From Candidatus Poribacteria bacterium (lineage in GTDB: Bacteria > Poribacteria > WGA-4E > WGA-3G), in the NCBI GenBank assembly GCA_022827885.1, contig JAJEIP010000137.1, positions 1-64,000 on the forward strand: 64,000 nucleotides of DNA, given 5' to 3'. Made by a program: the position numbers and the translations under genes. The notes beneath the pieces are model-generated. The model saw only the letters and a list, made by a program, of their open reading frames with translations. It ran no database searches and was not told where the DNA came from. This document shows, piece after piece, positions 1-64,000 of the stretch; position 1 is the stretch's first letter, and each line of letters opens with the position of its first letter.

Positions 1-314
1 TGATGAAAAATCACGCGTCCCAGCAATGAACGTCAGGTAACCCACATGCGAACCGCAGCGATTCCCTTCCATCTTGATACAGTCCAGAGTCCGGTGGCGC
101 AAGACCCGGCGTTGGGGTCCAGCGTTGCTGCGTCTGCGGTGACGGCTGCGTCTCATTTCGTGGAAACCAACAGCCCCCCCCCACTTACTATATAATAACC
201 ATTTTTGCTTTATAAGAGAGACGGCAGTTGCCGCCGGTCTACGCTTCCTATGCCCGCACGCGCCCTATTTAACCCGCGCCTCGCGGGCTATTTTTGTTGC
301 AAAGGAGTAGAATT
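1..314. other. upstream noncoding region
   Basis: No convincing gene is seen here. It holds a run of nine C (173-182 region), an A/T-rich stretch near 188-215, and a short GC hairpin at 273-287 just before the first gene. Any reading frame entering from the left edge is too short to assign. Confidence 0.4.
273..295 (+). terminator. probable intrinsic terminator
   Basis: Stem CCCGCG, loop CCT, stem CGCGGG, followed by CTATTTTT. It lies immediately upstream of the Shine-Dalgarno of the next gene, so it probably ends an upstream transcript. Confidence 0.5.
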
Positions 315-2246
315 ATGTGTAAATCAATATTTATACGATGCCTCTTGGCTTTCGTCTATTTTGGAGTCTTAACAATTTCTTCGACTGAAGTTATCGCACA
401 GACTAAGCTCCCTAACCCTTCAAGTGTTACAGCGACCGGTGGAGATGGCTATATCGATTTGAGCTGGAGTTGGAATACATCCGACACGCCAACAGGTTGG
501 ACCCTCTTTTTTAGGTATCAGATAAGCCCTGAACTTCCGCAATCGGCAGGTGGTGCGGATGCTAGGAGCGTTCGTATAAGCACGAAGTTTGATAATAATC
601 TGACTAATGGCACTGCATATACTGTAACGTTGCAGGCTGGAGCCGTAAATGCCGATAACTCACAGTCCCGCTCGAGTGACTGGGTATCCGTTACTGCAAC
701 ACCTAACATAGATGCGCCTACAGGTCTCTTAACAACAGCCGGTGATGGTGAAGTTACGCTGAGTTGGACAGCCGTATCTGGTGTAGATACTATTACGGGT
801 TACGACTACAGTCAAGATGATGGTACCACTTGGACATCGATTCCAAATAGCGATAAAACGACCGCTACCTATACTGTAACTGGATTGACAAATGGACAAG
901 CATACACTTTCAAGGTCAGGGCAGTCGGGACGGGTGGAGGCGGAAAGGCATCTGATTCACAAATAGCAACACCTATGCTATCTCCCCCAGCTGCGCCTAC
1001 AAATCTCTCAGCAATCCCCGGTGATGGTCAAGTTACGCTGAGGTGGACAGCTCCGCCGGGTCCTATTACCGGTTATCAATATAGTCAAGACAGTGGTGCT
1101 TGGACATCTACAGGTTGGACACCCGCAACTGGCACCAGCACAACCCGTACTGTAACTAACCTGACAAATGGACAAACATATACATTCAAGGTCAGAGCTG
1201 TGAATAGTGGAGGAAATGGAGCGGAATCAGGGTCAGCATCAGCAACACCCGATGCTTCAGCACCTCCACCACCACCGCCGCCACCCCCACCTGTCGACAT
1301 CAACGCAGGGACAACCGAGACGCTGACCGTCCAACGCGTGAACAGACGAACCGTAACCCTCAGCTGGGACATACCCACTGCACTCAACGCACAGACAATC
1401 GCCTATGAGTATAGCACAAATGCCGGACAGACTTGGACATCTACAAATAGCACCAACACCTCCATTACTATTACAGGCGACGGCTTCGGAGACCTGCCAC
1501 CGACGCAGTTCAAGATTCGAGCGATGAATCAGAATGCTGACGGCACTGAGTCCTTCGTGATTATATCCGCCGCTGCGACACAACCGCGAAGGATTCTACT
1601 CAAACCCCGAGAATGTCCACTCGGATGGACGCGCGGCAGTGTCTTTGGGAACACCAAAAAAGCACTCATCTATGAACTCAAAGTCGAAGCTGACCCTACA
1701 AACAGGACTTCCATTTATCAACTCAAATCCATCGCTATCTACGTCCATCCCGATGAAAACCTCGAAACACTCGACGGATGGACCCTGAAAGTCGGCACGC
1801 TTTACAATCAGTTCGGTAAGGAATTCAAACTGACTGCCGAAAACTCCGTGATAGATGAACACGACTTCGCACATATAGAGAATCCTGAAGAGGTGCCGAT
1901 TCCGATGAGCACGCTTGGGTATATTGGTCAAAGTCTTCCGAGTTTTGACTATCGTCTGTATGACGGTGCGGGGGTTCGTGTAGATTTCGGTATCTCTTGC
2001 TACAAGGGAGGGGGTTTGACGTTTCGTCTGTGGAACACGGCAGACCCGCGTCTGCTGCGGGTGCTGCCGTTAGGGACAAGCGAAGCGGCGTTATCTGTGC
2101 AGATGGAGAATCTTGATTGGCGGACCCCATTTTTCCGCTCGGAATGGACGGCTGCGGTTATGCCGGATTTACCTGCTGCGCCAGCTGCGCCTTCGCAGAT
2201 GAAAGGGAATATAGTTGGCACGTGGGCGGACCTGAAGAAAAAGTAG
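315..2246 (+). CDS. secreted fibronectin type III repeat protein with W-G-x-L-K-type tail
   Basis: Predicted secreted multidomain protein, 643 residues. The start at 315 is chosen because AAAGGAG stands 7 nt upstream and a signal peptide follows at once (hydrophobic CLLAFVYFGVLTI, then IAQ). Three Fn3-like repeats begin with P-x-x-x-x-V/L-T and carry L-S-W or L-R-W strands (roughly residues 35-310), then a run of about ten prolines, a fourth Fn3-like repeat (about 325-420), and an unrecognised beta-rich C-terminal domain (about 430-620). The last residues are GTWADLKKK, a variant of the tail shared by seven other proteins in this window (here W-A instead of W-G). Fn3 modules suggest extracellular binding or scaffolding; the ligand is unknown. 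Confidence 0.8.
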   Translation: MCKSIFIRCLLAFVYFGVLTISSTEVIAQTKLPNPSSVTATGGDGYIDLSWSWNTSDTPTGWTLFFRYQISPELPQSAGGADARSVRISTKFDNNLTNGTAYTVTLQAGAVNADNSQSRSSDWVSVTATPNIDAPTGLLTTAGDGEVTLSWTAVSGVDTITGYDYSQDDGTTWTSIPNSDKTTATYTVTGLTNGQAYTFKVRAVGTGGGGKASDSQIATPMLSPPAAPTNLSAIPGDGQVTLRWTAPPGPITGYQYSQDSGAWTSTGWTPATGTSTTRTVTNLTNGQTYTFKVRAVNSGGNGAESGSASATPDASAPPPPPPPPPPVDINAGTTETLTVQRVNRRTVTLSWDIPTALNAQTIAYEYSTNAGQTWTSTNSTNTSITITGDGFGDLPPTQFKIRAMNQNADGTESFVIISAAATQPRRILLKPRECPLGWTRGSVFGNTKKALIYELKVEADPTNRTSIYQLKSIAIYVHPDENLETLDGWTLKVGTLYNQFGKEFKLTAENSVIDEHDFAHIENPEEVPIPMSTLGYIGQSLPSFDYRLYDGAGVRVDFGISCYKGGGLTFRLWNTADPRLLRVLPLGTSEAALSVQMENLDWRTPFFRSEWTAAVMPDLPAAPAAPSQMKGNIVGTWADLKKK

Positions 2247-2751
2247 ACAGAGATACGCGAAAGAAACAATCCGAGGCGTGAGGGTAAATCGGTTTTCTAC
2301 CGAATGCCATCATGCCTCTTTTTTTCCAGCAATTGACACAATGGAGGCGTTCAATTCTCGTGTAGGCGCGGGAGACCCTCCAGCAAAAACGCCTCTTCTG
2401 TAGGAGCGGGCTCCTGCTCGCGAGGCTTTCAACTTGAAGACAATCACAGCCTGAAGCAACGAAAACTACGACTGTGCCACATTTCAAATCGGAGTCGCGG
2501 TGAACTTGACGCATAAAACGTAATAAACCTATCCGTTCGATTTGACAGGAGTCTTCTATAGGTGGTATACTATAAGGATTAGCGCGTGTGTTTGATATTT
2601 CAGCCATTCACGATTGCCCCTTTTTGTGCATGCTGAGGCAAGAAATTGCCCCATTTCGTGCGAAATCTCACGCTTGAGATACAAAATGAGATGGCATAGA
2701 AATTGCTTATCTGTTAGTGTCGACTGACAGTGATTTTGAGGAGGAACCGTA
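2247..2751. other. intergenic region with hairpin and promoter
   Basis: About 500 bases with no credible gene. A small inverted repeat (GGAGC/GCTCC at 2403-2414) lies in a GC-rich patch, and a consensus-like sigma-70 promoter sits at 2542-2571, giving the LamG gene a long 5' leader of about 175 nt. Confidence 0.5.
2542..2571 (+). promoter_or_regulatory. probable sigma-70 promoter for the LamG gene
   Basis: TTGACA at 2542-2547 and TATACT at 2566-2571 with an 18-nt spacer. The next start codon downstream is at 2752. Confidence 0.5.
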
Positions 2752-3558
2752 ATGTCTTTATTTAAAAATGTGCGAATCAGTCTCGTGGGTGTTATGGCAG
2801 TCTTTTTACTGATAGCACCACATGGCTTTGCTGATATTGACCCTGACAGTATCACAGGAATGTGGCTCTTTGATGAAGGGAAAGGTGGTGTCGCCACCGA
2901 CGCATCAGAAAACGGAAACGATGGTGAAATCCACGGTGCAAAATGGGTAGATGGGAAATTCGGAAAAGCACTTGAATTTGATGGTGCCGGCAATTGGGTT
3001 GAAGTTCCCCACTCAAACACTGTTGGGTTTAAAGCGGGTGTATCCTTCACAATCACCTGTTATTTCAAAGGGACCAGGGTCGCTGGCGCACTCGTTGGAA
3101 AAAATTATGAGGATACATCACAAGTATTGCCGTGGTACCTGCTCTGGAACGGAGGTGGCGATAATAAAGTGACCCTCTACCTGCGCGACAGCGCATCAAC
3201 CAGTTTCCGAGCGGACGGTAAGACCGAAATTGGAGATGACAAATGGCATTTTGTCGTTGGTAGAGCAGATGCCGATGCTGGCAAGGCTTCGATATGGATA
3301 GACGGCGAAATGGAAACTGAAACCGACTTCAACGCAAAAGATGGATACGGCACCGGCGACGGCGTATTTCACATCGGACGGCACTATGATCGGTATACTG
3401 ACGGTGTCATTGACGAAGTTGCGCTCTTCAATGTTGCTCTGGAAGAAGAGGATATAAAATTTCTCATGGAAAACGGCCTTGAAACTGCCGCCGCAGTTGA
3501 ACCCGTGAACAAGCTAACAACAACGTGGGGCAGAATTAAGCAACAGATGAGCGAATAG
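2752..3558 (+). CDS. secreted LamG-domain (concanavalin-like) protein with WG tail
   Basis: 268-residue exported protein. GAGGAGG 8 nt before ATG fixes the start; a signal peptide (basic start, then VLLIAP-like hydrophobic core ending GFA) precedes the mature protein. The body is one LamG/concanavalin-A-like jelly roll: MWLFDEGKGG, then DASENGNDGEIHGA, ALEFDG, and the C-terminal GVIDEVALFNVAL strand typical of the LamG_3 family. Such domains bind carbohydrates or other extracellular ligands. The final residues KLTTTWGRIKQQMSE match the tail found on other secreted proteins here, separated from the domain by a short linker. It resembles the LamG genes at 39001 and 39891. Confidence 0.85.
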   Translation: MSLFKNVRISLVGVMAVFLLIAPHGFADIDPDSITGMWLFDEGKGGVATDASENGNDGEIHGAKWVDGKFGKALEFDGAGNWVEVPHSNTVGFKAGVSFTITCYFKGTRVAGALVGKNYEDTSQVLPWYLLWNGGGDNKVTLYLRDSASTSFRADGKTEIGDDKWHFVVGRADADAGKASIWIDGEMETETDFNAKDGYGTGDGVFHIGRHYDRYTDGVIDEVALFNVALEEEDIKFLMENGLETAAAVEPVNKLTTTWGRIKQQMSE

Positions 3559-3587
3559 GAAGAAATTAAGAATAATAACGAACCGGA

Positions 3588-3693
3588 GCCTGCAACAACG
3601 GCGCAGGGTTTTTGCTGGGGTATTTTTTCAGATTTAAGGAACGCACTACACAGACCTAACGCTCGTTGTTTCACTGCAAGGAAAAATTAAATA
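3588..3693 (+). repeat. composite leader repeat (GCCTGCAAC unit plus GCAAGGAAA leader)
   Basis: A 20-bp unit at 3588-3607 (GCCTGCAACAACGGCGCAGG) is followed about 70 nt later by GCAAGGAAAAATTAAATA directly before the ATG at 3694. The same pair of elements precedes the gene at 35425 and, inverted, the gene ending at 54628. The second unit contains the Shine-Dalgarno. Confidence 0.6.
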
Positions 3694-4797
3694 ATGAAAT
3701 TTATACACACGCTTGCTTTGGTATTCCTGCTGCTCGTGGGATTGAATTGCGGGACAGAAAACCCTGTTAAGGAAACGGTAGATACCGCCGTAGTGGAAAC
3801 ACCGACAGGGACGCTACGGGGAGAGGTCCACCCTATTGATGGGGTATTGATTCAAGTGCGTTTACTAAGAGATGGGCAACTCTTAGCGCAAACTCAGGCG
3901 CAGGCGACCTATGAACTGACATCAGTTGAAGCTGGAAACTACACGCTCCAAATATCGGCAAAAGGGTATGAAACCGAAGAGGTAAATGCCACTGTCACCG
4001 CTGGACAAGTCGTCTCGCTGGATAAGGTGGCACTTGTGGCGTTGGCGACGCCGGTTTCGCATCTGCGCGGTGTTTTAACGGATAAGGCAACAGATGAACC
4101 GCTCGGTGCAGTCAATCTCCAACTTACTGATAAATCAGGCAAAGTTTACGAAGCACTGACAACAGGAGCCGGTATTTTCACCTTTGAAAACCTCCCTGTA
4201 GAACAAGCCTTCACCTTAGCGGTCGCACATGTGGGTTACGAAGAGACCGAAGTCCCGGTGCATCCGATACCTGCGGCGGAGACCTTGGAACTACAGGTTC
4301 AACTTACACCACTGGCGGCACCCGAGAAATTAAATCCAGGTCAAGGCTTGAGTCTCGGAAGCCGATCACCCGCCTTTGAATTACCCGATAGTGATGGCAA
4401 ATTGCACGCACTCGCTGATTATGTCGGAAACACGAACGTAGTGCTGGTGTTTTACCGCGGCGGCTGGTGACCCTTCTGCAGAGGGCAACTCGGAGAGTTG
4501 CAAAAAAACTATGCGAACATTCGGGCGGCAGGTGCGGAACTCATCGCTATCAGCTCCGATGATGAAGGCGATACCAAAAAGACAGTCCAAGCCAGTGGAC
4601 TTGAATTCCCGGTCCTCGCCGATAAGGACAGAGCGGTCATCAATGCCTACAACGTCTTGGATCCTGGTAACGACAGGATAGCACGTCCCGCATCCTATGT
4701 CCTTCGCAAAGATGGGACAGTCGCCTGGAAATCTATTGACGGGGTAGCCGTGCGTGTGCCGACAGCGCAGATTCTCGCGGAATTGGGGAAACTCTGA
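3694..4797 (+). CDS. peroxiredoxin-like lipoprotein, probable selenoprotein (in-frame UGA)
   Basis: Read as one gene of 367 residues with UGA at 4468-4470 translated as selenocysteine 259. The N-terminus is a signal peptide with Cys at LNC (a weak lipobox). Two carboxypeptidase-regulatory-like beta domains follow (about residues 40-115 and 120-205), then an AhpC/TSA-type thioredoxin fold: LGSRSPAFELPDSDGK, VVLVFYRGGW-U-PFC-RGQLGEL, then AELIAISSD and FPVLADKD. The UGA falls exactly where the peroxidatic Cys of the W-C-P-F-C motif is expected, and the second Cys is kept three residues on. The frame is unchanged and fully conserved after the UGA. A hairpin suited to a bacterial SECIS starts 14 nt after it. 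Role inferred: thiol/selenol peroxidase at the outer surface or periplasm. The next gene overlaps its stop (TGATG). The alternative is a truncated 258-residue protein or a UGA mutation. Confidence 0.8.
4485..4501 (+). promoter_or_regulatory. SECIS-like hairpin
   Basis: Perfect 7-bp stem GCAACTC/GAGTTGC with loop GGA (4492-4494). The loop begins 21 nt after the UGA and starts with G-G, as bacterial SECIS loops for SelB usually do. It lies inside the coding sequence, as expected for bacteria. Confidence 0.65.
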
Positions 4798-5921
4798 TGA
4801 AATCTTACGACACCGTTATAGAAAATATTATTGCCGACAGCCAAGAAGCTGCACGACACCGAGATACGCTTGACCGCCGACAGTTCTTAACCCGGCTTGC
4901 TACGGGTGTTGGCGGCATCGGTGGCGCACTCAGTGCACTTCCGGCGTTCGCACAGTTGAGTAGTGGGCAGTTACAGCCCGATACCACGACAGCAACGCCT
5001 CTCACGCCTGTCGTTGAGGCTGTTAGTCAAAACGTCTGGGATGGTGATCGGCTTGACGAGGACGCTGTTAGTGAACTGATGGATCAGGCGATGATGAAGT
5101 TCACTGGACGTGCTTCTGCGAAGGAGGCGTGGCGAGATATCGTCCTGCCCGACGACATCGTTGGCATAAAAATCAACCCGCTCGGTGGACCCCAATTCAG
5201 CACACATCCTATCATTGTTGATAAGATTGTTGAAGGGGTATACGGCGCGGGGGTCCTCAAAAAGCAAATTATTATCTGGGACCGGTTTGAAAGCCACCTC
5301 TTGAATGCTGGGTACCCCATCAAGCAAGCTGAAGGCGAAGTGCAGACTTTTGCCTCTGATACAGAGGGGATCGGGTATGACGACGAAGTCTTTTACGAAA
5401 GTGAAAAAGACAGCGTTAACCGCCGGGAAAACGAAAGCACTCGCTCCCGGTATTCCCAAATCGTTACGCAGCATGTTGATGTGTTGATTAATGTTCCTGT
5501 CTTGAAACACCATGAAATGGCGGGGATCAGTGGGTGTTTAAAGAACCTCGCGTTTGGCAGTGTTGATAACACACGCCGGTTCCATGGAAAACCGATCTAT
5601 TGCAATCCGGCTATCGCCGAGATTTTAGAGCATAAGGTCCTGAAAGATAAACTCGTCCTCAATATCGTTGACGGGTTGGTTGCATCGTTCGACCGAGGAC
5701 CGACATATCACGCCGAAAGCGCGTGGAACTATGGGAGTCTCTTTGTGGGTGCAGATCCGGTTATCCTTGATGTCCTTGTCCTTCAGACTGTCAACCAGAA
5801 GCGCGAGGAGTTGGAATTGGGGTCTGTGTCTAAGTTAGCAAACCATATTAACACAGCGAGTGTCCTCGGTTTAGGCACGAATACACTTGACCAAGCCGAC
5901 CTCCGGAGAGTTGAGATTTAA
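4797..5921 (+). CDS. DUF362-family protein with Tat signal
   Basis: 374 residues; its ATG overlaps the stop of the selenoprotein gene (TGATG), so the two are probably translationally coupled. The N-terminus has a twin-arginine-like signal (DRRQFLTRLATGVGGIGG, then ALPAFAQ), indicating export of a folded protein. The body matches the DUF362 family: IVGIKINPLGG, then VLINVPVLKHHEMAGISG-like core (here LINVPVLKHHEMAGISGCLK) and NIVDGLVASFDRGP. Family members are often near iron-sulfur proteins, but no CxxCxxC cluster motif is seen in this one. The exact reaction is unknown. Co-transcription with a peroxidase suggests a periplasmic redox role, which is an inference. Confidence 0.75.
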   Translation: MKSYDTVIENIIADSQEAARHRDTLDRRQFLTRLATGVGGIGGALSALPAFAQLSSGQLQPDTTTATPLTPVVEAVSQNVWDGDRLDEDAVSELMDQAMMKFTGRASAKEAWRDIVLPDDIVGIKINPLGGPQFSTHPIIVDKIVEGVYGAGVLKKQIIIWDRFESHLLNAGYPIKQAEGEVQTFASDTEGIGYDDEVFYESEKDSVNRRENESTRSRYSQIVTQHVDVLINVPVLKHHEMAGISGCLKNLAFGSVDNTRRFHGKPIYCNPAIAEILEHKVLKDKLVLNIVDGLVASFDRGPTYHAESAWNYGSLFVGADPVILDVLVLQTVNQKREELELGSVSKLANHINTASVLGLGTNTLDQADLRRVEI

Positions 5922-5923
5922 CC

Positions 5924-6190
5924 ATGAAATACATACAGGATGTAGGAGGGGTTTGTAACCCCGATTCCTTTCTGATTCTCTTCTGCATCGCGATCACCCT
6001 TTTCCAGGTGACAGGATGCACAGTGACGTTCACGCAGAGCGATACGCTCCACCTCAGTCTATCCGAACCAGCGGCGGGAACGATGGACATTGTTGCCGAG
6101 TTTGAAGCGGGTGAGGCTGACAGTGTCGCCGGTGATGTAACGCAGAAAGCGGGGAGTGTGTGCGCGGGTGGGGCGTGTATTATCTATTGA
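5924..6190 (+). CDS. small putative lipoprotein carrying an embedded repeat
   Basis: 88 residues, two nucleotides after the DUF362 stop, so probably the last gene of that operon. It has a hydrophobic stretch FLILFCIAITLF followed by a good lipobox (VTGC), then an acidic mature part ending in CAGGACIIY. A dispersed hairpin repeat (5942-5964) forms codons 7-14 (VGGVCNPD), pushing the signal peptide away from the start codon, so either the N-terminus is unusually long or translation begins elsewhere. No family was recognised. It overlaps the convergent gene by 7 bp. Confidence 0.5.
   Translation: MKYIQDVGGVCNPDSFLILFCIAITLFQVTGCTVTFTQSDTLHLSLSEPAAGTMDIVAEFEAGEADSVAGDVTQKAGSVCAGGACIIY
5942..5964 (+). 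repeat. dispersed hairpin repeat family A (copy 1)
   Basis: A 23-bp unit built on GGGGTT-TGT-AACCCC. Further copies are at 9789-9811, 11561-11583, 11603-11625 and 34080-34102. This copy lies inside a reading frame. Confidence 0.75.
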
Positions 6191-6807
6191 CAGGTTTCTG
6201 AGCGTGCTTCAGTGCTTGCTTTGAAGACAGCATTAACTGCACCAAAGAGGACAGCCAAATTGTCCATCGTCACGCTCGTCCTGTTTCGAGTGAAAGTGCT
6301 CCGGACAAGCTGACCAAATTGCCATAACATCCCGTCACTCACGATGCCGTAAACCGGAAAATCGGTATCCGCATTTATTTTTTGTGCAGCGATCAACTCC
6401 GATAGACATTGCCCCCACCCTTGATCAAAATCGTTCTTTTTTGCTTCGACGAGGATTATCAAAGGTGTTCCAACAACGGGAATGCCCAACTCGGATCTTG
6501 TTGAGATAAGATAATCCGGTGTTCCATTTAGCGTTTCATCATAATTGATGGCTTTCTGTATCCAGAGGGCATAGTCTCCTGCATAAGGTTTGTATATCTC
6601 CTTTAAAATCGGAAAGATAATTGCCTCACACCGTGCCGCCTCAGATGCGAAAACATCAATGTTTTGAATACAAAACTCAAATTCTTGCAGAAATTGCTCG
6701 GAAGGCACCCCTGGAATTTCCTCAATGTGGACGAAATCCTTTACCGTATATGTGATTCTGAATCTCTCTAAGACTTCGGGGATTGTTTTGAAATCGCTAA
6801 ATGCCAT
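6184..6807 (-). CDS. PD-(D/E)XK nuclease-like protein
   Basis: 207 residues. The start at 6807 is preferred because AAGGA stands 8 nt upstream. The centre reads GTPDYL (Asp98), then LIILVEAKKND (Glu121-x-Lys123) and a Gln at 133 (DQGWGQ), the D...ExK...Q pattern of the restriction-endonuclease-like fold found in many type I R-like and stand-alone proteins. Helices before it (residues 40-90) fit the fold's N-terminal part. It stands alone, convergent to the small lipoprotein, with no methylase or helicase beside it. The biological target is unknown; it may be a solitary defence or mobile-element-associated nuclease. Confidence 0.65.
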   Translation of the reverse strand: MAFSDFKTIPEVLERFRITYTVKDFVHIEEIPGVPSEQFLQEFEFCIQNIDVFASEAARCEAIIFPILKEIYKPYAGDYALWIQKAINYDETLNGTPDYLISTRSELGIPVVGTPLIILVEAKKNDFDQGWGQCLSELIAAQKINADTDFPVYGIVSDGMLWQFGQLVRSTFTRNRTSVTMDNLAVLFGAVNAVFKASTEARSETCQ

Positions 6808-6857
6808 GGGTTCCGTCCTTTTTGGAGTGTCTAAGCGGATAACTCTATACAAATTAG

Positions 6858-7061
6858 GCCCAAGACGCACTTCTGAAACGAAGTGGAAGGTTTTTTATCT
6901 ACCTTGCGGTTTAGCAGATGTTGACGGAGAGCCGTCCCCGTTTCGTTACAGGCTAAGTTTGGGTGTCTCTTCTTCTGAGTCCCAAATTGCAAGTCTGAAA
7001 CGAAGTGGAAGACGACTCCTCTCAAAAGAACGTCAAGTACCAATTCACATCATTTAACCGC
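6858..7061. repeat. repeat-rich upstream region
   Basis: Between the nuclease-like gene and its upstream neighbour, CTGAAACGAAGTGGAAG occurs twice (near 6873 and 6995), and an inverted leader unit (ACCGCAAGGTAGATAAAA on the minus strand, about 6893-6912) lies about 90 nt before the 6807 start. Confidence 0.5.
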
Positions 7062-7077
7062 AAGGAATAATTAAAAG
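7056..7077 (+). repeat. leader repeat over the 3' end of a minus-strand gene
   Basis: AACCGCAAGGAATAATTAAAA reads on the plus strand, but no plus-strand start follows. The stop codon of the minus-strand gene lies inside it. The same word precedes the ATG at 15125. Confidence 0.65.
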
Positions 7078-7661
7078 TCCGATTTAATTTCGCCCCACGT
7101 TGTCGTTAGACTCCCAGCGGGGTCAACAGGAAGCACACCTTCTTCGAGAAAGATCGTCCACATGAGGACGGGATCGCCAATAACCTCATCAATACCCAGC
7201 AATTCCACTGTCCCGTCCGGATGCGGTTCATTGGATTTGTAGATAAAGTACTCGGTTGGGGCGTGTGGAGCATCCAACATGAGGATTTCTTCAGTATCCG
7301 TATATCCCTTTGTAAACCAACCTTTCGGATCCTGTCCGCGGTCTTCCGGACGTGTATGTCGGCTATCCCAGGCTTGGTAGATATAAGCCGGCCGGTCGAT
7401 TTCAAACGTGAGTCGGTAGTCCTGTCCGCCGGGACAGTCTGCTGACGTGGAGACCTGCGTGAGTCCACGAAAGTCTTTGGGGATATTCGTAATCGTATAG
7501 TCCCGATCGTGGAAAAATTTTCCACCCTCTTCCAACTCGACGGCTTCATAAATCCCGCCCTTGTTATCCTTTATTTCTGTGACCACCACTGGATCGGCAG
7601 CGAAGGCACTGAGTGCGACTGCGATACAGAGTGCCGCGATACAAACATAAGTCAGTTTCAT
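7071..7661 (-). CDS. secreted protein of unknown function with WG tail
   Basis: 196 residues from the start at 7661, supported by AAAGGAG upstream and a clear signal peptide (YVCIAALCIAVALSAFA). The mature part contains DRDYTITNIPKDF, a Cys-containing SADCPGG and a RLTFEIDRPAYIYQAWDSR segment that looks beta-rich and may be a carbohydrate-binding-like sandwich; similar segments occur in secreted planctomycete/poribacterial proteins, but no named family was recognised. It ends GSLTTTWGEIKSDF, matching the shared tail. Monocistronic as far as visible. Confidence 0.75.
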   Translation of the reverse strand: MKLTYVCIAALCIAVALSAFAADPVVVTEIKDNKGGIYEAVELEEGGKFFHDRDYTITNIPKDFRGLTQVSTSADCPGGQDYRLTFEIDRPAYIYQAWDSRHTRPEDRGQDPKGWFTKGYTDTEEILMLDAPHAPTEYFIYKSNEPHPDGTVELLGIDEVIGDPVLMWTIFLEEGVLPVDPAGSLTTTWGEIKSDF

Positions 7662-7917
7662 CTTTGATACTCCTTTGTCATGCGTTTGAGAGTCTCGTGG
7701 AAACTTGAAAAAAAATAACATTTGTGTCATACTTAATAATTATATAACAATTTTTCTCAATTTACCAAACAAAACGAATTTGCGCGGAACCAGCAGGGAA
7801 TCGTCCCGTTTTGAAAGTCCTTCTCTTTAGACTTAAGGGGTCCCGACCCAGGCGCGAATTAACCGAAAATCTGCCCGGAACAGAGTGGCGGGCAGCCCAG
7901 GAGGCCATAACTAAAAA

Positions 7918-8220
7918 ATGGTTGAACACATCGTTCTACTGAAGTTAAAATCGGGGGTTACCGAAGCACAGTTGGAAGCTTTGTCAGATACGCTATTGGG
8001 AATGGCTGGTGAAATTCCCGGCATTGAATCCATAACTGCTGGCACGAACAACAGTCCTGAAGGTAAGAGTCAGGGGTATGCATACGGTTTTATCGTGCGT
8101 TTTACAGACGAAGCGGCACGCGACGCATATCTGCCACACCCATTTCACCGTCAAGTCGCGAGCGAACACATCCGTCCACTTGTTGAGGATGTCCTCGTTT
8201 TCGATTATACCGTTTTCTAA
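7918..8220 (+). CDS. Dabb-domain (stress-responsive dimeric alpha-beta barrel) protein
   Basis: 100 residues; AGGAGG lies 10 nt before the ATG. The start VEHIVLLKLKSGVTEAQ, then GIESITAGTNNSPEG and a C-terminal HPFHRQVASEHIRPLVEDVLVFDY are the typical Dabb pattern (MxxHxVxxK ... HPxHxxxxxxxxPxxxxxxxxD). Members form homodimeric ferredoxin-like barrels; some cyclise or degrade small aromatic metabolites, most have no known substrate. Full family length. Its stop codon lies inside an inverted leader repeat. Confidence 0.85.
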   Translation: MVEHIVLLKLKSGVTEAQLEALSDTLLGMAGEIPGIESITAGTNNSPEGKSQGYAYGFIVRFTDEAARDAYLPHPFHRQVASEHIRPLVEDVLVFDYTVF

Positions 8221-8299
8221 TTTACCTTGCGGATAAGTCATAGCGTCTGTGAATTTAACGGTTTTCGTGTTCGAGTCGCCTGCTCCGTTGTTGCAGGCT
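8218..8299 (-). repeat. inverted composite leader repeat without a gene
   Basis: On the minus strand the GCCTGCAACAACGGAGCAGG unit (8278-8299) is followed by an ACCGCAAGGTAAATTAG leader (8218-8232), but it points into the end of the Dabb gene and no minus-strand gene follows. It appears to be a copy of the 5'-leader element lacking a gene. Confidence 0.55.
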
Positions 8300-8377
8300 C
8301 GGTTTTTGGTACAAGTTCTCAACACCGTTACGACTTCACCGAAAACTTAATAATTAAAAAACTTGGAGGTCCCATTG

Positions 8378-9766
8378 ATGAGTTGGAATATAGTCGTCGT
8401 GGTTTCAGATACACTGCGAACCGCATATCTCAGTCCTTATGGTAACGATTGGATTCATACGCCAAATTTAGCGCGATTTGCCGAACAAAGCGTCAGATTT
8501 ACGAACGCACACCCGGAATGCTTACCGACAATCCCGACGCGCCGCACCTTACACACCGGTAGACGTGCGTATCCATTCAGTACGTATACCCCCGTGCCGT
8601 GGGACAACGTTTATACGCCCGGTTGGCAACCCATGTCTTCCGATGAACCCGCGATTGCTGAATCGCTGGCCCAGAACGGGTATCATACCGGTTTCTTCGC
8701 CGATGTGCCGCACTATTTCGTGCCGGGCATGAATTTCACGCGCGGGTTCCGGCAATGGGAATTCGTTCGCGGTCAAGCCGAAGACAGGTACCGGGGGACT
8801 GCTCACGCCGATCCTGCGCTGATCTCCCGCTATCGCGGAAATCCGGAACGTATCCGTGCCCATATCGTGAACGTCCAACCTGAACGTCCAGAGGAGACGT
8901 GGCACGCCGCGCGGTTATTCCGCTCCGCAATTGAATTCGTTGAACACAATCATCAGAATACGCCGTTTTATCTCTATGTAGATAGTTTCACACCGCACGA
9001 AACCTGGGAAGCACCCATCCACTACTACGACCTCTATGGTAAGCGCGAAGACCGCGAGCCTATCTGTCTCAACCTCCCCTACGGTTCACTCAACGACGCG
9101 GAACTTGAGGAACGGTTGCCGAGTGTTAAAGCCAACTACGCGGGCTTGGTAACACTCGTAGATACTTGGTTCGGAAGGTTAGTAGATACGATTGATCGGC
9201 TTGGACTCCGTGAGAACACACTCATCGTTTTCCTCGCGGACCACGGGACGAACTTCGCAGAGAATCCAGACAAAGCCACCGGAAAACCGGCGAACTTTAT
9301 GTATCCGGGCACGATGGACATTCCTATGATGGTGAGCCACCCGTCTGGTGTAAATGCTGGCACGACGTGTGACGAATTCGTCTATACACTTGATGTGCCT
9401 GCTACCGTCATGGCAGCCAGTCAAGTTGAACCCGCTGGCGAGATTCAAGGACAGAACTTGCTTCCGCTCGTTGAAGGGAAAAGCGGCTGGACATCGCGTG
9501 AATACTTGACCTGCCGCTATGTCAACTCCGTTTGGTATAAAGATGCGAGGAATTGGTATTTCTCCAGCGTCGACTTCGATCAGGATGTCCGGCTATTTGA
9601 CCTTGAAGCAGATGTCGCCTGTCAGCATAACATCGCTGACCAAGGTGCCGATCGGATCGCCCTTGCGAAAGAGCGGATCTTGGCGGATGCGGGTGGACAC
9701 TTGCCTCACTATAAACGCCAAGGCAGAACGGATGCCCTCGGCAGACCACAATTCGCGGAGGCATAG
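8378..9766 (+). CDS. sulfatase/alkaline-phosphatase superfamily protein with Thr at the nucleophile position
   Basis: 462 residues; GGAGG 8 nt upstream supports the start at 8378. The fold signatures are present: VVVVSDTLRTAYLSPYG at the N-terminal metal site, TPNLARFAEQSVRFTNAH, PTRRTLHTGR at the active site and VFLADHGTNF for the second metal site. In true sulfatases the motif is C/S-x-P-x-R-x4-T-G; here it reads T51-I-P-T-R55, so the formylglycine-forming Cys/Ser is replaced by Thr, and the N-terminal Asp pair is S-D. It could use Thr as a nucleophile, as other members of the superfamily do, and act on a phosphate or phosphonate ester. No signal peptide, so cytoplasmic. A metallo-hydrolase gene follows 64 nt downstream. 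Confidence 0.8.
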   Translation: MSWNIVVVVSDTLRTAYLSPYGNDWIHTPNLARFAEQSVRFTNAHPECLPTIPTRRTLHTGRRAYPFSTYTPVPWDNVYTPGWQPMSSDEPAIAESLAQNGYHTGFFADVPHYFVPGMNFTRGFRQWEFVRGQAEDRYRGTAHADPALISRYRGNPERIRAHIVNVQPERPEETWHAARLFRSAIEFVEHNHQNTPFYLYVDSFTPHETWEAPIHYYDLYGKREDREPICLNLPYGSLNDAELEERLPSVKANYAGLVTLVDTWFGRLVDTIDRLGLRENTLIVFLADHGTNFAENPDKATGKPANFMYPGTMDIPMMVSHPSGVNAGTTCDEFVYTLDVPATVMAASQVEPAGEIQGQNLLPLVEGKSGWTSREYLTCRYVNSVWYKDARNWYFSSVDFDQDVRLFDLEADVACQHNIADQGADRIALAKERILADAGGHLPHYKRQGRTDALGRPQFAEA

Positions 9767-9788
9767 TCTGTACTCTGCTGCAACACCG

Positions 9789-9811
9789 GTGGGAGGGGTT
9801 TGTAACCCCGA
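9789..9811 (+). repeat. dispersed hairpin repeat family A (copy 2)
   Basis: Same 23-bp unit with GGGGTT-TGT-AACCCC, placed in the short gap between the sulfatase-like gene and the next gene. Confidence 0.75.
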
Positions 9812-9830
9812 ACTTTAATGAGGATACCCA

Positions 9831-11717
9831 ATGCAAGCCAGCGTCTCCCAACTCAGCCATCATCTATACGTTCATCACGGGCATGTCAACACAGGTATTC
9901 TCCGAGATGGGGACCGCGCACTCCTCATTGATCCGGGTGGTACTACGCTCCGTACTACACTCTCGGATCTCGGAATCACCGATGTTGGACAGATTCTATT
10001 TACGCATCACCATCGCGATAGCACAGTAGGCTTCCCGATGTCTGATAATGTTCGCGTCGGAATTCCAGCGAAAGAGGCGGCGTGGTTTAGTGAGGTTGGA
10101 ACCTTTTGGAACGATCCGCAATATCGATGGCATCTCTACAATTACCGTCCGCACAATCTCATGCTCGCCAACGCTATCCCTGTGACGGATACGTATGCTG
10201 AGGGTACACAGTTTGAATGGGGACCGGCATCCCTGACAGTCCTTGAAACACCAGGACATACCGATGGAAGTGTCACCTATCTCATTGATGTTGATGGGGA
10301 GCGATTCGCCTTCTCCGGTGATCTCATTTATGACGAGGGGCAATTGTGGGAGCTTTATAGTTTGCAAAAGGGACAACAGACGAGCGACTATCACGGTTTT
10401 CTCGGTGCTCGCGACGAACTCACGGAGAGTCTTGAGAAAATCCGAGAGGCATCACCAACGGCACTTGTTCCCACGCATGGGGTTGTTATGGACACTCCAG
10501 ACAGGGCAATCGATGCACTCCTACGGCGGTTGGCACACTGTTACGATAGATACGTCGCAATCTCCGCCCTCCGACACTACTTTCCAAAACTCTTTGCTGA
10601 ATTTGAGGGACGCGCTGGACACATGCCTATCCGAGAGGGGAAGCCACCCCCCGAATTCCTACGCCATTTCGGTACAACGTGGATCATCATTTCTGAGAAC
10701 GGTGAAGCGTTCGTGATGGATTGTGGTTCACCGAATGTTATCAAACAGATCCAACAATTACAAGCAGACGGTGAAATGTCGGAAGTTACCCAATTTTGGG
10801 TAACGCACTATCATGATGACCATGTTGACGCCATCCCTGAGTTTCAAGCGACCTTCCCTTGTGAAACGATAACGGATTCGGTTGTCGCGCGGGTAATCAC
10901 AAACCCGAGCGGTTTCCGACTCCCGTGTATTTCGCCTTCGGTTACCCGGGTCGATCGCATTACCGGTGATGGAGATTCGTGGCAGTGGAATGAGTTCACA
11001 ATGACGGCATACCATTTTCCGGGACAGACCTATTATCACGGTGGATTGCTCGTTGAGGGACGCGGGGTTCGGATGTTTTTCTCAGGGGATTCCTTCACGA
11101 TGGCGGGAATTGATGACTATTGTTCAGGCAATCGGAATTTGCTCGGCAAGGATGTGGGTTACGAAAAATGTCTGCGGCGTATTCAGCAGCTCAAACCGAC
11201 GCATATTTTTAACTGCCATGTCGATCCAGCCTTTGATTTTACGGATGCCGAGATTCAGTGTATGCTGGACACACTCGCCGAACGTGAAAAATGCTATACC
11301 GCACTTTTCCCTTGGGACCACGCCAACTACGGCATGGACGAACATTGGGTCCGGTGTTATCCTTATGAACAGGAGGTTGCGCGTGGAGAAACGGCACAGT
11401 TCCGCGTGGAGATAACGAATCATTCTTATGAACCACGCACAGCAACTGCCCAGCCGATCCTTCCGAGTGCATGGAATATGGAGCTTGCAGCCGCAGAGGC
11501 AACGATTCCAGCGAGATCAGACGGGTACATCGATTTTTCCGTTCCAATTCCACACTGCGAGTGGGAGGGGTTTGTAACCCCGACAAGCATTCCACATTGT
11601 GAGTGGGAGGGGTTTGTAACCCCGACAAGCAGAATTGTCATACCTGTGGACATTACCTATGACGAGCGTCCACTCGGTCAATTTCGAGAGGTGATCTTCG
11701 TTCTGACAGGAGGTTAG
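9831..11717 (+). CDS. double metallo-beta-lactamase-fold hydrolase
   Basis: 628 residues. The first MBL domain (about 1-240) shows the metal motif THHHRDS (HxHxD-like with R) and LETPGHTDGSVTYL, then FSGDLIYD and PTHGVV. The second domain (about 270-480) has THYHDDHVD (HxHxDH), TAYHFPGQTYYHGG, FFSGDSFTMAG and NCHVDPAF. A C-terminal beta-sandwich-like region (about 510-628) follows. Each half looks like a complete dinuclear metal site, so this is a fusion of two hydrolases; the second site is the more canonical. Substrate unknown. Two tandem 42-bp repeats (11547-11630) add IPHCEWEGFVTPTS twice, in frame, near the C-terminus. Confidence 0.8.
   Translation: MQASVSQLSHHLYVHHGHVNTGILRDGDRALLIDPGGTTLRTTLSDLGITDVGQILFTHHHRDSTVGFPMSDNVRVGIPAKEAAWFSEVGTFWNDPQYRWHLYNYRPHNLMLANAIPVTDTYAEGTQFEWGPASLTVLETPGHTDGSVTYLIDVDGERFAFSGDLIYDEGQLWELYSLQKGQQTSDYHGFLGARDELTESLEKIREASPTALVPTHGVVMDTPDRAIDALLRRLAHCYDRYVAISALRHYFPKLFAEFEGRAGHMPIREGKPPPEFLRHFGTTWIIISENGEAFVMDCGSPNVIKQIQQLQADGEMSEVTQFWVTHYHDDHVDAIPEFQATFPCETITDSVVARVITNPSGFRLPCISPSVTRVDRITGDGDSWQWNEFTMTAYHFPGQTYYHGGLLVEGRGVRMFFSGDSFTMAGIDDYCSGNRNLLGKDVGYEKCLRRIQQLKPTHIFNCHVDPAFDFTDAEIQCMLDTLAEREKCYTALFPWDHANYGMDEHWVRCYPYEQEVARGETAQFRVEITNHSYEPRTATAQPILPSAWNMELAAAEATIPARSDGYIDFSVPIPHCEWEGFVTPTSIPHCEWEGFVTPTSRIVIPVDITYDERPLGQFREVIFVLTGG
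11547..11630 (+). repeat. two tandem 42-bp units with family A hairpins, inside a CDS
   Basis: Units 11547-11588 and 11589-11630 differ by two C/T changes. Each contains one family A hairpin and encodes 14 residues (IPHCEWEGFVTPTS). The length is a multiple of three, so the host frame is kept. Confidence 0.85.
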
Positions 11718-11723
11718 AAATCC

Positions 11724-12143
11724 GTGCTAAACTTATCGCATCCCACTATTGATATTGCTATTACCTGTAGCGACTTTGAAGCGTCGCTGGACTTTTATCA
11801 CAACAAATTGGGACTTGAGATTGTGTTGGAGTTGGAGATTCCAGATGACTTGGCACGCGGGGTAGGACTTGCTCCGACGGGTTTTCGCCAGGTCCGACTT
11901 CAAGCCGGGAACACACTTATCAAACTGATGGATATTGAATCGCCACCCCCGACACCGACAGACGAATTCGCAGCAGGTGTTCGCTGGCTTACCTTTTTTG
12001 TTGAAGATATTCAAGAAACCGTGGAAAGCTTAAAACAGAACGGTGTCGAATTTCTGTCTGACCCTATAGGCGCGCCGGACGCAGTCGGCGTGGCATGTGC
12101 AAAAGACCCGGACGGCATTCTGGTTGAACTCGTCCAAATATAA
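11724..12143 (+). CDS. VOC/glyoxalase-fold protein
   Basis: 139 residues beginning at GTG (ACAGGAGGTTAGAAATCC upstream gives a strong Shine-Dalgarno), 6 nt after the preceding gene. The sequence IAITCSDFEASLDFYHNKLGLEIVLELE, then LIKLMDIESPPP and GVACAKDPDGILVELVQI matches the vicinal-oxygen-chelate superfamily (betaalphabetabetabeta modules; final E as metal ligand). Members include glyoxalase I, dioxygenases and isomerases; the reaction here is not predictable. Probably co-transcribed with the double MBL hydrolase. Confidence 0.85.
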   Translation: MLNLSHPTIDIAITCSDFEASLDFYHNKLGLEIVLELEIPDDLARGVGLAPTGFRQVRLQAGNTLIKLMDIESPPPTPTDEFAAGVRWLTFFVEDIQETVESLKQNGVEFLSDPIGAPDAVGVACAKDPDGILVELVQI

Positions 12144-12269
12144 GACTATTTCTAATAAACCACTTTTCAAAAGATTTGTAGCATAAACTGTTAGTTTGTG
12201 CAGTCTTGTTTCTCTATGAGAAAAGTCGTAGATGCAACAGCTATTCTCAGAAATGGTATGAGACACAAT

Positions 12270-13148
12270 ATGAAGACCTTAACGGATTCGCAAATCCACG
12301 ATTTTAATGAAAACGGCTATCTGTTAATCGAAGATGCCCTTGCACCGGACGACCTGAACCCACTGATCGCCGAGTTTACAGAAATTGTCGATGCAGGCGC
12401 ATCAGAACTCTACGCGGAAGGTGAAATTGACGCCGAATTCAAAACGGAAGGGTTTGATACCCGTTTGGCAAAAATTACGGCACAGTCGCCGGCGGTGTTT
12501 CAGAAAGTGTTCAGCGGGGCACACACGGGACCCGCGCTCTTCGATCTGCTTATCAACCCGAAGTTGCTTGACATCGCCGAGTCGCTCGTCGGACCGGAGA
12601 TTATGTGTCACCCAGCATATCGGGTGCGTCCGAAGCTTCCTGAACACGATCGGACACTCGTCCCGTGGCATCAGGACGCTGGCTATATGGAGCCGAAGTG
12701 CGATTCTGTCTTGCAGCTCACGATCTGGATTCCATTGATAGACGCTACCGTGGAGAACGGATGTTTGGAAGTCATTCCGCATGCCCATCGGGATGGCGTT
12801 TTCCGGCATCGTCACTCTGAACGTTTCTATCTTGAAATTCCGCCGGATGAATTGCCTGAAGTTGATCCCGTAGTGGTCCCTGTTAAGTTTGGCAGCATAC
12901 TTCTACTCACCAATCTGACCCCGCACCGCTCCATTCCGAATGTCAGTCATCAGGTCCGATGGAGTGTTGATTCCCGCTATCAGGACGCGGCGAAACCGAC
13001 CGGCTATCAACCGGAAGCGGGCTTTCTCGCGCGGAGTCGGTTGCATCCTGAGGATGTTGTTACCACGCCTGAGGAATTTAAGCGTGTTCGTGATGAACAC
13101 CAACCCGGTCCTGGTCCAAATCGGTGGGCAACTTCTGCGAGGGAGTAG
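12270..13148 (+). CDS. phytanoyl-CoA dioxygenase (PhyH) family protein
   Basis: 292 residues from the ATG at 12270 (12258 is an alternative; neither has a strong Shine-Dalgarno). The N-terminus SQIHDFNENGYLLIEDAL is the usual PhyH opening. The Fe(II) site is complete: WHQD (His-x-Asp), a distal His in LTPHRSIPN, and Arg in VRWSVDSRYQ for 2-oxoglutarate. PhyH enzymes are cytoplasmic Fe(II)/2-oxoglutarate oxygenases that hydroxylate lipids, osmolytes or natural products. Six such genes lie in this window; this one is not a close match to the tandem pairs and is isolated between a VOC gene and a secreted protein. Confidence 0.88.
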   Translation: MKTLTDSQIHDFNENGYLLIEDALAPDDLNPLIAEFTEIVDAGASELYAEGEIDAEFKTEGFDTRLAKITAQSPAVFQKVFSGAHTGPALFDLLINPKLLDIAESLVGPEIMCHPAYRVRPKLPEHDRTLVPWHQDAGYMEPKCDSVLQLTIWIPLIDATVENGCLEVIPHAHRDGVFRHRHSERFYLEIPPDELPEVDPVVVPVKFGSILLLTNLTPHRSIPNVSHQVRWSVDSRYQDAAKPTGYQPEAGFLARSRLHPEDVVTTPEEFKRVRDEHQPGPGPNRWATSARE

Positions 13149-13189
13149 GCACACGCCGCGTGCCGTAACAGCCGAAAAGGAGAAGAGTC

Positions 13190-13681
13190 ATGCATAATCT
13201 CAAACGCTTATCCCCATTTTTCATTATTCTGGTTTTTCTGATAAGTGGTGCCACACCTACAGTCGAAAAGCAGAAACCACAAGAGGTTGAACTCCGCGGT
13301 AAAATCGTCTGCTTAGCGGAGGAGATGCACGCACACTATAAGGTCGAACTCTTTGGTAACCATGAACATCTATACGGTGTTAAGACGGAGGATGGCGAAT
13401 ACTACACGCTCTTACGGACCTCGTTAGCAGAGGCACTTTTTGTTGACGAGCGATTGCATAAGAAAGACTTGGTCATCAAGGGGCGCGTCTTTCCAAAAAC
13501 GCAATTGCTGGAGGTAACTCGCTTTTCCTCGATCAAAGAGGATGTGATACACGAACTCTATTACTACTGCGATATATGCTATATCCGAGCGGTTGCACCG
13601 GGGGATTGTGACTGTTGTCAGGCACCGGTTGTGCTGATTGAGAAACCGCTAAATGTCGATTCTACGATACCCTCGCCGTAG
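13190..13681 (+). CDS. secreted or lipid-anchored hypothetical protein with Cys-rich end
   Basis: 163 residues; AAAAGGAG lies 7 nt before the ATG. A hydrophobic signal (FFIILVFLISGATPT) precedes an OB-like beta-rich body (VELRGKIVCLAEEM, ... LVIKGRVFPKTQLLEVTRF) and a C-terminal part with YYYCDICY and DCDCCQ, which could bind a metal or a haem-copper factor. No family name is claimed. Likely periplasmic. It follows the PhyH gene by 41 nt in the same direction. Confidence 0.65.
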   Translation: MHNLKRLSPFFIILVFLISGATPTVEKQKPQEVELRGKIVCLAEEMHAHYKVELFGNHEHLYGVKTEDGEYYTLLRTSLAEALFVDERLHKKDLVIKGRVFPKTQLLEVTRFSSIKEDVIHELYYYCDICYIRAVAPGDCDCCQAPVVLIEKPLNVDSTIPSP

Positions 13682-13859
13682 ACAGATTTTTTGTGTCTCA
13701 TCAAATCGAATGGATTTTCAGGAATGATTTCTTTATACACAGTTAACGTGCCATTTTATGCACCTTTTCCACTCTAAAATTGTGTCTTTAAGGGGAAAAA
13801 GGTTCTCTTTCCGAAGGTCTGATCTCGAACGCACGTTCTAAACGTATAAGGAGAAAACT

Positions 13860-14927
13860 ATGTTCGCAAAATGCAGGTATTTGCAATGGGCGTTTACCCT
13901 TTTCCTCGTTGGTGCCTCTAACAGTTTCGCTGGGAATTGGGAACAGGTATCCGAACTGCCAACATGGAGAAGAGGCATGGCAGCCGCTGCTGTGAATGGT
14001 AAAATTTATCTGACCGGCGGTTTCGATCACCATAAAAATTTAGGCGGTGGTGCCCCTGCGCTTTCAACGGTAGATGTCTATGACCCACGGACGAACACAT
14101 GGCAAAAAGCTGCGAGTATCCCGACAGCGCGGATTTCTGCCAGAGCTGCCGTTTTTTCCACCGACATCTATGTGTTTGGGGGCAGAGAGAAGATGCGCGG
14201 GGAATACACAAAAATCGTTGAGATGTATGACACACGCACCGATACATGGGTCAGGAAACGGGATATGCCAACGCGCCGTAAGGGGTTCGTCACCGCGGTC
14301 GTTGACGGGAAGATATATATCATTGGCGGGAGCATCCAAAACAAAAAACTCGGCAAGCGGGAAGCGACAGGTATTGTTGAGGTCTACGATCCCGTGATCA
14401 ATAAATGGGAGAAGCGGGCGGATATGCCGACAGAACGAGAATGGGCGAAGGCTGAAGTTGTAGACGGTAAAGTGTATGTTCTCGGCGGTGAACTTTCGTT
14501 CGCGGGACCCCTTGATGCTCGTCTTGTTAATGCTATTGAAGCGTATAATCCGAAGACCAACACGTGGCGTAAGCGTCCGGATATACCGATGCCGAAATGT
14601 TGGTTTGAAACCGCTGTTGTTGATAATGAGATTTGGACAATAGGTGGCTACGATCGGAACAATGGGTTTAGACACATTGATGCTGTAGATGTTTATAATC
14701 CAACAGTCAACAAATGGCGCAAAGCACAACCCCTAACGACCCCAAAATCAACAACGGCGGCTGTTGTGAATGGCACCATCTATCTTTTGGGAGGTTGGTT
14801 AGACAACAGAAACAGCATATTTTCGCCGATCGTTGAGGCGTATGACACCGGCTTTCTGGCGGTGAACCCAAAAGGCAAACTGCCGGGACGCTGGGGAGAA
14901 CTCAAGAAACAGGGCGATAAAAAGTAA
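13860..14927 (+). CDS. secreted kelch-repeat protein with WG tail
   Basis: 355 residues; AAGGAG 7 nt upstream. Signal peptide with core FTLFLVGASNSFAG. Six kelch repeats follow, each with G-G and a Y-D/N-P-x-T-N-x-W element (e.g. IYLTGGFD, VYDPRTNTWQKA, IYIIGGSI, VYVLGGEL, WTIGGYD, IYLLGGW), giving a six-bladed beta-propeller. The end, LPGRWGELKKQGDKK, is a diverged form of the shared tail (P-G-R in place of T-T). Propellers of this type bind proteins or sugars outside the cell; no catalytic residues are seen. Confidence 0.88.
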   Translation: MFAKCRYLQWAFTLFLVGASNSFAGNWEQVSELPTWRRGMAAAAVNGKIYLTGGFDHHKNLGGGAPALSTVDVYDPRTNTWQKAASIPTARISARAAVFSTDIYVFGGREKMRGEYTKIVEMYDTRTDTWVRKRDMPTRRKGFVTAVVDGKIYIIGGSIQNKKLGKREATGIVEVYDPVINKWEKRADMPTEREWAKAEVVDGKVYVLGGELSFAGPLDARLVNAIEAYNPKTNTWRKRPDIPMPKCWFETAVVDNEIWTIGGYDRNNGFRHIDAVDVYNPTVNKWRKAQPLTTPKSTTAAVVNGTIYLLGGWLDNRNSIFSPIVEAYDTGFLAVNPKGKLPGRWGELKKQGDKK

Positions 14928-15002
14928 TATACCAAATGTAAGTTATTGGCATTTTGAGTAAGTTGAGGAAATTTAGAGATTCATAGGATAGAAAACCTTA
15001 GC

Positions 15003-15053
15003 TCGTAATGAAATTATGCCTTAAATGGCATAATTTGTCTTTGCTTTACATTT
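15003..15053 (+). repeat. dispersed repeat family E with hairpin (copy 1)
   Basis: About 50 bp nearly identical to 37113-37163. It contains a perfect 10-bp stem AAATTATGCC/GGCATAATTT (15011-15020 and 15027-15036) with loop TTAAAT, followed by a T-rich stretch, so it may also act as a terminator after the kelch gene. Confidence 0.75.
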
Positions 15054-15102
15054 GGAGAGCGGGTTTAAGAAAGGTGCGTCAAAGTCCAATTTCACGTTGT
15101 CT

Positions 15103-15124
15103 AACCGCAAGGAATAATTAAAAG
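15103..15124 (+). repeat. leader repeat before an ATG
   Basis: AACCGCAAGGAATAATTAAAA ends next to the start codon at 15125 and holds its Shine-Dalgarno AAGGA. The same word is at 7056-7077. Confidence 0.7.
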
Positions 15125-16318
15125 ATGGAAAAACGACCTAAAATCGCCGCGATTGCGACGATTTATCACAAATACTCGCACACGCAGCACATCGTCGATC
15201 GGTTCTTGGAAGGCTACGGCTGGAACAGCCGACATCATCACCCGCCAATGGATCTCGTCTCCCTCTTCGTTGAACAGGTCGAAGACAACGACCTCAGTCG
15301 CGAACGTCTGGAGCGTTTCCCATCAATGAAGGGGTATCCCACCATTGCGGAGGCACTCACCCTCGGCGGTGAGGAACTCGCAGTCGACGGGGTCCTGATT
15401 ATCGGTGAGCATGGCGAATATCCCACCAACGAAAAGGGACAACGGCTCTATCCGCGCTACGAACACTTCATGCAGATCGCTGAGGTCTATGAGAAGAGCG
15501 GGCGCGGGGTGCCGACCTTTAATGACAAACACCTCTCATGGAACTGGGAGTGGGCGCGCGAAATGTACGACATCTCGCAATCTATGGGTTTCGCGTTTAT
15601 GGCAGGCTCATCCTTGCCGGTTACGTGGCGTACCCCTTCCATTGACATGCCGCTCGGCGTCCCGGTCTCCGAGGCGATATGTGTCGGCTACGGGGGGGTG
15701 GACAGTTACGACTTCCACGCGCTGGAAACCTTACAGTGTATGGTAGAGCGGCGCGAAGGTGGTGAAAGCGGTGTCAAATGGCTACAAGCGTATCGTGGGG
15801 ATGCGTTCTGGGAGGCACACCACACCGAACGCTGGTCGCGAGAACTCTTTGAAACGGCGCTCTGTCGGAGTCATACCCTCACACCCTCACGTCAGGGGTT
15901 TAACAACCCGTTTCCAAATCTTGATGAGTTGAAGGAGATCGTGAAAGACCCGATCGCGTATCAGTATGAACACGAGGACGGACTCAAGTCTACCATGATT
16001 CTGATGAACGGGTTGGTCCAAGATTTCAACTTTGCCGCTTATATCGGGACGGACAACGAGATGCTTTCGACACAGATGTATCTCCCGATGCCACCCGCAC
16101 GGACGACCTTGGCGAATTTCTTCTCGCCACTGGTTAACAATATCGAGAAAATGTTCCTGACGGGTGAGGCAACCTATCCCGTTGAACGCACGCTATTGAC
16201 AACGGGACTTGTTGCGGCAGGCGTTGATAGTCTCTTTACGGAGGGCTCACGGCAGGAGGCGCCGCATTTAGACATTGCGTATCAACCCACTGAAAAATCA
16301 ACTTTTTGGAGGACCTGA
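15125..16318 (+). CDS. conserved protein of unknown function, first of a tandem pair
   Basis: 397 residues. The start follows a leader repeat. The sequence opens IAAIATIYHKYSHTQHIVDRFLEGY, which resembles a Rossmann-type beta strand and helix, with downstream EALTLGGEELAVDGVLIIGEHGEYP, PRYEHFMQI, FNDKHLS and a histidine-rich HHHPPMDLVSLF. The pattern of His/Glu/Asp residues suggests a metal site, but no named family was recognised. It is about half identical to the next gene over its whole length. No signal peptide, so cytoplasmic. The surrounding genes (oxygenases, dehydratases) suggest small-molecule metabolism. Confidence 0.65.
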   Translation: MEKRPKIAAIATIYHKYSHTQHIVDRFLEGYGWNSRHHHPPMDLVSLFVEQVEDNDLSRERLERFPSMKGYPTIAEALTLGGEELAVDGVLIIGEHGEYPTNEKGQRLYPRYEHFMQIAEVYEKSGRGVPTFNDKHLSWNWEWAREMYDISQSMGFAFMAGSSLPVTWRTPSIDMPLGVPVSEAICVGYGGVDSYDFHALETLQCMVERREGGESGVKWLQAYRGDAFWEAHHTERWSRELFETALCRSHTLTPSRQGFNNPFPNLDELKEIVKDPIAYQYEHEDGLKSTMILMNGLVQDFNFAAYIGTDNEMLSTQMYLPMPPARTTLANFFSPLVNNIEKMFLTGEATYPVERTLLTTGLVAAGVDSLFTEGSRQEAPHLDIAYQPTEKSTFWRT

Positions 16319-16322
16319 GGTT

Positions 16323-17504
16323 ATGGGAACAAAAAGAATTGCAGTTATTACTACGATTTATCGTTACCTATCGCATGCGCAACATTTTGCAGATCGGTTT
16401 CTTGTTGGTTATCCGAGACAGGGCAGATGGCATCGTCCCGATATGGAAGTCGTCTCCCTGTTTGTCGATCAGAAACCAGAAGGCGATCAAAGCCTTGACC
16501 GTGCCAGAGAGTTCGGTTTCTCTGTGTACCCTACGATCGCCGAAGCACTGAGGTGCGGTGGCGATAAACTCGCTGTGGATGCGGTTCTTTCGATCGGAGA
16601 ACACGGCGATTATCCGCACAATGAGAAAAACCAAGTGCTGTATCCACGTTATGAATTTTTCAAAGCATGTGTCAAAGTTTTTGAAGAAGATGGACGTGCC
16701 GTGCCTATCTTCAACGACAAGCATCTCTCCTACAGTTTTGAAAAGGCAAAAGAGATGGTGGACGATGGCCATCGTCTCGATTTTGGGGTGCTCGCGGGTT
16801 CGTCATTGCCCGTCACCTGGCGATTGCCGGATGTGGAATTGCCGTTGGAGTGTGAGATAGAGGAGGCACTCATGGTCGGCGTTGGAGGCTCGGATCCGAT
16901 GGACTATCACGCCTTGGAGGCGATGCAATGTATGATAGAACGCCGAAAGGGAGGCGAAACCGGGGTCGCGGCTGTCCAATTAATAGAGGGTGAGGAAGTC
17001 TGGAAGGCAGGCAAGGACGGACGTTGGTCTTTGGAGTTGTTGGAAGCGGCACTTTCGAGAAGTGATACGCCGTGCGGTTTAACGGATGAAGACGGTAGAA
17101 CGCAAGATCTGATCGGTACGGGTGAAATCTACCGGCTCGTCGAAAATCCGTCTGCCTATTTCATTGAATATAACGATGGGTTGCGAGCAACGCTGCTGAT
17201 GCTCAACGGTGCGGTGCGGGATTACTGCTTCGCTGCGCAGTTGAAGAACGAACCCGTGCCGGTGTCAACGCAGTTTTTCTTAACACCGACCCCGAACGTT
17301 ACCTATTCTGCGTGTCTCATCGCCAAGATTGAGGAGCTTTTTGAAACCGGTGTCGCGCCGTATCCAGCGGAACGGACGTTACTGGTGAGCGGTGCCTTGG
17401 AGAGTTGTCTGACCTCGCGTGTTCAAGGGCATATCCGTTTGGAAACGCCACATCTTAATGTTGAATACCGTGCCCCTGCGGAATCACAGCATGCCCGGCG
17501 GTAA
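16323..17504 (+). CDS. conserved protein of unknown function, second of a tandem pair
   Basis: 394 residues; start at 16323 chosen over an upstream in-frame position because TGGAGGACCTGAGG lies before it and the previous gene stops only 4 nt upstream. It repeats the landmarks of its neighbour: IAVITTIYRYLSHAQHFADRF, EALRCGGDKLAVDAVLSIGEHGDYP, PRYEFF, FNDKHLSYS, LAGSSLPVTWR and DYHALEAMQCMIERR. The two probably form one operon and arose by duplication. Function unknown. Confidence 0.65.
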   Translation: MGTKRIAVITTIYRYLSHAQHFADRFLVGYPRQGRWHRPDMEVVSLFVDQKPEGDQSLDRAREFGFSVYPTIAEALRCGGDKLAVDAVLSIGEHGDYPHNEKNQVLYPRYEFFKACVKVFEEDGRAVPIFNDKHLSYSFEKAKEMVDDGHRLDFGVLAGSSLPVTWRLPDVELPLECEIEEALMVGVGGSDPMDYHALEAMQCMIERRKGGETGVAAVQLIEGEEVWKAGKDGRWSLELLEAALSRSDTPCGLTDEDGRTQDLIGTGEIYRLVENPSAYFIEYNDGLRATLLMLNGAVRDYCFAAQLKNEPVPVSTQFFLTPTPNVTYSACLIAKIEELFETGVAPYPAERTLLVSGALESCLTSRVQGHIRLETPHLNVEYRAPAESQHARR

Positions 17505-17511
17505 AAAGTAA

Positions 17512-17533
17512 GGGCGGGTTCCTGGACCCGCCC
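17512..17533. terminator. hairpin between convergent genes
   Basis: Stem GGGCGGGT/ACCCGCCC with loop TCCTGG. It lies between a plus-strand and a minus-strand gene end, so it may stop both; no long T run is present. Confidence 0.5.
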
Positions 17534-17572
17534 ACTTCAACTCAGAATCAGGTTGCAGCACTCGAAAGAAAC

Positions 17573-19192
17573 CTACTTCCGTATCAACATCTTCCGTATT
17601 GCAGTGGATTCTCCGGAAATCCTGAGGGTATAAAAATAGACCCCACTCGCTACAGGCTCACCGAGTTCGTTTCTGCCATCCCAATATGCTGCCCGGCTAC
17701 GGTTCTGGTAGACACCCGCGGGTTGATAGCCTAATGACAAGGTGCGAACCAAAGTGCCGTTCATGGAATAGATAGTCACTGTGACATCAGATGGTTTAGA
17801 GAGTTGATACGGTATCCACGTTTCAGGATTGAACGGGTTGGGATAATTCGGCAGGAGTCCTGTCCGTTTCGGGGTCAACACCTCCATCAGGTGCTTTAGG
17901 ACGATCACGCCTCTTTGGAAGGTTGGGTCCCACGAGTCAATGTGTTGGACGTGGGTCAACCAAAGTTGGATGTCCTCAGCGTGTAGGGGCAGCTTCCCGC
18001 GTTGGATCCCGATAACAGCAGAAGCAGAAGGTGCAGCTGCCTCCGTGCCCATTAAGGCTGCAGCCAAAACAATATCACGGATGTCAACGGCACCGTCGCC
18101 GTTAACATCTGCGACGTCAGGTCCGGTTCGTCCCAAACGCGTGGCGATGCGGACGAGGTCCAGGATATTTACGGTTCCGTTCCCATCAACATCTGCGCGA
18201 ACGGCGTGTTTTTCGGGAGGTATCGTAGGTTCCTCTCCTGTAACGAGTGCTGCAAATTCTGATAAAGCAGTCGGGTTTTGCAACAGTATCTGAAAGTCTG
18301 GATCACGAAGCATCCTTCTGATACCGGCGTTTTCTTTAATGAACCTTATCGCTTCATCCTCCACACCGAACTGCGCAAGGAGGTCTGGATTCTCAGCAAC
18401 AGTATTTATTGTAAAAGGTGTCAAAAGAACTTGTATCTCCGGTTCTTGAAACCGCGTCAATACAGTCGGCAGCACTCTTTGAATTTCGGGATCCTGGAGC
18501 GTGGTACTGTATTTTTCGGACAGGTGTATGGCGAGAGAAGTATCGGCAGTCCTCATAGGAAGGGCAGTGTGAAACTCGTTCTGTTCGAGGTAGACCTCAA
18601 AGAACATTCCCCAATTCCACAGATTATCACTGACCTTGACCATCAGGAGATTGTCTCCGGCTTTTAGATTAACACGGAACAGGTCTTGAATGCCGGTTGT
18701 GCGTCTATCCACCTTATTTACGTGGACCACTTCACCGTTGAGCCAAACTTTAACAGCGTCATCACTGCCAACCCCCATCGCAACGTTTCTTCGTTCTCGC
18801 GGCGAGAGGATATTAATCAAAGCGTATGCAGAGTGGTGATTCAGCCCTCGGTCGTTGCTCAAACCTATCCTATTGATAACACTGTTAACGTTATCTGAAT
18901 AGCAGCCCCACCGCCAGACTAAGCAATTGATCTCCGGGAAAATTTTTCCACGCGTCCATTGCAACTGTCCGAGGGAATCCCCTTCGTTTACACCGTATGC
19001 AGCGACGAGGGTTTCGGTAAGCCTTCCCTGACTTGCAGCAGCCAACTGATCGCTATCTATATCTCCACCTTTGGCAATCATCCACAGCCAAGGTCCTTCT
19101 ATATAAGCCGCCACAGGACGGCAAAGGACACCTATGAATAAAGCAAAAAAACCCACCAAGACGCAGATTGTGGGTTTATTATACAGATTCAT
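17573..19192 (-). CDS. secreted dockerin protein with type IX-like C-terminal domain
   Basis: 539 residues with a signal peptide (VLVGFFALFIGVLC). Residues about 40-210 form a jelly-roll-like region ending in GDNLLMVKVSDNLWNWGMFFEVYLE, similar to PA14/sialidase-type accessory domains. A type I dockerin-like pair of EF loops follows (ADVDGNGTVNILDLVRIA and DVNGDGAVDIRDIVLAA), then the C-terminal NYPNPFNPETWIPY motif and a FlgD-like Ig domain ending GVYFYTLRISG...RKMLIRK, as in type IX secretion sorting domains. This is a different C-terminal type from the W-G tail seen on eight other proteins here. Likely surface displayed. Confidence 0.85.
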   Translation of the reverse strand: MNLYNKPTICVLVGFFALFIGVLCRPVAAYIEGPWLWMIAKGGDIDSDQLAAASQGRLTETLVAAYGVNEGDSLGQLQWTRGKIFPEINCLVWRWGCYSDNVNSVINRIGLSNDRGLNHHSAYALINILSPRERRNVAMGVGSDDAVKVWLNGEVVHVNKVDRRTTGIQDLFRVNLKAGDNLLMVKVSDNLWNWGMFFEVYLEQNEFHTALPMRTADTSLAIHLSEKYSTTLQDPEIQRVLPTVLTRFQEPEIQVLLTPFTINTVAENPDLLAQFGVEDEAIRFIKENAGIRRMLRDPDFQILLQNPTALSEFAALVTGEEPTIPPEKHAVRADVDGNGTVNILDLVRIATRLGRTGPDVADVNGDGAVDIRDIVLAAALMGTEAAAPSASAVIGIQRGKLPLHAEDIQLWLTHVQHIDSWDPTFQRGVIVLKHLMEVLTPKRTGLLPNYPNPFNPETWIPYQLSKPSDVTVTIYSMNGTLVRTLSLGYQPAGVYQNRSRAAYWDGRNELGEPVASGVYFYTLRISGESTAIRKMLIRK

Positions 19193-19228
19193 GAACGTTG
19201 CTCCGTCAAAGGAACTCCCTTATAAATA

Positions 19229-19272
19229 GGACTCACGCACTCCCCCGGTAGGTGCGGTTTCTAACCGCACCG
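19229..19272 (+). repeat. dispersed hairpin repeat family B (copy 1)
   Basis: 44 bp matching 40770-40813 at all but one or two positions. Core hairpin GGTGCGGTT/AACCGCACC with loop TCT. About 30 nt downstream (near 19306) stands AATTGAATGGCTCTGG, which resembles the terminal repeat of the small element at 34049-34168. Confidence 0.75.
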
Positions 19273-19331
19273 GATCCTTGAAAAAGGGATGTGAAACCCA
19301 AAAATTGAATGGCTCTGGGAGGTTAAAAGTA

Positions 19332-19360
19332 TTACGCAAAATCTAATATTTTGCTATAAT
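19332..19360 (+). promoter_or_regulatory. probable promoter (extended -10)
   Basis: TGCTATAAT (TATAAT at 19355-19360, with the extended TG) and a weak TTACGC at 19332-19337, 17-nt spacing. It lies 49 nt before the start at 19409. Confidence 0.5.
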
Positions 19361-19408
19361 GCGTTCAGTATACTACATCCAATTATTATACACAAGGAAT
19401 AAAGACGC

Positions 19409-20236
19409 ATGAAATTCAAACGCGAAGAAATTTTAGCGCAATTGCGCAACAACATTGACGCAGGTAAACCCATTATCGGCGCAGGTGCTGGCACAGGTAT
19501 CTCGGCGAAGTGCGAAGCAGCGGGTGGCATTGACCTGATTATTATCTATAACTCCGGCAGATTCAGAATGGCGGGGAGAGGTTCACTCGCAGGTATGATG
19601 CCTTATGGCGACGCGAACCAGATTGTCGTTGAGATGGCGAGCGAAGTGTTACCTGTCGTTCCAGACACACCCGTCCTCGCCGGGGTCTGTGGGACGGATC
19701 CATTTCGCTTGATGGATGTCTTTCTGAGTCAGATAGATGCGATCGGGTTTTCTGGTGTGCAAAACTTCCCGACGGTCGGGCTGATTGACGGCACATTCCG
19801 TCAACTGCTTGAGGAGACCGATATGGGATACGGACCCGAGGTGGAGATGATCCGGACGGCGCATCAGATGGGAATGCTTACCACGCCGTATGCCTTCAAT
19901 GAAACCGAAGCGGAACAGATGGCGGATGCGGGTGCGGATATCCTCGTCGCACACATGGGATTGACAACAAAGGGGTCTATCGGTGCGCAAACCGCTCTCA
20001 CGCTTGCGGATGCCGCCGAACGGGTGCAAGCCATCCACGACGCCGCAAAAGGGGTTAACCCGGAGATTCTCGTTATCTGTCACGGTGGTCCCATCGCTGA
20101 GCCAGAGGACGCAACTTACGTTCTGGAGAATACCGAAGGGGTCGTGGGATTCTACGGTGCGTCAAGTGCCGAGCGTCTCCCAACAGAACGCGCAATTACG
20201 GCACAGATTGAAGAATTCAAGAAAATTCGGTTATAG
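19409..20236 (+). CDS. phosphoenolpyruvate-hydrolase-like TIM-barrel protein
   Basis: 275 residues; AAGGAATAAAGACGC precedes the ATG. The sequence [44 protein letters not shown], with [42 protein letters not shown] and ICHGGPI, matches the family annotated as PEP hydrolase-like or TIM-barrel signal-transduction protein (also found fused to Tm-1/UPF0261 proteins). It is related to the PEP mutase/isocitrate lyase barrel. Cytoplasmic. The true reaction is not well established for this family. Monocistronic, with its own promoter. Confidence 0.82.
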
Positions 20237-20248
20237 TTCCACGTCCCT

Positions 20249-20292
20249 TGATACTCACAACGCCTAAAGGCGTGTGCTTCTTTACTTCCTTT
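20249..20292 (-). mobile_element. relic of an IS200/IS605-type right end
   Basis: The plus strand TTGATACTCACAACGCC, TAAAGGCGTGTGCTTCTT closely parallels the right end of the TnpB element at 56981-57022 (TTGATACTCCCACGCCTAAAG...). It includes the ACGCC-TAAA-GGCGT hairpin. It begins about 12 nt after the stop of the preceding gene. No tnpB is attached; the element between here and the MITE carries only the small ORF at 20481-20831. Confidence 0.5.
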
Positions 20293-20480
20293 TGTAGGAA
20301 GCTTACTTGATTTGAGTCTCGAAAACGGTGACCAGTCTTTTTCAAGTCTACACAGGTCAGGATGATACCGAATACCTGCAGGGGATACCACCGCTCCGAC
20401 TACACGGTTGTGGACAGCAATTCTTCTTGATAGAGGATGCGGTTTGGGAAAAACATCGCGTCTCTCATAGCATCACCTCT

Positions 20481-20831
20481 CTACAGACACACGAGCAATC
20501 GCTTGTCATGAATATTGGCAACATCATCGCAAACTTGGCGCGTTACCGAAAACCTGCCGTGGCGGATAATGACAAGGCACGTTTCCTCACCGCTACCGAT
20601 AACGAGATCGCCAAACATGTTGACACGTGCGAACACTTTGGAGTATAGTCCTTCTGCCGCGTTAGGATAGGCGAAATAGTGATAGCCGAGAATGTGTTGA
20701 CCTTCATAACCGACAGGGTTGCCGTCTCTGGTAAGGTGGTTACGGATTTCAGCATCGGAGAGGTTATCGACACAGAACCGGTGAGAATTGATGAGTGTTC
20801 TCAAGTCCTGTTTTAAAAGTGCGTTGGTCAT
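20481..20831 (-). CDS. hypothetical protein beside the IS605-end relic
   Basis: About 116 residues if translation begins at 20831; the frame stays open to 20876. No Shine-Dalgarno is clear. Landmarks are LSDAEIRNHLTRDGNPVGYEGQHILGYHYFAYPNAAEGLYSKVFARVN. No family was recognised. An inverted repeat AATGTCAAG/CTTGACATT (about 20836-20878) brackets its 5' end. It may be cargo or a remnant of the IS605-like element, or a spurious frame. Confidence 0.35.
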   Translation of the reverse strand: MTNALLKQDLRTLINSHRFCVDNLSDAEIRNHLTRDGNPVGYEGQHILGYHYFAYPNAAEGLYSKVFARVNMFGDLVIGSGEETCLVIIRHGRFSVTRQVCDDVANIHDKRLLVCL

Positions 20832-20884
20832 AAAAAATGTCAAGACTCCATAGGTAGTGGAAACCTGCCTTGACATTCTAATTA

Positions 20885-21249
20885 CTAAAGTTTGGACAAT
20901 TTATATTGGTTGGACCCTGTTTTCCCAACGTTTTGTTTGTTTTTCTACGAGTTTTGGGGTTGGAGATAACCGAAGAAAAAATACGTTTTTCCTGAACCTT
21001 CACGGCGTTAAACATGGCACTCCGCTGGAGTGCGAGGACTTTTGGAGCCTTTTTCTATAGACATATCACGCCTCTGGCGTGAGGAGTCTCTTTGATACGG
21101 GTAGCGTTAGTTTCGACCTTTGCTGCATCTGGGGTTCCCGGAAGGGGTGTTGGGGTTTGCTCCAGCGGAGCAATATGTCTATAGCAGCCAATAATAGCGA
21201 GTCCTGCACTCCAGCGGAGTGCTATGTCTGACAATTGTCCAAACTTTAG
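20885..21249. mobile_element. 365-bp MITE with perfect terminal inverted repeats and TA flanks
   Basis: Terminal repeats CTAAAGTTTGGACAATT (20885-20901) and its exact complement (21233-21249), flanked on both sides by TA (20883-20884, 21250-21251). The interior has no reading frame but several short palindromes around CTCCGCTGGAG-type words. The TA duplication points to IS630/Tc1-mariner type mobilisation in trans. Confidence 0.8.
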
Positions 21250-21251
21250 TA

Positions 21252-21469
21252 TATGATAAAAAACATGACAATTTTATGTCAAAAGAATTCTGCACTCATA
21301 TCAGATATGAAATAGGCAGGCTCTTTGAGAAAGAACCTGCCCCTGTATCACTGCCACTATTTTGTAGGCGCACCGACAACATAACCTTGAAACTCGGTGA
21401 TACCGATATGGTGTGTAAGTGTGAGTGTTTCAGTGCCTAAGAAATCAACGTGTTCTATGAAGTTTATCA
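21252..21469. other. short intergenic region
   Basis: Nothing convincing is seen; short frames here have no Shine-Dalgarno or recognisable protein features. Confidence 0.3.
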
Positions 21470-21898
21470 ATGAGGCTATTCATGAAGTTTGAAACTGACG
21501 GTGCTAAACGACAGGCACGTGTAGCTCACCGAAAACGAATGAAGCGATTAGATAAAGCCCAAAAGTGTGCTGATAAGAAGTATCCGACCCATAAGCCCTA
21601 TGAGCCGAAACCGATCAAAATCATTGATAAATCATCAACAGCCTATAAGATCGGCAAAGTTATCAATACGTTCTGCTTAATATGGCTATTTGGACTTTAT
21701 CTTGTAATGTGGGCATGGTTAGACGTTTTGCTGATAGTTATTTGGCGGTTCTTTCGCAATATGTTCACAGATGAGTTCTATGAACAGAGCGATAGTTTGA
21801 ACTGGCTACAGGCGATTTGCGAAGCACTTGGCGAACGATACCGATGGTTTGAAAAGCGAATTAACCAGATTACTATTGGGTTTATAAGTAGAAAATAA
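21470..21898 (+). CDS. small membrane protein of unknown function
   Basis: 142 residues (or 138 from the Met at 21482). A very basic N-terminal half (KRQARVAHRKRMKRLDKAQK) is followed by two hydrophobic segments (INTFCLIWLFGLYLVMWAW and LDVLLIVIWRFFRNMF), and a charged end. It lies 13 nt before the next gene, probably one operon. Located in the repeat/IS island between 20 and 25 kb, so it may be accessory. No family recognised. Confidence 0.55.
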   Translation: MRLFMKFETDGAKRQARVAHRKRMKRLDKAQKCADKKYPTHKPYEPKPIKIIDKSSTAYKIGKVINTFCLIWLFGLYLVMWAWLDVLLIVIWRFFRNMFTDEFYEQSDSLNWLQAICEALGERYRWFEKRINQITIGFISRK

Positions 21899-21911
21899 AA
21901 AAGGAGGAAAA

Positions 21912-22337
21912 ATGTCCAAAATCTATTGTATCGGTAGCGAAGGTGGATTTGACGGTTCTGATGGTCTCAGAAACATTCATTTGCAAATCCTCACGACTCA
22001 TGGCGAGAGACAGGCGTTAGTCGCTTATCATATTAACAGAGGTATTAGACCTGATGAACGTATTAGACCTATGGGAAAGGTTAAGGTAATTATCCCAGCA
22101 AGCCCCGATCATCCAGATGCTCTGATTGATGCCTTTCTTGCATTCTTTCCCAAATACTTTGAGTCCTGCCCATCATTGGCACAGGTTGCTGAGGGATTGG
22201 CAAACACAAGACGTATTGATTTTCATCTGGATGGTGAACCCACCGGTTGGGTGCAACTGCGAGAAGAAGCAAGACCGATCTTCAAAAACATGATAATTTA
22301 CGAGGCATCACTCAACAAAATTTCTCCTGATGAATAG
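21912..22337 (+). CDS. hypothetical cytoplasmic protein
   Basis: 141 residues with a strong Shine-Dalgarno (AAAGGAGG, 5 nt before ATG). Landmarks: IYCIGSEGGFDGSDGLRNIHLQILTTHGERQALVA, VKVIIPASPDHPDALIDAFLAFFPKYFESCPSL, LREEARPIF. No signal peptide or membrane helix. No family recognised. Co-oriented with and close to the small membrane protein gene. Confidence 0.6.
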   Translation: MSKIYCIGSEGGFDGSDGLRNIHLQILTTHGERQALVAYHINRGIRPDERIRPMGKVKVIIPASPDHPDALIDAFLAFFPKYFESCPSLAQVAEGLANTRRIDFHLDGEPTGWVQLREEARPIFKNMIIYEASLNKISPDE

Positions 22338-22495
22338 GGAAACGCATGCTGTTTGATTCAGAGGACACTTAGTTCTTTGTTTTTTTAAAATTAACCTATC
22401 CCGAAACTACTTATTCCGAAATAAAATAGGTGGTCTCTTGGAAAGTTATATAACCCAACAAATTGCTAAGTGTAACTCCATTGTCACAATAATAA

Positions 22496-22524
22496 TTGAC
22501 AATGCAAAGCAGATGTGGTATTAT
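22496..22524 (+). promoter_or_regulatory. near-consensus sigma-70 promoter
   Basis: TTGACA (22496-22501), 17-nt spacer, TATTAT (22519-22524). It lies upstream of the 24-bp repeat unit and a terminator, suggesting a short transcript of about 340 nt. Confidence 0.6.
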
Positions 22525-22602
22525 TAAATTGCTAGTATCTAAAATTCAGCGCGAATAAACTCTAAAATTAACGATTATCAACTGTTGTCGAAAGCGAAAA
22601 GA

Positions 22603-22788
22603 ATGACTCATTTGTGTTCACACCCCAGTATGCATGGTGTACGTAAAGTATTTATACGCGGCATATTTAGAATATTTATGCATAGCGCATTTAGGATATT
22701 CATGCGTAGCATATTTAGAATATTTATACGCAGTGTATTTGTACGCAGCATTGTAAGTGCTCCAATTGCTTATGGGAGATGTGCGTGA
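22603..22788 (+). CDS. possible small repeat peptide or noncoding RNA
   Basis: A frame of 61 codons from ATG 22603 (TTG at 22585 would add six). Its middle encodes an eight-residue repeat, roughly S-I/A-F-R-I-F-M/I-R, three and a half times (GIFRIFMH, SAFRIFMR, SIFRIFIR, SVFVRS), basic and hydrophobic in alternation. There is no good Shine-Dalgarno, so the transcript may be noncoding. A promoter (22496) and terminator (22841) frame it. Confidence 0.35.
   Translation: MTHLCSHPSMHGVRKVFIRGIFRIFMHSAFRIFMRSIFRIFIRSVFVRSIVSAPIAYGRCA
22660..22755 (+). repeat. 24-bp tandem repeat, about 3.5 copies
   Basis: Units of the form GCATATTTAGAATATTTATGC with small changes, period 24 bp, AT-rich and partly palindromic. 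The period keeps the reading frame. Confidence 0.75.
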
Positions 22789-22840
22789 AGAGGAACAGAA
22801 GTAAAGATTAATTAGAAATCGTCATTTTTGAGTCCACTTG

Positions 22841-22884
22841 AAACCTTATGCACACACCCCAGCGGCATAAGGTTTTTGTTTTTC
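22841..22884 (+). terminator. intrinsic terminator
   Basis: 11-bp stem AAACCTTATGC (22841-22851) / GCATAAGGTTT (22865-22875), then TTGTTTTT. It ends the short transcript starting near 22530. Confidence 0.75.
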
Positions 22885-23105
22885 CAAACATAGTAGTTTG
22901 CTTGAGGGTATAGTGGTAAGCCTCAAGAAACCCAGCAAGTATACCCAACCCTGAACTTCCCGTATTCTGCATCAATCTGAGAGAGTCAGATAAGAACTAT
23001 TAGAACATGTGTTCCATGTTGAGACCATATTAGGTATATGCAATGCGCGGGAAGGACAAATTAGTCAAATGCTAACCTTAATAACTATAAAATGGAGAAA
23101 AATCA
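22885..23105. other. intergenic region before the acetyltransferase
   Basis: Contains a CTTGAGG/CCTCAAG inverted repeat (about 22900-22926) and a GAAC-ATGT-GTTC palindrome near 23003 that could be an operator. No gene seen. Confidence 0.35.
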
Positions 23106-23588
23106 ATGAACATTGAACTCGAACACGTTTCAATCGATGAAAAACCTGTGCTTCGCAATCTCATGCAGCTTTGTTTTTACGATTATAGTGAGTTTAATAA
23201 TGAAGATGTTGGACCGTATGGATTGTTCAACTACAAATATCTCGATTACTATTGGACAGAGCCTGAACGATTTGCTTACTTTGTGAAGATTGACAGCAAA
23301 TTAGCAGGTTTTGCACTAGGCATGCACAACTGGCAGGATAACGGAAAGCACGTAAATATCGTCTCTGAGTTCTTCATTCTGAGAAAGTATCGACGCAAAG
23401 GAATAGGGATGAAAGTCGCCCATCGGCTCTTTGCTGAATTTCCGGGCAGATGGTCAATCGGACAAGAAGCCGATAACTATCCTGCACAAGCCTTTTGGAG
23501 AAAGGTGATTGACGCATATACAAACGGTAATTTCATAGAAGTCCAGTGGGAAAAGGGACCTGCCCAAGAGTTTGAGAGCCTCGCATAA
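23106..23588 (+). CDS. GNAT-family N-acetyltransferase
   Basis: 160 residues; GGAGAAAAATCA precedes the ATG. It shows the GNAT core: AGFALGMHNW (strand 4), VNIVSEFFILRKYRRKGIGMKVAHRLF (the R-x-x-G-x-G/A acetyl-CoA loop, here RRKGIG), and a C-terminal NYPAQAFWRKVI for strand 6/7. These enzymes transfer an acetyl group from acetyl-CoA to an amine; the acceptor is unknown. Stands alone in the mobile island, followed by a strong hairpin. Confidence 0.88.
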   Translation: MNIELEHVSIDEKPVLRNLMQLCFYDYSEFNNEDVGPYGLFNYKYLDYYWTEPERFAYFVKIDSKLAGFALGMHNWQDNGKHVNIVSEFFILRKYRRKGIGMKVAHRLFAEFPGRWSIGQEADNYPAQAFWRKVIDAYTNGNFIEVQWEKGPAQEFESLA

Positions 23589-23631
23589 TAAGTTGGCCAC
23601 GTGGATGTCCATTGACATCAAACTGCTAGAC

Positions 23632-23658
23632 GGAGTGGGATGTTTCATATCCCACTCC
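23632..23658 (+). terminator. hairpin after the acetyltransferase gene
   Basis: Perfect 10-bp stem GGAGTGGGAT/ATCCCACTCC with loop GTTTCAT; no T run follows, so termination is probable but not certain. Confidence 0.55.
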
Positions 23659-23731
23659 GGGCAGCCGAACCCTGCAAATAATCTGAAAAACGATGTTTTG
23701 CTCTTTTTGCTTTTAAGAAAGTTGGCATTAG

Positions 23732-23858
23732 TTAAGTAGTGTTACGTTTTTTAGCCGTAATAAGTATAACTGCTAAATAGACGAACCCAAGGTATCTGTT
23801 TGCATATTTATCATAACGATGAAAAGAGTATGCTAGGACATACTCAAAATCGCAATAA
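23732..23858 (-). pseudogene. IS5-like transposase C-terminal remnant
   Basis: Minus-strand translation from about 23858 gives DFEYVLAYSFHRYDKYANRYLGFVY, LAVILITAKKRNTT and a stop at 23732. The pattern F-x-R-Y-D-K-x-x-x-R-Y-L-G-F-x-x-L-A is the usual end of IS5-group DDE transposases. The frame breaks upstream, so only about 40 codons remain. Confidence 0.55.
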
Positions 23859-23996
23859 CTTACACAATGTAAGTACTATATAGATGATTTTCTGATATTT
23901 ATCAAAGTTATCAAGAACGTAATAACAATCAATGCCAAGAGGGTGTAAGGACATGAAAATGCGATAGGATTGAAAAAAATCGCTTGATTTTTGATG

Positions 23997-24054
23997 CATG
24001 AGATGACATCCTAAGAGTTGATAAACCTAACAAACGTTAGGAGGACATCTCATG
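23997..24054. repeat. imperfect palindrome before the transposase remnant
   Basis: CATGAGATGACATCCTAA is mirrored by TTAGGAGGACATCTCATG around a 20-nt loop. The right arm contains AGGAGG and the ATG at 24052, so the hairpin could hide the ribosome binding site and limit transposase translation. Confidence 0.5.
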
Positions 24055-24725
24055 CGGGCTCATCTTATCAAATCCACCCTCTTTTTTCCGCTTACTTTCA
24101 GCGGATAGCTTCGCAAATCGTTGAGACGGTCGTAGTGCTTTCGGTTTGTCATCTCTTTGGACTTTACAACCCGAATCAAGTTTCTGATGCGTTAGAACTT
24201 CCCAAAGCACGTCTGTATCGAGACCTTGGGCGTCTGAGTCTCTATCACGCAAAGTGTTTGAATCTCCGACTCGGGTGTGTGATCGCTGTCAAGTTCATCA
24301 GAGATGCGGAAAACAAAAGTGCTTCAACACAATCAAGACGGTGTATCACTGTCAGTGTCGATGATACGAATCTGCCACGCGACGGAAATCGTCTCGCTTA
24401 TTGTTCAAGATGGTGGTCGAAAGAACACAACACCGCTATCAAGTGTCAGAACGTCTTAGGGATCGCCCTGAAGGTCGGCAAGCATGTGATCCCCTTAGAC
24501 CTACGCCTCGTCAGTAAACAGAGACGTGGGAACACAGATAAACCGAGTCTTGTTATAGCAATGCTCAAAGATGTCTTTGCGTTCTTTGACGCACATGAGA
24601 TCGATCTACGAAAGTATCCAATCACCTTCAATTCTTGGTATGGAAGTCGAACCATAGTTGAAACCCTCTCAGAGTTAGGGTGTGTTTCTATCCTGAAAAC
24701 CCAAATTCATACAAGGGCATTCTGA
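24052..24725 (+). pseudogene. frameshifted, truncated DDE transposase
   Basis: The AGGAGG-spaced ATG at 24052 opens a frame MRAHLIKSTLFF that stops early; the long frame (continuous from 24018 to 24725) continues the protein one frame over, so a frameshift in the T-run near 24080-24088 is likely. The conserved part reads SVDDTNLPRDGNRLAYCSRWWSKEHN (first catalytic Asp), then VIPLDLRLVS and FNSWYGSRTIVETLSELG, resembling IS4/IS701-type transposases. It ends at HTRAF where a normal enzyme would still have its last acidic residue and C-terminus, so it is truncated. Not expected to be active. Confidence 0.65.
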
Positions 24726-25095
24726 TTTTCATACATAACTCGAATTGTAGAATCAACCGAAAAATCACCGAATTACGTGCACCCCAAATCTACTTACTGC
24801 GTTTCTTTTTATCCGGTAGGTGCGGTTTCCGAAGGAAAATCCGCAGAAATACTCCAGCAAAAACACCCACCGAGTATCGTCTCCTACGAAACCCCATATC
24901 CGCACAGCAACGGCTAAAAAAATCCTATATCTCTTTCCATTTTCTTCAAATTCTGTAAGATTTCTGTGCATAAATTCGTCTTTAATATACAAAGGCTATA
25001 AACCAGACCGCGATGCTTAACGAACAAAACCTCGTATTTGATGCAGCCATTTGGCAGATGTAAACGACCACATCTATTCATTGAAAGGGATCCTC
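24726..25095. other. intergenic region with partial family B repeat
   Basis: Holds a partial family B word (CCGGTAGGTGCGGTTTCCG at 24812-24830) among A-rich repeat debris. No gene is seen before the sigma-factor start at 25096. Confidence 0.4.
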
Positions 25096-26961
25096 ATGGA
25101 AAGAGAAGACGATGTTCAACTCATTTACAATATTTTATCCGGCGACGACGAGGCATTCAGCACCTTAGTCCAAAAATACCAACAGAGTGTCCACGCGTTC
25201 GTGTGGCGGAAAATCGGCGATTTTCACCACGCTGAAGAGATTACGCAGGACACCTTCCTACAAGTCTACAAGAAACTTCCGACACTCAAGGATCCCCATC
25301 AATTTGCTGGATGGTTGTATGTTATCGCAAACCGGCTTTGCATCGATTGGATGCGGAAGAAAAAACTTACGGTGCAATCGCTGGAAAACACACCTACGGC
25401 AGAAATCGAGAAATCCGCTTACACACGTTACCTGTCGGAACAACGGCAGATGGCGACCTCTGAGCGTCGCCGTGAGACCGTCAAAAAACTTTTGGCAAGA
25501 CTGCCAGAGAGTGAACGCACCGTCGTGACACTCTACTATCTCGGTGAAATGAAGGTCAAAGAGATGAGTAAGTTTTTAGGCATCTCTGTAAGCACGATTA
25601 ACACGCGTCTGCATCGGGCGCGAAAGCGTTTACAGGAATCTGAAACGTTTTTGACATCTACTGCAGGAGAGAATTCCGAAATGCACAAGCGGAACATAGA
25701 ACTTTGCACACAAAATTTGATTGCAATCGGCAAAGCAATTCAGACCTACCAGAAGGAACACGGAGATTTTCCTGAATGGCTCTCAGATCTTCATCCGAAA
25801 TACGTGCCAGATGCATCGGTCTTTATCTGTCCCGCCGATCACGAAGATGGGAAGGCAGGTTTTCTTCCAAACACAGATTTGGTTGCAATCAGCAAGATAA
25901 TTGGAAGGATAGGTTTTCTCCAGGACATAGATCCGAGAATGCCAGTGAGTTACGGGTATGCGCTTGCTCCGGAATATCGAGATAAGAAAAATGAACAACG
26001 TTTGGTGTTCGGTGATGTCATACCACTTGTCCGTTGCTGGCATCACATGAATGAAGATTCTGGGGTTTTGAACTTAAGCTTTGCTTCTCAGATTTATAGG
26101 TCTTCCAAGATTTGGGAACACACGCCGGAGGATATGTACGGTAGCCACGCAGCGGCACTCACTGCTATTAAAGAAATACTTGCGCGCTCCCCTGATGATA
26201 AGCGTTACCCTGATGGTCAGCGTTTCTTTGATCTCTATCCGCAGCTTGTCAGACTCCACACCCTATTAGGAAACGAACAATCAGCGGCTGCCCTTATTGA
26301 ACGTCTCAAGTCGGGAATGATACAGGACCTTCAAGGGTATCAGACGCTGTTCGATATACTCAAGACGGTGGAGCGATACGAGGATCTGCTTGTGTTTTTT
26401 CAGGGAGCTGCGCAGCAGTTTCCAGACAATAAATTCATTTTATGGAAACTTGCCGACATTCATAGGAGGTTAGGCAATACTGAACTCGCTGAAGTGTATG
26501 AGCGTAAGTCTAATCCGAGATACGAATGGGTTGGAAAACCTGCCCCTGACTTTTCTGTGATCGCCCTTGATGGAAATCCGATTTCGCTTCGGGAGTATCG
26601 TGGGAAAGTTGTCTTGCTTCACTTTTGGAAGGTCTGGAGGGATTTTGGCACCGCGGAAACGTCAGATATCAAGAAAGTTTACGATACTTACAAAGAGACA
26701 GGATTCGATATTATTGGGATCTGCCTTGATAGTGAAGAAGCGATAATGCGTAGTTTGCGTAACTACACTAAAGTAAATGGCATTCAGTGGCGACAAATTT
26801 TCGACGCGGCAGCGGACTCACTTTTGCAACAATATGATATTAGCGGCACTCCTGAAATGTGGCTTCTTGATAGGAACGGCAAGTTAATTACACATGAAGC
26901 GAGAGTGGAGAATTTAGAGATGCTCGTCGCTGAAGCAGTGAAGGCACAATCCCAAGACTAA
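25096..26961 (+). CDS. ECF sigma factor fused to pilin-like, TPR and thioredoxin-fold regions
   Basis: 621 residues from ATG 25096 (AAAGGGA upstream; an extension to 25051 is less likely). Residues 15-85 are sigma region 2 (FSTLVQKYQQSV..., EEITQDTFLQVYKKL, WLYVIANRLCIDWMRKKK); residues 130-180 are region 4 (LPESERTVVTLYYLGEMKV, ISVSTINTRLHRARKRL). Next comes a region (about 190-325) like a DUF1559/pseudopilin C-terminus (AIGKAIQTYQKEHGDFP, PVSYGYAL, LVFGDVIPLVRCWHH), then TPR-like helices (about 340-490) and a redoxin domain (about 500-621: APDFSVIALDGNPISLREYRGKVVLLHFW). The redoxin has no CxxC: WKVWRDFGTAE replaces WATWCxPCRxE. No membrane helix is seen. It lies 38 nt before two ABC permease genes and may sense or control them; this is inference. 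Confidence 0.82.
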   Translation: MEREDDVQLIYNILSGDDEAFSTLVQKYQQSVHAFVWRKIGDFHHAEEITQDTFLQVYKKLPTLKDPHQFAGWLYVIANRLCIDWMRKKKLTVQSLENTPTAEIEKSAYTRYLSEQRQMATSERRRETVKKLLARLPESERTVVTLYYLGEMKVKEMSKFLGISVSTINTRLHRARKRLQESETFLTSTAGENSEMHKRNIELCTQNLIAIGKAIQTYQKEHGDFPEWLSDLHPKYVPDASVFICPADHEDGKAGFLPNTDLVAISKIIGRIGFLQDIDPRMPVSYGYALAPEYRDKKNEQRLVFGDVIPLVRCWHHMNEDSGVLNLSFASQIYRSSKIWEHTPEDMYGSHAAALTAIKEILARSPDDKRYPDGQRFFDLYPQLVRLHTLLGNEQSAAALIERLKSGMIQDLQGYQTLFDILKTVERYEDLLVFFQGAAQQFPDNKFILWKLADIHRRLGNTELAEVYERKSNPRYEWVGKPAPDFSVIALDGNPISLREYRGKVVLLHFWKVWRDFGTAETSDIKKVYDTYKETGFDIIGICLDSEEAIMRSLRNYTKVNGIQWRQIFDAAADSLLQQYDISGTPEMWLLDRNGKLITHEARVENLEMLVAEAVKAQSQD

Positions 26962-26999
26962 ACCGCTTGCTTTTCTCACCATCAACTGGAGACTTTTAG

Positions 27000-28538
27000 A
27001 TGTCCTCCATCTGGATAATCGCCAAAAGAGAGTTCACACAGAACATCCTCTCCCTTCGTCTATTCATCGGGTTAGTCATTTGCCTTGCGCTTTTTGTCGC
27101 CAGCACTTATGTATTGATGGAGGATTACGAGAAGCGACGCAGCGTCCACAATGCCGCAGAGATCGAACACCGGAACGCACTTGAGGCGGTGAAGGTCTAT
27201 TCCCACCTGAGGGTGGATGTAGCAAAACCGCCTGAACCCTTAAGCGTTATCTGCTTAGGGATGGAACGGCAGCTCGGAAACACCGTAAAGGTCTCCTACG
27301 AAGATGTCCCGACAGAGGCGAAAATCCTCGGCGGTGGCAATCCGCTGCTGAACGTCTTTTCCGCCGTTGACGCAGTACGCATGGTGCAGATTGCGTTCAG
27401 CCTGTTTGTGATTTCCATCGCTTACGATGTCATCTGCGGTGAGCGTGAAAGTGGAACACTCGCACTGGTCGCATCAAACCCAGTCTCGAAATACCATATC
27501 CTGATTGGGAAATACCTCGGCGGGATGGTGAGTCTCCTCGTGCCACTCGCGATCGGCTGGATAGCCGCGGCTCTATTGATAAACGTAAACCCGATGATAG
27601 AATTTCACATCGCTGAATGGAGTCGATTCGCAGGACTCTTCGTGGTTTTGGCGTTATATCTTTCCGTCTTTTTCCTGCTTTCAATGCTGGTTTCAGCAAT
27701 CACCCAGCGGTCGGCGCGGGCACTCGTCTGGTTGCTATTCCTCTGGATTGTGATTGTGTTCATTATTCCAAACGGGGCGGTGTATATCGCAAAGCAGGTG
27801 CGACCCATACCTTCTAAATCTGTGGTTAACATAGCGCGCGCGGCACTCAGGACGGCGTTTTGGGAGAAAATTATGGATTACGGCGCAAAGCATCGAAGTA
27901 GTTCGTATTTTGCAACAGGATACGGTGTGGTCAGCGGCAACCTGCCATTCGCTTTCCAAGTCCTGACAGCCTCCAGAGAAGCGATGCTCTGGTATCTCGA
28001 GGGTGCCAGATTTTACATTCCACACCGCATTGAATACGCAGAACAGATAGGGAACCTCCATCAGGGATATTACCGTTCGCTGAAAAGACAGACCGTTTTG
28101 GCTGAAAATCTTTCCAGACTTTCGCCAGCATGGGTTTACTACAACCTCTCTGCGGGTCTGTCCGGCACGGATTTGCGGCGACATGAGCGGTTCATCCAGC
28201 AAGCGCAGGACTACCGAAAGGCACTGATGACATACATGCAGGAACAGGAGGCTTTCTCAAGTATCAGCTGGTTCACGCCGGTCGATCTCAACGATATGCC
28301 TTCACAAGCTGGACTCGTAGCATCAGATGAAGACACGTTTTTCGCAGACATCACACCGAAAAGTTGGGATGACGTGGAACCACTCGACTTAAGCGGCATG
28401 CCTGTCTTTACCAGTGGACCCGTGTGGGGAAACGTTGCCCTCGGCGGTGCTCTCCCGGATTTGGTCTACCTGATTCTTCTGAACATTCTGCTGTTTCTGA
28501 GTACCGGCGCGATGTTCCTGAAAAGCGAGATGAGGTGA
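27000..28538 (+). CDS. ABC-2 type permease (GldF/DUF3526-like), first of a pair
   Basis: 512 residues, start with GGAG 8 nt upstream. One N-terminal membrane helix (FIGLVICLALFVASTYVLM), a soluble periplasmic loop, a group of about five helices beginning at ISIAYDVICGERESGTLALVASNPVSKYHILIGKYLGG (the classic ABC-2 signature G-E-R-E-x-G-T-L), and a last helix (DLVYLILLNILLFLSTGAMFL). It would form the membrane part of an ATP-driven exporter or gliding-type transporter. No ATPase gene is adjacent, so it must come from elsewhere. Stops 4 nt before its paralogue. Confidence 0.85.
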   Translation: MSSIWIIAKREFTQNILSLRLFIGLVICLALFVASTYVLMEDYEKRRSVHNAAEIEHRNALEAVKVYSHLRVDVAKPPEPLSVICLGMERQLGNTVKVSYEDVPTEAKILGGGNPLLNVFSAVDAVRMVQIAFSLFVISIAYDVICGERESGTLALVASNPVSKYHILIGKYLGGMVSLLVPLAIGWIAAALLINVNPMIEFHIAEWSRFAGLFVVLALYLSVFFLLSMLVSAITQRSARALVWLLFLWIVIVFIIPNGAVYIAKQVRPIPSKSVVNIARAALRTAFWEKIMDYGAKHRSSSYFATGYGVVSGNLPFAFQVLTASREAMLWYLEGARFYIPHRIEYAEQIGNLHQGYYRSLKRQTVLAENLSRLSPAWVYYNLSAGLSGTDLRRHERFIQQAQDYRKALMTYMQEQEAFSSISWFTPVDLNDMPSQAGLVASDEDTFFADITPKSWDDVEPLDLSGMPVFTSGPVWGNVALGGALPDLVYLILLNILLFLSTGAMFLKSEMR

Positions 28539-28542
28539 GAAG

Positions 28543-29916
28543 ATGCTACGTGAAATTATCTGGAGAGAACTTTTAGATCATCTACAGAGTCTCCGTTTCG
28601 TCCTGACGTTACTTCTGGTGATCGTCTTGATGTTGACAGCAAGCGTGCTGTATATCGACGACTATCGCCAGCAGGTCGCAGATTACCGTGAAAATGTCAG
28701 CGAAAACCTGGACCTGCTGAAAAAGAAAGCGGAGAAAGACTTACACGAGGTCGTCAGTGATCCACCAAACCTACTGATATATCGTGCGCCGAGTCCATTG
28801 GGATTTATCGCGGAAGGGCACGAAAAAGACCTGCCGAATGCCTTTGGAGTGGATGCGTTTGAACTTATCGGTCCCCAAACGATCCTGCGCAGAAATTACA
28901 CACTCCAGAGATTTGACGCATTGGATTGGGTGTTCACCATCGGCGTTATCCTGAGTTTCGCGGTGTTCGCGATGACTTATGATAGCATCTCAGGTGAGGC
29001 GGAAACAGGCACGCTCCGCCTCTGTCTTTCCAATTCGCTCCCTCGCGCAACGCTGCTTTTCGGCAAATACATCGGCACAATCATTAGTCTCTTGATCCCT
29101 TTGATTATCGGGATTTGCATGAACACACTCGTCATTGCACTTTTCGGGGTTCTGCCTTTTGAACCGACCTATTGGCTACAGATTGGCGGGGTCGTCCTGT
29201 TTTCAGTCCTCTATATTTCCGTTTTCGCGACCCTTGGGCTGTTTATTTCTTGCCTTACGAGAAGTTCATCGGTCAGTCTCGTCCTACTGCTTTTGGTTTG
29301 GGTGTGTTTTGCGGTGTTTGTTCCAAGGACAGGTGGATTGCTCGCAAGTCGATTGGTGGAACTCCCTGATGAGAAAACGATAGCCAGACAGGCAAATGAT
29401 ACGACGCACGAGATTCGTAAGCAATACGGTGAAGGTAGGTTTAGCGCACACTGGTCGCCGGGTGAGCCTTTGACCCGTTCTGCCAGAATCGCCGATGCCC
29501 AGCAAGCGATCTACAATGGATACCGCCAGCAACAACTTCATCAAGTGAAACTGGCACAGAATATATCCCGTATCTCTCCAACGGCAATCTATCAAATCGG
29601 GTGTGAGGCGTTGGTCGGGACCGGCATCAAACATTACGAGCGGTTTTTCAGGAAGGCGATAGAGTATCGACGCAGCCTCCTACAGTTCACCTACGAAGAA
29701 TATCCATTCAACCCCAATATCTTTCTTGAAGATACGGACAGGCAGAAATTGAGGGAGACGCAAATGAGTTCGGACAAGATTCCAAAATTTGTCGACACCC
29801 CCGCTGATTTTCACACCGCGTTTACCGAAGCCAGTTTGGATATTCTACTGCTGTTTCTATTCAACCTCGTTTTCTTTATGGGAGCGTCTTTATCTTTCAC
29901 GCGCTATGATGTGTAA
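28543..29916 (+). CDS. ABC-2 type permease, second of a pair
   Basis: 457 residues with the same layout as the preceding gene: N-terminal helix (FVLTLLLVIVLMLTASVLY), an extracytoplasmic loop, a five-helix block with MTYDSISGEAETGTLRLCLSNSLPRATLLFGKYIG, and a C-terminal helix (DILLLFLFNLVFFMGASLSF). The E-x-G-T-L motif is conserved. Probably forms a heterodimer with its neighbour in one transporter. Confidence 0.85.
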   Translation: MLREIIWRELLDHLQSLRFVLTLLLVIVLMLTASVLYIDDYRQQVADYRENVSENLDLLKKKAEKDLHEVVSDPPNLLIYRAPSPLGFIAEGHEKDLPNAFGVDAFELIGPQTILRRNYTLQRFDALDWVFTIGVILSFAVFAMTYDSISGEAETGTLRLCLSNSLPRATLLFGKYIGTIISLLIPLIIGICMNTLVIALFGVLPFEPTYWLQIGGVVLFSVLYISVFATLGLFISCLTRSSSVSLVLLLLVWVCFAVFVPRTGGLLASRLVELPDEKTIARQANDTTHEIRKQYGEGRFSAHWSPGEPLTRSARIADAQQAIYNGYRQQQLHQVKLAQNISRISPTAIYQIGCEALVGTGIKHYERFFRKAIEYRRSLLQFTYEEYPFNPNIFLEDTDRQKLRETQMSSDKIPKFVDTPADFHTAFTEASLDILLLFLFNLVFFMGASLSFTRYDV

Positions 29917-30007
29917 GTCCTTTGAACTTCCACCGCCAGCACTGCAAGCGGAGGGGACACAAATGTTTACAACGGCACAACGCCAGCGTATTTAACGCCG
30001 CTCCTTT

Positions 30008-31078
30008 TCACTGGACCAGGTAGTTCTCGTTGATATAGCGCGTAATCAACTCGATCTCTTCTTCTTCAAGGTAAAGCCCAATCTCTATCATCCGTGTTAT
30101 GAGTTCGAGGGTCTCCTCTTCAGAGTAAGGTGGATAGTCTTCAATATCGGTGATCGGATGGCATTGAGAGCATCTGTCCTCGAAGAGGGCTTGCGCTTCT
30201 ACTGCGTCGTAGGTGTCGGTTTCCGCTGTATCTGTTTCAACTTCTATATCCATTTCCATAGTAAAGGTTGCAATTTGGGCAGCCGCCTTCGCTTCATCTG
30301 CACGCATCTGTTCTTGCCGTTGTTGCCGAGCCGAAGTTTGAATATCGGGTGTAATCGCGATGAGATACGCCGAGACCGTCCATTCCTCTTCTGTGTGAAT
30401 GGGTTCACCGATCATCGGCTTTATCGCCATGCGATTGACGAGACGGACCCAGTCAGTCGGAATACGGGGTTTTGCGAGAATGGTGCGTAAATCGTGGCAG
30501 ACAACACATTTACGCTGTAACACATGCTGCCCCTCCCGCAATTTCCGTTTTGATGCGAGTTGGTCGAGCGGTGCTTCGGCTGGCAATCCGGCGGTTTCAA
30601 GCAACTTACGGGTTCGCGCGATACCCTCATCACTGAATGCCATTGTTTGTGTTCGCAATACTGCTTCTCGGAATGTGAAGGGCACTGACAATCCGATCAA
30701 TAGATAAGTGCAAATCAGCAGGGTCGTCCCGATATACGGCATGGATTCCTCAAAGTGCCGGAAAAATCGGAGGATGGCGATCTTGACGAGGATTAACACG
30801 CCGATGGTGATACCGAGCATCAGGTGCGCGACGGTTCGAGGTGGTAGTTCGACTTGGTAGTTCCACAAACGCGGCACCATGTGCCACATCATGAAGACAT
30901 AAAGGATCGCATACGCATAGCCGATGAGCCGGTGAAGTAGCATCAAGGACGGGGGCGCGGCACTCGTATGCGTCTCTTTGTCGAATGGGTAACCCCATAA
31001 CTTAAACATTAAAAAGACGGAGACGTTCGCGAGTCCGAGAAAAATGAGACCCAAGATTGCACTCATTGAAGTAGACAT
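30008..31078 (-). CDS. membrane dihaem c-type cytochrome
   Basis: 356 residues; AAGGAATAGC upstream of ATG at 31078. Four transmembrane helices in the first 160 residues, with histidines in LLHRLIGYAY, FMMWHMVPRL and TVAHLMLG that could bind b-type haem. A soluble part then carries two covalent haem motifs: KCVVCHDL (about 215) and RCSQCHPI (about 310), each with a nearby Met as possible second ligand. A variable acidic linker (MEMDIEVETDTAETDTYDAVE) separates them. It looks like a membrane-anchored electron carrier; the partner is unknown. The PhyH pair follows 16 nt upstream on the same strand. Confidence 0.8.
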   Translation of the reverse strand: MSTSMSAILGLIFLGLANVSVFLMFKLWGYPFDKETHTSAAPPSLMLLHRLIGYAYAILYVFMMWHMVPRLWNYQVELPPRTVAHLMLGITIGVLILVKIAILRFFRHFEESMPYIGTTLLICTYLLIGLSVPFTFREAVLRTQTMAFSDEGIARTRKLLETAGLPAEAPLDQLASKRKLREGQHVLQRKCVVCHDLRTILAKPRIPTDWVRLVNRMAIKPMIGEPIHTEEEWTVSAYLIAITPDIQTSARQQRQEQMRADEAKAAAQIATFTMEMDIEVETDTAETDTYDAVEAQALFEDRCSQCHPITDIEDYPPYSEEETLELITRMIEIGLYLEEEEIELITRYINENYLVQ

Positions 31079-31093
31079 ATCAGCTATTCCTTC

Positions 31094-31894
31094 TTACGTT
31101 TCTAATACAGGACGATTTAATCGCGAATGATAAGGAGGTTCCATAACAGCGCGCTGGCGTTCATTCGCCCATTCCGGTATTTCATAGGCAGGCACATACG
31201 CCATATTACCGGCTGTGTAGCGCGTCAGAATTGAGCGTCGCGGATGTTCAGCAGTCCACGGGAGTGTTCCGTGTGTCACCGCCTCCGTGAAGATTGCTAC
31301 ATCGCCGGCATTGCAGACGAGTTGTCGGATGTGTTCTTGGTGTTCTTGGTAGAGCCGCATATTTTTCGGGCACGGATAGTTGCTCTTATGGCTTCCCGGT
31401 ATGACGATTAATCCACCTGCTCCGGGTGGCACGTCCGTCAATTGGAAGGTGACGACAGTCAAGCCGTTGTGCATGCGTCCATCACGGAAAATATAATATT
31501 GGTTCGGATCAAAACCGGGACCGGAAGATCCATGAAAAATAAAGCCTTCTGCCCCTTTGTCCATTGAGAGCAAAAACATCTGATGATCCATCCGGAAGCC
31601 TCTTCCGAGTATCTCGTTAAGATACGGGACGAGTGTCGGATGCGCCAGCATGTGTCGGAACGGATTGCACCACGGTTCCTCCCAATTGAGCATACCGCTG
31701 AGTTCGCCTCTGCCCTGTTCGCCTTTCAGTTCTGGGGAGCCGCCATCAAGCGTCTGGTCACGTGGACGGATGCGGGCTTGGTCGCTGTGTTTGTCAATCG
31801 CTTCGTTGGCGAGGGTTACCTCTTCGGGTGTTAGCACGTTCTTAATAACAAGGTAGCCGTTCAGATCGAATAGATATTTCTCATCAGCATTCAT
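31094..31894 (-). CDS. PhyH-family protein, tandem copy 1, FxD in place of HxD
   Basis: 266 residues, about 95% identical to the next gene. The opening YLFDLNGYLVIKNVLTPEEV is typical PhyH. PPGAGGLIVIPGSHKSNYPCP and EAVTHGTLPWTAEHPRRSILTRYT give the usual distal His and Arg. At the place where other PhyH proteins here have H-x-D, this one reads I-F-R-D-G, so the first iron ligand seems replaced by Phe; a His in FHGSSGPGF may take over, or the protein may not be an oxygenase. A leader repeat provides the Shine-Dalgarno. Confidence 0.78.
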   Translation of the reverse strand: MNADEKYLFDLNGYLVIKNVLTPEEVTLANEAIDKHSDQARIRPRDQTLDGGSPELKGEQGRGELSGMLNWEEPWCNPFRHMLAHPTLVPYLNEILGRGFRMDHQMFLLSMDKGAEGFIFHGSSGPGFDPNQYYIFRDGRMHNGLTVVTFQLTDVPPGAGGLIVIPGSHKSNYPCPKNMRLYQEHQEHIRQLVCNAGDVAIFTEAVTHGTLPWTAEHPRRSILTRYTAGNMAYVPAYEIPEWANERQRAVMEPPYHSRLNRPVLET

Positions 31895-31916
31895 TTTTTT
31901 ACTTTTCCTTGCGGTT
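31895..31916 (-). repeat. leader repeat before an ATG
   Basis: Minus-strand AACCGCAAGGAAAAGTAAAA directly abuts the start codon at 31894 and contains AAGGA. Confidence 0.7.
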
Positions 31917-31952
31917 AAACGCAGTCCAGGATCCCATACATTAAAAACCTTC

Positions 31953-32753
31953 CTACACTTCCAAGGTGGGGCGATTTAATCGCGAATGATAGGGAGGCTC
32001 CATGACAGCACGCTGTCGTTCATTTGCCCATTCCGGTATTTCATAGGCAGGCACATACGCCATGTTGCCTGCGGTATAACGGGTTAAAATGGAGCGGCGC
32101 GGATGGTCGGCTGTCCACCGGAGTGTTCCGTGTGTCACCGCCTCCGTGAAGATTGCCACATCGCCAGCATTGCAGACGAGTTGTCGGATGTGTTCTTGGT
32201 GTTCTTGGTAGAGCCGCATATTTTTCGGACACGGATAGTTGCTCTTATGGCTTCCGGGTATAACGATTAATCCTCCCGCTCCGGGCGGCACGTCTGTCAA
32301 TTGGAAGGTGACGACAGTCAAGCCGTTGTGCATGCGTCCATCACGGAAAATATAGTATTGGTTCGGATCGAAGCCAGGACCGGAGGAGCCGTGGAACGTA
32401 TGTCCCTCTGCACCCTTGTCCATTGAAAGCAGGAACATCTGATGATCCATGCGGAAGCCCCTTCCGAGTATCTCGTTAAGATACGGGACGAGTGTCGGGT
32501 GTGCGAGCATGTGTCGGAACGGATTGCACCACGGTTCTTCCCATCCAAGCATGCCGCCGAGTTCGCCTCTGCCCTGCTCCCCTTTTAATTCTGGGGAGCC
32601 GCCATCGAGTGCTTGTTCGCGTGGACGGATGCGTCCTTGCTCGCTATGTCTATCGATTGCTTCGTTGGCGAGGGCTACCTCTTCAGGCGTTAACACATTC
32701 TTGACAACGAGGTAACCGTTCAGATCGAATAGATATTTCTCATCAGCATTCAT
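31953..32753 (-). CDS. PhyH-family protein, tandem copy 2, FxD in place of HxD
   Basis: 266 residues; the duplicate of the preceding feature with scattered changes (for example HTFHGSSGPGF for FIFHGSSGPGF and WEEPWCNPFRHML conserved). The same F-R-D substitution is present, so the change predates the duplication and is not a recent error. Each copy has its own leader repeat, so the duplication probably included the leader. The two may be co-transcribed with the cytochrome. Confidence 0.78.
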   Translation of the reverse strand: MNADEKYLFDLNGYLVVKNVLTPEEVALANEAIDRHSEQGRIRPREQALDGGSPELKGEQGRGELGGMLGWEEPWCNPFRHMLAHPTLVPYLNEILGRGFRMDHQMFLLSMDKGAEGHTFHGSSGPGFDPNQYYIFRDGRMHNGLTVVTFQLTDVPPGAGGLIVIPGSHKSNYPCPKNMRLYQEHQEHIRQLVCNAGDVAIFTEAVTHGTLRWTADHPRRSILTRYTAGNMAYVPAYEIPEWANERQRAVMEPPYHSRLNRPTLEV

Positions 32754-32812
32754 GTTTTTAATTTTCCTTGCGGTTAAGCAGCGTGAGTGTTTTTGCTTGG
32801 GCGTTTCCCCTA
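32754..32812. repeat. leader repeat plus family D word
   Basis: Minus-strand AACCGCAAGGAAAATTAAAA lies at 32754-32775 before the ATG at 32753; a family D word (TTTTTGCTTGGGCGTTTCCCC) is at 32790-32810. Family D also occurs at 37171-37192, 54827-54845 and inverted near 48160. Confidence 0.6.
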
Positions 32813-32834
32813 GGACGTTGACGCGCCTTTCTCA

Positions 32835-33962
32835 TTATACCGCGTAGGCAACAGAACCGTCTTCACGCAAAAGTGTCGTGCCGGTATTCATCGGTTGATA
32901 AGGGTTCTCCTCGATTAAACTGTCGTCAAGTTCGATACCCAAGCCCGGCGCTTCAGGGATTGGAATGTATCCGCCTTCCCGCTGATACGCCACTTTATAA
33001 ACGGCGAAATCTTCGGATTCATCGCCTTTCGTATACTCCTGTGTGATGAAGTTCGGGATGCTCGTGTCTAAGTGAAGTGATGCAGCGGTGATAAGCGGTC
33101 CGAGGAAGTTATGTGTGACGACCGCACTGTGATACGCTTCCGCAAGTGCCGCGATTTTCTTGCAATGTGTTATACCGCCTGCCAAACCGAGATCCGGACG
33201 GACGTATTGCGGTCCGCCTGCCTCCAAGAGTTCACGGAATTCCCAGATACTGACATTGCGTTCGCCGACAGCGAGTGGCGTTGTCATCCGTTTTGCTAAT
33301 TCCGCTTGCGTTGAAATCGTATCTATCTGGATCGGGTCTTCGATGAAATAGAGGTTGAAGGGCGCCAGTGCCGATTCTAAGACGATGCTGTTCATCGGAG
33401 TCAGTTTCCGGTGCACTTCAACAATCAGATCGAGATCCGGTCCCCCGCCTTCACGTGCAGCAGCGACAATGTCACGGGCGGTCTTGACGAGCCGATCGAC
33501 GGTCATATCTTGAAAACCACCGACCACTGGGTCAAATTTGAGTGCCGTGAAACCTTCTTCGACAGCCGCTTTCGCTGCGTCATACATCGTTTCGGGTGTG
33601 CTGCCGCCACCGAGAAGGTGTAATCGGATTTTATCACGGCAGTTGCCGCCTAACAGTTCCCAGATCGGGACCCCGAAATGTTTGCCCTTGATGTCCCACA
33701 AGGCGATGTCCACCGCACTAATAGCACCGCTCAACGCGGTCCCACGAAACGGTCCCATGCGGTAGAGGTATTGCCAATGATGTTCAATCCGCAGCGGGTT
33801 CTGCCCGATGAGGTGTTTCTTAAACGTGTTGATAATGCTATCAACGGCTTCTGGATACCCCCAACACGCTGTCTGTCCCACACCGCTGATGCCCGTATCT
33901 GTATGGATCCGGATCACATAGCCGTTCCTGATAAAAAACGACTCAACCTTATCAATCTTCAT
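32835..33962 (-). CDS. mandelate racemase/enolase-superfamily sugar-acid dehydratase
   Basis: 375 residues; start 33962 chosen because AGGAGGGCTAC lies just before it. The N-terminal capping domain (KIDKVESFFIRNGYVIRI) is followed by the barrel with metal ligands in LIVEVHRKL, YFIEDPI and AVGERN, and a His in VTHNFLGPL. This combination fits the acid-sugar dehydratase branch (galactonate/mannonate dehydratase-like) more than racemases. It would remove water from a sugar acid, giving a 2-keto-3-deoxy acid, in the cytoplasm. Neighbouring PhyH and Gfo/Idh genes suggest a sugar-acid or osmolyte pathway. Confidence 0.85.
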   Translation of the reverse strand: MKIDKVESFFIRNGYVIRIHTDTGISGVGQTACWGYPEAVDSIINTFKKHLIGQNPLRIEHHWQYLYRMGPFRGTALSGAISAVDIALWDIKGKHFGVPIWELLGGNCRDKIRLHLLGGGSTPETMYDAAKAAVEEGFTALKFDPVVGGFQDMTVDRLVKTARDIVAAAREGGGPDLDLIVEVHRKLTPMNSIVLESALAPFNLYFIEDPIQIDTISTQAELAKRMTTPLAVGERNVSIWEFRELLEAGGPQYVRPDLGLAGGITHCKKIAALAEAYHSAVVTHNFLGPLITAASLHLDTSIPNFITQEYTKGDESEDFAVYKVAYQREGGYIPIPEAPGLGIELDDSLIEENPYQPMNTGTTLLREDGSVAYAV

Positions 33963-34048
33963 GTAGCCCTCCTGAATTGGCTTTTGTGTTACTGTGTTGC
34001 ATTGTATCACGAGCCTATGAATTTAACAATAAAGAAAACATGATGGCA

Positions 34049-34168
34049 CAGAGCCATTCAATTGTCACAAATCTCTCTTGTGGGAGGGGTTTGTAACCCC
34101 GATTTGTGCCGAAAGTCACATATCTATTCTCGATAAGGCATTCAGAAACCGAAAACTGAATGGCTCTG
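34049..34168. mobile_element. 120-bp MITE with terminal inverted repeats and 10-bp target duplication
   Basis: Terminal repeats CAGAGCCATTCAATT and AACTGAATGGCTCTG (one mismatch when inverted) bound the element. The 10-bp word CATGATGGCA stands directly outside both ends (34039-34048 and 34169-34178), as expected for a target duplication. A family A hairpin lies inside (34080-34102). Confidence 0.75.
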
Positions 34169-34207
34169 CATGATGGCAAAATGCTTTTGAACTTCCAAAT
34201 CAAACAT

Positions 34208-34236
34208 TGACACAAATTTGTGCGCATGCTAATATA
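34208..34236 (+). promoter_or_regulatory. strong sigma-70 promoter
   Basis: TTGACA (34208-34213), 17-nt spacer, TAATAT (34231-34236). Start codon at 34289. Confidence 0.65.
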
Positions 34237-34288
34237 GTAGCAAATTTCGGAAACCGGCAAACTGCACGCTTCAACGAGGAGGCACGTT

Positions 34289-35323
34289 ATGACGATGTAT
34301 CGAACTGGGATCGTTGGCGGGAGGCGGGGTGTACACCATGCCCGACGTTATGAAGGCATCGAAAATATGAAGGTAATTGCCATCTGCGAAATCGACGAGG
34401 AACGGTTAAAAATAGCCGTGGAAGAACTGAACGTCCCGGGTTACACAGACTACGTCGAGATGTTGGAAAAGGAGAAACCCGATATTGTCCATGCCGTCAC
34501 AGAACCTACGGTGCCACGGCATATCTGGGTAGAACCTGCCGCCGAAGCCGGCGTTAAGGCGTTGGTGATAGAAAAGCCGCTCGCGCTGAGACCCAGCGAA
34601 GCAGAGGCACTCGCTGCCGCGTATGAGAAGACAGGTTTGAAGATTATCGTCAATCACCAACGGCGGTATCTCCCCTTCGCTGAAAAACTGTTGGAGTTTT
34701 TTGCTGACGATAGTCTCGGCGACATACACTTCATCCGCGCCTGCACCGAGGGCGACATTACCGATATGGATACACACTTGATGGACGTCGTGTTATTTGC
34801 TCTGAAGGACATCCCAATTACGCATGTGTGGGGTGCCGTTCAGGGTGCAGAAACCTATCACATTCCGCATCGGCAATGCCCCGAAGATTTGATGGCGATT
34901 TATACGTTCGAGAACGGTGCCCGCGTCTTTTTTGAGTCCGCACGGACAGCCTTTGGAACCATTGATTTTCCCGGCAGTAATCCGCGGTGCAACCTCGATT
35001 TTTGGGGGACGAAAGGCAGAATGTGGTGGCGAGAAAACGGTTCATGGGGCTATCAGTTTGACGGTATGACGGAGCACTTTGTTGAGCAAACCCACTTCGG
35101 CGAAGATGACAAATTCGGGCAACGCGACTTTACCCAAGCGGTTGCTACATGGCTGGATGACGAAAATCAACCGCATCGGAACAGATTGGAATATGCCATG
35201 CTCGGTTTTGATTTGATTATGGCGGCGTATCGCTCCGCGCTCATCGGTGAGCGGATTGCGTGGCCCCCGAAACTCTCCGATGAAGAGTGGGTAGAACTGA
35301 AAAATAGGGTGACTGGTGCGTAA
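34289..35323 (+). CDS. Gfo/Idh/MocA-family oxidoreductase
   Basis: 344 residues; GAGGAGG 7 nt upstream. Rossmann start TGIVGGRRGVHHARRYEGI (G-x-x-G-x-x-x-H), VIAICEIDEERL, then the EKPLALRPSEAEAL motif (E-K-P with the substrate-linked Lys) and a C-terminal beta-sheet domain (VFFESARTAFGTIDFPG). NAD(P)-dependent oxidation of a sugar, inositol or sugar acid is the usual activity. Driven by the promoter at 34208. Next downstream is a PhyH pair in the same direction. Confidence 0.88.
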   Translation: MTMYRTGIVGGRRGVHHARRYEGIENMKVIAICEIDEERLKIAVEELNVPGYTDYVEMLEKEKPDIVHAVTEPTVPRHIWVEPAAEAGVKALVIEKPLALRPSEAEALAAAYEKTGLKIIVNHQRRYLPFAEKLLEFFADDSLGDIHFIRACTEGDITDMDTHLMDVVLFALKDIPITHVWGAVQGAETYHIPHRQCPEDLMAIYTFENGARVFFESARTAFGTIDFPGSNPRCNLDFWGTKGRMWWRENGSWGYQFDGMTEHFVEQTHFGEDDKFGQRDFTQAVATWLDDENQPHRNRLEYAMLGFDLIMAAYRSALIGERIAWPPKLSDEEWVELKNRVTGA

Positions 35324-35336
35324 AATTGGGTCCGCA

Positions 35337-35424
35337 GCCTGCAACAACGGCGCAGGCGGTTCTACGGAGAAGAACGTGAAACTATCAATTCACCTCACCG
35401 AACCGCAAGGAAAATTTAAAAGAT
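35337..35424 (+). repeat. composite leader repeat
   Basis: GCCTGCAACAACGGCGCAGG (35337-35356) followed about 45 nt later by AACCGCAAGGAAAATTTAAA (35401-35420) right before the ATG at 35425, which it serves as Shine-Dalgarno. Confidence 0.7.
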
Positions 35425-36237
35425 ATGCTTGAGCAAACTCAGGTTGACACATTTCGTGAAAAAGGCTTTCTCCTCGGAAACCGCGTTTTAAGTGATGAAC
35501 AGGTTGACGAATTGCGTGAAGAATTGGCGCGTGTTATTGATGATTATGAAAGGGACGATATCGCGCAGCCCGTGCGCATCGCCAATCTCGGTGGCAAGGA
35601 AGAGAGTCCCGTCTGGCAGATCGTTAATATTTGGGAAGCGAGTTCTGCCTATCACCGACTCGTTCACAATCCCGTGATTGTGGAAGAGATTGGGCAGCTC
35701 ATGTCGGCGACAGAGTTGCGCGTCTGGCACGACCAAATCCAATACAAACCGCCGAAAGTCGGGGGTGTGAATCGTTGGCATCAAGATTCACCGTTGTGGG
35801 GTATTCTCACCCCGAAAACGAGCCAAGTCAGTGCTTGGGTTGCGTTGGACGATGTCGATGAAAGCAACGGGTGTATGCGAATGGTCCGAGGCTCCTATCA
35901 TTGGGGGAGCCAGATGCCATTCCTGCGCGAGGTCCCAGACATCGATTCAATGCCGGATCAATTTGAAGGTAGCACATTGGAAGTGGAGCTGTGTCCTGTG
36001 CCGAAGGGACATGTCCACTATCATCACGCCTTAACGTGGCACGGATCGCATGACAACACCAGTAATGACCCCCGGCGTGCGATTGCGGTGCATTACATGA
36101 CGAGTGAAACCCGTTACGATCAGGATGGCACTCACATCATGAAACGTTTTGTTACCGTCAAGGGTGGCGATAAATTGGCAGGTCACCATTTTCCGCTTGT
36201 AATGGATGGTGGGAAGCCAACGAAAGCCAACATATAA
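35425..36237 (+). CDS. PhyH-family dioxygenase, tandem copy 1
   Basis: 270 residues. FREKGFLLGNRVLSDEQVDELREEL is the PhyH opening. The iron site is complete: NRWHQDSPLW (His-x-Asp), LTWHGSHDN (distal His), and Arg in PRRAIAVHY. It is about 80% identical to the next gene 26 nt downstream. Substrate unknown. Cytoplasmic. Presumably one operon with its copy. Confidence 0.88.
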   Translation: MLEQTQVDTFREKGFLLGNRVLSDEQVDELREELARVIDDYERDDIAQPVRIANLGGKEESPVWQIVNIWEASSAYHRLVHNPVIVEEIGQLMSATELRVWHDQIQYKPPKVGGVNRWHQDSPLWGILTPKTSQVSAWVALDDVDESNGCMRMVRGSYHWGSQMPFLREVPDIDSMPDQFEGSTLEVELCPVPKGHVHYHHALTWHGSHDNTSNDPRRAIAVHYMTSETRYDQDGTHIMKRFVTVKGGDKLAGHHFPLVMDGGKPTKANI

Positions 36238-36263
36238 ATCTTTTCTATCTATAGGAGACAGGT

Positions 36264-37076
36264 ATGCTCAACCAGACCCAGGTTGACACATTTCTTGAGA
36301 AAGGTTTTCTCCTCGGAAGCCGTGCTTTAAGTGATGAACAGGTTGAGGAGTTGCGTGAGGAATTAGCACGCGTGATTGATGATTATGAAAAGGACGACGT
36401 GACGCAACCCGTGCACATCGTTAACCTTGGCGGCAGAGAGGAGAGTCCCGTCTGGCAAGTCGTTAATATTTGGGAAGCGAGTCCTGCCTACCATCGACTC
36501 GTTCACAATCCAGTGATTGTGGAAGAGATTGGACAACTCACCGCAGCGACCGAATTGCGTGTCTGGCACGATCAGATCCAATACAAACCGCCGCAGGTCG
36601 GTGGGGTCAACATGTGGCATCAGGATTCACCGTATTGGCCGATTCTTATGCCGAAAACGAGTCAGGTAACCGCTTGGGTTGCATTGGACGACGTTGATGA
36701 GAGCAATGGGTGTATGCGCATGGTCCCCGGCTCCTATCATTGGGGCGATCAGATTCCGTTTCTCCATTCCATCAAAGACATCGATTCGATGCCGGATCGC
36801 TTTGAGGCGCGTGAATTAGCGGTGGAACTTTGCCCAGTACCGAAGGGGTATGTCCATTACCATCACTCCTTAACGTGGCACGGGTCGCATGACAACGCCA
36901 GCGATAGTCCTCGACGTGCGATTGCGGTGCATTATATGACAGGCGAAACGGTATATGATGCCAGCGGAACCCATGTTATGAAACCTTTTGTCACCGTCAA
37001 TGATGGCGATAAATTGGAAGGTGATAGTTTTCCACTCGTGATGGATGCTGGGAAACCAACGAGTCCCAGTGTGTAA
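36264..37076 (+). CDS. PhyH-family dioxygenase, tandem copy 2
   Basis: 270 residues with its own ATAGGAGACAGGT Shine-Dalgarno, unlike copy 1, which uses a leader repeat. Same iron site (NMWHQDSPYW, LTWHGSHDN) and the same overall length. Differences cluster in the substrate-facing loop (for example IPFLHSIKDIDSMPD), so substrate range may have diverged. Confidence 0.88.
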   Translation: MLNQTQVDTFLEKGFLLGSRALSDEQVEELREELARVIDDYEKDDVTQPVHIVNLGGREESPVWQVVNIWEASPAYHRLVHNPVIVEEIGQLTAATELRVWHDQIQYKPPQVGGVNMWHQDSPYWPILMPKTSQVTAWVALDDVDESNGCMRMVPGSYHWGDQIPFLHSIKDIDSMPDRFEARELAVELCPVPKGYVHYHHSLTWHGSHDNASDSPRRAIAVHYMTGETVYDASGTHVMKPFVTVNDGDKLEGDSFPLVMDAGKPTSPSV

Positions 37077-37112
37077 GTCTTTTTTTTACATGAAAAAAAC
37101 CAAAAACAGAGT

Positions 37113-37258
37113 CCGTAATGAAATTATGCCTTAAATGGCATAATTTGTCTTTGCTTTACATTTGAAGGGGTTTTTTGCTTGGGCATTTCCCCTAAATATA
37201 CGGAGAGGCACTTGAAAATACCAACCTGCCTCACCGAACCGCAAGGAAAGTTAAAAAT
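37113..37258 (+). repeat. family E hairpin, family D word and leader repeat in series
   Basis: Family E (37113-37163; stem AAATTATGCC/GGCATAATTT at 37121-37146) matches 15003-15053. Family D lies at 37171-37192, and AACCGCAAGGAAAGTTAAAA (37237-37256) precedes the ATG at 37259. Three repeat types fill the whole gap. Confidence 0.7.
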
Positions 37259-38893
37259 ATGAAAGTTGTTGATGCAGTTGCAAAAGTCCTTAAAGCAGAA
37301 GGGGTAGAGTACCTCTTCGCCTATCCCGTTAACCCGATCATCGAAGCGGCGGCGAAATTAGACATCCGTCCGATTATCGTGAGACAGGAACGGATTGGAC
37401 TTCACATGGCAGACGCGATGAGCCGCATAACCTCCGGTGAGAAGATTGGCGTGTTCTGTATGCAGAGCGGTCCGGGTTCCGAAAACGCCTTCGGGGGTGT
37501 CGCCCAAGCCTATGGCGATTCCGCACCGATTGTTGTTCTACCGGGGGGGTATTCTCGAAGCGTAACCCAAATCCAACCGAATTTCAATTCTGCCCTGAAC
37601 TATCGACATGTAACGAAGTCGTGTGAACAGGTCACGATGCCTGAAGCCGTTCCGGAAGCGATGCGGCGTGCTTTTACGCAAGTCCGAAACGGCAGACCGC
37701 GCCCCGCACTCGTTGAATTTCCATCGGATCTGTTTGGTGAGGAGATTTCCGATTCCTTTGATCCAACACCCGTGCCTACTGTGCGCTACGGTCCTGACAG
37801 TGCTGCGATTGAAGCCGCTGCAGAGGCACTGCTTGATGCCGAGTGTCCTGTTATCTATGCAGGACAGGGTGTGCATTACGCCCAGGCTTGGGATTCTTTA
37901 AAAGAATTGGCGGAGCTCCTCGGCGCACCCGTAACGACGAGTTTAGGGGGCAAAAGCGCGTTTCCTGAAGACCATCCATTAGCATTGGGTTCCGGCGGAC
38001 GAGCGATTCCGAAACCCGTGCATCACTTCCTCCAAAAAACGGATCTGATTTTGGGGATCGGGTGCAGTTTCACGCGAACCGGCTTCGGGGTCAGAATTCC
38101 CGATGGAAAACGGGTTATTCACGCGACATTGGATCCAGCGGACATTAATAAAGATGTTCCCGTTGAAACGGCGCTTGTCGGCGATGCAGGTTTGATTTTA
38201 GAGGGTTTGGTAGCAGCGGTCCGTGATCGTTCTAACGGGGCATCCGAAGAGCATACGGCTGCTGTCACTGGCGAAATTAGTGCGGTTAAAGCGGAATGGC
38301 TTGACCAGTGGAAGGCGAAACTCACCTCGGATGAGGTGCCGATGACGCCGTATCGCGTCATTTCGGATCTGCTGCATACTGTTGATGTTGAGAACACGAT
38401 TATTACGCACGATGCGGGAAGTCCACGCGACCAAATGTCGCCCTTCTGGCAGTCTGTCGCACCGCTTACTTATATCGGTTGGGGCAAGACGACGCAGCTC
38501 GGTTACGGTCTCGGACTCGCTATGGGTGCGAAACTCGCCCGACCGGAGGCGCTCTGTGTGAATGTCTGGGGTGATGCCGCTATCGGGTTCACTGGTATGG
38601 ATTTCGAGACGGCTGTTCGGGAAAGAATCCCAATTCTCTCCGTGCTTTTCAACAATTTCTCTATGGCGATTGAGATCCCGATTATGCCCGTGTCTACCGA
38701 AAAATTCCGTAGCACGGACATCTCTGGTCACTACGCAGACATGGCGAAGGCGTTCGGTGGCTACGGTGAACGTGTCGAAACGCCTGACCAGATTATTCCG
38801 GCTATTCAGCGTGGCATCCAAAAAACGCAAGAAGGCGTTCCTGCCCTCCTTGAGTTTATTACAGCGAAAGAAATTCAGATTTCTTCTTTCTAA
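37259..38893 (+). CDS. thiamine-diphosphate-dependent enzyme (acetolactate synthase-like)
   Basis: 544 residues, normal for the family. N-terminal Pyr domain KVLKAEGVEYLFAYPVNPIIEAAA with the activating Glu in IVRQERIGLHMADA; central domain with PVIYAGQGVHY; C-terminal PP domain with the ThDP motif NVWGDAAIGFTGMDFE...LFNN (G-D-x-A ... N-N). Such enzymes decarboxylate or ligate 2-keto acids (acetolactate synthase, glyoxylate carboligase, sulfopyruvate-type). The product here cannot be told; with the dehydratase and oxidoreductases nearby, a 2-keto acid from sugar-acid breakdown is a plausible substrate. Confidence 0.85.
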   Translation: MKVVDAVAKVLKAEGVEYLFAYPVNPIIEAAAKLDIRPIIVRQERIGLHMADAMSRITSGEKIGVFCMQSGPGSENAFGGVAQAYGDSAPIVVLPGGYSRSVTQIQPNFNSALNYRHVTKSCEQVTMPEAVPEAMRRAFTQVRNGRPRPALVEFPSDLFGEEISDSFDPTPVPTVRYGPDSAAIEAAAEALLDAECPVIYAGQGVHYAQAWDSLKELAELLGAPVTTSLGGKSAFPEDHPLALGSGGRAIPKPVHHFLQKTDLILGIGCSFTRTGFGVRIPDGKRVIHATLDPADINKDVPVETALVGDAGLILEGLVAAVRDRSNGASEEHTAAVTGEISAVKAEWLDQWKAKLTSDEVPMTPYRVISDLLHTVDVENTIITHDAGSPRDQMSPFWQSVAPLTYIGWGKTTQLGYGLGLAMGAKLARPEALCVNVWGDAAIGFTGMDFETAVRERIPILSVLFNNFSMAIEIPIMPVSTEKFRSTDISGHYADMAKAFGGYGERVETPDQIIPAIQRGIQKTQEGVPALLEFITAKEIQISSF

Positions 38894-39000
38894 ATGACGA
38901 TCGATGGGAATAGAAATCGGCTGTCGGTTATCGGTGGACTCACCAATGGCTTCTTGCTAACTGCCGACGGTTGACAGCCACAAAAAAGGAGTTCCCTCTC

Positions 39001-39771
39001 ATGAAACCGATTATCACAGTTTTTTGCTGCATCGCCTTATGTTTTAGTGTTGATGCGTGGGCGATAAACGATGACAAGGCGCTCATGTTGTACTTCACTT
39101 TCGACGAAGATGAGGGTGGCAAGGTGACGGATATAAGTGGCAATAACATCGAAGGCACTTTTGAAGGGTCAGTCTGGTCGAAAGATGGTAAGATTGGCGG
39201 TGCTGTTCACCTTGAAGATTCCGAACAGTTTGTGGAGGTTGACGCGGTCCCTGAACTCGACATCACCGATGAACTCACGATTCAAGCATGGTTTTTCCCT
39301 GAAGAATCTCAAGGCGACTCTAACCTGATGGGACGCAGGAGCGGGGCGAACGTCGGCGGCTATTGCCTCCAGTGGAGCGCGCAGTTTACGGGTTCCCCAC
39401 AAATTGAGACGTGGATTAACATCGGTGGATGGCAAGGTTCACGGAATAAACAGACCATTAAGCCCGATTTGGAGGAATGGCATCATGTTTCTTCTACCTT
39501 TGATGGCGATATGATTCGCCAATACATTGACGGCAAATTGGATGTCGAATTCGCGCCACCGAAGGGTGAAATTAACAGCATTGAAGTCGTCTTCCGTATC
39601 GGTAAGGCACAAACCGGGTTGCCCGGTATGGTTGGCAGGGTTGATGAGGTTGCCATCTATAACCGCGCCCTTACTGTTGATGAGATTAACCAGGATATGG
39701 AAAACGGGGTTTACTTTGCTGTGTCGCCCCAAGATAAACTTGCCACAACATGGGGCAAGTTAAAAATGTAA
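39001..39771 (+). CDS. secreted LamG-domain protein with WG tail
   Basis: 256 residues from ATG 39001 (AAAAAGGAG upstream). Signal peptide ITVFCCIALCFSVDAWA, then one LamG jelly roll: LYFTFDEDEGGKVTDISGNNIEG, VHLEDSEQFVEV, EWHHVSSTFDG, RVDEVAIYNRAL. Ends DKLATTWGKLKM, one of the clearest copies of the shared tail. Likely exported and surface-associated. The next gene is another LamG protein. Confidence 0.88.
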   Translation: MKPIITVFCCIALCFSVDAWAINDDKALMLYFTFDEDEGGKVTDISGNNIEGTFEGSVWSKDGKIGGAVHLEDSEQFVEVDAVPELDITDELTIQAWFFPEESQGDSNLMGRRSGANVGGYCLQWSAQFTGSPQIETWINIGGWQGSRNKQTIKPDLEEWHHVSSTFDGDMIRQYIDGKLDVEFAPPKGEINSIEVVFRIGKAQTGLPGMVGRVDEVAIYNRALTVDEINQDMENGVYFAVSPQDKLATTWGKLKM

Positions 39772-39838
39772 CTGAATCAATATTCTCTGTCATAGCGGCA
39801 GTGCCATAATGCCTGCCTGTTGCCAAGTTCTACGAAAG

Positions 39839-39866
39839 GGGCGGGTTTTTTGACCCGCCCTTTTGT
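39839..39866 (+). terminator. intrinsic terminator
   Basis: Stem GGGCGGGT/ACCCGCCC, followed by TTTTGTT. Confidence 0.8.
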
Positions 39867-39890
39867 TCATTCTAAAAGGAGGAACCACCG

Positions 39891-40679
39891 ATGAGAACCC
39901 AGATTCTGATGATGCTATGCGTTTTTTTAAGTCTATCTCTCTGCTTTGCGGGTTATGCTGCGGGTGGAAAAGGTAATGTGAAGCAACTCGGCGAGAAGTT
40001 GTATGTCTGGCATTTCGACGAAGGTGCAGGAAAACAGGCGAAGGATGAAACTGCCGGCTTGGTCGGTGAATTCACCGGGAATATAAAGTGGACTGAGGGC
40101 ATTTCCGGAAATGCTGTGCAAATGGCGGGCAAGGTCGGTAAAGCCGATTTCATAGAGGTCGCACATTCCGATGAGATTGATATAGATGAAGCGATCACGA
40201 TGATGGCGTGGGTTTATCCTGATGACCTCCCGGCGGGTGATCAGGCGAACAAATTTACCATCTTCTACAAGAACACCTATTATTTGCAAATTGAACCTGG
40301 AGAGGGGAAGCTCGCTTACTATTTCTACGAGACCAGTAGTCCCGGTTACCATATTTCTGATGGCAAGGTGAAAGCGGAAGAGTGGAGCCATGTTGCCATT
40401 GTCTGGGATGGGAAGGAGGCCCGTTTCTATATCAATGGAGAATCTGATGGAACCGCTATCGCACAAAAGGGACCGGGTCTGAGCCGGGCAGATAAACCCT
40501 TACGGTTCGGCGGCGAGAATAACGGGTGTTGTCCCCGTTTCTTTCAAGGACGTATCGATGAGCTGATGTTAGCCAATTATGCCCTTTCTGAGGCGGACCT
40601 CCAGAAAATCGTCAAGGATACACTTGATGTTTCTGCCCGCGGTAAATTGGCGACGATGTGGGGTAATTTGAAGAAGTAG
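39891..40679 (+). CDS. secreted LamG-domain protein with WG tail
   Basis: 262 residues; AAAAGGAGG lies 10 nt before ATG. Signal peptide CVFLSLSLCFAGYAAG. LamG features: YVWHFDEGAGKQAKDET, AITMMAWVYPDD, EEWSHVAIVWDG, GRIDELMLANYAL. Ends GKLATMWGNLKK. Related to the gene before it but with its own terminators on both sides, so probably a separate transcript. Confidence 0.88.
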   Translation: MRTQILMMLCVFLSLSLCFAGYAAGGKGNVKQLGEKLYVWHFDEGAGKQAKDETAGLVGEFTGNIKWTEGISGNAVQMAGKVGKADFIEVAHSDEIDIDEAITMMAWVYPDDLPAGDQANKFTIFYKNTYYLQIEPGEGKLAYYFYETSSPGYHISDGKVKAEEWSHVAIVWDGKEARFYINGESDGTAIAQKGPGLSRADKPLRFGGENNGCCPRFFQGRIDELMLANYALSEADLQKIVKDTLDVSARGKLATMWGNLKK

Positions 40680-40702
40680 TGCTGCTGCCTATTTTAACCG
40701 AG

Positions 40703-40732
40703 ATGGGTGAGATTCATTCTCACCCATTTTTC
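40703..40732 (+). terminator. intrinsic terminator
   Basis: 10-bp stem ATGGGTGAGA/TCTCACCCAT with loop TTCAT, then TTTTTC. Confidence 0.8.
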
Positions 40733-40733
40733 G

Positions 40734-40762
40734 TTGCAAATGGGTGGGAATAGACGTATAAT
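40734..40762 (+). promoter_or_regulatory. promoter of the ATPase/nuclease pair
   Basis: TTGCAA (40734-40739), 17-nt spacer, TATAAT (40757-40762). A family B repeat lies between it and the start at 40891. Confidence 0.5.
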
Positions 40763-40769
40763 TGATTTA

Positions 40770-40813
40770 GGACTTACGCACTCCCCCGGTAGGTGCGGTT
40801 TCTAACCGCACCG
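40770..40813 (+). repeat. dispersed hairpin repeat family B (copy 2)
   Basis: 44 bp matching 19229-19272; hairpin GGTGCGGTT/AACCGCACC with loop TCT. Flanking words AGGACTTACG (40769) and CGTAAGTTCT (40850-40859) are near-inverse and could be the ends of a 90-bp element. Confidence 0.75.
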
Positions 40814-40890
40814 AATTCTGTGAAAATAGGTGAAATTTTGTCATTTTACGTAAGTTCTATGATTTAAAATCCCTCACTGGCAGGAAAACA

Positions 40891-42345
40891 ATGCAAAAGA
40901 CCAAAAATGGACAGCAGCATCCAGATATCCGCATTGCAGTGGAGAATTTTGGACCGATAGAGAAGGCAGAGATAGATCTGCGTCCGCTGACTGTTTTTGT
41001 CGGCGAGAGTAACACCGGCAAGACATATCTTGCCGCGCTCATTTATGCATTACAGCGTGCTTTTGAAGGGATCCCACGAGTTCCATGGTTGTACTACGAT
41101 ACTGCCCGATTTAATCCTATCTATTATTCCCAACCCGCTGATCTCTCAACTCAGACCTTATTGGAAGAAACACAAAAGGCCCTTAAAAAGTTAGCAGTGA
41201 CTGATCAGCCATTCAAGTTTTCAGATTTACCTATGTGGGTCCGTGCCCGCTTGCAAGCTGGCGACGCGCATTCGGAAGTGCTTGAAAATGAACTCAAGCG
41301 ATGCTTCGATTTTGAATCTGTTTCGGAATTGGCAAGATTCACCAAAAGTCAAGGTGAGGCAATGAAGGTTTCTTTTGAGGTCCGTGAGGAAAAGCAAACC
41401 CTCTGGTCCTTTGATTTCTGTGACGCTGAATCCGGCACTAATATAGACAAATTTATTGACGAAGATATAGTTTTGGGTTCCGAGGATAGGGACATATTCC
41501 AAAGGGCACTTAACGTTAAAGATCAGGGTATTCCGTTGCGCTTTTCTATGCAGGTATTAGCGCAACCCTATTACTTGCCTGCTGCTCGAAGTGGTATCAT
41601 GGAAACGCGTGGGGTAATTACCAGTTCACTTGTGGATCTTGCCACTCCTGGCGGATTGGAACGCTTCCCTGAAAGTGCTACGTTATCGGGAATGATAGGA
41701 GATTTTTTAAAACAAATCGTAAATTACGACGAACGTCGCGTACCTTCAAATGAAATGCGTGAAATTGCCAAAGTTCTGGAAGATGAAGTATTACGTGGAG
41801 AGATAGAGGTTAGGCGAAACGCTGCTGGATCTTTGGAATTTCGCTATCGCCCAGAAAAATCGGAACAGGCGCTGCGTATGAGCCGATCTTCGTCAATGGT
41901 ATCGGAGCTCGCGCCGCTCGTCTTGTTCCTGCGCGGTGTTGTTCAACCAGGGGATACCCTCATTATTGAGGAACCTGAAGCCCATCTACATCCTGCAGCA
42001 CAAACCAAGGTTGCCCTAACCCTTGCCCGCTTAGTACGCGCCGGCGTTCGCGTGATTATTACGACGCATAGCGACTGGTTCCTTGAGCAAATTGGTAACT
42101 TGATTCGCGAAGGTGAAGTGATGAAACTGGGAAAAAATAAAACGGAACCGGCGACTTGGTTGACGAAGGAAGAAGTTGGTGCGTGGTGGTTTCGCACGGA
42201 AAAACCGGTGGCGGAAATACCATTTGATTACATTGAAGGCATAGAGCCGAAAGACTACTACGACGTTGCTGAGGAACTCCATAATAATGCTGTTGAATTC
42301 CAACAACATCTCCTGAATGAGGAAGAATTCGGTGATGATGAGTGA
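40891..42345 (+). CDS. SMC/OLD-like AAA ATPase of a two-gene module
   Basis: 484 residues. Walker A at GESNTGKTYLAAL, Walker B at DTLIIEEPEAHLHPAAQTKV, and a H-loop in VIITTHSDWFLEQI, the arrangement of AAA_15/AAA_21 ABC-type ATPases. The insertion between the Walker motifs (residues about 60-330) is long and without recognised domain. Unlike OLD nucleases, no TOPRIM domain follows; the C-terminus is short and acidic. The next gene begins inside its last codons, so the two act together. By analogy with PARIS- or Septu-type systems, the ATPase may sense a phage signal and control the partner nuclease. That role is inferred. Confidence 0.8.
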   Translation: MQKTKNGQQHPDIRIAVENFGPIEKAEIDLRPLTVFVGESNTGKTYLAALIYALQRAFEGIPRVPWLYYDTARFNPIYYSQPADLSTQTLLEETQKALKKLAVTDQPFKFSDLPMWVRARLQAGDAHSEVLENELKRCFDFESVSELARFTKSQGEAMKVSFEVREEKQTLWSFDFCDAESGTNIDKFIDEDIVLGSEDRDIFQRALNVKDQGIPLRFSMQVLAQPYYLPAARSGIMETRGVITSSLVDLATPGGLERFPESATLSGMIGDFLKQIVNYDERRVPSNEMREIAKVLEDEVLRGEIEVRRNAAGSLEFRYRPEKSEQALRMSRSSSMVSELAPLVLFLRGVVQPGDTLIIEEPEAHLHPAAQTKVALTLARLVRAGVRVIITTHSDWFLEQIGNLIREGEVMKLGKNKTEPATWLTKEEVGAWWFRTEKPVAEIPFDYIEGIEPKDYYDVAEELHNNAVEFQQHLLNEEEFGDDE

Positions 42346-42829
42346 AGTTCTCAGTAGGATCCGGGAACGGGTTGGTGAGGAAAACCTTATTAACTCGTGT
42401 AGTGGCCGTGGGTGCCGTGTGGACATGACTGGTGTTCCCCGCGAGCGGATTGTGGTAGACGTAGACCTAGCATTCCCCGCAAATAGGGTGCCAGGCAAAC
42501 GGTGTGACCGAATTCTGATTTACGAAGATACCTCCAAAAACAGGTTAGTTCTGGTTTTAATTGAACTAAAGAGCGGGACCTTTAAAGCAACAGATGTATC
42601 TGAACAATTGCAAGAAAGCGTAGGGTTGCTTTCTGGCTTAATACCGCAGGTTTTTGAAATGACCTGTGTTCCTGTTCTTTTTCATGGTAAGGGAATTTCC
42701 AAACTTCAACTTAGAGACATCAATAGAACCCCAGTCCGTTTTCGGAATCAAAGATTTCCTATTCGGCTAAGAAGATGTGGTGCGCCAAGGAACTTAGCAA
42801 GTGTGTTGTCTCAATCTGATAACCTCTGA
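42335..42829 (+). CDS. PD-(D/E)XK-like partner of the AAA ATPase
   Basis: 164 residues. The start at 42335 (or 42338) overlaps the end of the ATPase gene. The core reads KRCDRILIYED (Asp58), then LVLVLIELKSG (Glu77-x-Lys79) and a following helix with Gln (SEQLQESVGLL), the pattern of the restriction-endonuclease-like fold. N-terminal Cys residues (SCSGRGCRVD) are notable. The fold assignment rests on this motif only. It could be the toxic effector of the module. Confidence 0.6.
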   Translation: MMSEVLSRIRERVGEENLINSCSGRGCRVDMTGVPRERIVVDVDLAFPANRVPGKRCDRILIYEDTSKNRLVLVLIELKSGTFKATDVSEQLQESVGLLSGLIPQVFEMTCVPVLFHGKGISKLQLRDINRTPVRFRNQRFPIRLRRCGAPRNLASVLSQSDNL

Positions 42830-42850
42830 AGATGACCGGCAGTGTTTCCG

Positions 42851-43501
42851 TTACGGTAGTTCAGAAACGATCCGTTTAAGCGCGCCCTCTTGTTGGGCGA
42901 GTGCTTTGAGGTCCGGGTTGAGTGTTACGGCTTGCATAAGCGAGTCTACCGACTTTTGTGAGGCACCCTCTAATGCGTGAGCGCACGCAAGATTGTAATG
43001 AAGTAGGGCAGTCTTCGGGAAAGTTTGGAGGGCATGTAAGCATATTTCACGCGCGTCGGTTGGTAAATTCTGCCGGAGATAGGCGGTTGTTAGGTTAACG
43101 TAGCCTTCGGCAACATCTGGTGCCATCGCAATCACTTGTTTAAAGTGCTTGACGGCGGGAGCGTATTGCCCGTCATATAGATAGGCTTGCCCAAGATTAT
43201 TGTAAACCGAGGGTTCTTTGGTGAAAAAGAGGGTGCGCGCCTTGTTTTTAATTGCCTTCTGATACGCTTCGATCGCTTGCTTTGCTTCGCCGTTTCGCAT
43301 CAGAAAAGTTGCCTTCCGGTAATGGTCATTGAACTGGGTTTGATGATGCCAGACCCAGAGAAACAGTACCGTCACTGCGAGGCAAAACGTCATACAGACG
43401 ATTCTGAAGGTTTTGTTGGTGGGTGTCTGCTCAGCGTCCTGCTCTTCTGTAGACACGTGCTCTGGAACTTGATTTTCATTGGAAGTCATAATTTTTTCCA
43501 T
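42851..43501 (-). CDS. membrane-anchored TPR protein
   Basis: 216 residues. An N-terminal membrane helix (CMTFCLAVTVLFLWVWHH) follows a charged 30-residue start, then four to five TPR units (EAIEAYQKAIKN, VYNNLGQAYLYDGQYAPAVKHFKQVI, AEGYVNLTTAYLRQN, LLHYNLACAHALEGASQ). Likely a periplasmic or inner-membrane scaffold. No partner gene is obvious. Confidence 0.82.
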   Translation of the reverse strand: MEKIMTSNENQVPEHVSTEEQDAEQTPTNKTFRIVCMTFCLAVTVLFLWVWHHQTQFNDHYRKATFLMRNGEAKQAIEAYQKAIKNKARTLFFTKEPSVYNNLGQAYLYDGQYAPAVKHFKQVIAMAPDVAEGYVNLTTAYLRQNLPTDAREICLHALQTFPKTALLHYNLACAHALEGASQKSVDSLMQAVTLNPDLKALAQQEGALKRIVSELP

Positions 43502-43539
43502 GCTTGGTAGGTATGGTATGTGAGGTCATAGTTTAAAAA

Positions 43540-44589
43540 ATGAAGACTTACGGATTTGGTATTATTGGGTGCGGAATGATTTCCGATTTTCATTCCGCCG
43601 CAATTTCTGAATTAGAACACGGTCGACTCGTCGCAGTCAGTTCACGGAATGCTGAAAACGCCAAACGGCTCACCGATCGTTACAATGTTGATAGCTACGC
43701 CGATTATGCAGAGATGCTCAAACGGGACGACTTGGACATCGTTTGCGTCTGTACGCCGAGCGGTGCGCATTTGGAACCCGCTGTTGCTGCTGCAGAAGCC
43801 GGTAAACACGTCATCGTTGAAAAACCGTTGGAAATCACGCTCCCACGATGCGATCAGATTATTGAAGCGTGTGACGCAGCAGATGTCCGACTCTGTGCCA
43901 TCTTCAATTCCCGCTTCACCGAGAGTACACAACTCGTTAAATCCACAATTGAGAGCGGACGGGTCGACAAGTTGACCTTAGGCGATGCCTACATCAAGTG
44001 GTACCGTTCCCAAGAGTATTACGACAGTGGGGGTTGGCGCGGCACGTGGGATCTTGATGGCGGCGGCGCGCTCATGAACCAATCGATCCACGCCATTGAC
44101 CTCCTTCAGTATTTTATGGGACCCGTTAAATCTGTGCAAGCATTTACCGATACCTTAGCACACGAGCGGATAGAGGTCGAAGATGCCGCTGTCGCCGCAC
44201 TCCGATTTGAAAACGGGGCATTGGGTGTCATTGAAGGCACAACCGCCGCTTTTCCGGGCATGCTCAAGAAAACTGAAATCTCCGGCACGAAAGGGACTGT
44301 CGTCTTAGCGGAAGAGGACATCGTGACGTGGGAATTCGACCCGGAACTGCCGGAAGACGCGGAAATCCGAGAGAAATTCGCCCAAAGGACAGACACCGGC
44401 GGTGGGGCATCCGACCCCAGAGCCATTAACCACGCCAATCATAGACGACAAATGGAAAACCTCATTAATGGTCTTGAACACGATGCCTCGCATCTCGTTG
44501 ATGGGCGCGAGGGACGTAAAGCCGTTGAGATTATCCTCGCTATCTATCAGTCCAGCCGTGAGGGACGTCCCGTTGAATTGCCGCTTTAA
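43540..44589 (+). CDS. Gfo/Idh/MocA-family oxidoreductase
   Basis: 349 residues. GFGIIGCGMISDFHSAAI (nucleotide loop), VAVSSRNAENAKRL, EKPLEITLPRCDQII (E-K-P motif) and the C-terminal HAIDLLQYFMGP region, with H-x-x-x-D-L typical of inositol/sugar dehydrogenases. It is divergent from the minus-strand TPR gene and converges on the alcohol dehydrogenase gene, with a 4-bp overlap at the stops. Substrate unknown. Confidence 0.88.
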   Translation: MKTYGFGIIGCGMISDFHSAAISELEHGRLVAVSSRNAENAKRLTDRYNVDSYADYAEMLKRDDLDIVCVCTPSGAHLEPAVAAAEAGKHVIVEKPLEITLPRCDQIIEACDAADVRLCAIFNSRFTESTQLVKSTIESGRVDKLTLGDAYIKWYRSQEYYDSGGWRGTWDLDGGGALMNQSIHAIDLLQYFMGPVKSVQAFTDTLAHERIEVEDAAVAALRFENGALGVIEGTTAAFPGMLKKTEISGTKGTVVLAEEDIVTWEFDPELPEDAEIREKFAQRTDTGGGASDPRAINHANHRRQMENLINGLEHDASHLVDGREGRKAVEIILAIYQSSREGRPVELPL

Positions 44590-45548
44590 TAGTCGAAAAC
44601 TATTTTAATCGCCTCGTCTTTCCTGTTCAGTGCCATCTCAAATCCGAGTTGTGCCTCTGTAAAGGGGAGATGGTGTGTGATGATGGGTGACACATCTAAA
44701 CGTCCTTGGGCAATCATGTCCATCGCCAGCGGGAAGTCGTTCGGGGCATCCGGTCCGACGGAGCCGATGAATCTAATATTTTTCCGGAAGAAATCTGCGA
44801 AATGGAAATCGTAGATTTGGTCGTCTGGGACCCCGAAGGCGAGGAGCGTCCCGTCGCGCTTCAGGAGTGAAAGACACTCGTTAATGGTTTCCGTTTGGTG
44901 TCCAACAACCTCAATGACCAGATCCGCCATCCTGCCCTCCGTAATTTCCGCAACAACAGCGACGGGATCCTCCTTGGCAGCGTTGATCGTGTGTGTGGCG
45001 TGCATCTTCTTGGAAGCCGAGAGTCGGAAATCGACCAAATCTGTCGTAATCACTGTCTTCGCGCCAAGATTGCTCAATATATGTGTAAAGAGGAGTCCCA
45101 TCGGTCCCTGTCCGATGACGACGGTGTCAAGATTCAGTAGGTTCGGCAGTTTCCGACATGCCCAAACAACTGTGCCAAGCGGTTGGGACATTAGGATGCA
45201 GTCCTTTCGCGGGAAATCCGTCAACGGCAACGTAACACTTTCATCCGATAGGAAGTACTCTGAAAGTCCACCGATGTAACGTGGCAGCGCGAGGACCTCG
45301 TCTCCTGCCTTGAATTTGTCGGATGTGCTTTCTGTAACAATGCCGATCGCCTCGTGAATTGACAGTCCCGGTCCAAGCGGATAACTGTCTGCTGGATGTT
45401 CGAGGACGAACGACGGCATGTCAGTCCCGCAGATGGCGCTATGGACAGTTTTTATCATCACTGTGCCATCGGGGTAATCGGCGAGGTTCGGTTGTGCTAT
45501 GTCAACAATTTCGATCTGACGTGGTGCAACGATTTGCCCAGCTTTCAT
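44586..45548 (-). CDS. zinc-dependent (MDR) alcohol dehydrogenase-like protein
   Basis: 320 residues. SAICGTDMPSF gives the catalytic Cys and SIHEAIGIV the His-Glu pair (family motif G-H-E-x-x-G); the Rossmann part is VIGQGPMGLLFTHILSNLGA. The usual four-Cys structural zinc loop is missing, so the protein is shorter than classic members. The leader AGGAGGCTAAAATTAAAAAT resembles the leader repeat with a stronger Shine-Dalgarno. Likely oxidises a sugar alcohol or similar. Confidence 0.85.
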   Translation of the reverse strand: MKAGQIVAPRQIEIVDIAQPNLADYPDGTVMIKTVHSAICGTDMPSFVLEHPADSYPLGPGLSIHEAIGIVTESTSDKFKAGDEVLALPRYIGGLSEYFLSDESVTLPLTDFPRKDCILMSQPLGTVVWACRKLPNLLNLDTVVIGQGPMGLLFTHILSNLGAKTVITTDLVDFRLSASKKMHATHTINAAKEDPVAVVAEITEGRMADLVIEVVGHQTETINECLSLLKRDGTLLAFGVPDDQIYDFHFADFFRKNIRFIGSVGPDAPNDFPLAMDMIAQGRLDVSPIITHHLPFTEAQLGFEMALNRKDEAIKIVFDY

Positions 45549-45667
45549 ATTTTTAATTTTAGCCTCCTGCTATAAGGGTTTTCGGTGTATTGGTTATCGG
45601 GAACTATTGGCTTTCAGCGTAGGGGAGCTCCGATTTCCGAAGAAAACTTTGGTTCATTAGACCCCTC

Positions 45668-46723
45668 TTAACCGACTGCTGACCGCTGACCGCTGACCGC
45701 CCTTAAAACCTGTTGATGGAGTTTTCCGTTGGTTGCGACGATTCCGCGATTCTCATGCATCCGTTTTCCTGTCAAAAAGTTGAGGGGACTCCCGTTCGCG
45801 TCTGTTACCGTCCCTCCTGCTTCTTCGACGACGATAAGTCCTGCAGCGTGGTCCCAGATACATTCACGGTAATCCGGATAAGCCGGGTTCGGAAGACGGA
45901 TATAGAGCGACGCTTCGCCACGGGAAACGATCCCGTACTTCGCTTGGCTGTCCATGCGGACAGGCGATTCTGTAATTCCGAGGGCATTCGCAATGCTACT
46001 GTGTGCATCGCTGTCCCCGTGCGTGGACTCGACGCTCTCTGCGAAGCGATGGGTCGTTTCCGATACGTGTACTTGCTCTATGAAGTCCCCGGCTTTCGTG
46101 TAGAGCCGCGTGCCTTCACCGCGGATGGCGACAAAGAGGCATCCGTGTTCTGTGTCGCCATTGTTCTCGGAGCGATCCTCGTGATGGTGTGCCGCCGCCA
46201 ACCGGTATGGCAGGTTTGGACAGCCTAAAACGCCGAGTTGAACTGTGCCATCGACGATATAAGCCAAGGCGATCGCGTATTGATCCCGGCGAAGAAAGCC
46301 TTTCGTGCCGTCAATGGGGTCAAGTGTCCAGAAATTCGGTCCTACCTCACCACTTCCTTGATCAATCCATTCACAGACGGTCTCTGCCGCGGGCACTGTA
46401 TCTTCGCAAAATCGGTTCACGTAAGCTGTGACGCGTTCTAAAAGTGCAGTGTTCTCTTTCAGTGCCTGCGCGCTTTCCTCAGCGACGATAACGTCGTCGG
46501 GAAAAACGTCGCCGATTGCCTTACATATCAGTGCCTGTGATCCGAAGTCGGCGACAGTTACGGGACTTCGGTCTGTCTTTTGGATTGCATCTGTTGATAC
46601 CATCTCAGCTTGCACCTGCTCACAGAGTTGCATGGCTTTTACTACAGCGTCAATGGCAATTTGTACTTTGGTTTTCGGCTTTCGGCTTTCAGCCGTCAGC
46701 AAAGAGGATTTTTGATTTGTCAT
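45668..46723 (-). CDS. 3'(2'),5'-bisphosphate nucleotidase / inositol monophosphatase-fold protein
   Basis: 351 residues. Motifs: TVADFGSQALICKAI, VAEESAQAL (metal Glu), WTLDPIDGTKGF (D-P-I-D-G-T) and ECIWDHAAGLIVVEEAGG (W-D-x-A). This matches Hal2/CysQ-type Li-sensitive phosphatases, which clear 3'-phosphoadenosine 5'-phosphate. Both ends of the reading frame (LLTAESRKPKTK and AVSGQRSAVG) are made of dispersed GGCTGAAAGCC/GCTGACCGC-type repeat words and probably are not part of the ancestral protein. Confidence 0.85.
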   Translation of the reverse strand: MTNQKSSLLTAESRKPKTKVQIAIDAVVKAMQLCEQVQAEMVSTDAIQKTDRSPVTVADFGSQALICKAIGDVFPDDVIVAEESAQALKENTALLERVTAYVNRFCEDTVPAAETVCEWIDQGSGEVGPNFWTLDPIDGTKGFLRRDQYAIALAYIVDGTVQLGVLGCPNLPYRLAAAHHHEDRSENNGDTEHGCLFVAIRGEGTRLYTKAGDFIEQVHVSETTHRFAESVESTHGDSDAHSSIANALGITESPVRMDSQAKYGIVSRGEASLYIRLPNPAYPDYRECIWDHAAGLIVVEEAGGTVTDANGSPLNFLTGKRMHENRGIVATNGKLHQQVLRAVSGQRSAVG

Positions 46724-46804
46724 CAGTTTCCTGTTTGATTTGAAAGTTTCTAAAGACTGACAAAGAGCCCGCTGACAGCCGAAGGCTGACGGCTGATGGC
46801 TATT

Positions 46805-47380
46805 TCAGCGTCTGTTGAATTGGTTCATTGCTGTAAGAATATCATCTTTGACGAAGGTTTCAAGGGCACCAACGGCACGATCGATGGTATGTGCTATTTC
46901 AATCTCTTCGTCTTCTGTAAAATCTGTAAGGACATAATCGGTTAAGTCACCGATGGGTTCGCCGATGCCAATGCGTAAGCGCGGAAATGCGGTAGTGCCC
47001 AAATGCTGAATAATAGACTTCATGCCCTTTTGTCCGCCATCACTCCCTTTCTGTCGCATTCGAAGCACACCGAGGTCTAAGTGAATATCATCATAGATGA
47101 TGCACAATTCCGAGAGAGGAATCTCGAACTGTCTGATGAGTGCCGCAACAGCGATGCCACTGTTGTTCATATAGGTCATCGGTTTGGCAAGGATAATAGG
47201 GAGATCGTGCCATGTCATCTGCATAACGAGTGATTTGCAAATTAGGTTTCTTTGCAGCTTACCAGCGGAGAGCCGTGTCTGTAAGGTGTCAATCACGCGA
47301 AAACCGACGTTATGTTTGGTCTGCTCGTAGCGTATCCCTGGATTGCCGAGTCCAATAATAAGTTTTGATTTTTTGTTCAT
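46805..47380 (-). CDS. pth: peptidyl-tRNA hydrolase
   Basis: 191 residues, normal length. LIIGLGNPGIRYEQTKHNVGF holds the conserved Asn and catalytic His; LAKPMTYMNNSG and DDIHLDLGVLRMRQKGSDGGQKG, HLGTTAFPRLRIGIG are diagnostic. It frees tRNA from peptidyl-tRNA dropped by ribosomes. It lies with rplY and ispE on the minus strand, in keeping with the common ispE-prs-rplY-pth order, although prs is absent and two envelope genes intervene. Confidence 0.97.
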   Translation of the reverse strand: MNKKSKLIIGLGNPGIRYEQTKHNVGFRVIDTLQTRLSAGKLQRNLICKSLVMQMTWHDLPIILAKPMTYMNNSGIAVAALIRQFEIPLSELCIIYDDIHLDLGVLRMRQKGSDGGQKGMKSIIQHLGTTAFPRLRIGIGEPIGDLTDYVLTDFTEDEEIEIAHTIDRAVGALETFVKDDILTAMNQFNRR

Positions 47381-47482
47381 AGAATAACCTTCAATACCAG
47401 GGTTTTATGATTTGTTTGATTCTTATGGTGATGAGGCTTTCAATAGTCATCGGATAAATCAGAGTTCAGACTTTTTTGACAC

Positions 47483-48076
47483 TTATTGAAACAGATGTAA
47501 AGGTTGTGAAAGGTTGAGGTGTCCCGCGAGGGTTTTCACTTCCTCGCCATCAATTAAAATCTGCACCTGTTCAATTTCTTCAGGAAATGCGTCGAAAACG
47601 GTTTTGAGAATTGCTGTGACGGTCAAAAGTTCGGCTGTTGTGCCACCGATATGCCCATCGGTGAGATGGTTTGAAAAATCCAAGTATGCGGTTTGTTGGC
47701 TATCGATGTAGGCTTCGTTCAGGAGGGTTCCGCGCGGGATCGTGTTTCTAAAGTTAGGGGGTGTTTCCTGAATGAGTGCTGTAACTATCTGGCTCAAACG
47801 TTTGGTAAGTTCGGCATGGAGTCTTCGTTCGATTTTAACTGGGACAAGCCTCAGGGCAGTGGTATCAAGGAGAAATAGGTTGACCTCTTGTGGCGGGGGG
47901 GGTATGTCTGACGGATTCGCAGCGATAGGCAATGGGGGTGGGGCTATCGGAATCGCCGATTGCTTTGAGCGTTGAATTAGAAATAGCGTCATACCGAGAC
48001 CAACTGCGATAAGGACCAAGGTTATGCCCCATATCACTAAAAGTCTTGAAAACCCTGCACTCCTGTTATGTTTCAC
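47483..48076 (-). CDS. membrane-anchored GerMN-domain protein
   Basis: 197 residues from the GTG at 48076, chosen because a leader repeat (CCGCAAGGAAAATTAAAA) directly precedes it; an open frame runs back to 48178. One N-terminal membrane helix (LLVIWGITLVLIAVGLGMTLFLI), a proline-rich linker, then a GerMN domain (LFLLDTTALRLVPVKIER, RGTLLNEAYIDSQQTAYLDFS, ILKTVFDAFPEEIEQVQILIDGEEV). GerMN proteins are cell-envelope proteins found beside amidases; the amidase gene is next upstream. Confidence 0.82.
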   Translation of the reverse strand: MKHNRSAGFSRLLVIWGITLVLIAVGLGMTLFLIQRSKQSAIPIAPPPLPIAANPSDIPPPPQEVNLFLLDTTALRLVPVKIERRLHAELTKRLSQIVTALIQETPPNFRNTIPRGTLLNEAYIDSQQTAYLDFSNHLTDGHIGGTTAELLTVTAILKTVFDAFPEEIEQVQILIDGEEVKTLAGHLNLSQPLHLFQ

Positions 48077-48210
48077 TTTTTTAATTTTCCTTGCGGGTAA
48101 GTTTCGATGTTTGGGACTTTGAGCGTTTTTGTGTTCGAGTTGAAGAAATCCACAGAAATACCCTATCAAAAACCCCAAGCAAAAACCCCTCCACTTCGTT
48201 CCGGGCTGCG
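48077..48210 (-). repeat. leader repeat and inverted family D word
   Basis: The leader unit (48078-48096) and, further upstream, CCCCAAGCAAAAACCCC on the plus strand (about 48166-48182, family D inverted) plus a GTGTTCGAGT word shared with 8267-8277. Confidence 0.6.
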
Positions 48211-48276
48211 TTTTTTGTTTTAATGGCTATCGGTTGTCGGCTGCGAGTACGGGTCGGTCCTGAACCGATTGATGTG

Positions 48277-49470
48277 TTACTGTTCTTGTTCTAATGCTGT
48301 TGGTGGGACAAGCGGACTGATAGAAGAAATGTATCGTTGGAAAGCACGGACAATTGCTTCGGCAACGTCTGTGATATATTCAACATTAGAGAGTTTCTCT
48401 AAATCCTCCACATTGGAGAGATAACCGAGTTCCAAAAGGACCGCTGGCATATAAGTTTCGGATAACGCTACCAGTGGAAGTTCAATAATTTCCACTGGCG
48501 TTTCCGTTAGAAAATTCAATTCCGTTTGCAACGTGTGTGCGAAGTCTTGGCTCTGCTTTAGAAAATCGGCTTGTGCCAGGATTTTTAACCGTTGTCCTGT
48601 TTGTACGGATGAGGCACCGCCACCTCTACTGCTTGGAAATCGAAGATACCCTTTAAGATTGTTGAGGTAAATCTTAATGCCTTTTTCGTGTGGTGAAAAA
48701 GATGCATTACAGTGTAGACTGAGAAAGAGTTGTCCTTGGTTCCGTTTTGCGACCTGAATGCGCTCAAAGTCTGTCTTTTTCGTATCTGTTTGGCGTGTGA
48801 GATAGACCGGTATGCCTTGCGCTTTGCTGATTGCGGAGAGTTGTTTTGCGAGTGCAAGGACGAGGTCTTTCTCAAGGAGGCCTGTGCTACTTTCGCAGCC
48901 ACGGTCATCTGTGCCGCCGTGTCCTGGGTCAATGATAATTGCCCAGTGCACGGAATTATCTGTCTGTGTCGGTGTCCATGTGCCTTTGGGTCTCAGTTGG
49001 ACCCTTTTCAAGTTGGGATTATAGAGGGCTTCGAGATTATAGAAATCTGGTAAGAGTTCCGTAAAAAAGGCGATGGGCAACATCGGCTGTTGTGCGATAA
49101 TTATCGGCGGCGTTGGAAGGTCGCGTATCATCCCACCGGGGTCGATACCGACGATAGGGTCCCCGATTTGTAAACGGATTTGCTTGTCTTGGATTTTCAG
49201 GGTAAGTCGTTTTCGCGGATGGTTGTATTGATCCGTCATATCGGGATCGAAAACCTGTCTGACGGCAGCAACGGGGAGGTAAATCTGCGCTGCTTGGCGT
49301 TGGGCAGTCACCTCGGCGATGGTTGCTCCATTAACATCAATGAAGCGAACGGAAGGTTCTTGGGCAATACAGTTGGGTGCGATAATCCACGCCAGGACAC
49401 TGAAAAAAAGCGCGCGAACCGTTTTTCTAATGTTCCTTGCGGTTCGGTTAGGTAAACTTAGAGGTTTCAC
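48277..49470 (-). CDS. N-acetylmuramoyl-L-alanine amidase (Amidase_3)
   Basis: 397 residues starting at GTG (AAAGGACC upstream). Signal peptide ALFFSVLAWIIAPNCIAQ. Residues about 40-165 resemble a copper-amine-oxidase N-like/AMIN domain (LPVAAVRQVFDPD, LTLKIQDKQIRLQIG). The catalytic domain has WAIIIDPGHGGTDDRG (His), LEKDLVLALA (Glu), LFLSLHCNAS (His) and VLLELGYLSN (Glu). It cleaves peptidoglycan side chains in the periplasm. A leader-repeat word lies inside its signal region (49430-49450, ACCGCAAGGAACATTA). Confidence 0.93.
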   Translation of the reverse strand: MKPLSLPNRTARNIRKTVRALFFSVLAWIIAPNCIAQEPSVRFIDVNGATIAEVTAQRQAAQIYLPVAAVRQVFDPDMTDQYNHPRKRLTLKIQDKQIRLQIGDPIVGIDPGGMIRDLPTPPIIIAQQPMLPIAFFTELLPDFYNLEALYNPNLKRVQLRPKGTWTPTQTDNSVHWAIIIDPGHGGTDDRGCESSTGLLEKDLVLALAKQLSAISKAQGIPVYLTRQTDTKKTDFERIQVAKRNQGQLFLSLHCNASFSPHEKGIKIYLNNLKGYLRFPSSRGGGASSVQTGQRLKILAQADFLKQSQDFAHTLQTELNFLTETPVEIIELPLVALSETYMPAVLLELGYLSNVEDLEKLSNVEYITDVAEAIVRAFQRYISSISPLVPPTALEQEQ

Positions 49471-49635
49471 GGTCCTTTCCGTATATCCGCTTTCTGTACG
49501 GGCGAGGTTACCTCGCCCCTGCGCGTTCCAAGCTGCGCGCTTTGTTTCGGAAGATTCGCGATCGGGAGATCCCGCCTATAGATTAAGCGCGCTTTGGATT
49601 TCATTCGGTGGTATGGTTCTTGGGTGTAGACAACG

Positions 49636-50310
49636 TTATTCATCGTCATCATCACGCCTACGGGAAATAACTTCTGGTTCCGTAGGTTCTTCAGCGGCGT
49701 CTTCCTCTGCTCCTTCGCCCTCTTCACCCTCTGCTAATTCATCCTCAAGCTGGATGCGCGGTTGGCTCACCATTGCAAGAATCCGTTCAGGTTCATCTAA
49801 GATGTCAATTTCCTCTGCCAAGGTTAAATCGCTCACATGGACGGAGTCCCCGATTTCCAAATGACCAACATCAATCGTAATATTGTTCGGCATTTGCATC
49901 GGGAGGCAGTGAAGACTCACTTCGCGGAGAGGGGATTCAAGGACGCCACCCTGTTGAACACCGGGTGGGTTGCCTACGAGAATCACTGGGACGGCTGATG
50001 TCACGGGTTCATCCAGAGAGATCCTGATGAAATCCGCATGGAGTAAGGTCTGTTTATCTACGGGATGACGCTGAATTTCTTTGATAATGACCGTTTCAGA
50101 GTCGCTTGCACCGACTTCCATATTGATGATGACGTTTTCGCCGTAGGTTCGTAGGAATTGTTTGAAGGTTCGCGCGTTGACTTGGATCGCCAATGTGCCT
50201 TGTGCGCGACCGTACAGCACAGCAGGGACCCCACCCTCTTTCCGAAGGTCCCGGGCGCTCTGCTTTCCAAAGGTGTTGCGTTGTTGTGCTTCTAATTTCG
50301 CTTGTTGCAT
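49636..50310 (-). CDS. rplY: 50S ribosomal protein L25 (CTC family)
   Basis: 224 residues, the long L25/TL5 form with a C-terminal extension. LEAQQRNTFGKQSARDLRKEGGVPAVLYG and IKEIQRHPVDKQTLLHADFIRISLDE are diagnostic; the acidic tail (EGEEGEGAEEDAAEEPTEPE) is typical of the longer bacterial versions. It binds 5S rRNA. A tRNA-Gln gene lies directly upstream. Confidence 0.95.
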   Translation of the reverse strand: MQQAKLEAQQRNTFGKQSARDLRKEGGVPAVLYGRAQGTLAIQVNARTFKQFLRTYGENVIINMEVGASDSETVIIKEIQRHPVDKQTLLHADFIRISLDEPVTSAVPVILVGNPPGVQQGGVLESPLREVSLHCLPMQMPNNITIDVGHLEIGDSVHVSDLTLAEEIDILDEPERILAMVSQPRIQLEDELAEGEEGEGAEEDAAEEPTEPEVISRRRDDDDE

Positions 50311-50385
50311 TTTTTAATTATACCTTAACCTAATCATTAAAAAACTTTTGCCTTCATAGATTCAGTAACCGTGTCAGAAAAAAGA

Positions 50386-50457
50386 CAGGGCGGGTAGGAT
50401 TCGAACCTACGCATGCAGGTTCCAAAGACCTGTGCCTTACCGCTTGGCCACCGCCCT
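50386..50457 (-). tRNA. tRNA-Gln (anticodon UUG)
   Basis: 72-nt cloverleaf on the minus strand: acceptor AGGGCGG/CCGCCCT, D-arm GCC...GGC, anticodon stem CAGGT/ACCTG with loop CTTTGGA (anticodon TTG), T-arm GTAGG-TTCGAAT-CCTAC, discriminator G. CCA is not encoded. It lies 8 nt downstream of the ispE stop and may be cut from the same transcript. Confidence 0.95.
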
Positions 50458-50464
50458 TTAAGCA

Positions 50465-51343
50465 TTAATATACAGATACACCGACGGGACTGGTTACCGT
50501 GGTTGTACAAAAACTTACCTTGTCTTTGAAGTATGACGCACACCGACGCGCTGCACCACCGTTTTGCATCACCGCAAACACCGTAGCACCGCTCCCCGAC
50601 ATCAGCGCGCCACAAACCTCAGTCTGCGTAGATAACTCAGCTTTTAGCGCGGCGATTTCGGGATATTCGGAAAAAACCGGAACCTCAAGTAGGTTGTATA
50701 GGTTTTGCCCGACACCAATGACATCACCCTTCTCCAAACAAGTCCTTATAATTATACCTGTTTTTTCTTCTGTTGTCAAGGAAAAATTCAATTTCTGAAA
50801 TACGGTCGCTGTCGAAATTTCGATACCCGGATTTAGAAGGAGAAGCGGAACATCCGAGAGCGCGGGAAGGCGTGTTAACTGATCGCCGATGCCGAGTCCC
50901 AACGCGGCACCGCCATGCAGACAGAACGGGACATCTGCCCCCAACGCTGCCCCCAACTGCATGAGGCGTTCCTGTGTAAAACCGAGCGCAAAGAGTTGGT
51001 TTACACCGTGGAGGACAGCAGCGGCGTTTGCACTCCCGCCTGCGAGTCCAGCCGCAACCGGAATCCGCTTATGGATCTCAATCCGAATCCCGTCAATACC
51101 GCCTACCGAATCACTGAGGAGATTCGCGGCGCGATATGCCAAATTGCGTGAATCACGCGGGACCCCTAAGTGTTCACAGTAAACTGTTATGCCCTTTGTC
51201 CTCTGTTTGCGGATGATGACGTCATCGTGCAACTCGATTGAATGGAAGATCGTTTCGAGGTTATGATACCCATCTTCACGTTTGCCGACGACATCCAGAT
51301 AGAGGTTAATTTTCGCGTGCGCGCGGACCCTTATCTCTTGCAC
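50465..51343 (-). CDS. ispE: 4-diphosphocytidyl-2-C-methyl-D-erythritol kinase
   Basis: 292 residues. AHAKINLYLDVVGKREDGYHNLETIF is the diagnostic N-terminus; IPVAAGLAGGSANAAAVLHGVN is the GHMP kinase ATP loop; GADVPFCLHGGAALGLGIGD and GALMSGSGATVFAV follow. It phosphorylates CDP-methylerythritol in the non-mevalonate isoprenoid pathway. Family-normal length. Follows the lipoprotein gene by 12 nt, part of the argD-ispE group. Confidence 0.96.
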   Translation of the reverse strand: MQEIRVRAHAKINLYLDVVGKREDGYHNLETIFHSIELHDDVIIRKQRTKGITVYCEHLGVPRDSRNLAYRAANLLSDSVGGIDGIRIEIHKRIPVAAGLAGGSANAAAVLHGVNQLFALGFTQERLMQLGAALGADVPFCLHGGAALGLGIGDQLTRLPALSDVPLLLLNPGIEISTATVFQKLNFSLTTEEKTGIIIRTCLEKGDVIGVGQNLYNLLEVPVFSEYPEIAALKAELSTQTEVCGALMSGSGATVFAVMQNGGAARRCASYFKDKVSFCTTTVTSPVGVSVY

Positions 51344-51355
51344 GATTTTTGCCCA

Positions 51356-52219
51356 CTACTCCCGCAATTCTGACAAGGGGATAATTTCGATGCCTTCGCC
51401 TAAGAAGGGTTCGGTGTCAAACTTGCTGTCTTTAATATCGACGTTCAGTTCAACTTTGGCGATTGTCACGGCGACCCGTGTCTGTTCGAGTGGACGTTCG
51501 ATGTCCACCTTGTGGGGTCGGAGGATACCGCTCACCTCACGGTAGTCAGCGAAAGTGGCACGTTGTTCAAGCGTGCCATTTTCATCGTGGATATGCCATT
51601 CTGTAACTCGGGGTTCACCGTCACGAATAAAGAGCGTGATGGTCTCCACGTATCCAGTTTGAAGACTCGGACGCTTAATGATGAATTTTGCCCCTGAGCT
51701 TTCAACGGATGTGAAGGTAGTGATGCGTCCGTCAAGAAACGGATTGGCGAAGATAGCACTCAACACATCTGACACACGTAAATCCACGCCGAAAATTTCT
51801 CGCAAAACCCCGTCGGATAACGGTCCGACGTATGCTTTCTGTTCGTTCAGTAGGGCAAGTAGAAACTCGTTCTTGTCTTGATTGGCAATTGCGATGCCGC
51901 GTGGCTCATTGTAGGGTCCCAAGGCTTGAATCTGGAGTAATTCTCCACCGTTCTCCGATTTTTTATACCACAACAATTCTCGGAGTTCCTCACTCCGTTC
52001 GCCTTCCTCGATCCTCACCATCATTCGGGTGATCTTTAGGGAACCGGTCAGATCGTATCTCGCTTGCAGTGTGTTGAGGATAGCGTCCAATTCCGTGCGG
52101 GTCGCAGGTGACAACTCAATTGTGGTCGTGCTCCCTGTGCATCCTACGACAGCAAGGAGAAGACAGAACCCATAGATTTTTGTCCATGCAGCGGTGTTGC
52201 GCTTTGCGATGTGTAACAT
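51356..52219 (-). CDS. outer-membrane lipoprotein-like protein (DUF4292-like)
   Basis: 287 residues from ATG 52219, one base after the argD stop; the longer upstream frame overlaps argD and is rejected. Signal with lipobox LLLAVVGC at residue about 27. The rest is an LolA/LolB-like half-barrel pattern (LQARYDLTGSLKITRMMVRIEE, YVGPLSDGVLREIFGVDLRVSD, FIIKRPSLQTGYVETITLFI, RVTEWHIHDENGTLEQRATFADYREVSG). Probably lipoprotein or envelope-lipid trafficking. Certainty about the family is moderate. Confidence 0.7.
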   Translation of the reverse strand: MLHIAKRNTAAWTKIYGFCLLLAVVGCTGSTTTIELSPATRTELDAILNTLQARYDLTGSLKITRMMVRIEEGERSEELRELLWYKKSENGGELLQIQALGPYNEPRGIAIANQDKNEFLLALLNEQKAYVGPLSDGVLREIFGVDLRVSDVLSAIFANPFLDGRITTFTSVESSGAKFIIKRPSLQTGYVETITLFIRDGEPRVTEWHIHDENGTLEQRATFADYREVSGILRPHKVDIERPLEQTRVAVTIAKVELNVDIKDSKFDTEPFLGEGIEIIPLSELRE

Positions 52220-52220
52220 C

Positions 52221-53411
52221 TTAGAGAACTTCAGACATCGATTTTTCGACGATGTTGACGGCTTCCTCAACATGACCAGCGTTGATATTGAGCGGTGGTA
52301 AGAACCGAAGGACATAATCATTGGTGCAGATGGTGACCAGTCCGTTTTCAATACACTGTGCAGCGATCGGTGTCGCATCGACGTCCATCACTAAGCCGCG
52401 GAGCAAGCCTTTCCCGCGGACCTCTTTGATCGGATACTTATCCTTTAGTTCCATCAGACCACCGGCAAGGTAATTCCCCATTTTAACGGCGTTTACGGCG
52501 AGGTTCTCTTCCAGGATGGTTCTGACGGTTGTGGATGCTGCCGCCGTGACTAACGGATTTCCGCCGAATGTTGCGGCGTGGGTGCCGGGGACGAAACTCT
52601 CTGCTATGTGTCGTTTCGCCAACATCGCACCGATCGGGACACCGCTACCGAGAGCCTTTGCCATCGTAATTACATCTGGCACAACGCCGTAACTTTGGTA
52701 TCCGAAAAAGGTGCCTAATCTCCCCATCGCTGTTTGGACTTCGTCGAAGATGAGCAACAGATTATGTGTATCACAGAGTTCTCGTAACCCCTGGAGATAC
52801 CCGTCACTCGGGATATTCACGCCGCCTTCCGACTGAATCGGCTCGACTAAAATGGCGCACGTCTTCTCACTGATCGCGGCTTCGGTGGCTTCGAGGTCAT
52901 TGAAAGGGACGTATTTGAAGCCTTCCAGCATCGGCTCGAATCCGACGTGATATTTCGTTTGTGCCGTAGCGGTAATCGTCGCCATCGTCCGGCCATGGAA
53001 CGAATTCTCCATTGTGATGATTTCGTAGGCGTCTGTTCTACCGCTGTCTTTGGCGTATTTCCGCGCCAGTTTAATTGCCGCTTCGTTCGCTTCGGCGCCG
53101 CTGTTGCAGAAGAAACACTGGTCCATGTCGGAGTTGTCGATCAGTAGTTTCGCGAGTTCTGCCTGCGGTTGAATATAGTAGAGATTGGACGTGTGCAGCA
53201 GGTTGCCCGCCTGTTCACGGATGGCGGCGACGACCTTCGGGTGGCAGTGTCCTAAACCGTTGACAGCGAGTCCGCCGAGGAAGTCGAGATATTTTTTGCC
53301 ATCGGCATCCCAGAGGTAGGGACCCTCACCCTTGACGAATGCAAGGCTTCTGTCACCGTAGGTATTGATGATATATTCCGTCGCCATCTCTTTAATTTCA
53401 GCTGTTGTCAT
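52221..53411 (-). CDS. argD: acetylornithine aminotransferase
   Basis: 396 residues. PLP-dependent class III aminotransferase: FLGGLAVNGLGHCHPKVV, FFCNSGAEANEAAIKLARKY, FHGRTMATITAT, LIFDEVQTAMGRLG and the Schiff-base Lys in ITMAKALGSGVPIGAMLA. It converts N-acetylglutamate semialdehyde to N-acetylornithine for arginine synthesis; related ornithine or 4-aminobutyrate enzymes cannot be excluded. First gene of the argD-lipoprotein-ispE run. Confidence 0.9.
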   Translation of the reverse strand: MTTAEIKEMATEYIINTYGDRSLAFVKGEGPYLWDADGKKYLDFLGGLAVNGLGHCHPKVVAAIREQAGNLLHTSNLYYIQPQAELAKLLIDNSDMDQCFFCNSGAEANEAAIKLARKYAKDSGRTDAYEIITMENSFHGRTMATITATAQTKYHVGFEPMLEGFKYVPFNDLEATEAAISEKTCAILVEPIQSEGGVNIPSDGYLQGLRELCDTHNLLLIFDEVQTAMGRLGTFFGYQSYGVVPDVITMAKALGSGVPIGAMLAKRHIAESFVPGTHAATFGGNPLVTAAASTTVRTILEENLAVNAVKMGNYLAGGLMELKDKYPIKEVRGKGLLRGLVMDVDATPIAAQCIENGLVTICTNDYVLRFLPPLNINAGHVEEAVNIVEKSMSEVL

Positions 53412-53451
53412 TCAATTTCTCCTTCGTTGTTGGATATGTGCTTTCTGGACC

Positions 53452-53471
53452 GGTGCGGTTAGAACCGCACC
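53452..53471 (-). repeat. dispersed hairpin repeat family B (short copy)
   Basis: GGTGCGGTT/AACCGCACC stem with a 2-base AG loop, followed by TACCG, in the gap upstream of argD. Orientation is opposite to copies 1 and 2. Confidence 0.7.
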
Positions 53472-53491
53472 TACCGCGTTTGGAATGAAGA

Positions 53492-54628
53492 TTACCAGTT
53501 TGTGTAAGCACCGTCATCGCGTTGGTAGCCGTGAGGCGGTCCATATTCTTGCGTTGAGACGTTGGTAAGGGCGTCTTCGTTGAATTCGATACCGAGCCCC
53601 GGACGTTCAGGCGGTAGGAGATACCCTGATTCCCACGGCACTTGCACCGGGAATACGTCGGTTAGCGCGGACATCGGTGCCCGTGGGAGCTCCTGCACGC
53701 CGACGAGTGACGAGGACAAACAGAGATGCAGTCCTGCTGCAGCGGATACAGGTCCCAACGGGTTGTGGGGTGCTATATAGATGTAATGCGTTTCGCACCA
53801 TCCCGCGATTTTGCGCGCCTCTGTTAACCCACCGGCGATACAGAGATCGACACGGCAGTAGTCCATGAGGTCTTCTTCGATGACTTCTCGGAATGTCCAT
53901 TTGCTGTCGAATTGCTCACCAATCGCGAGTGGTACTGAAGTCTGCTGCCGAAGCCGTCTCAGACTCGCAGGGTTCTCGGCGCGAAGCGGATCCTCGATGA
54001 AAAACGGATTGTATTGTGCGACCTTGTTGCAAAAATCAAGGCTATCCGCTGGATCGAGACGGGTATGCACATCGATCAGTATTTCGAGATCATCGCCGAA
54101 TTCCCGACGCACTGCTTCCACCTGCTTAAGGGTGTTTCGGATGGCGCGTCTGGGTTCAAACGTCCCCCCGCTGTCAGAGTGGTCAACCACACTCCAGCGG
54201 ACGAACTTCCAACCGGCTTCGTAGGTTTGTCGGCAGCTCTTGATGATTGCGTCAATTGAGCCGCCACCGTTATGCGGGTAGCAGACGACTTTGTCTCTGG
54301 TGCGTCCGCCCAAAAGTTCATAGACGGGAACGTTCAAGGCTTTTCCTTTGATGTCCCAGAGCGCGATGTCTACGGCACTGACTGCGGAGGATTGGACGAC
54401 ACCCCCGGGGAAAAAGCCGCCGCGGAACATCACTTGCCATAGGTGTTCGATTCGGAATGGATCTTCACCGATGAGAAAGGGTTCAAACGAGCGAATGACT
54501 TCGGCTAAGGCGAGTGAGCGACGGCGAAGTCCACCCTCACCGACACCGTAGATACCTGCATCGGTTTCGACTTTCACGAAGAAGTGTCCGTCTGCTGAAA
54601 CGAACGATTTAACTTTAGTAATCTTCAT
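53492..54628 (-). CDS. mandelate racemase/enolase-superfamily sugar-acid dehydratase
   Basis: 378 residues. Metal ligands in ILIDVHTRLDPADSL, FFIEDPLRAENP and IGEQFDSKW; catalytic His in IAPHNPLGPVSAAAGLHL. The N-terminal capping domain is KITKVKSFVSADGHFFVKVETDAG. Closest in pattern to D-galactonate or similar acid-sugar dehydratases. It differs clearly from the one at 32835. The start is set by the leader repeat directly upstream. Confidence 0.85.
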   Translation of the reverse strand: MKITKVKSFVSADGHFFVKVETDAGIYGVGEGGLRRRSLALAEVIRSFEPFLIGEDPFRIEHLWQVMFRGGFFPGGVVQSSAVSAVDIALWDIKGKALNVPVYELLGGRTRDKVVCYPHNGGGSIDAIIKSCRQTYEAGWKFVRWSVVDHSDSGGTFEPRRAIRNTLKQVEAVRREFGDDLEILIDVHTRLDPADSLDFCNKVAQYNPFFIEDPLRAENPASLRRLRQQTSVPLAIGEQFDSKWTFREVIEEDLMDYCRVDLCIAGGLTEARKIAGWCETHYIYIAPHNPLGPVSAAAGLHLCLSSSLVGVQELPRAPMSALTDVFPVQVPWESGYLLPPERPGLGIEFNEDALTNVSTQEYGPPHGYQRDDGAYTNW

Positions 54629-54880
54629 ATTTTAATTATTCCTTGCGGTTCGATGAGGAGGGTTTGGATATTGATGTGCCTCCCCGTTGATCCGCCTGCT
54701 CCGTTGTTGCAGGCTGCATTCTTGATTAAAAAGGAGAAATAAAACTGGCACCTATTTTAATTATTCCTTGCGGTTCGATGAGGAGGGTTTGAATATTGAT
54801 GTGCCTCCCCGTTGATCCGCCTGCTTGTTTTTGCTTGGGTGTTTCTGCGTATTGTTGCAGGCTGCGTTCTTGATTAAAAA
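54629..54880 (-). repeat. two tandem copies of a leader-containing unit
   Basis: Copy 1 (54629-54731) and copy 2 (54754-54880) share about 70 bp beginning with the leader repeat and going through GATCCGCCTGCT, then GCAGGCTGC and TTCTTGATTAAAAA. In copy 2 a 20-nt family D word replaces the middle (TTTTTGCTTGGGTGTTTCT). Only copy 1 abuts a start codon. Confidence 0.8.
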
Positions 54881-54921
54881 TTGAAATCCATGGATTCAAT
54901 CTGTTCAATCCAGTCTACTGA

Positions 54922-55743
54922 CTACACAGTGTCTAAGATTGGTGTATTGTCTTGACAGTGGACCGGACGGAAAAGCGTCTGGCGTTTGAACGGCATCTCT
55001 TCGACATGCTTCGGATGCGGTTCCCATTTATGCCATTTGTTTCCGACTGTATTATAGCAGTGGAAAAGCGCGACCCGATCAATGGATTCATCGGTCCATC
55101 TCGCCCCTGTATGTGTAATCGCTTCTGTGAAAATAAGAACGGAGCCAGCGGGACAGGTATAGTCTTCCCACAGCGGTGAATTCCGATCTTTTGTTGACTC
55201 CGGTGCAGGAAATGCCCCTTTATGACTACCGGTGAGGAACATCGTGCCACCACCGCCTTTCTGGACGGGATTGAGTTCCCAGACGACGCGCGTCAGCCCA
55301 CTGTGTGCACTGTCATGGTGTAAGTGATAGGTATGTGAGTTGCCGGGAAAGTTGAGCATCCCACGCCCACCGTGTGGACTAAAATTGTCGTGTCCATTCG
55401 GACGAATCGTTAGGAACGTGCCCTCTAATCGGAACCCGTAACAGTTCTCGTTAGCATACCCCGATGTAAGGAATTCGTTCATGAATCCGAGCACAACCGG
55501 ATGATCGGTCAGCGACTCAAGGGGACCGCCGATGGGAGAGCGGTGGTGTTCAGGATTTATTAATTCGGGTTCCTGTTTGAGTTGATAACAGAACTCGCGC
55601 ATCTCTTTGACTTCGGATTCGCTGAGTATACTTGGGAACAGGAGCCATCCACGGGTGTCAAAGAGAAAACGTTGTTCTTCCGTGAGTGGGATCGGTGGTA
55701 GATTATCAGCATTCGTCGTAGGATTCGGCATAATTTTCCTCAT
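54922..55743 (-). CDS. PhyH-family dioxygenase
   Basis: 273 residues. EQRFLFDTRGWLLFPSILSESEV is the PhyH opening. YHLHHDSAHSGLTRVVWELN includes the His-x-Asp pair; EAITHTGARWTDESIDRVALFHCYN supplies the distal His and Arg. Its closest pattern in the window is the 31094/31953 pair (shared GLTxVxxEL and TGSHKGAFPAP-type motifs), but it keeps the His-x-Asp that they lack. Start preferred at 55743, preceded by GAGGAAAATT. Confidence 0.82.
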   Translation of the reverse strand: MRKIMPNPTTNADNLPPIPLTEEQRFLFDTRGWLLFPSILSESEVKEMREFCYQLKQEPELINPEHHRSPIGGPLESLTDHPVVLGFMNEFLTSGYANENCYGFRLEGTFLTIRPNGHDNFSPHGGRGMLNFPGNSHTYHLHHDSAHSGLTRVVWELNPVQKGGGGTMFLTGSHKGAFPAPESTKDRNSPLWEDYTCPAGSVLIFTEAITHTGARWTDESIDRVALFHCYNTVGNKWHKWEPHPKHVEEMPFKRQTLFRPVHCQDNTPILDTV

Positions 55744-55830
55744 CGTCTGAATCGCGGATTATCGCGGATTTATCAGATTTCGCGGATTTTAGGGTTCCGT
55801 GTATTCAACGCCTTCGGTAAAGTGTTGCGT

Positions 55831-57027
55831 TCATGTGTAGAGGCGTTCGTCTTCTAATGATAACCAGGTGCCGTAATCGCGCGGCATATTCCTTATTTCA
55901 CCCAGACCGGCTTCAGCACGCCATTTTAGTAAGGGGTGCTCTCGGTTTTTCTGGGGCAATTCCACACGTGTGCCGTAGACGGCAGACTCAAAGATTGCCA
56001 TGAGAATCTCGATGACATGGCGTCCCTCTTCACCGTTGGACTCGTGTTCACGATTTTCGTCAAGTGCCTTCACATATTCGTCAACGAAGCAGTAATCGTC
56101 AGCATTTGCCCCCTTGTCTGGATCAAAATGCTCTGGATAGATAGAGGCGAGGGTCTGCCATTGGTCGTGCGTGCCGTCAGGGACGAAATGCGGTGTAGGA
56201 AGCCACCACGAACCTTTCAATTCCGACCAGAAGAGTCTGCCTTCAGTGCCGTAGAGTTCCATGACGTAGGCATCGGTATCCACTTTCGGAAATCGGTGCT
56301 GAAGAAGCGTGCCGGTGATGTTTCCGTCGAATTGGAGCGTCGCTGTGGCGTATTCGCCTGCGACTGTTCCCATGCCAGCGGGTGAAGGGAGCACATCATC
56401 GTGTCCGATGGCACGTCCGCCCGTTGTTGCCTGTGTCACGACGCTTCGGCAATGCCCACCGAAACGCATCATGTTGTTGACGACATGTGTTCCGATGTTC
56501 ATTAACCCGTAACCAGCATAATAGCCTTTTCCACTGGCGTAAATATAACGGAGATCACCGATTTTTCCTTCGTCTAAGGCTTTTGCAACTGCCTGCATCG
56601 AGGGACCGGTACGCCGTTGATGATGCACAGCGACGCGAGCGTTTTTCTCTTTCGCCTTCGCCAACACCTCATCCGCTTGCGTGAGGTCGATGCAGAGGGG
56701 TTTCTCTACTTCAATGTTCACGCCGTGTTCAAGGACACGCATGCAGAGCGGATAGTGTGCCTCTGTTGCGGTGGGGATTGCGACGATATCGGGGTTTGTC
56801 TGCTGGATCATCTCATCTAAATCGGTGAAATGTGCGGAGACGTTCACGATGTCGCCGAGGGCATCTAACCGTTCTTGGACGAGGTCGCAGAGTGCCACGA
56901 TTTCGGTGCGTGGGTGTGCGTGATATGCTTTTGCTGCCGAGGTGCCGCGACTCCGACACCCCAATATGGCAACCCGATAAGTTTTGATACTCCCACGCCT
57001 AAAGTCATGGGATTCTTGCTTCGTCAT
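55831..57027 (-). CDS. Gfo/Idh/MocA oxidoreductase with a 5' end replaced by IS sequence
   Basis: 398 residues from the ATG at 57027, which lies inside the IS605-type element; the frame is open to 57066. TYRVAILGCRSRGTSAAKAYHAHP is the nucleotide loop, EKPLCIDLTQADEVL carries the E-K-P motif. MTKQESHDFRRGSIK is encoded by the transposon's right end, not by the original gene. The native start appears at 58376 on the other side of the element (see that feature). Whether the IS-derived start gives a working protein is unknown; the Shine-Dalgarno AAGGGGG before 57027 is weak but possible. Confidence 0.8.
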   Translation of the reverse strand: MTKQESHDFRRGSIKTYRVAILGCRSRGTSAAKAYHAHPRTEIVALCDLVQERLDALGDIVNVSAHFTDLDEMIQQTNPDIVAIPTATEAHYPLCMRVLEHGVNIEVEKPLCIDLTQADEVLAKAKEKNARVAVHHQRRTGPSMQAVAKALDEGKIGDLRYIYASGKGYYAGYGLMNIGTHVVNNMMRFGGHCRSVVTQATTGGRAIGHDDVLPSPAGMGTVAGEYATATLQFDGNITGTLLQHRFPKVDTDAYVMELYGTEGRLFWSELKGSWWLPTPHFVPDGTHDQWQTLASIYPEHFDPDKGANADDYCFVDEYVKALDENREHESNGEEGRHVIEILMAIFESAVYGTRVELPQKNREHPLLKWRAEAGLGEIRNMPRDYGTWLSLEDERLYT

Positions 57028-57180
57028 TCGTAGCCCCCTTGTGGAGGTTTTACACAAACTCCACAAGCGTTTTAACTCTCCGTATAGCCTACGGCGAGCT
57101 TCTTTAGATTTATCGCAGCGTTCTGGTCTCTATCTATTTTGGTGTTGCACCCGTCACAGTTATAGGTTCGCTCCGATAGT
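56964..57180 (-). ncRNA. predicted TnpB guide RNA (omega RNA/reRNA)
   Basis: The 3' end of tnpB and the right end of the element, ending in the hairpin CCCATG...CGTGGG (56992-57011) and GAGTATCAA, have the layout of IS605 guide RNAs, whose scaffold is the right end and whose guide is the following 16-20 nt. Here the guide would start AACTTATCGGGTTGCC (56983 downwards). Extent is approximate. Confidence 0.5.
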
Positions 57181-58353
57181 GACAATTCGTCTTTTACATA
57201 TCCACAACTACTGCACGTCTTACTTGACGCAAAGAATTGCGGTGCTTCTATAATCGGTATTCCAAGCACTTCTGCTTTGGACTTGAGCTTCTCAAGGAAA
57301 CCACCAAGTGCTGAATCTGATAAGGCTTTGGCAAGTTTGCTATTCTTAAGCAAGTTTGTAATCTTAAGGGTTTCTATGCCAATCGCACTCGCTTTATGAA
57401 CTATCTCTGTCGTCGCTTGGTGGTGCGCGTCATTACGGATACAAGCAATCTTATAGTACAGTTTCGCCACTACTGCTTTCTGCTTGTGATAGTTATTGGA
57501 TAGAAACTTCTTACGGCTTAACTTGCGTTGCTCACGGGCGAGTTTTCGCTCATAGCGTTTGAGAGGTCTTGGGTTCTCATACTTTTTACCGGTATCCAGT
57601 GTCGCCAGTGAGTTGATACCTACGTCTATTCCGACAACAGGGAGCCCACGCGTATCACGTGGAGGATTCGGTGTTCCTGTGTCAACGGTGATAGAGACAA
57701 ACCATCTATGTGCCGTCTTGGATATAGTAACACGGATTATCTCACCTTCAAAACGCAACTCTTGAAACATCTTTACCCAACCGATTTTGGGCAACTTGAT
57801 ACGCTTTCCTTCTACCTTTACCGCCTGTTCGTCTGTGGTATAAGATAACTTACTACCGCGTTTCTTGAACTTTGGAAACTTACTTATCTTATCCGTCCAA
57901 CGCTTTATGCCTTCAGTGAGGTTTCGGATAGCATATAACGCTGCCCGCTGGTCTTGTGCTTTTGCCCATTCGTATTCCTTTTTCCTCTGATTAAAGCGAT
58001 TATTTAAATCAATACCTGAACGGAATATATTAGAATCCAAACCTGCTTTAAAATCAGAAAGAGCAGAATTACAAGCAAACCGAGAGTATCCGCATTGGCT
58101 ATGAAACCAATGCTCTTGAACGCTATTTGGGCGCAATGCTATTTTATGTGATTTATGTGTCATTGTGGTATCGCATATCGCGCTTTAACCGCTTCTTAAG
58201 TCGGTCGGCGAGGAGACTACCCTTGCAGGTAGTTAAGAAGTCCTCGCCCACGCGATACTATAATTATACCACAAAACACACGCTTTGGTCAAACCTTTTT
58301 CCTACAAACGCACGAAACACGCGGGTTGGACCCAACCCTAAAGGATTGGGATT
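56984..58353 (-). mobile_element. IS605-family element, TnpB only
   Basis: About 1370 bp. Right end: hairpin at 56992-57011 and TCAA at 56984-56987. Left end: hairpin CCCAATCCTTTAGGGTTGGG (minus strand, about 58331-58350) just after the target TTAAC (58354-58358). A structured region with nested palindromes (GGCGAGGA/TCCTCGCC and ACTACC/GGTAGT) lies at 58190-58250. No Y1 transposase (TnpA) gene is present, so it needs TnpA in trans. No target duplication, as expected for IS605. Confidence 0.75.
57072..58163 (-). CDS. tnpB: TnpB RNA-guided nuclease (IS605 OrfB)
   Basis: 363 residues, normal for compact TnpB. RuvC-like catalytic residues: Asp180 in VVGIDVGINSLAT, Glu264 in IGIETLKITNLL and Asp344/Asp346 in TKIDRDQNAAINL. 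The Cys4 zinc knuckle is C317-C320 (TCSSCGYVKDE) and C336-C339 (YNCDGCN). N-terminal helix-turn-helix region is present (HWFHSQCGYSRFACNSAL). TnpB cuts DNA next to a target-adjacent motif, guided by RNA from the element's right end, and helps keep the element after excision. All key residues look intact, so it is probably active. Confidence 0.95.
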   Translation of the reverse strand: MTHKSHKIALRPNSVQEHWFHSQCGYSRFACNSALSDFKAGLDSNIFRSGIDLNNRFNQRKKEYEWAKAQDQRAALYAIRNLTEGIKRWTDKISKFPKFKKRGSKLSYTTDEQAVKVEGKRIKLPKIGWVKMFQELRFEGEIIRVTISKTAHRWFVSITVDTGTPNPPRDTRGLPVVGIDVGINSLATLDTGKKYENPRPLKRYERKLAREQRKLSRKKFLSNNYHKQKAVVAKLYYKIACIRNDAHHQATTEIVHKASAIGIETLKITNLLKNSKLAKALSDSALGGFLEKLKSKAEVLGIPIIEAPQFFASSKTCSSCGYVKDELSLSERTYNCDGCNTKIDRDQNAAINLKKLAVGYTES

Positions 58354-58376
58354 GTTAAGGAATTCCCTTCAAACAT
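58354..58376 (-). other. severed first codons of the Gfo/Idh gene
   Basis: On the minus strand an ATG at 58376, with GGAG 6 nt before it, opens ATG TTT GAA GGG AAT TCC TTA AC. Joined to base 56983 across the element this reads MFEGNSLTTYRVAILG, in frame with the oxidoreductase. It is therefore the probable original start. Confidence 0.75.
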
Positions 58377-58441
58377 AATGTTCTCCGGTATCATTACGGT
58401 GTTAATAGAGGCGGTCCCTGTTCCCACTGCCCTCTGATATT

Positions 58442-58931
58442 CTATTCGTGCAGCATTTGTGCGAAGGCTTCAAGGCTTTGCATATCGGGAACTGCGACTA
58501 ACAACTCTTTGAGGCGTTCCAAGTCATTAATGTTCTGAAGTGCAGGTGTTAAGGCACTCACCTCCTCGGTATGGAACCGCTTTTTAAGCAAAGCCAGAGT
58601 GTTGTCGATGGTAGCCTCTCTGGCAGCTCGTTCCATTTGGCGTTGGTAAGTTTTAGATTCTTGCATAAGTTCCTCCGGTATGAGTCGCTCAAGCAACTCA
58701 GCGTTATAAACTATTCCGCCAAAGATGGAGATTCCGTAAAGTAAATCCGCCTGTGTTTGCTGATCGACAGGCGTTGCACGCGTCGCATCAATACACGCTT
58801 GCACCCACTGCTCTGAGTCCATGTCTGTGGGCGGTTTCATGAGCGGCGTGAAGGGCAGGAGTCCGGGTGCCTGCCTCTCTAAGATCGCCTGTCCATAAGC
58901 TTTTCCCGATGTTGTCGTAGTCTTGTGCCAT
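58442..58931 (-). pseudogene. Rpn-family (PD-(D/E)XK) nuclease gene with internal deletion
   Basis: The ATG at 58931 opens MAQDYDNIGKS, an Rpn/transposase-like start. One frame over, TTSGKAYGQAILERQAPGLLPFTPLMKPP joins to the long frame ending at 58442 (133 codons: SEQWVQACIDATRATP, ... DNTLALLKKRFHTEEV, ... LVAVPDMQSLEAFAQML). The nuclease core normally lying between is missing, and the junction is out of frame, so this is a decayed copy. The 132-residue C-terminal frame might still be translated from 58840. Confidence 0.6.
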
Positions 58932-59021
58932 GATGGTATTATACTGTAAAGCGGTAGGAAATGTCAAGCGGGTTTGAGAGGGCACAGACTCACAGTCTAT
59001 GCTACAAAAACTTACAGACTT

Positions 59022-59273
59022 TTAGCCACTCTTGAATTCGGCGTTGAGGTGTTCGCTGTTTTGCTTGACGGCACGGGTGGTGTTTTCGGAAAAGCCGTCT
59101 GATTTGTTGGCAGTAACGGTGATTTCGATTTTCACGTTTCCGCCATCGGCTTGGAGGATGCGAGCGATTTCGTCCTGTAAGGTTTCTATTTCGTCCATGA
59201 AGGGTAACTCTAACTGCAAGGCTTTGGTAACGACAACATGGGTAGGTCCCTGTGCTTGTGGTGGTTCGACCAC
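59022..59273 (-). pseudogene. C-terminal fragment of a larger ATPase-like protein
   Basis: A frame of 83 codons with only a GTG near its start: THVVVTKALQLELPFMDEIE, then GGNVKIEITVTANKSDGFSENTTRAVKQNSEHL. The final part resembles the C-terminus of DUF499-type proteins (SDGFxEDxVRTVxENxRTL). No N-terminal domains are present. Low certainty about origin. Confidence 0.4.
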
Positions 59274-59303
59274 AACTCGGGAGGAAACTATTTCTGTGGG
59301 ACA

Positions 59304-60290
59304 TTAGTCTTGTGTTTTGAGTTTCCCCCATATCGTTGTTAAGAGAGACGACTCGGGTGAGACCGGCAAAGCAAACGCAGGATCGAACCAATCCGGGTTG
59401 AAATTATCCCCCTGTCGGTGTGTGAGTTGTTCTGGGACACCGCCCTCCAAAGCGACTTTGAAGAGGTCTCTGACACCACCAACCCCCTTATTGTAAATGA
59501 GTTCATTCCCGTCCGGGGACCAGGTAGGGTTAAACGCTGACTCGGGAGCTTCAGCATCAATGATCTTCCTAAGTCCACTACCATCTCGGTTCACAATATG
59601 AATACCTATACTGTTCCCTACCGCTCTACCTTTCTCGTGTATACCCCTCGAAGAAAAGGCTATCTGATCACTATCGGGTGCCCAGGCAGGGTCAAACATC
59701 CCAAGCTCCCCCGGAAGAAGTTCTTCTTCTACATGCGTTTGTAGATTGATAATCTGCACCCTGACATTCGGAATTCTGAGATTTCCGTTGTCAGCCCAAG
59801 CAAACTTGCCTGCCATAAAGGCTATCTCAGAACCGTTGGAAGACCACGCAGGCCATAAGCCGTCCGTAATTTCTTCCTCATTTTTTCCGTCAATGGAGGC
59901 GGTGTAGATAGAGAAGGTATGAAATCGGTGATAAGCCAGTGCTTTTCCATCAGGCGACCACGTTGGAAACTCTCTCCCTATTAATTTTTTGAAGACCTGA
60001 CGCACATTCGTTCCATCTGCATCCATAAGGTAGAGTTCCTCTATCCCATCTCGATCCGAGGTGAAAAGAATCTGTTCGCCTGTCGGCGACCAGACAGGCG
60101 AGGCATCCTTGGCACGGTGCTGCGTTAAGTTTGTCTGATCAGAGCCATCCGGGTTCATGCTATAAATCTCAAAGTTGCCATCCCGCCGTGATGTAAATAC
60201 AATTTTGGCAGTTTCTGGAGCTTTTGCGAGAATGGCGGGGAGTGGAGAGAAGATCAGGAATGTGCTAAGCAAATAACATAAGCGTTTCAT
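59304..60290 (-). CDS. secreted TolB-like WD40 propeller protein with WG tail
   Basis: 328 residues. Signal peptide YLLSTFLIFSPLPAILA. Repeats of the TolB/PD40 type: IVFTSRRDGNFEIYSMNPDGSD, PVWSPTGEQILFTSDRDG, PTWSPDGKALAY, AWSSNGSEIAFMAG, PAWAPDSDQIAFSSRG, PTWSPDGNELIYNKG. The end is SSLLTTIWGKLKTQD, the shared tail. Periplasmic or surface-associated; no Tol genes nearby, so it is not the cell-envelope TolB itself. Confidence 0.88.
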   Translation of the reverse strand: MKRLCYLLSTFLIFSPLPAILAKAPETAKIVFTSRRDGNFEIYSMNPDGSDQTNLTQHRAKDASPVWSPTGEQILFTSDRDGIEELYLMDADGTNVRQVFKKLIGREFPTWSPDGKALAYHRFHTFSIYTASIDGKNEEEITDGLWPAWSSNGSEIAFMAGKFAWADNGNLRIPNVRVQIINLQTHVEEELLPGELGMFDPAWAPDSDQIAFSSRGIHEKGRAVGNSIGIHIVNRDGSGLRKIIDAEAPESAFNPTWSPDGNELIYNKGVGGVRDLFKVALEGGVPEQLTHRQGDNFNPDWFDPAFALPVSPESSLLTTIWGKLKTQD

Positions 60291-60418
60291 GGTGCTTCCT
60301 CCAGGCCGGATTCAGTTATTTTGTAGGTTCTTCTTGAAATCGAAACGCAAGTTTCCCGCAACACCCGCGCGGGCGACTCGGAAGAACGGCACATCAAAGT
60401 CTAAATCCGCGTTATTCA

Positions 60419-60440
60419 TCCGCAAGGTAAAATTAAAATT
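60419..60440 (+). repeat. leader repeat over a gene 3' end
   Basis: ATCCGCAAGGTAAAATTAAAA on the plus strand; the stop codon of the minus-strand ASPIC gene (60433) lies inside. No plus-strand gene follows. Confidence 0.6.
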
Positions 60441-62217
60441 CCTCAATGCGAATCTGTTGGTTGGGTTTGACATTCTTGCGTGTGCTGACAGCACCACTGG
60501 GCCACTTCACTTCAACCGTGTCGATAAGGGTATCGTCATCTATCCCGAAGATGGCAGTAAGTTCGCTCTGTGAACAGTAACTGGAGCCGCTCTTGACTGT
60601 GTGGGTCTGTGTTCCCAACGCCGAGGTTATGCGGATTTGCGCGCCGATGCCGTCGCGATTGCTCGTTTGTCCGACGAGCTGAATCTTGATCCACCCCTTG
60701 CGGTTACCACCGTCGTTTCGGAAGAGATATGCGGGTCCGTTGGAGGTCGTAACGAGCAGATCCCAGTCTCCGTCGTTGTCGATATCGCCGTAGGCGCCGC
60801 CTCTGCCAACCATTGGCTTTGCCAAGTCCGTGCCGACTTGATGCAGCACATCGGTGAATTTGCCTTGGGAGTCGTTATGAAATAGATGCGGGGGTTGGGC
60901 GTAAGTAACTTGCGTCTGGATGGCGTTGATGTCGGTTTCGACGTGTCCGTTAGCGGTGAAAATGTCGAGGTTACCGTCGAGGTCGAAGTCGAAGAAGAAG
61001 CACGCGAAGGTAAGCGTCAATAGGGTGACATTTCCGATATGCGCAGCAGGGGCATCGTCGATGAAAAAATCGCCTTCGTTGTGATAGAGGTTGAGCATTT
61101 CGTTGGAAAAGTTGCCAATAACGAGGCTCTCTCTGCCGGTGTGATCATAATCTGCGGCGTCGATACCCATTGCGCCGGTTGCGACACCGCTTTCGTTATA
61201 AGCGATTCCTGCGAGCATTCCACTTTCGATGAAAGTCCCATCTCCGTTGTTTTGATAGAGTTTATTGGGTTGTGTGTCGTTCGCCTCGAAGATGTCCGGT
61301 AAGCCATCGGCGTTGTAGTCGAAGATGCAAACACCGAGGGATTTACTCGTGTTGTCCTCAATCCGTGCGATACGGGAGACATCGGCGAAGGTGCCGTCCC
61401 CCCGATTTCTGAAGAGTTTGCTGGACTGACCTGTGTAGGATTCAGGGGTGCAGTAGGATTTGTTGATGCCGTCGAGGGTACAAAACAGATCGTTTTCGAT
61501 ACTCCATTCGACATAGTTGGCGACGTAAACATCGAGGTGTCCGTCCTTGTTGTAATCGAACCATGCGCAGCTTGTACCGAAACCGGGGTTATCGATACCG
61601 GCGGCTTCCGTAACGTCGACAAAGGTGCCGTCACCCCTGTTTTGGAAGAGCCGATCGGTTTCAAGGGTGCTGATATAGATATCTGGGTCGCCGTCGTTAT
61701 CGTAATCCGCAACGGCGACACCCATCCCGTAAAGGGGTATGGCAAGCCCTGCGGTTTCCGTGACATCCGTGAAGGTACCATCTTGGTCGTTGCGATAGAG
61801 TGCCAGGGTTTGCCGCTTCTGGGTTGCGTTGCCTTCCCAATCCTTTCCATTGACGAGCAGGATGTCCTGCCAACCGTCGGTGTTATAGTCGATGAAGGCG
61901 CATCCGGATCCCATGGTTTCGGGGAGGTATTTCTTGCCGAAGGCACCCGTGTTATGGGCGAAGTTGATGCCTGCTTCGTGTGTGATGTCGGTGAATTGCG
62001 GCAGAGGTTGTGCAAAGGCGTTAAGGGAGATGAGGAGGCAGCAACAAAATAGAAAAACCCCGATGGAAGGCTTTTGGGTGGCAGAAAGGAAGAATGGAAG
62101 GGGAGACACCCCAACCTTCCAACCTTCCAACCTTCCAACCTTCCATTCCTGTGACTTCCATTTTCCTAATTGTAGGAACGAGCGAATCTGATTCATCACT
62201 TTTGGATCGGAATCCAT
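60433..62217 (-). CDS. secreted FG-GAP/ASPIC-UnbV protein
   Basis: About 594 residues. The start is uncertain: 62217 has GGAGG close by, 62196 overlaps the previous stop as TGATG, and 62232 is also in frame. A signal peptide ([15 protein letters not shown]) begins about 45 residues in. Then repeated FG-GAP/VCBS blocks with calcium loops ([43 protein letters not shown]), and a C-terminal UnbV/ASPIC domain ([38 protein letters not shown]). Likely an integrin-like beta-propeller outside the cell. No W-G tail. The first 45 residues contain four copies of an 8-bp repeat and may be non-native. Confidence 0.83.
62113..62144. repeat. 8-bp tandem repeat, four copies
   Basis: AACCTTCC four times on the plus strand (GGAAGGTT on the minus, coding strand). 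It encodes [12 protein letters not shown] before the signal peptide of the ASPIC protein. Copy number changes by one unit would shift the frame. Confidence 0.85.
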
Positions 62218-63365
62218 CGATCCTCCTTCCATGAGGTTTGGATGGCAGTTTGCACGTCGGCAACTGCGGCGGCTTCCCGGAAACTTGGGTTTCCCTGTTT
62301 TCCTGTGTGGATGGCTTGCAAAAACTGGTAAGCTTCGATTGTCTTCAGATCATCATAACCTAATCCAACGGCGGGACCCGGATTAAAATAACTGTGAAAC
62401 GGGTGGCTCGGACCGCTTAATACGCGGGTGTATCCGTCCGGGTACCCCTCCTCGGCGGGTAGGTACACCTCAAGTTCATTCATCTGCTCAAAGTTCCAGC
62501 GCAAGGCACCCGCTGTCCCGTGCACCTCAAACGCCATTTCGCATTTTGGACCGGTGATAACCCGACACGCCTCCAGTGAGCCTCTGGTCCCGTTCTCAAA
62601 CCTGACCAATGCCCCGACATAATCTTCGTTCGTGACGGCAGCGGTTTCGCCATCTGTCCCGAGAGTGAAGTGTGTACCGGTACCTGCTGTTGCTACAGGA
62701 CGTTCCGGGATAAAGGTCTCGTGTTGTGAGACGACGCTGTCAATACGACCCACGATGAAGTGTGCCATGTCGATGACGTGAGAAAGTAGATCCCCCAACG
62801 TTCCCAATCCAGCGATTTCCTTCTGGAAACGCCATGAAAGGACTGCGCGTGGATGACTTGCGTAACCCGCGAAAAATCTACCGCGATAGTGGGTTAAAGT
62901 GCCGAGTTTTCCCTCTGAAATCAATTGATGTGCGTATTGAACGACGGGTGCCCATCTGTAGTTATAGCCGACACAGGTAACTACACCTGCCCGCTGTGCG
63001 GCGGCGTAGATTGCTTTCGTTTCCGCTGGGTTTCGTCCGACGGGTTTCTCACAGAAGACGTGTTTTCCTGCGGCTGTCGCTGCCTCGACGATCTCAAGGT
63101 GCATGCTGTTCGGTGCGGCGATGTTGACTACCTGTACGTCTTCATGATCTATGACGGGTCGGTAGTCAGTCGTTGTATGTTGAAATCCGAAGCGTGTTTT
63201 TGCTTCGGTTGTACGTTCGACAACATCATCCGCACAGATGATGAGCTTAGGCTGGAGAGGACTGTCATGGAACCGGTCATTAATTTGTTGATATGCGCGA
63301 GCATGCGTCATACCCATCCATCCCATGCCGATGATGCCAATGCCAACTGTCTGCTTGGTCTCCAT
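62196..63365 (-). CDS. Gfo/Idh/MocA-family oxidoreductase
   Basis: 389 residues. [20 protein letters not shown] (nucleotide loop), [34 protein letters not shown] (E-K-P) and a C-terminal domain with [17 protein letters not shown] (H-x-x-D). Longer than the other Gfo proteins here by about 40 residues. Its stop overlaps a possible ATG of the ASPIC gene, so the two may be coupled. Confidence 0.88.
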
Positions 63366-63381
63366 TTTGTGTGTGCCTTTC

Positions 63382-64000
63382 TTATTTCCTCTTCAGATGT
63401 CCCCATGTGGTTGCGAGTTTGCCTCGTGGTGCAACGGGGCGTGCTTTTCCAGGACCACCATTCGGAATATTTGTCCCTGTGATTTCGACATCATCAAAAC
63501 GGGCTTGTCCATTTACAACAAAGAACCCAGCTTTTCCAGATTTCAATGGATTAGGATCGGTCACGGTAAACACTTGGTCATTAATTTGAAACTCAAGTGT
63601 GCGGCGTGAGACAGAGGCACTCAGTTCATACCACTTATTTGCCTTGGGGATGAAATCGAACTCTCCAAGTTTTACACTTCGGGCTGGGGGTGGAAGTAAT
63701 TTTTGAATTGTGATGAAACCGAATTCTTTCCAGTCCGAAACAATCTGAAATAGATATAGAGAATTCTCCGTGTCGTCATAATGGAGTACAAGCCCCAAAT
63801 GCGGAAATTGTTCCTTAACTTCTGTTAGCTTTGCCCGGCAAGATATAGTATAGTTCTGCCAGGCAACATCACCTGTCACCCAAGCACTGAGTATGTTGCG
63901 TTCTGATGCTTCACCGACAGCTTCACCCCGATCAATCCACCATTCTTTTAGGTCCTGTCCTAGGGCTTCCCATTCTTGAGTATTCTTGTCCTCAAAGCTA
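63382..64000 (-). CDS. partial secreted LamG/DUF1080-like protein with WG tail
   Basis: Only the C-terminal 205 codons are inside the window; the frame remains open at the window's edge. The visible part is a concanavalin-like domain of the 3-keto-disaccharide hydrolase (DUF1080) or LamG kind ([73 protein letters not shown]). The end is [13 protein letters not shown], the clearest full copy of the shared tail together with that at 39771. The signal peptide would be outside the window. Next to the Gfo/Idh gene. Confidence 0.8.

Follow-up and report, generated by a model that had tools for sequence, protein, structure and literature searches.

The question raised by this locus is whether a TGA codon within a peroxiredoxin-like reading frame terminates the protein or specifies selenocysteine (Sec, U), and, if the latter, where in the active site the Sec residue would stand. 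The frame lies in the window, that is, the whole stretch of 64,000 nucleotides analysed (C33:1-64000), which is part of a 5.1-Mb genome (96.7% complete, 148 contigs) of the sponge-associated Candidatus Poribacteria. The decoding of UGA as Sec is itself already known. Translation confirmed the claim of the first-pass annotation that the frame, running from the ATG at 3694 to the terminal stop TGA at 4795–4797, contains a single internal TGA at 4468–4470, with the surrounding sequence FYRGGW-U-PFCRGQL. Ordinary ORF calling splits the gene in two (3694–4470 and 4498–4797), as had been anticipated, and standard annotation cuts the protein short just before the catalytic residue. In a six-frame codon-usage scan of the 64-kb window, this TGA was the sole one having coding-like flanks on either side. 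The frame had also been said to continue as a peroxiredoxin (Prx) past the UGA; indeed, codon use remains coding-like there, and C262, Q265, E268, L269 and other residues are invariant. The features of the gene are as follows.

3694–4797, forward strand: predicted selenoprotein gene, 367 aa, translated with TGA as U.
4468–4470, forward strand: UGA codon, putative Sec259, the first residue of U-P-F-C; TGA in the Poribacteria relatives and TGC/TGT outside the phylum.
4477–4479, forward strand: TGC codon, Cys262, the second residue of UxxC; invariant in 42 aligned relatives; in AhpE and Bcp-type Prx, the peroxidatic Cys falls on this position.
4485–4501, forward strand: putative SECIS hairpin with a 7-bp stem and GGA loop, assigned from its fold, conservation, compensation, codon constraint and absence from Cys relatives.
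Residues ~38–205: two CarboxypepD_reg-like beta domains.
Residues ~216–367: AhpC/TSA-type thioredoxin-fold domain.

Relatives of the protein were detected in 83 of the 85 genomes of the phylum and, among the matches listed, nearly all copies contain exactly one TGA. In the 109 copies fetched, the single TGA is in UxxC and is followed by QL[GVS]EL or close variants. The closest named relatives are all from Candidatus Poribacteria, with identities of the catalytic domain up to 90%. With few exceptions, relatives outside the phylum (loci L135–L201) read C-P-[YF]-C; the codon matching the UGA is TGC or TGT there, and Trp is never seen. The alignment of homologues that the first-pass annotation had proposed as a check thus gives UGA in Poribacteria and Cys outside the phylum. 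In a quick tree, 83 Sec copies were grouped in one clade (SH-aLRT 98); two divergent Sec copies (L114 and L116) and a Cys copy (L117) were found among long branches whose placement is weak. In this Cys copy, found in a class-level relative (G010), TGT replaces TGA and the stem is partly decayed; no full selB was found in the G010 genome, which is only 61% complete. Tandem arrays of two or three Sec copies lie between the LamG and DUF362 genes described below in several genomes of genus g4 (loci L064, L068, L081, L085, L086, L087 and L089), and some of these copies are devoid of one or both N-terminal domains. The plasmids searched gave no match.

The hairpin (GCAACTC-GGA-GAGTTGC) is separated from the UGA by exactly 14 nt (4471–4484), and its loop begins after 21 nt; both the fold and the coordinates agree with the perfect 7-bp stem and G-G-A loop described in the first pass. 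When folded with a 3-nt flank per side, the stem has an energy of −9.1 kcal/mol (z = −4.0). The SECIS stem also forms when 43 nt from the UGA are folded; over 56 nt, a rival hairpin of the CCCUU/GAGGG type is preferred instead, and the z-score is weak. The published rules for bacterial SECIS (bSECIS) elements specify an apical loop of 3–9 nt, a stem of 4–16 bp, a G in the first two loop positions, a loop 16–37 nt from the UGA, and a minimum free energy of −7.5 kcal/mol or lower (PMC13188914), and the hairpin, with 7 bp, a GGA loop, 21 nt and −7.7 to −9.1 kcal/mol, falls within all of them. Scanning the window against Rfam gave no SECIS family.

Constraint on the stem is also apparent from the relatives. 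Among 100 distinct sequences, the inner six stem pairs are kept at 99–100%, and the loop Gly codon is free to vary, with A, T, C or G as its third base. The stem codons are near-fixed (CTC in 107 of 108, GAG in 108 of 109 and TTG in 106 of 109); elsewhere in the domain, CTC, GAG and TTG serve only 23%, 26% and 20%, respectively, of the same residues. Compensatory changes occur in the stem (CAATTC/GAATTG and CAGCTC/GAGCTG), and at the equivalent position the distant family f4 carries GCAGTTG-GTA-CAACTGC and GCAGCTG-GTA-CAGCTGC. In a set of 39 diverse sequences, 96.7% of cells are paired compared with 15–51% for slid partners, both sides are changed in 8 cells compared with a shuffled mean of 1.0, and the covariation score was matched by none of 500 shuffles. 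In the Cys relatives outside the phylum, mostly 1–5 of the 7 stem positions pair, and one reaches 7. Collectively, the conservation, compensation, synonymous constraint, agreement with the bSECIS rules and lack of the stem in most Cys relatives strongly support the earlier assignment of the hairpin at 4485–4501 as a bacterial SECIS.

The genes for Sec synthesis and insertion, which the first-pass annotation had named as a further check and whose absence would have refuted its reading, are all present in the same genome, including that for tRNA-Sec. The selA gene (C33:70833-71933; E = 1.7e-157, over the cut-off) lies ~6.8 kb beyond the window, and selB (C136:16392-18287) is followed after ~60 bases by tRNA-Sec with the anticodon TCA. 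Moreover, selD (L012; C144:60983-61906, forward strand) has its own in-frame TGA, in the active-site region KCAGUASKL, and this enzyme of the selenium pathway is itself a predicted selenoprotein. Across the phylum, selB exceeds the cut-off in 76 of the 85 genomes; only one of the other nine (G004) is at least 90% complete, and G003 and G004, the two genomes in which the protein has no match, likewise lack selB over the cut-off. In PMC5649159, SelA and SelB are reported to be found together in the majority of symbiont bins from sponges, across various phyla, and to be missing from most close relatives; the passage on them names no selenoprotein. The gene studied here represents a concrete and nearly universal Sec user in Poribacteria, with the SECIS kept over genera and families, and our literature search found no paper describing selenoproteins of Poribacteria.

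On the basis of the TGA conservation, the Sec machinery, the SECIS and the Cys relatives, the selenoprotein reading made in the first pass is strongly supported: the frame 3694–4797 almost certainly encodes a selenoprotein, and the insertion of Sec at residue 259 is well supported by comparative genomics. If the UGA were instead a true stop, which is the outcome of standard gene calling, the product would be a truncated 258-aa lipoprotein without the active-site residues; this is very improbable in view of the strong protein-level conservation and coding-like codon use of the frame past the UGA, and of a hairpin that fits the SECIS model. Only one base divides TGA from TGC or TGT, and the assembly is in 148 contigs, both of which could point to a mutated Cys codon in a pseudogene or to a sequencing or assembly error. 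However, this TGA recurs in independent genomes of the phylum, one-contig assemblies such as G080, G082, G083 and G084 among them, and a broken gene is at odds with the conserved SECIS and the fully conserved downstream frame; the retention of the TGA across genera and families refutes this reading, to which we assign practically no probability. An altered genetic code, or a suppressor tRNA that reads UGA as Trp or Cys, would likewise leave the frame open, but UGA also terminates the same gene, the site is occupied by Cys in the relatives and never by Trp, the tRNA-Sec (TCA) adjoins selB and the SECIS is present, so that such decoding has a vanishingly small chance of being correct.

The architecture of the Sec-containing product was analysed with Pfam, NCBIfam and AlphaFold2. 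AhpC-TSA (PF00578) was matched at residues 222–345 with 108.1 bits (gathering score, 26), and the N-terminal half gave CarboxypepD_reg-like matches (PF13620 and PF13715). No NCBIfam model reached its cut-off for the protein; weak matches were those to NF053656 (14.8; cut-off, 100) and NF040769 (50.9; cut-off, 120). The AlphaFold2 model has a mean pLDDT of 90 and a pTM of 0.60, with low confidence in the N-terminus and the first linker, and its catalytic domain matches the structures of Bcp4, AhpE and ResA, the best being Bcp4 and AhpE. The 42 aligned relatives, the one Cys copy among them, all share Cys19, Cys262 and residue 259 (counting U as C). Cys19 follows a hydrophobic stretch in a signal/lipobox region, although the lipobox, G-L-N-C, is atypical. 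The protein is probably a lipoprotein, in line with the earlier description, and a peroxiredoxin-like fold is supported.

A different conclusion from that of the first-pass annotation was reached for the position of Sec, which had been placed exactly at the peroxidatic Cys. Profile alignment with AhpE (FTGIC, T-G-I-C) puts U259 on Thr and Cys262 on Cys, and that with the Aeropyrum thiol peroxidase (FSPVC, S-P-V-C) puts U259 on Ser and again Cys262 on Cys; we take the Cys of both motifs to be the peroxidatic one. When the protein is aligned to ResA, U259 falls on the first Cys of CxxC. The position three residues before the peroxidatic Cys or Sec, where a classical peroxiredoxin has Thr or Ser, is occupied by Sec259 itself. 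Judged from these alignments, the UGA corresponds to the leading Cys in a CxxC of the thioredoxin type, and Cys262 is the predicted peroxidatic equivalent. Surveys keep TxxU Prx apart from UxxC Prx-like proteins (PMC1088965, PMC2398784). With an AhpC-TSA domain over the gathering score, the U-P-F-C motif, and UxxC in the aligned relatives, the window protein is placed by domain and motif among the UxxC ‘Prx-like’ selenoproteins, a known kind.

The alignment of Cys262 with the peroxidatic Cys, together with AhpE and Bcp-type peroxiredoxins being the nearest solved structures, would also be compatible with a selenoprotein that acts in the manner of a classical peroxiredoxin, with Cys262 as the peroxidatic residue and Sec259 as no more than the resolving one. 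We consider this rather unlikely, since Sec usually acts as the nucleophile, U occupies the nucleophilic N-terminal Cys position of the ResA-type CxxC proteins, and the active-site Thr/Ser of TxxC is missing from the window protein. A thioredoxin-type role with Sec259 as the nucleophile is, in our judgement, clearly favoured over that of a peroxiredoxin with peroxidatic Cys262.

The neighbouring genes in the window are the following.

2752–3558, forward strand: upstream neighbour, Laminin_G_3-domain protein (Pfam PF13385), matched in 66 fetched loci.
4797–5921, forward strand: downstream neighbour, DUF362 protein with a Tat signal (RRQFL; PF04015, TIGR01409), matched in 81 fetched loci.
5924–6190, forward strand: small probable lipoprotein of 88 aa with the C-terminus AGSVCAGGACIIY, 73 copies aligned.

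The DUF362 gene overlaps the stop of the Sec gene by one base (TGATG). The gene for the small lipoprotein occurs as one copy each in 70 of the 85 genomes of the phylum; its C-terminus is near-invariant in the alignment, and it has no NCBIfam match. The order of the cluster is LamG-like protein, Sec-Prx-like lipoprotein (1–3 copies), DUF362 Tat protein and small lipoprotein. In family f4, the small gene is downstream of the Sec gene, and no DUF362 gene was found within the fetched stretch. We found no paper linking DUF362 to selenoproteins. This conserved cluster is the most novel part of the finding and provides a testable handle on selenium use in these bacteria; what is new here comprises the near-universal retention in one phylum, the probable lipoprotein architecture and the conserved neighbours.

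From these features, the following mechanism may be proposed. SelB and Sec-tRNA(Sec) would recognise the hairpin 15–31 nt past the UGA and insert Sec at residue 259. Export of the protein and lipidation at Cys19 would probably keep it outside the cytoplasm, where the two beta-sandwich domains may space the catalytic domain from the membrane. Sec259 and Cys262 would constitute a thioredoxin-type UxxC centre cycling between selenol/thiol and selenenylsulfide and reducing peroxides or disulfides of the envelope. A redox role as a Sec-containing, cell-envelope-anchored Prx-like oxidoreductase is likely for the product. The likeliest partners would be the Tat-exported DUF362 protein and the co-encoded small lipoprotein, which has the dithiol motif CAGGAC, a partnership that the conserved gene order alone tentatively suggests. 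It is conceivable, though on balance doubtful, that the three proteins make up a dedicated redox system of the Poribacteria envelope, as yet undescribed, with the two C-terminal cysteines of the small lipoprotein serving as the natural dithiol substrate or electron donor of the UxxC centre.

Among known systems, the ‘Prx-like 1’ UxxC selenoproteins of the GOS survey (PMC2398784; also PMC1088965, PMC13188914) share the AhpC/TSA domain, UxxC and a SECIS right after the UGA. The window protein differs from these in being probably a lipoprotein with two fused CarboxypepD_reg-like domains, and its gene, part of a conserved cluster, is nearly universal within one phylum. The ResA/TlpA-type thiol:disulfide oxidoreductases are membrane-anchored, extracytoplasmic thioredoxin-fold proteins, as predicted for the window protein, with a CxxC on whose first Cys the U falls, but the window protein has Sec for Cys and finds its best structural matches in Bcp4 and AhpE rather than in ResA. 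The thioredoxin-fold (seleno)proteins with the TUGYCR motif (NF053656) and the SelL-related ones (NF040769) also have a thioredoxin fold, and their profile matches are weak and far under the cut-offs. The TxxU peroxiredoxins, such as PrxU, have the same Pfam domain and fold as the window protein, but their Sec occupies the peroxidatic position, three residues closer to the C-terminus.

In-frame TGA codons also occur in further Prx-type frames of the genome. L025 (C144:7510-7935, forward strand) is Prx-like and has its TGA within UxxS (TWUPNSRRQL), and the hairpin is absent at the usual place. L027 (also L205; C121:8126-8944, reverse strand) is a TxxU-type, two-domain peroxiredoxin with a Sec codon in each domain (FTGGU and FGRGU) within one frame, Sec being at the peroxidatic position of both domains.
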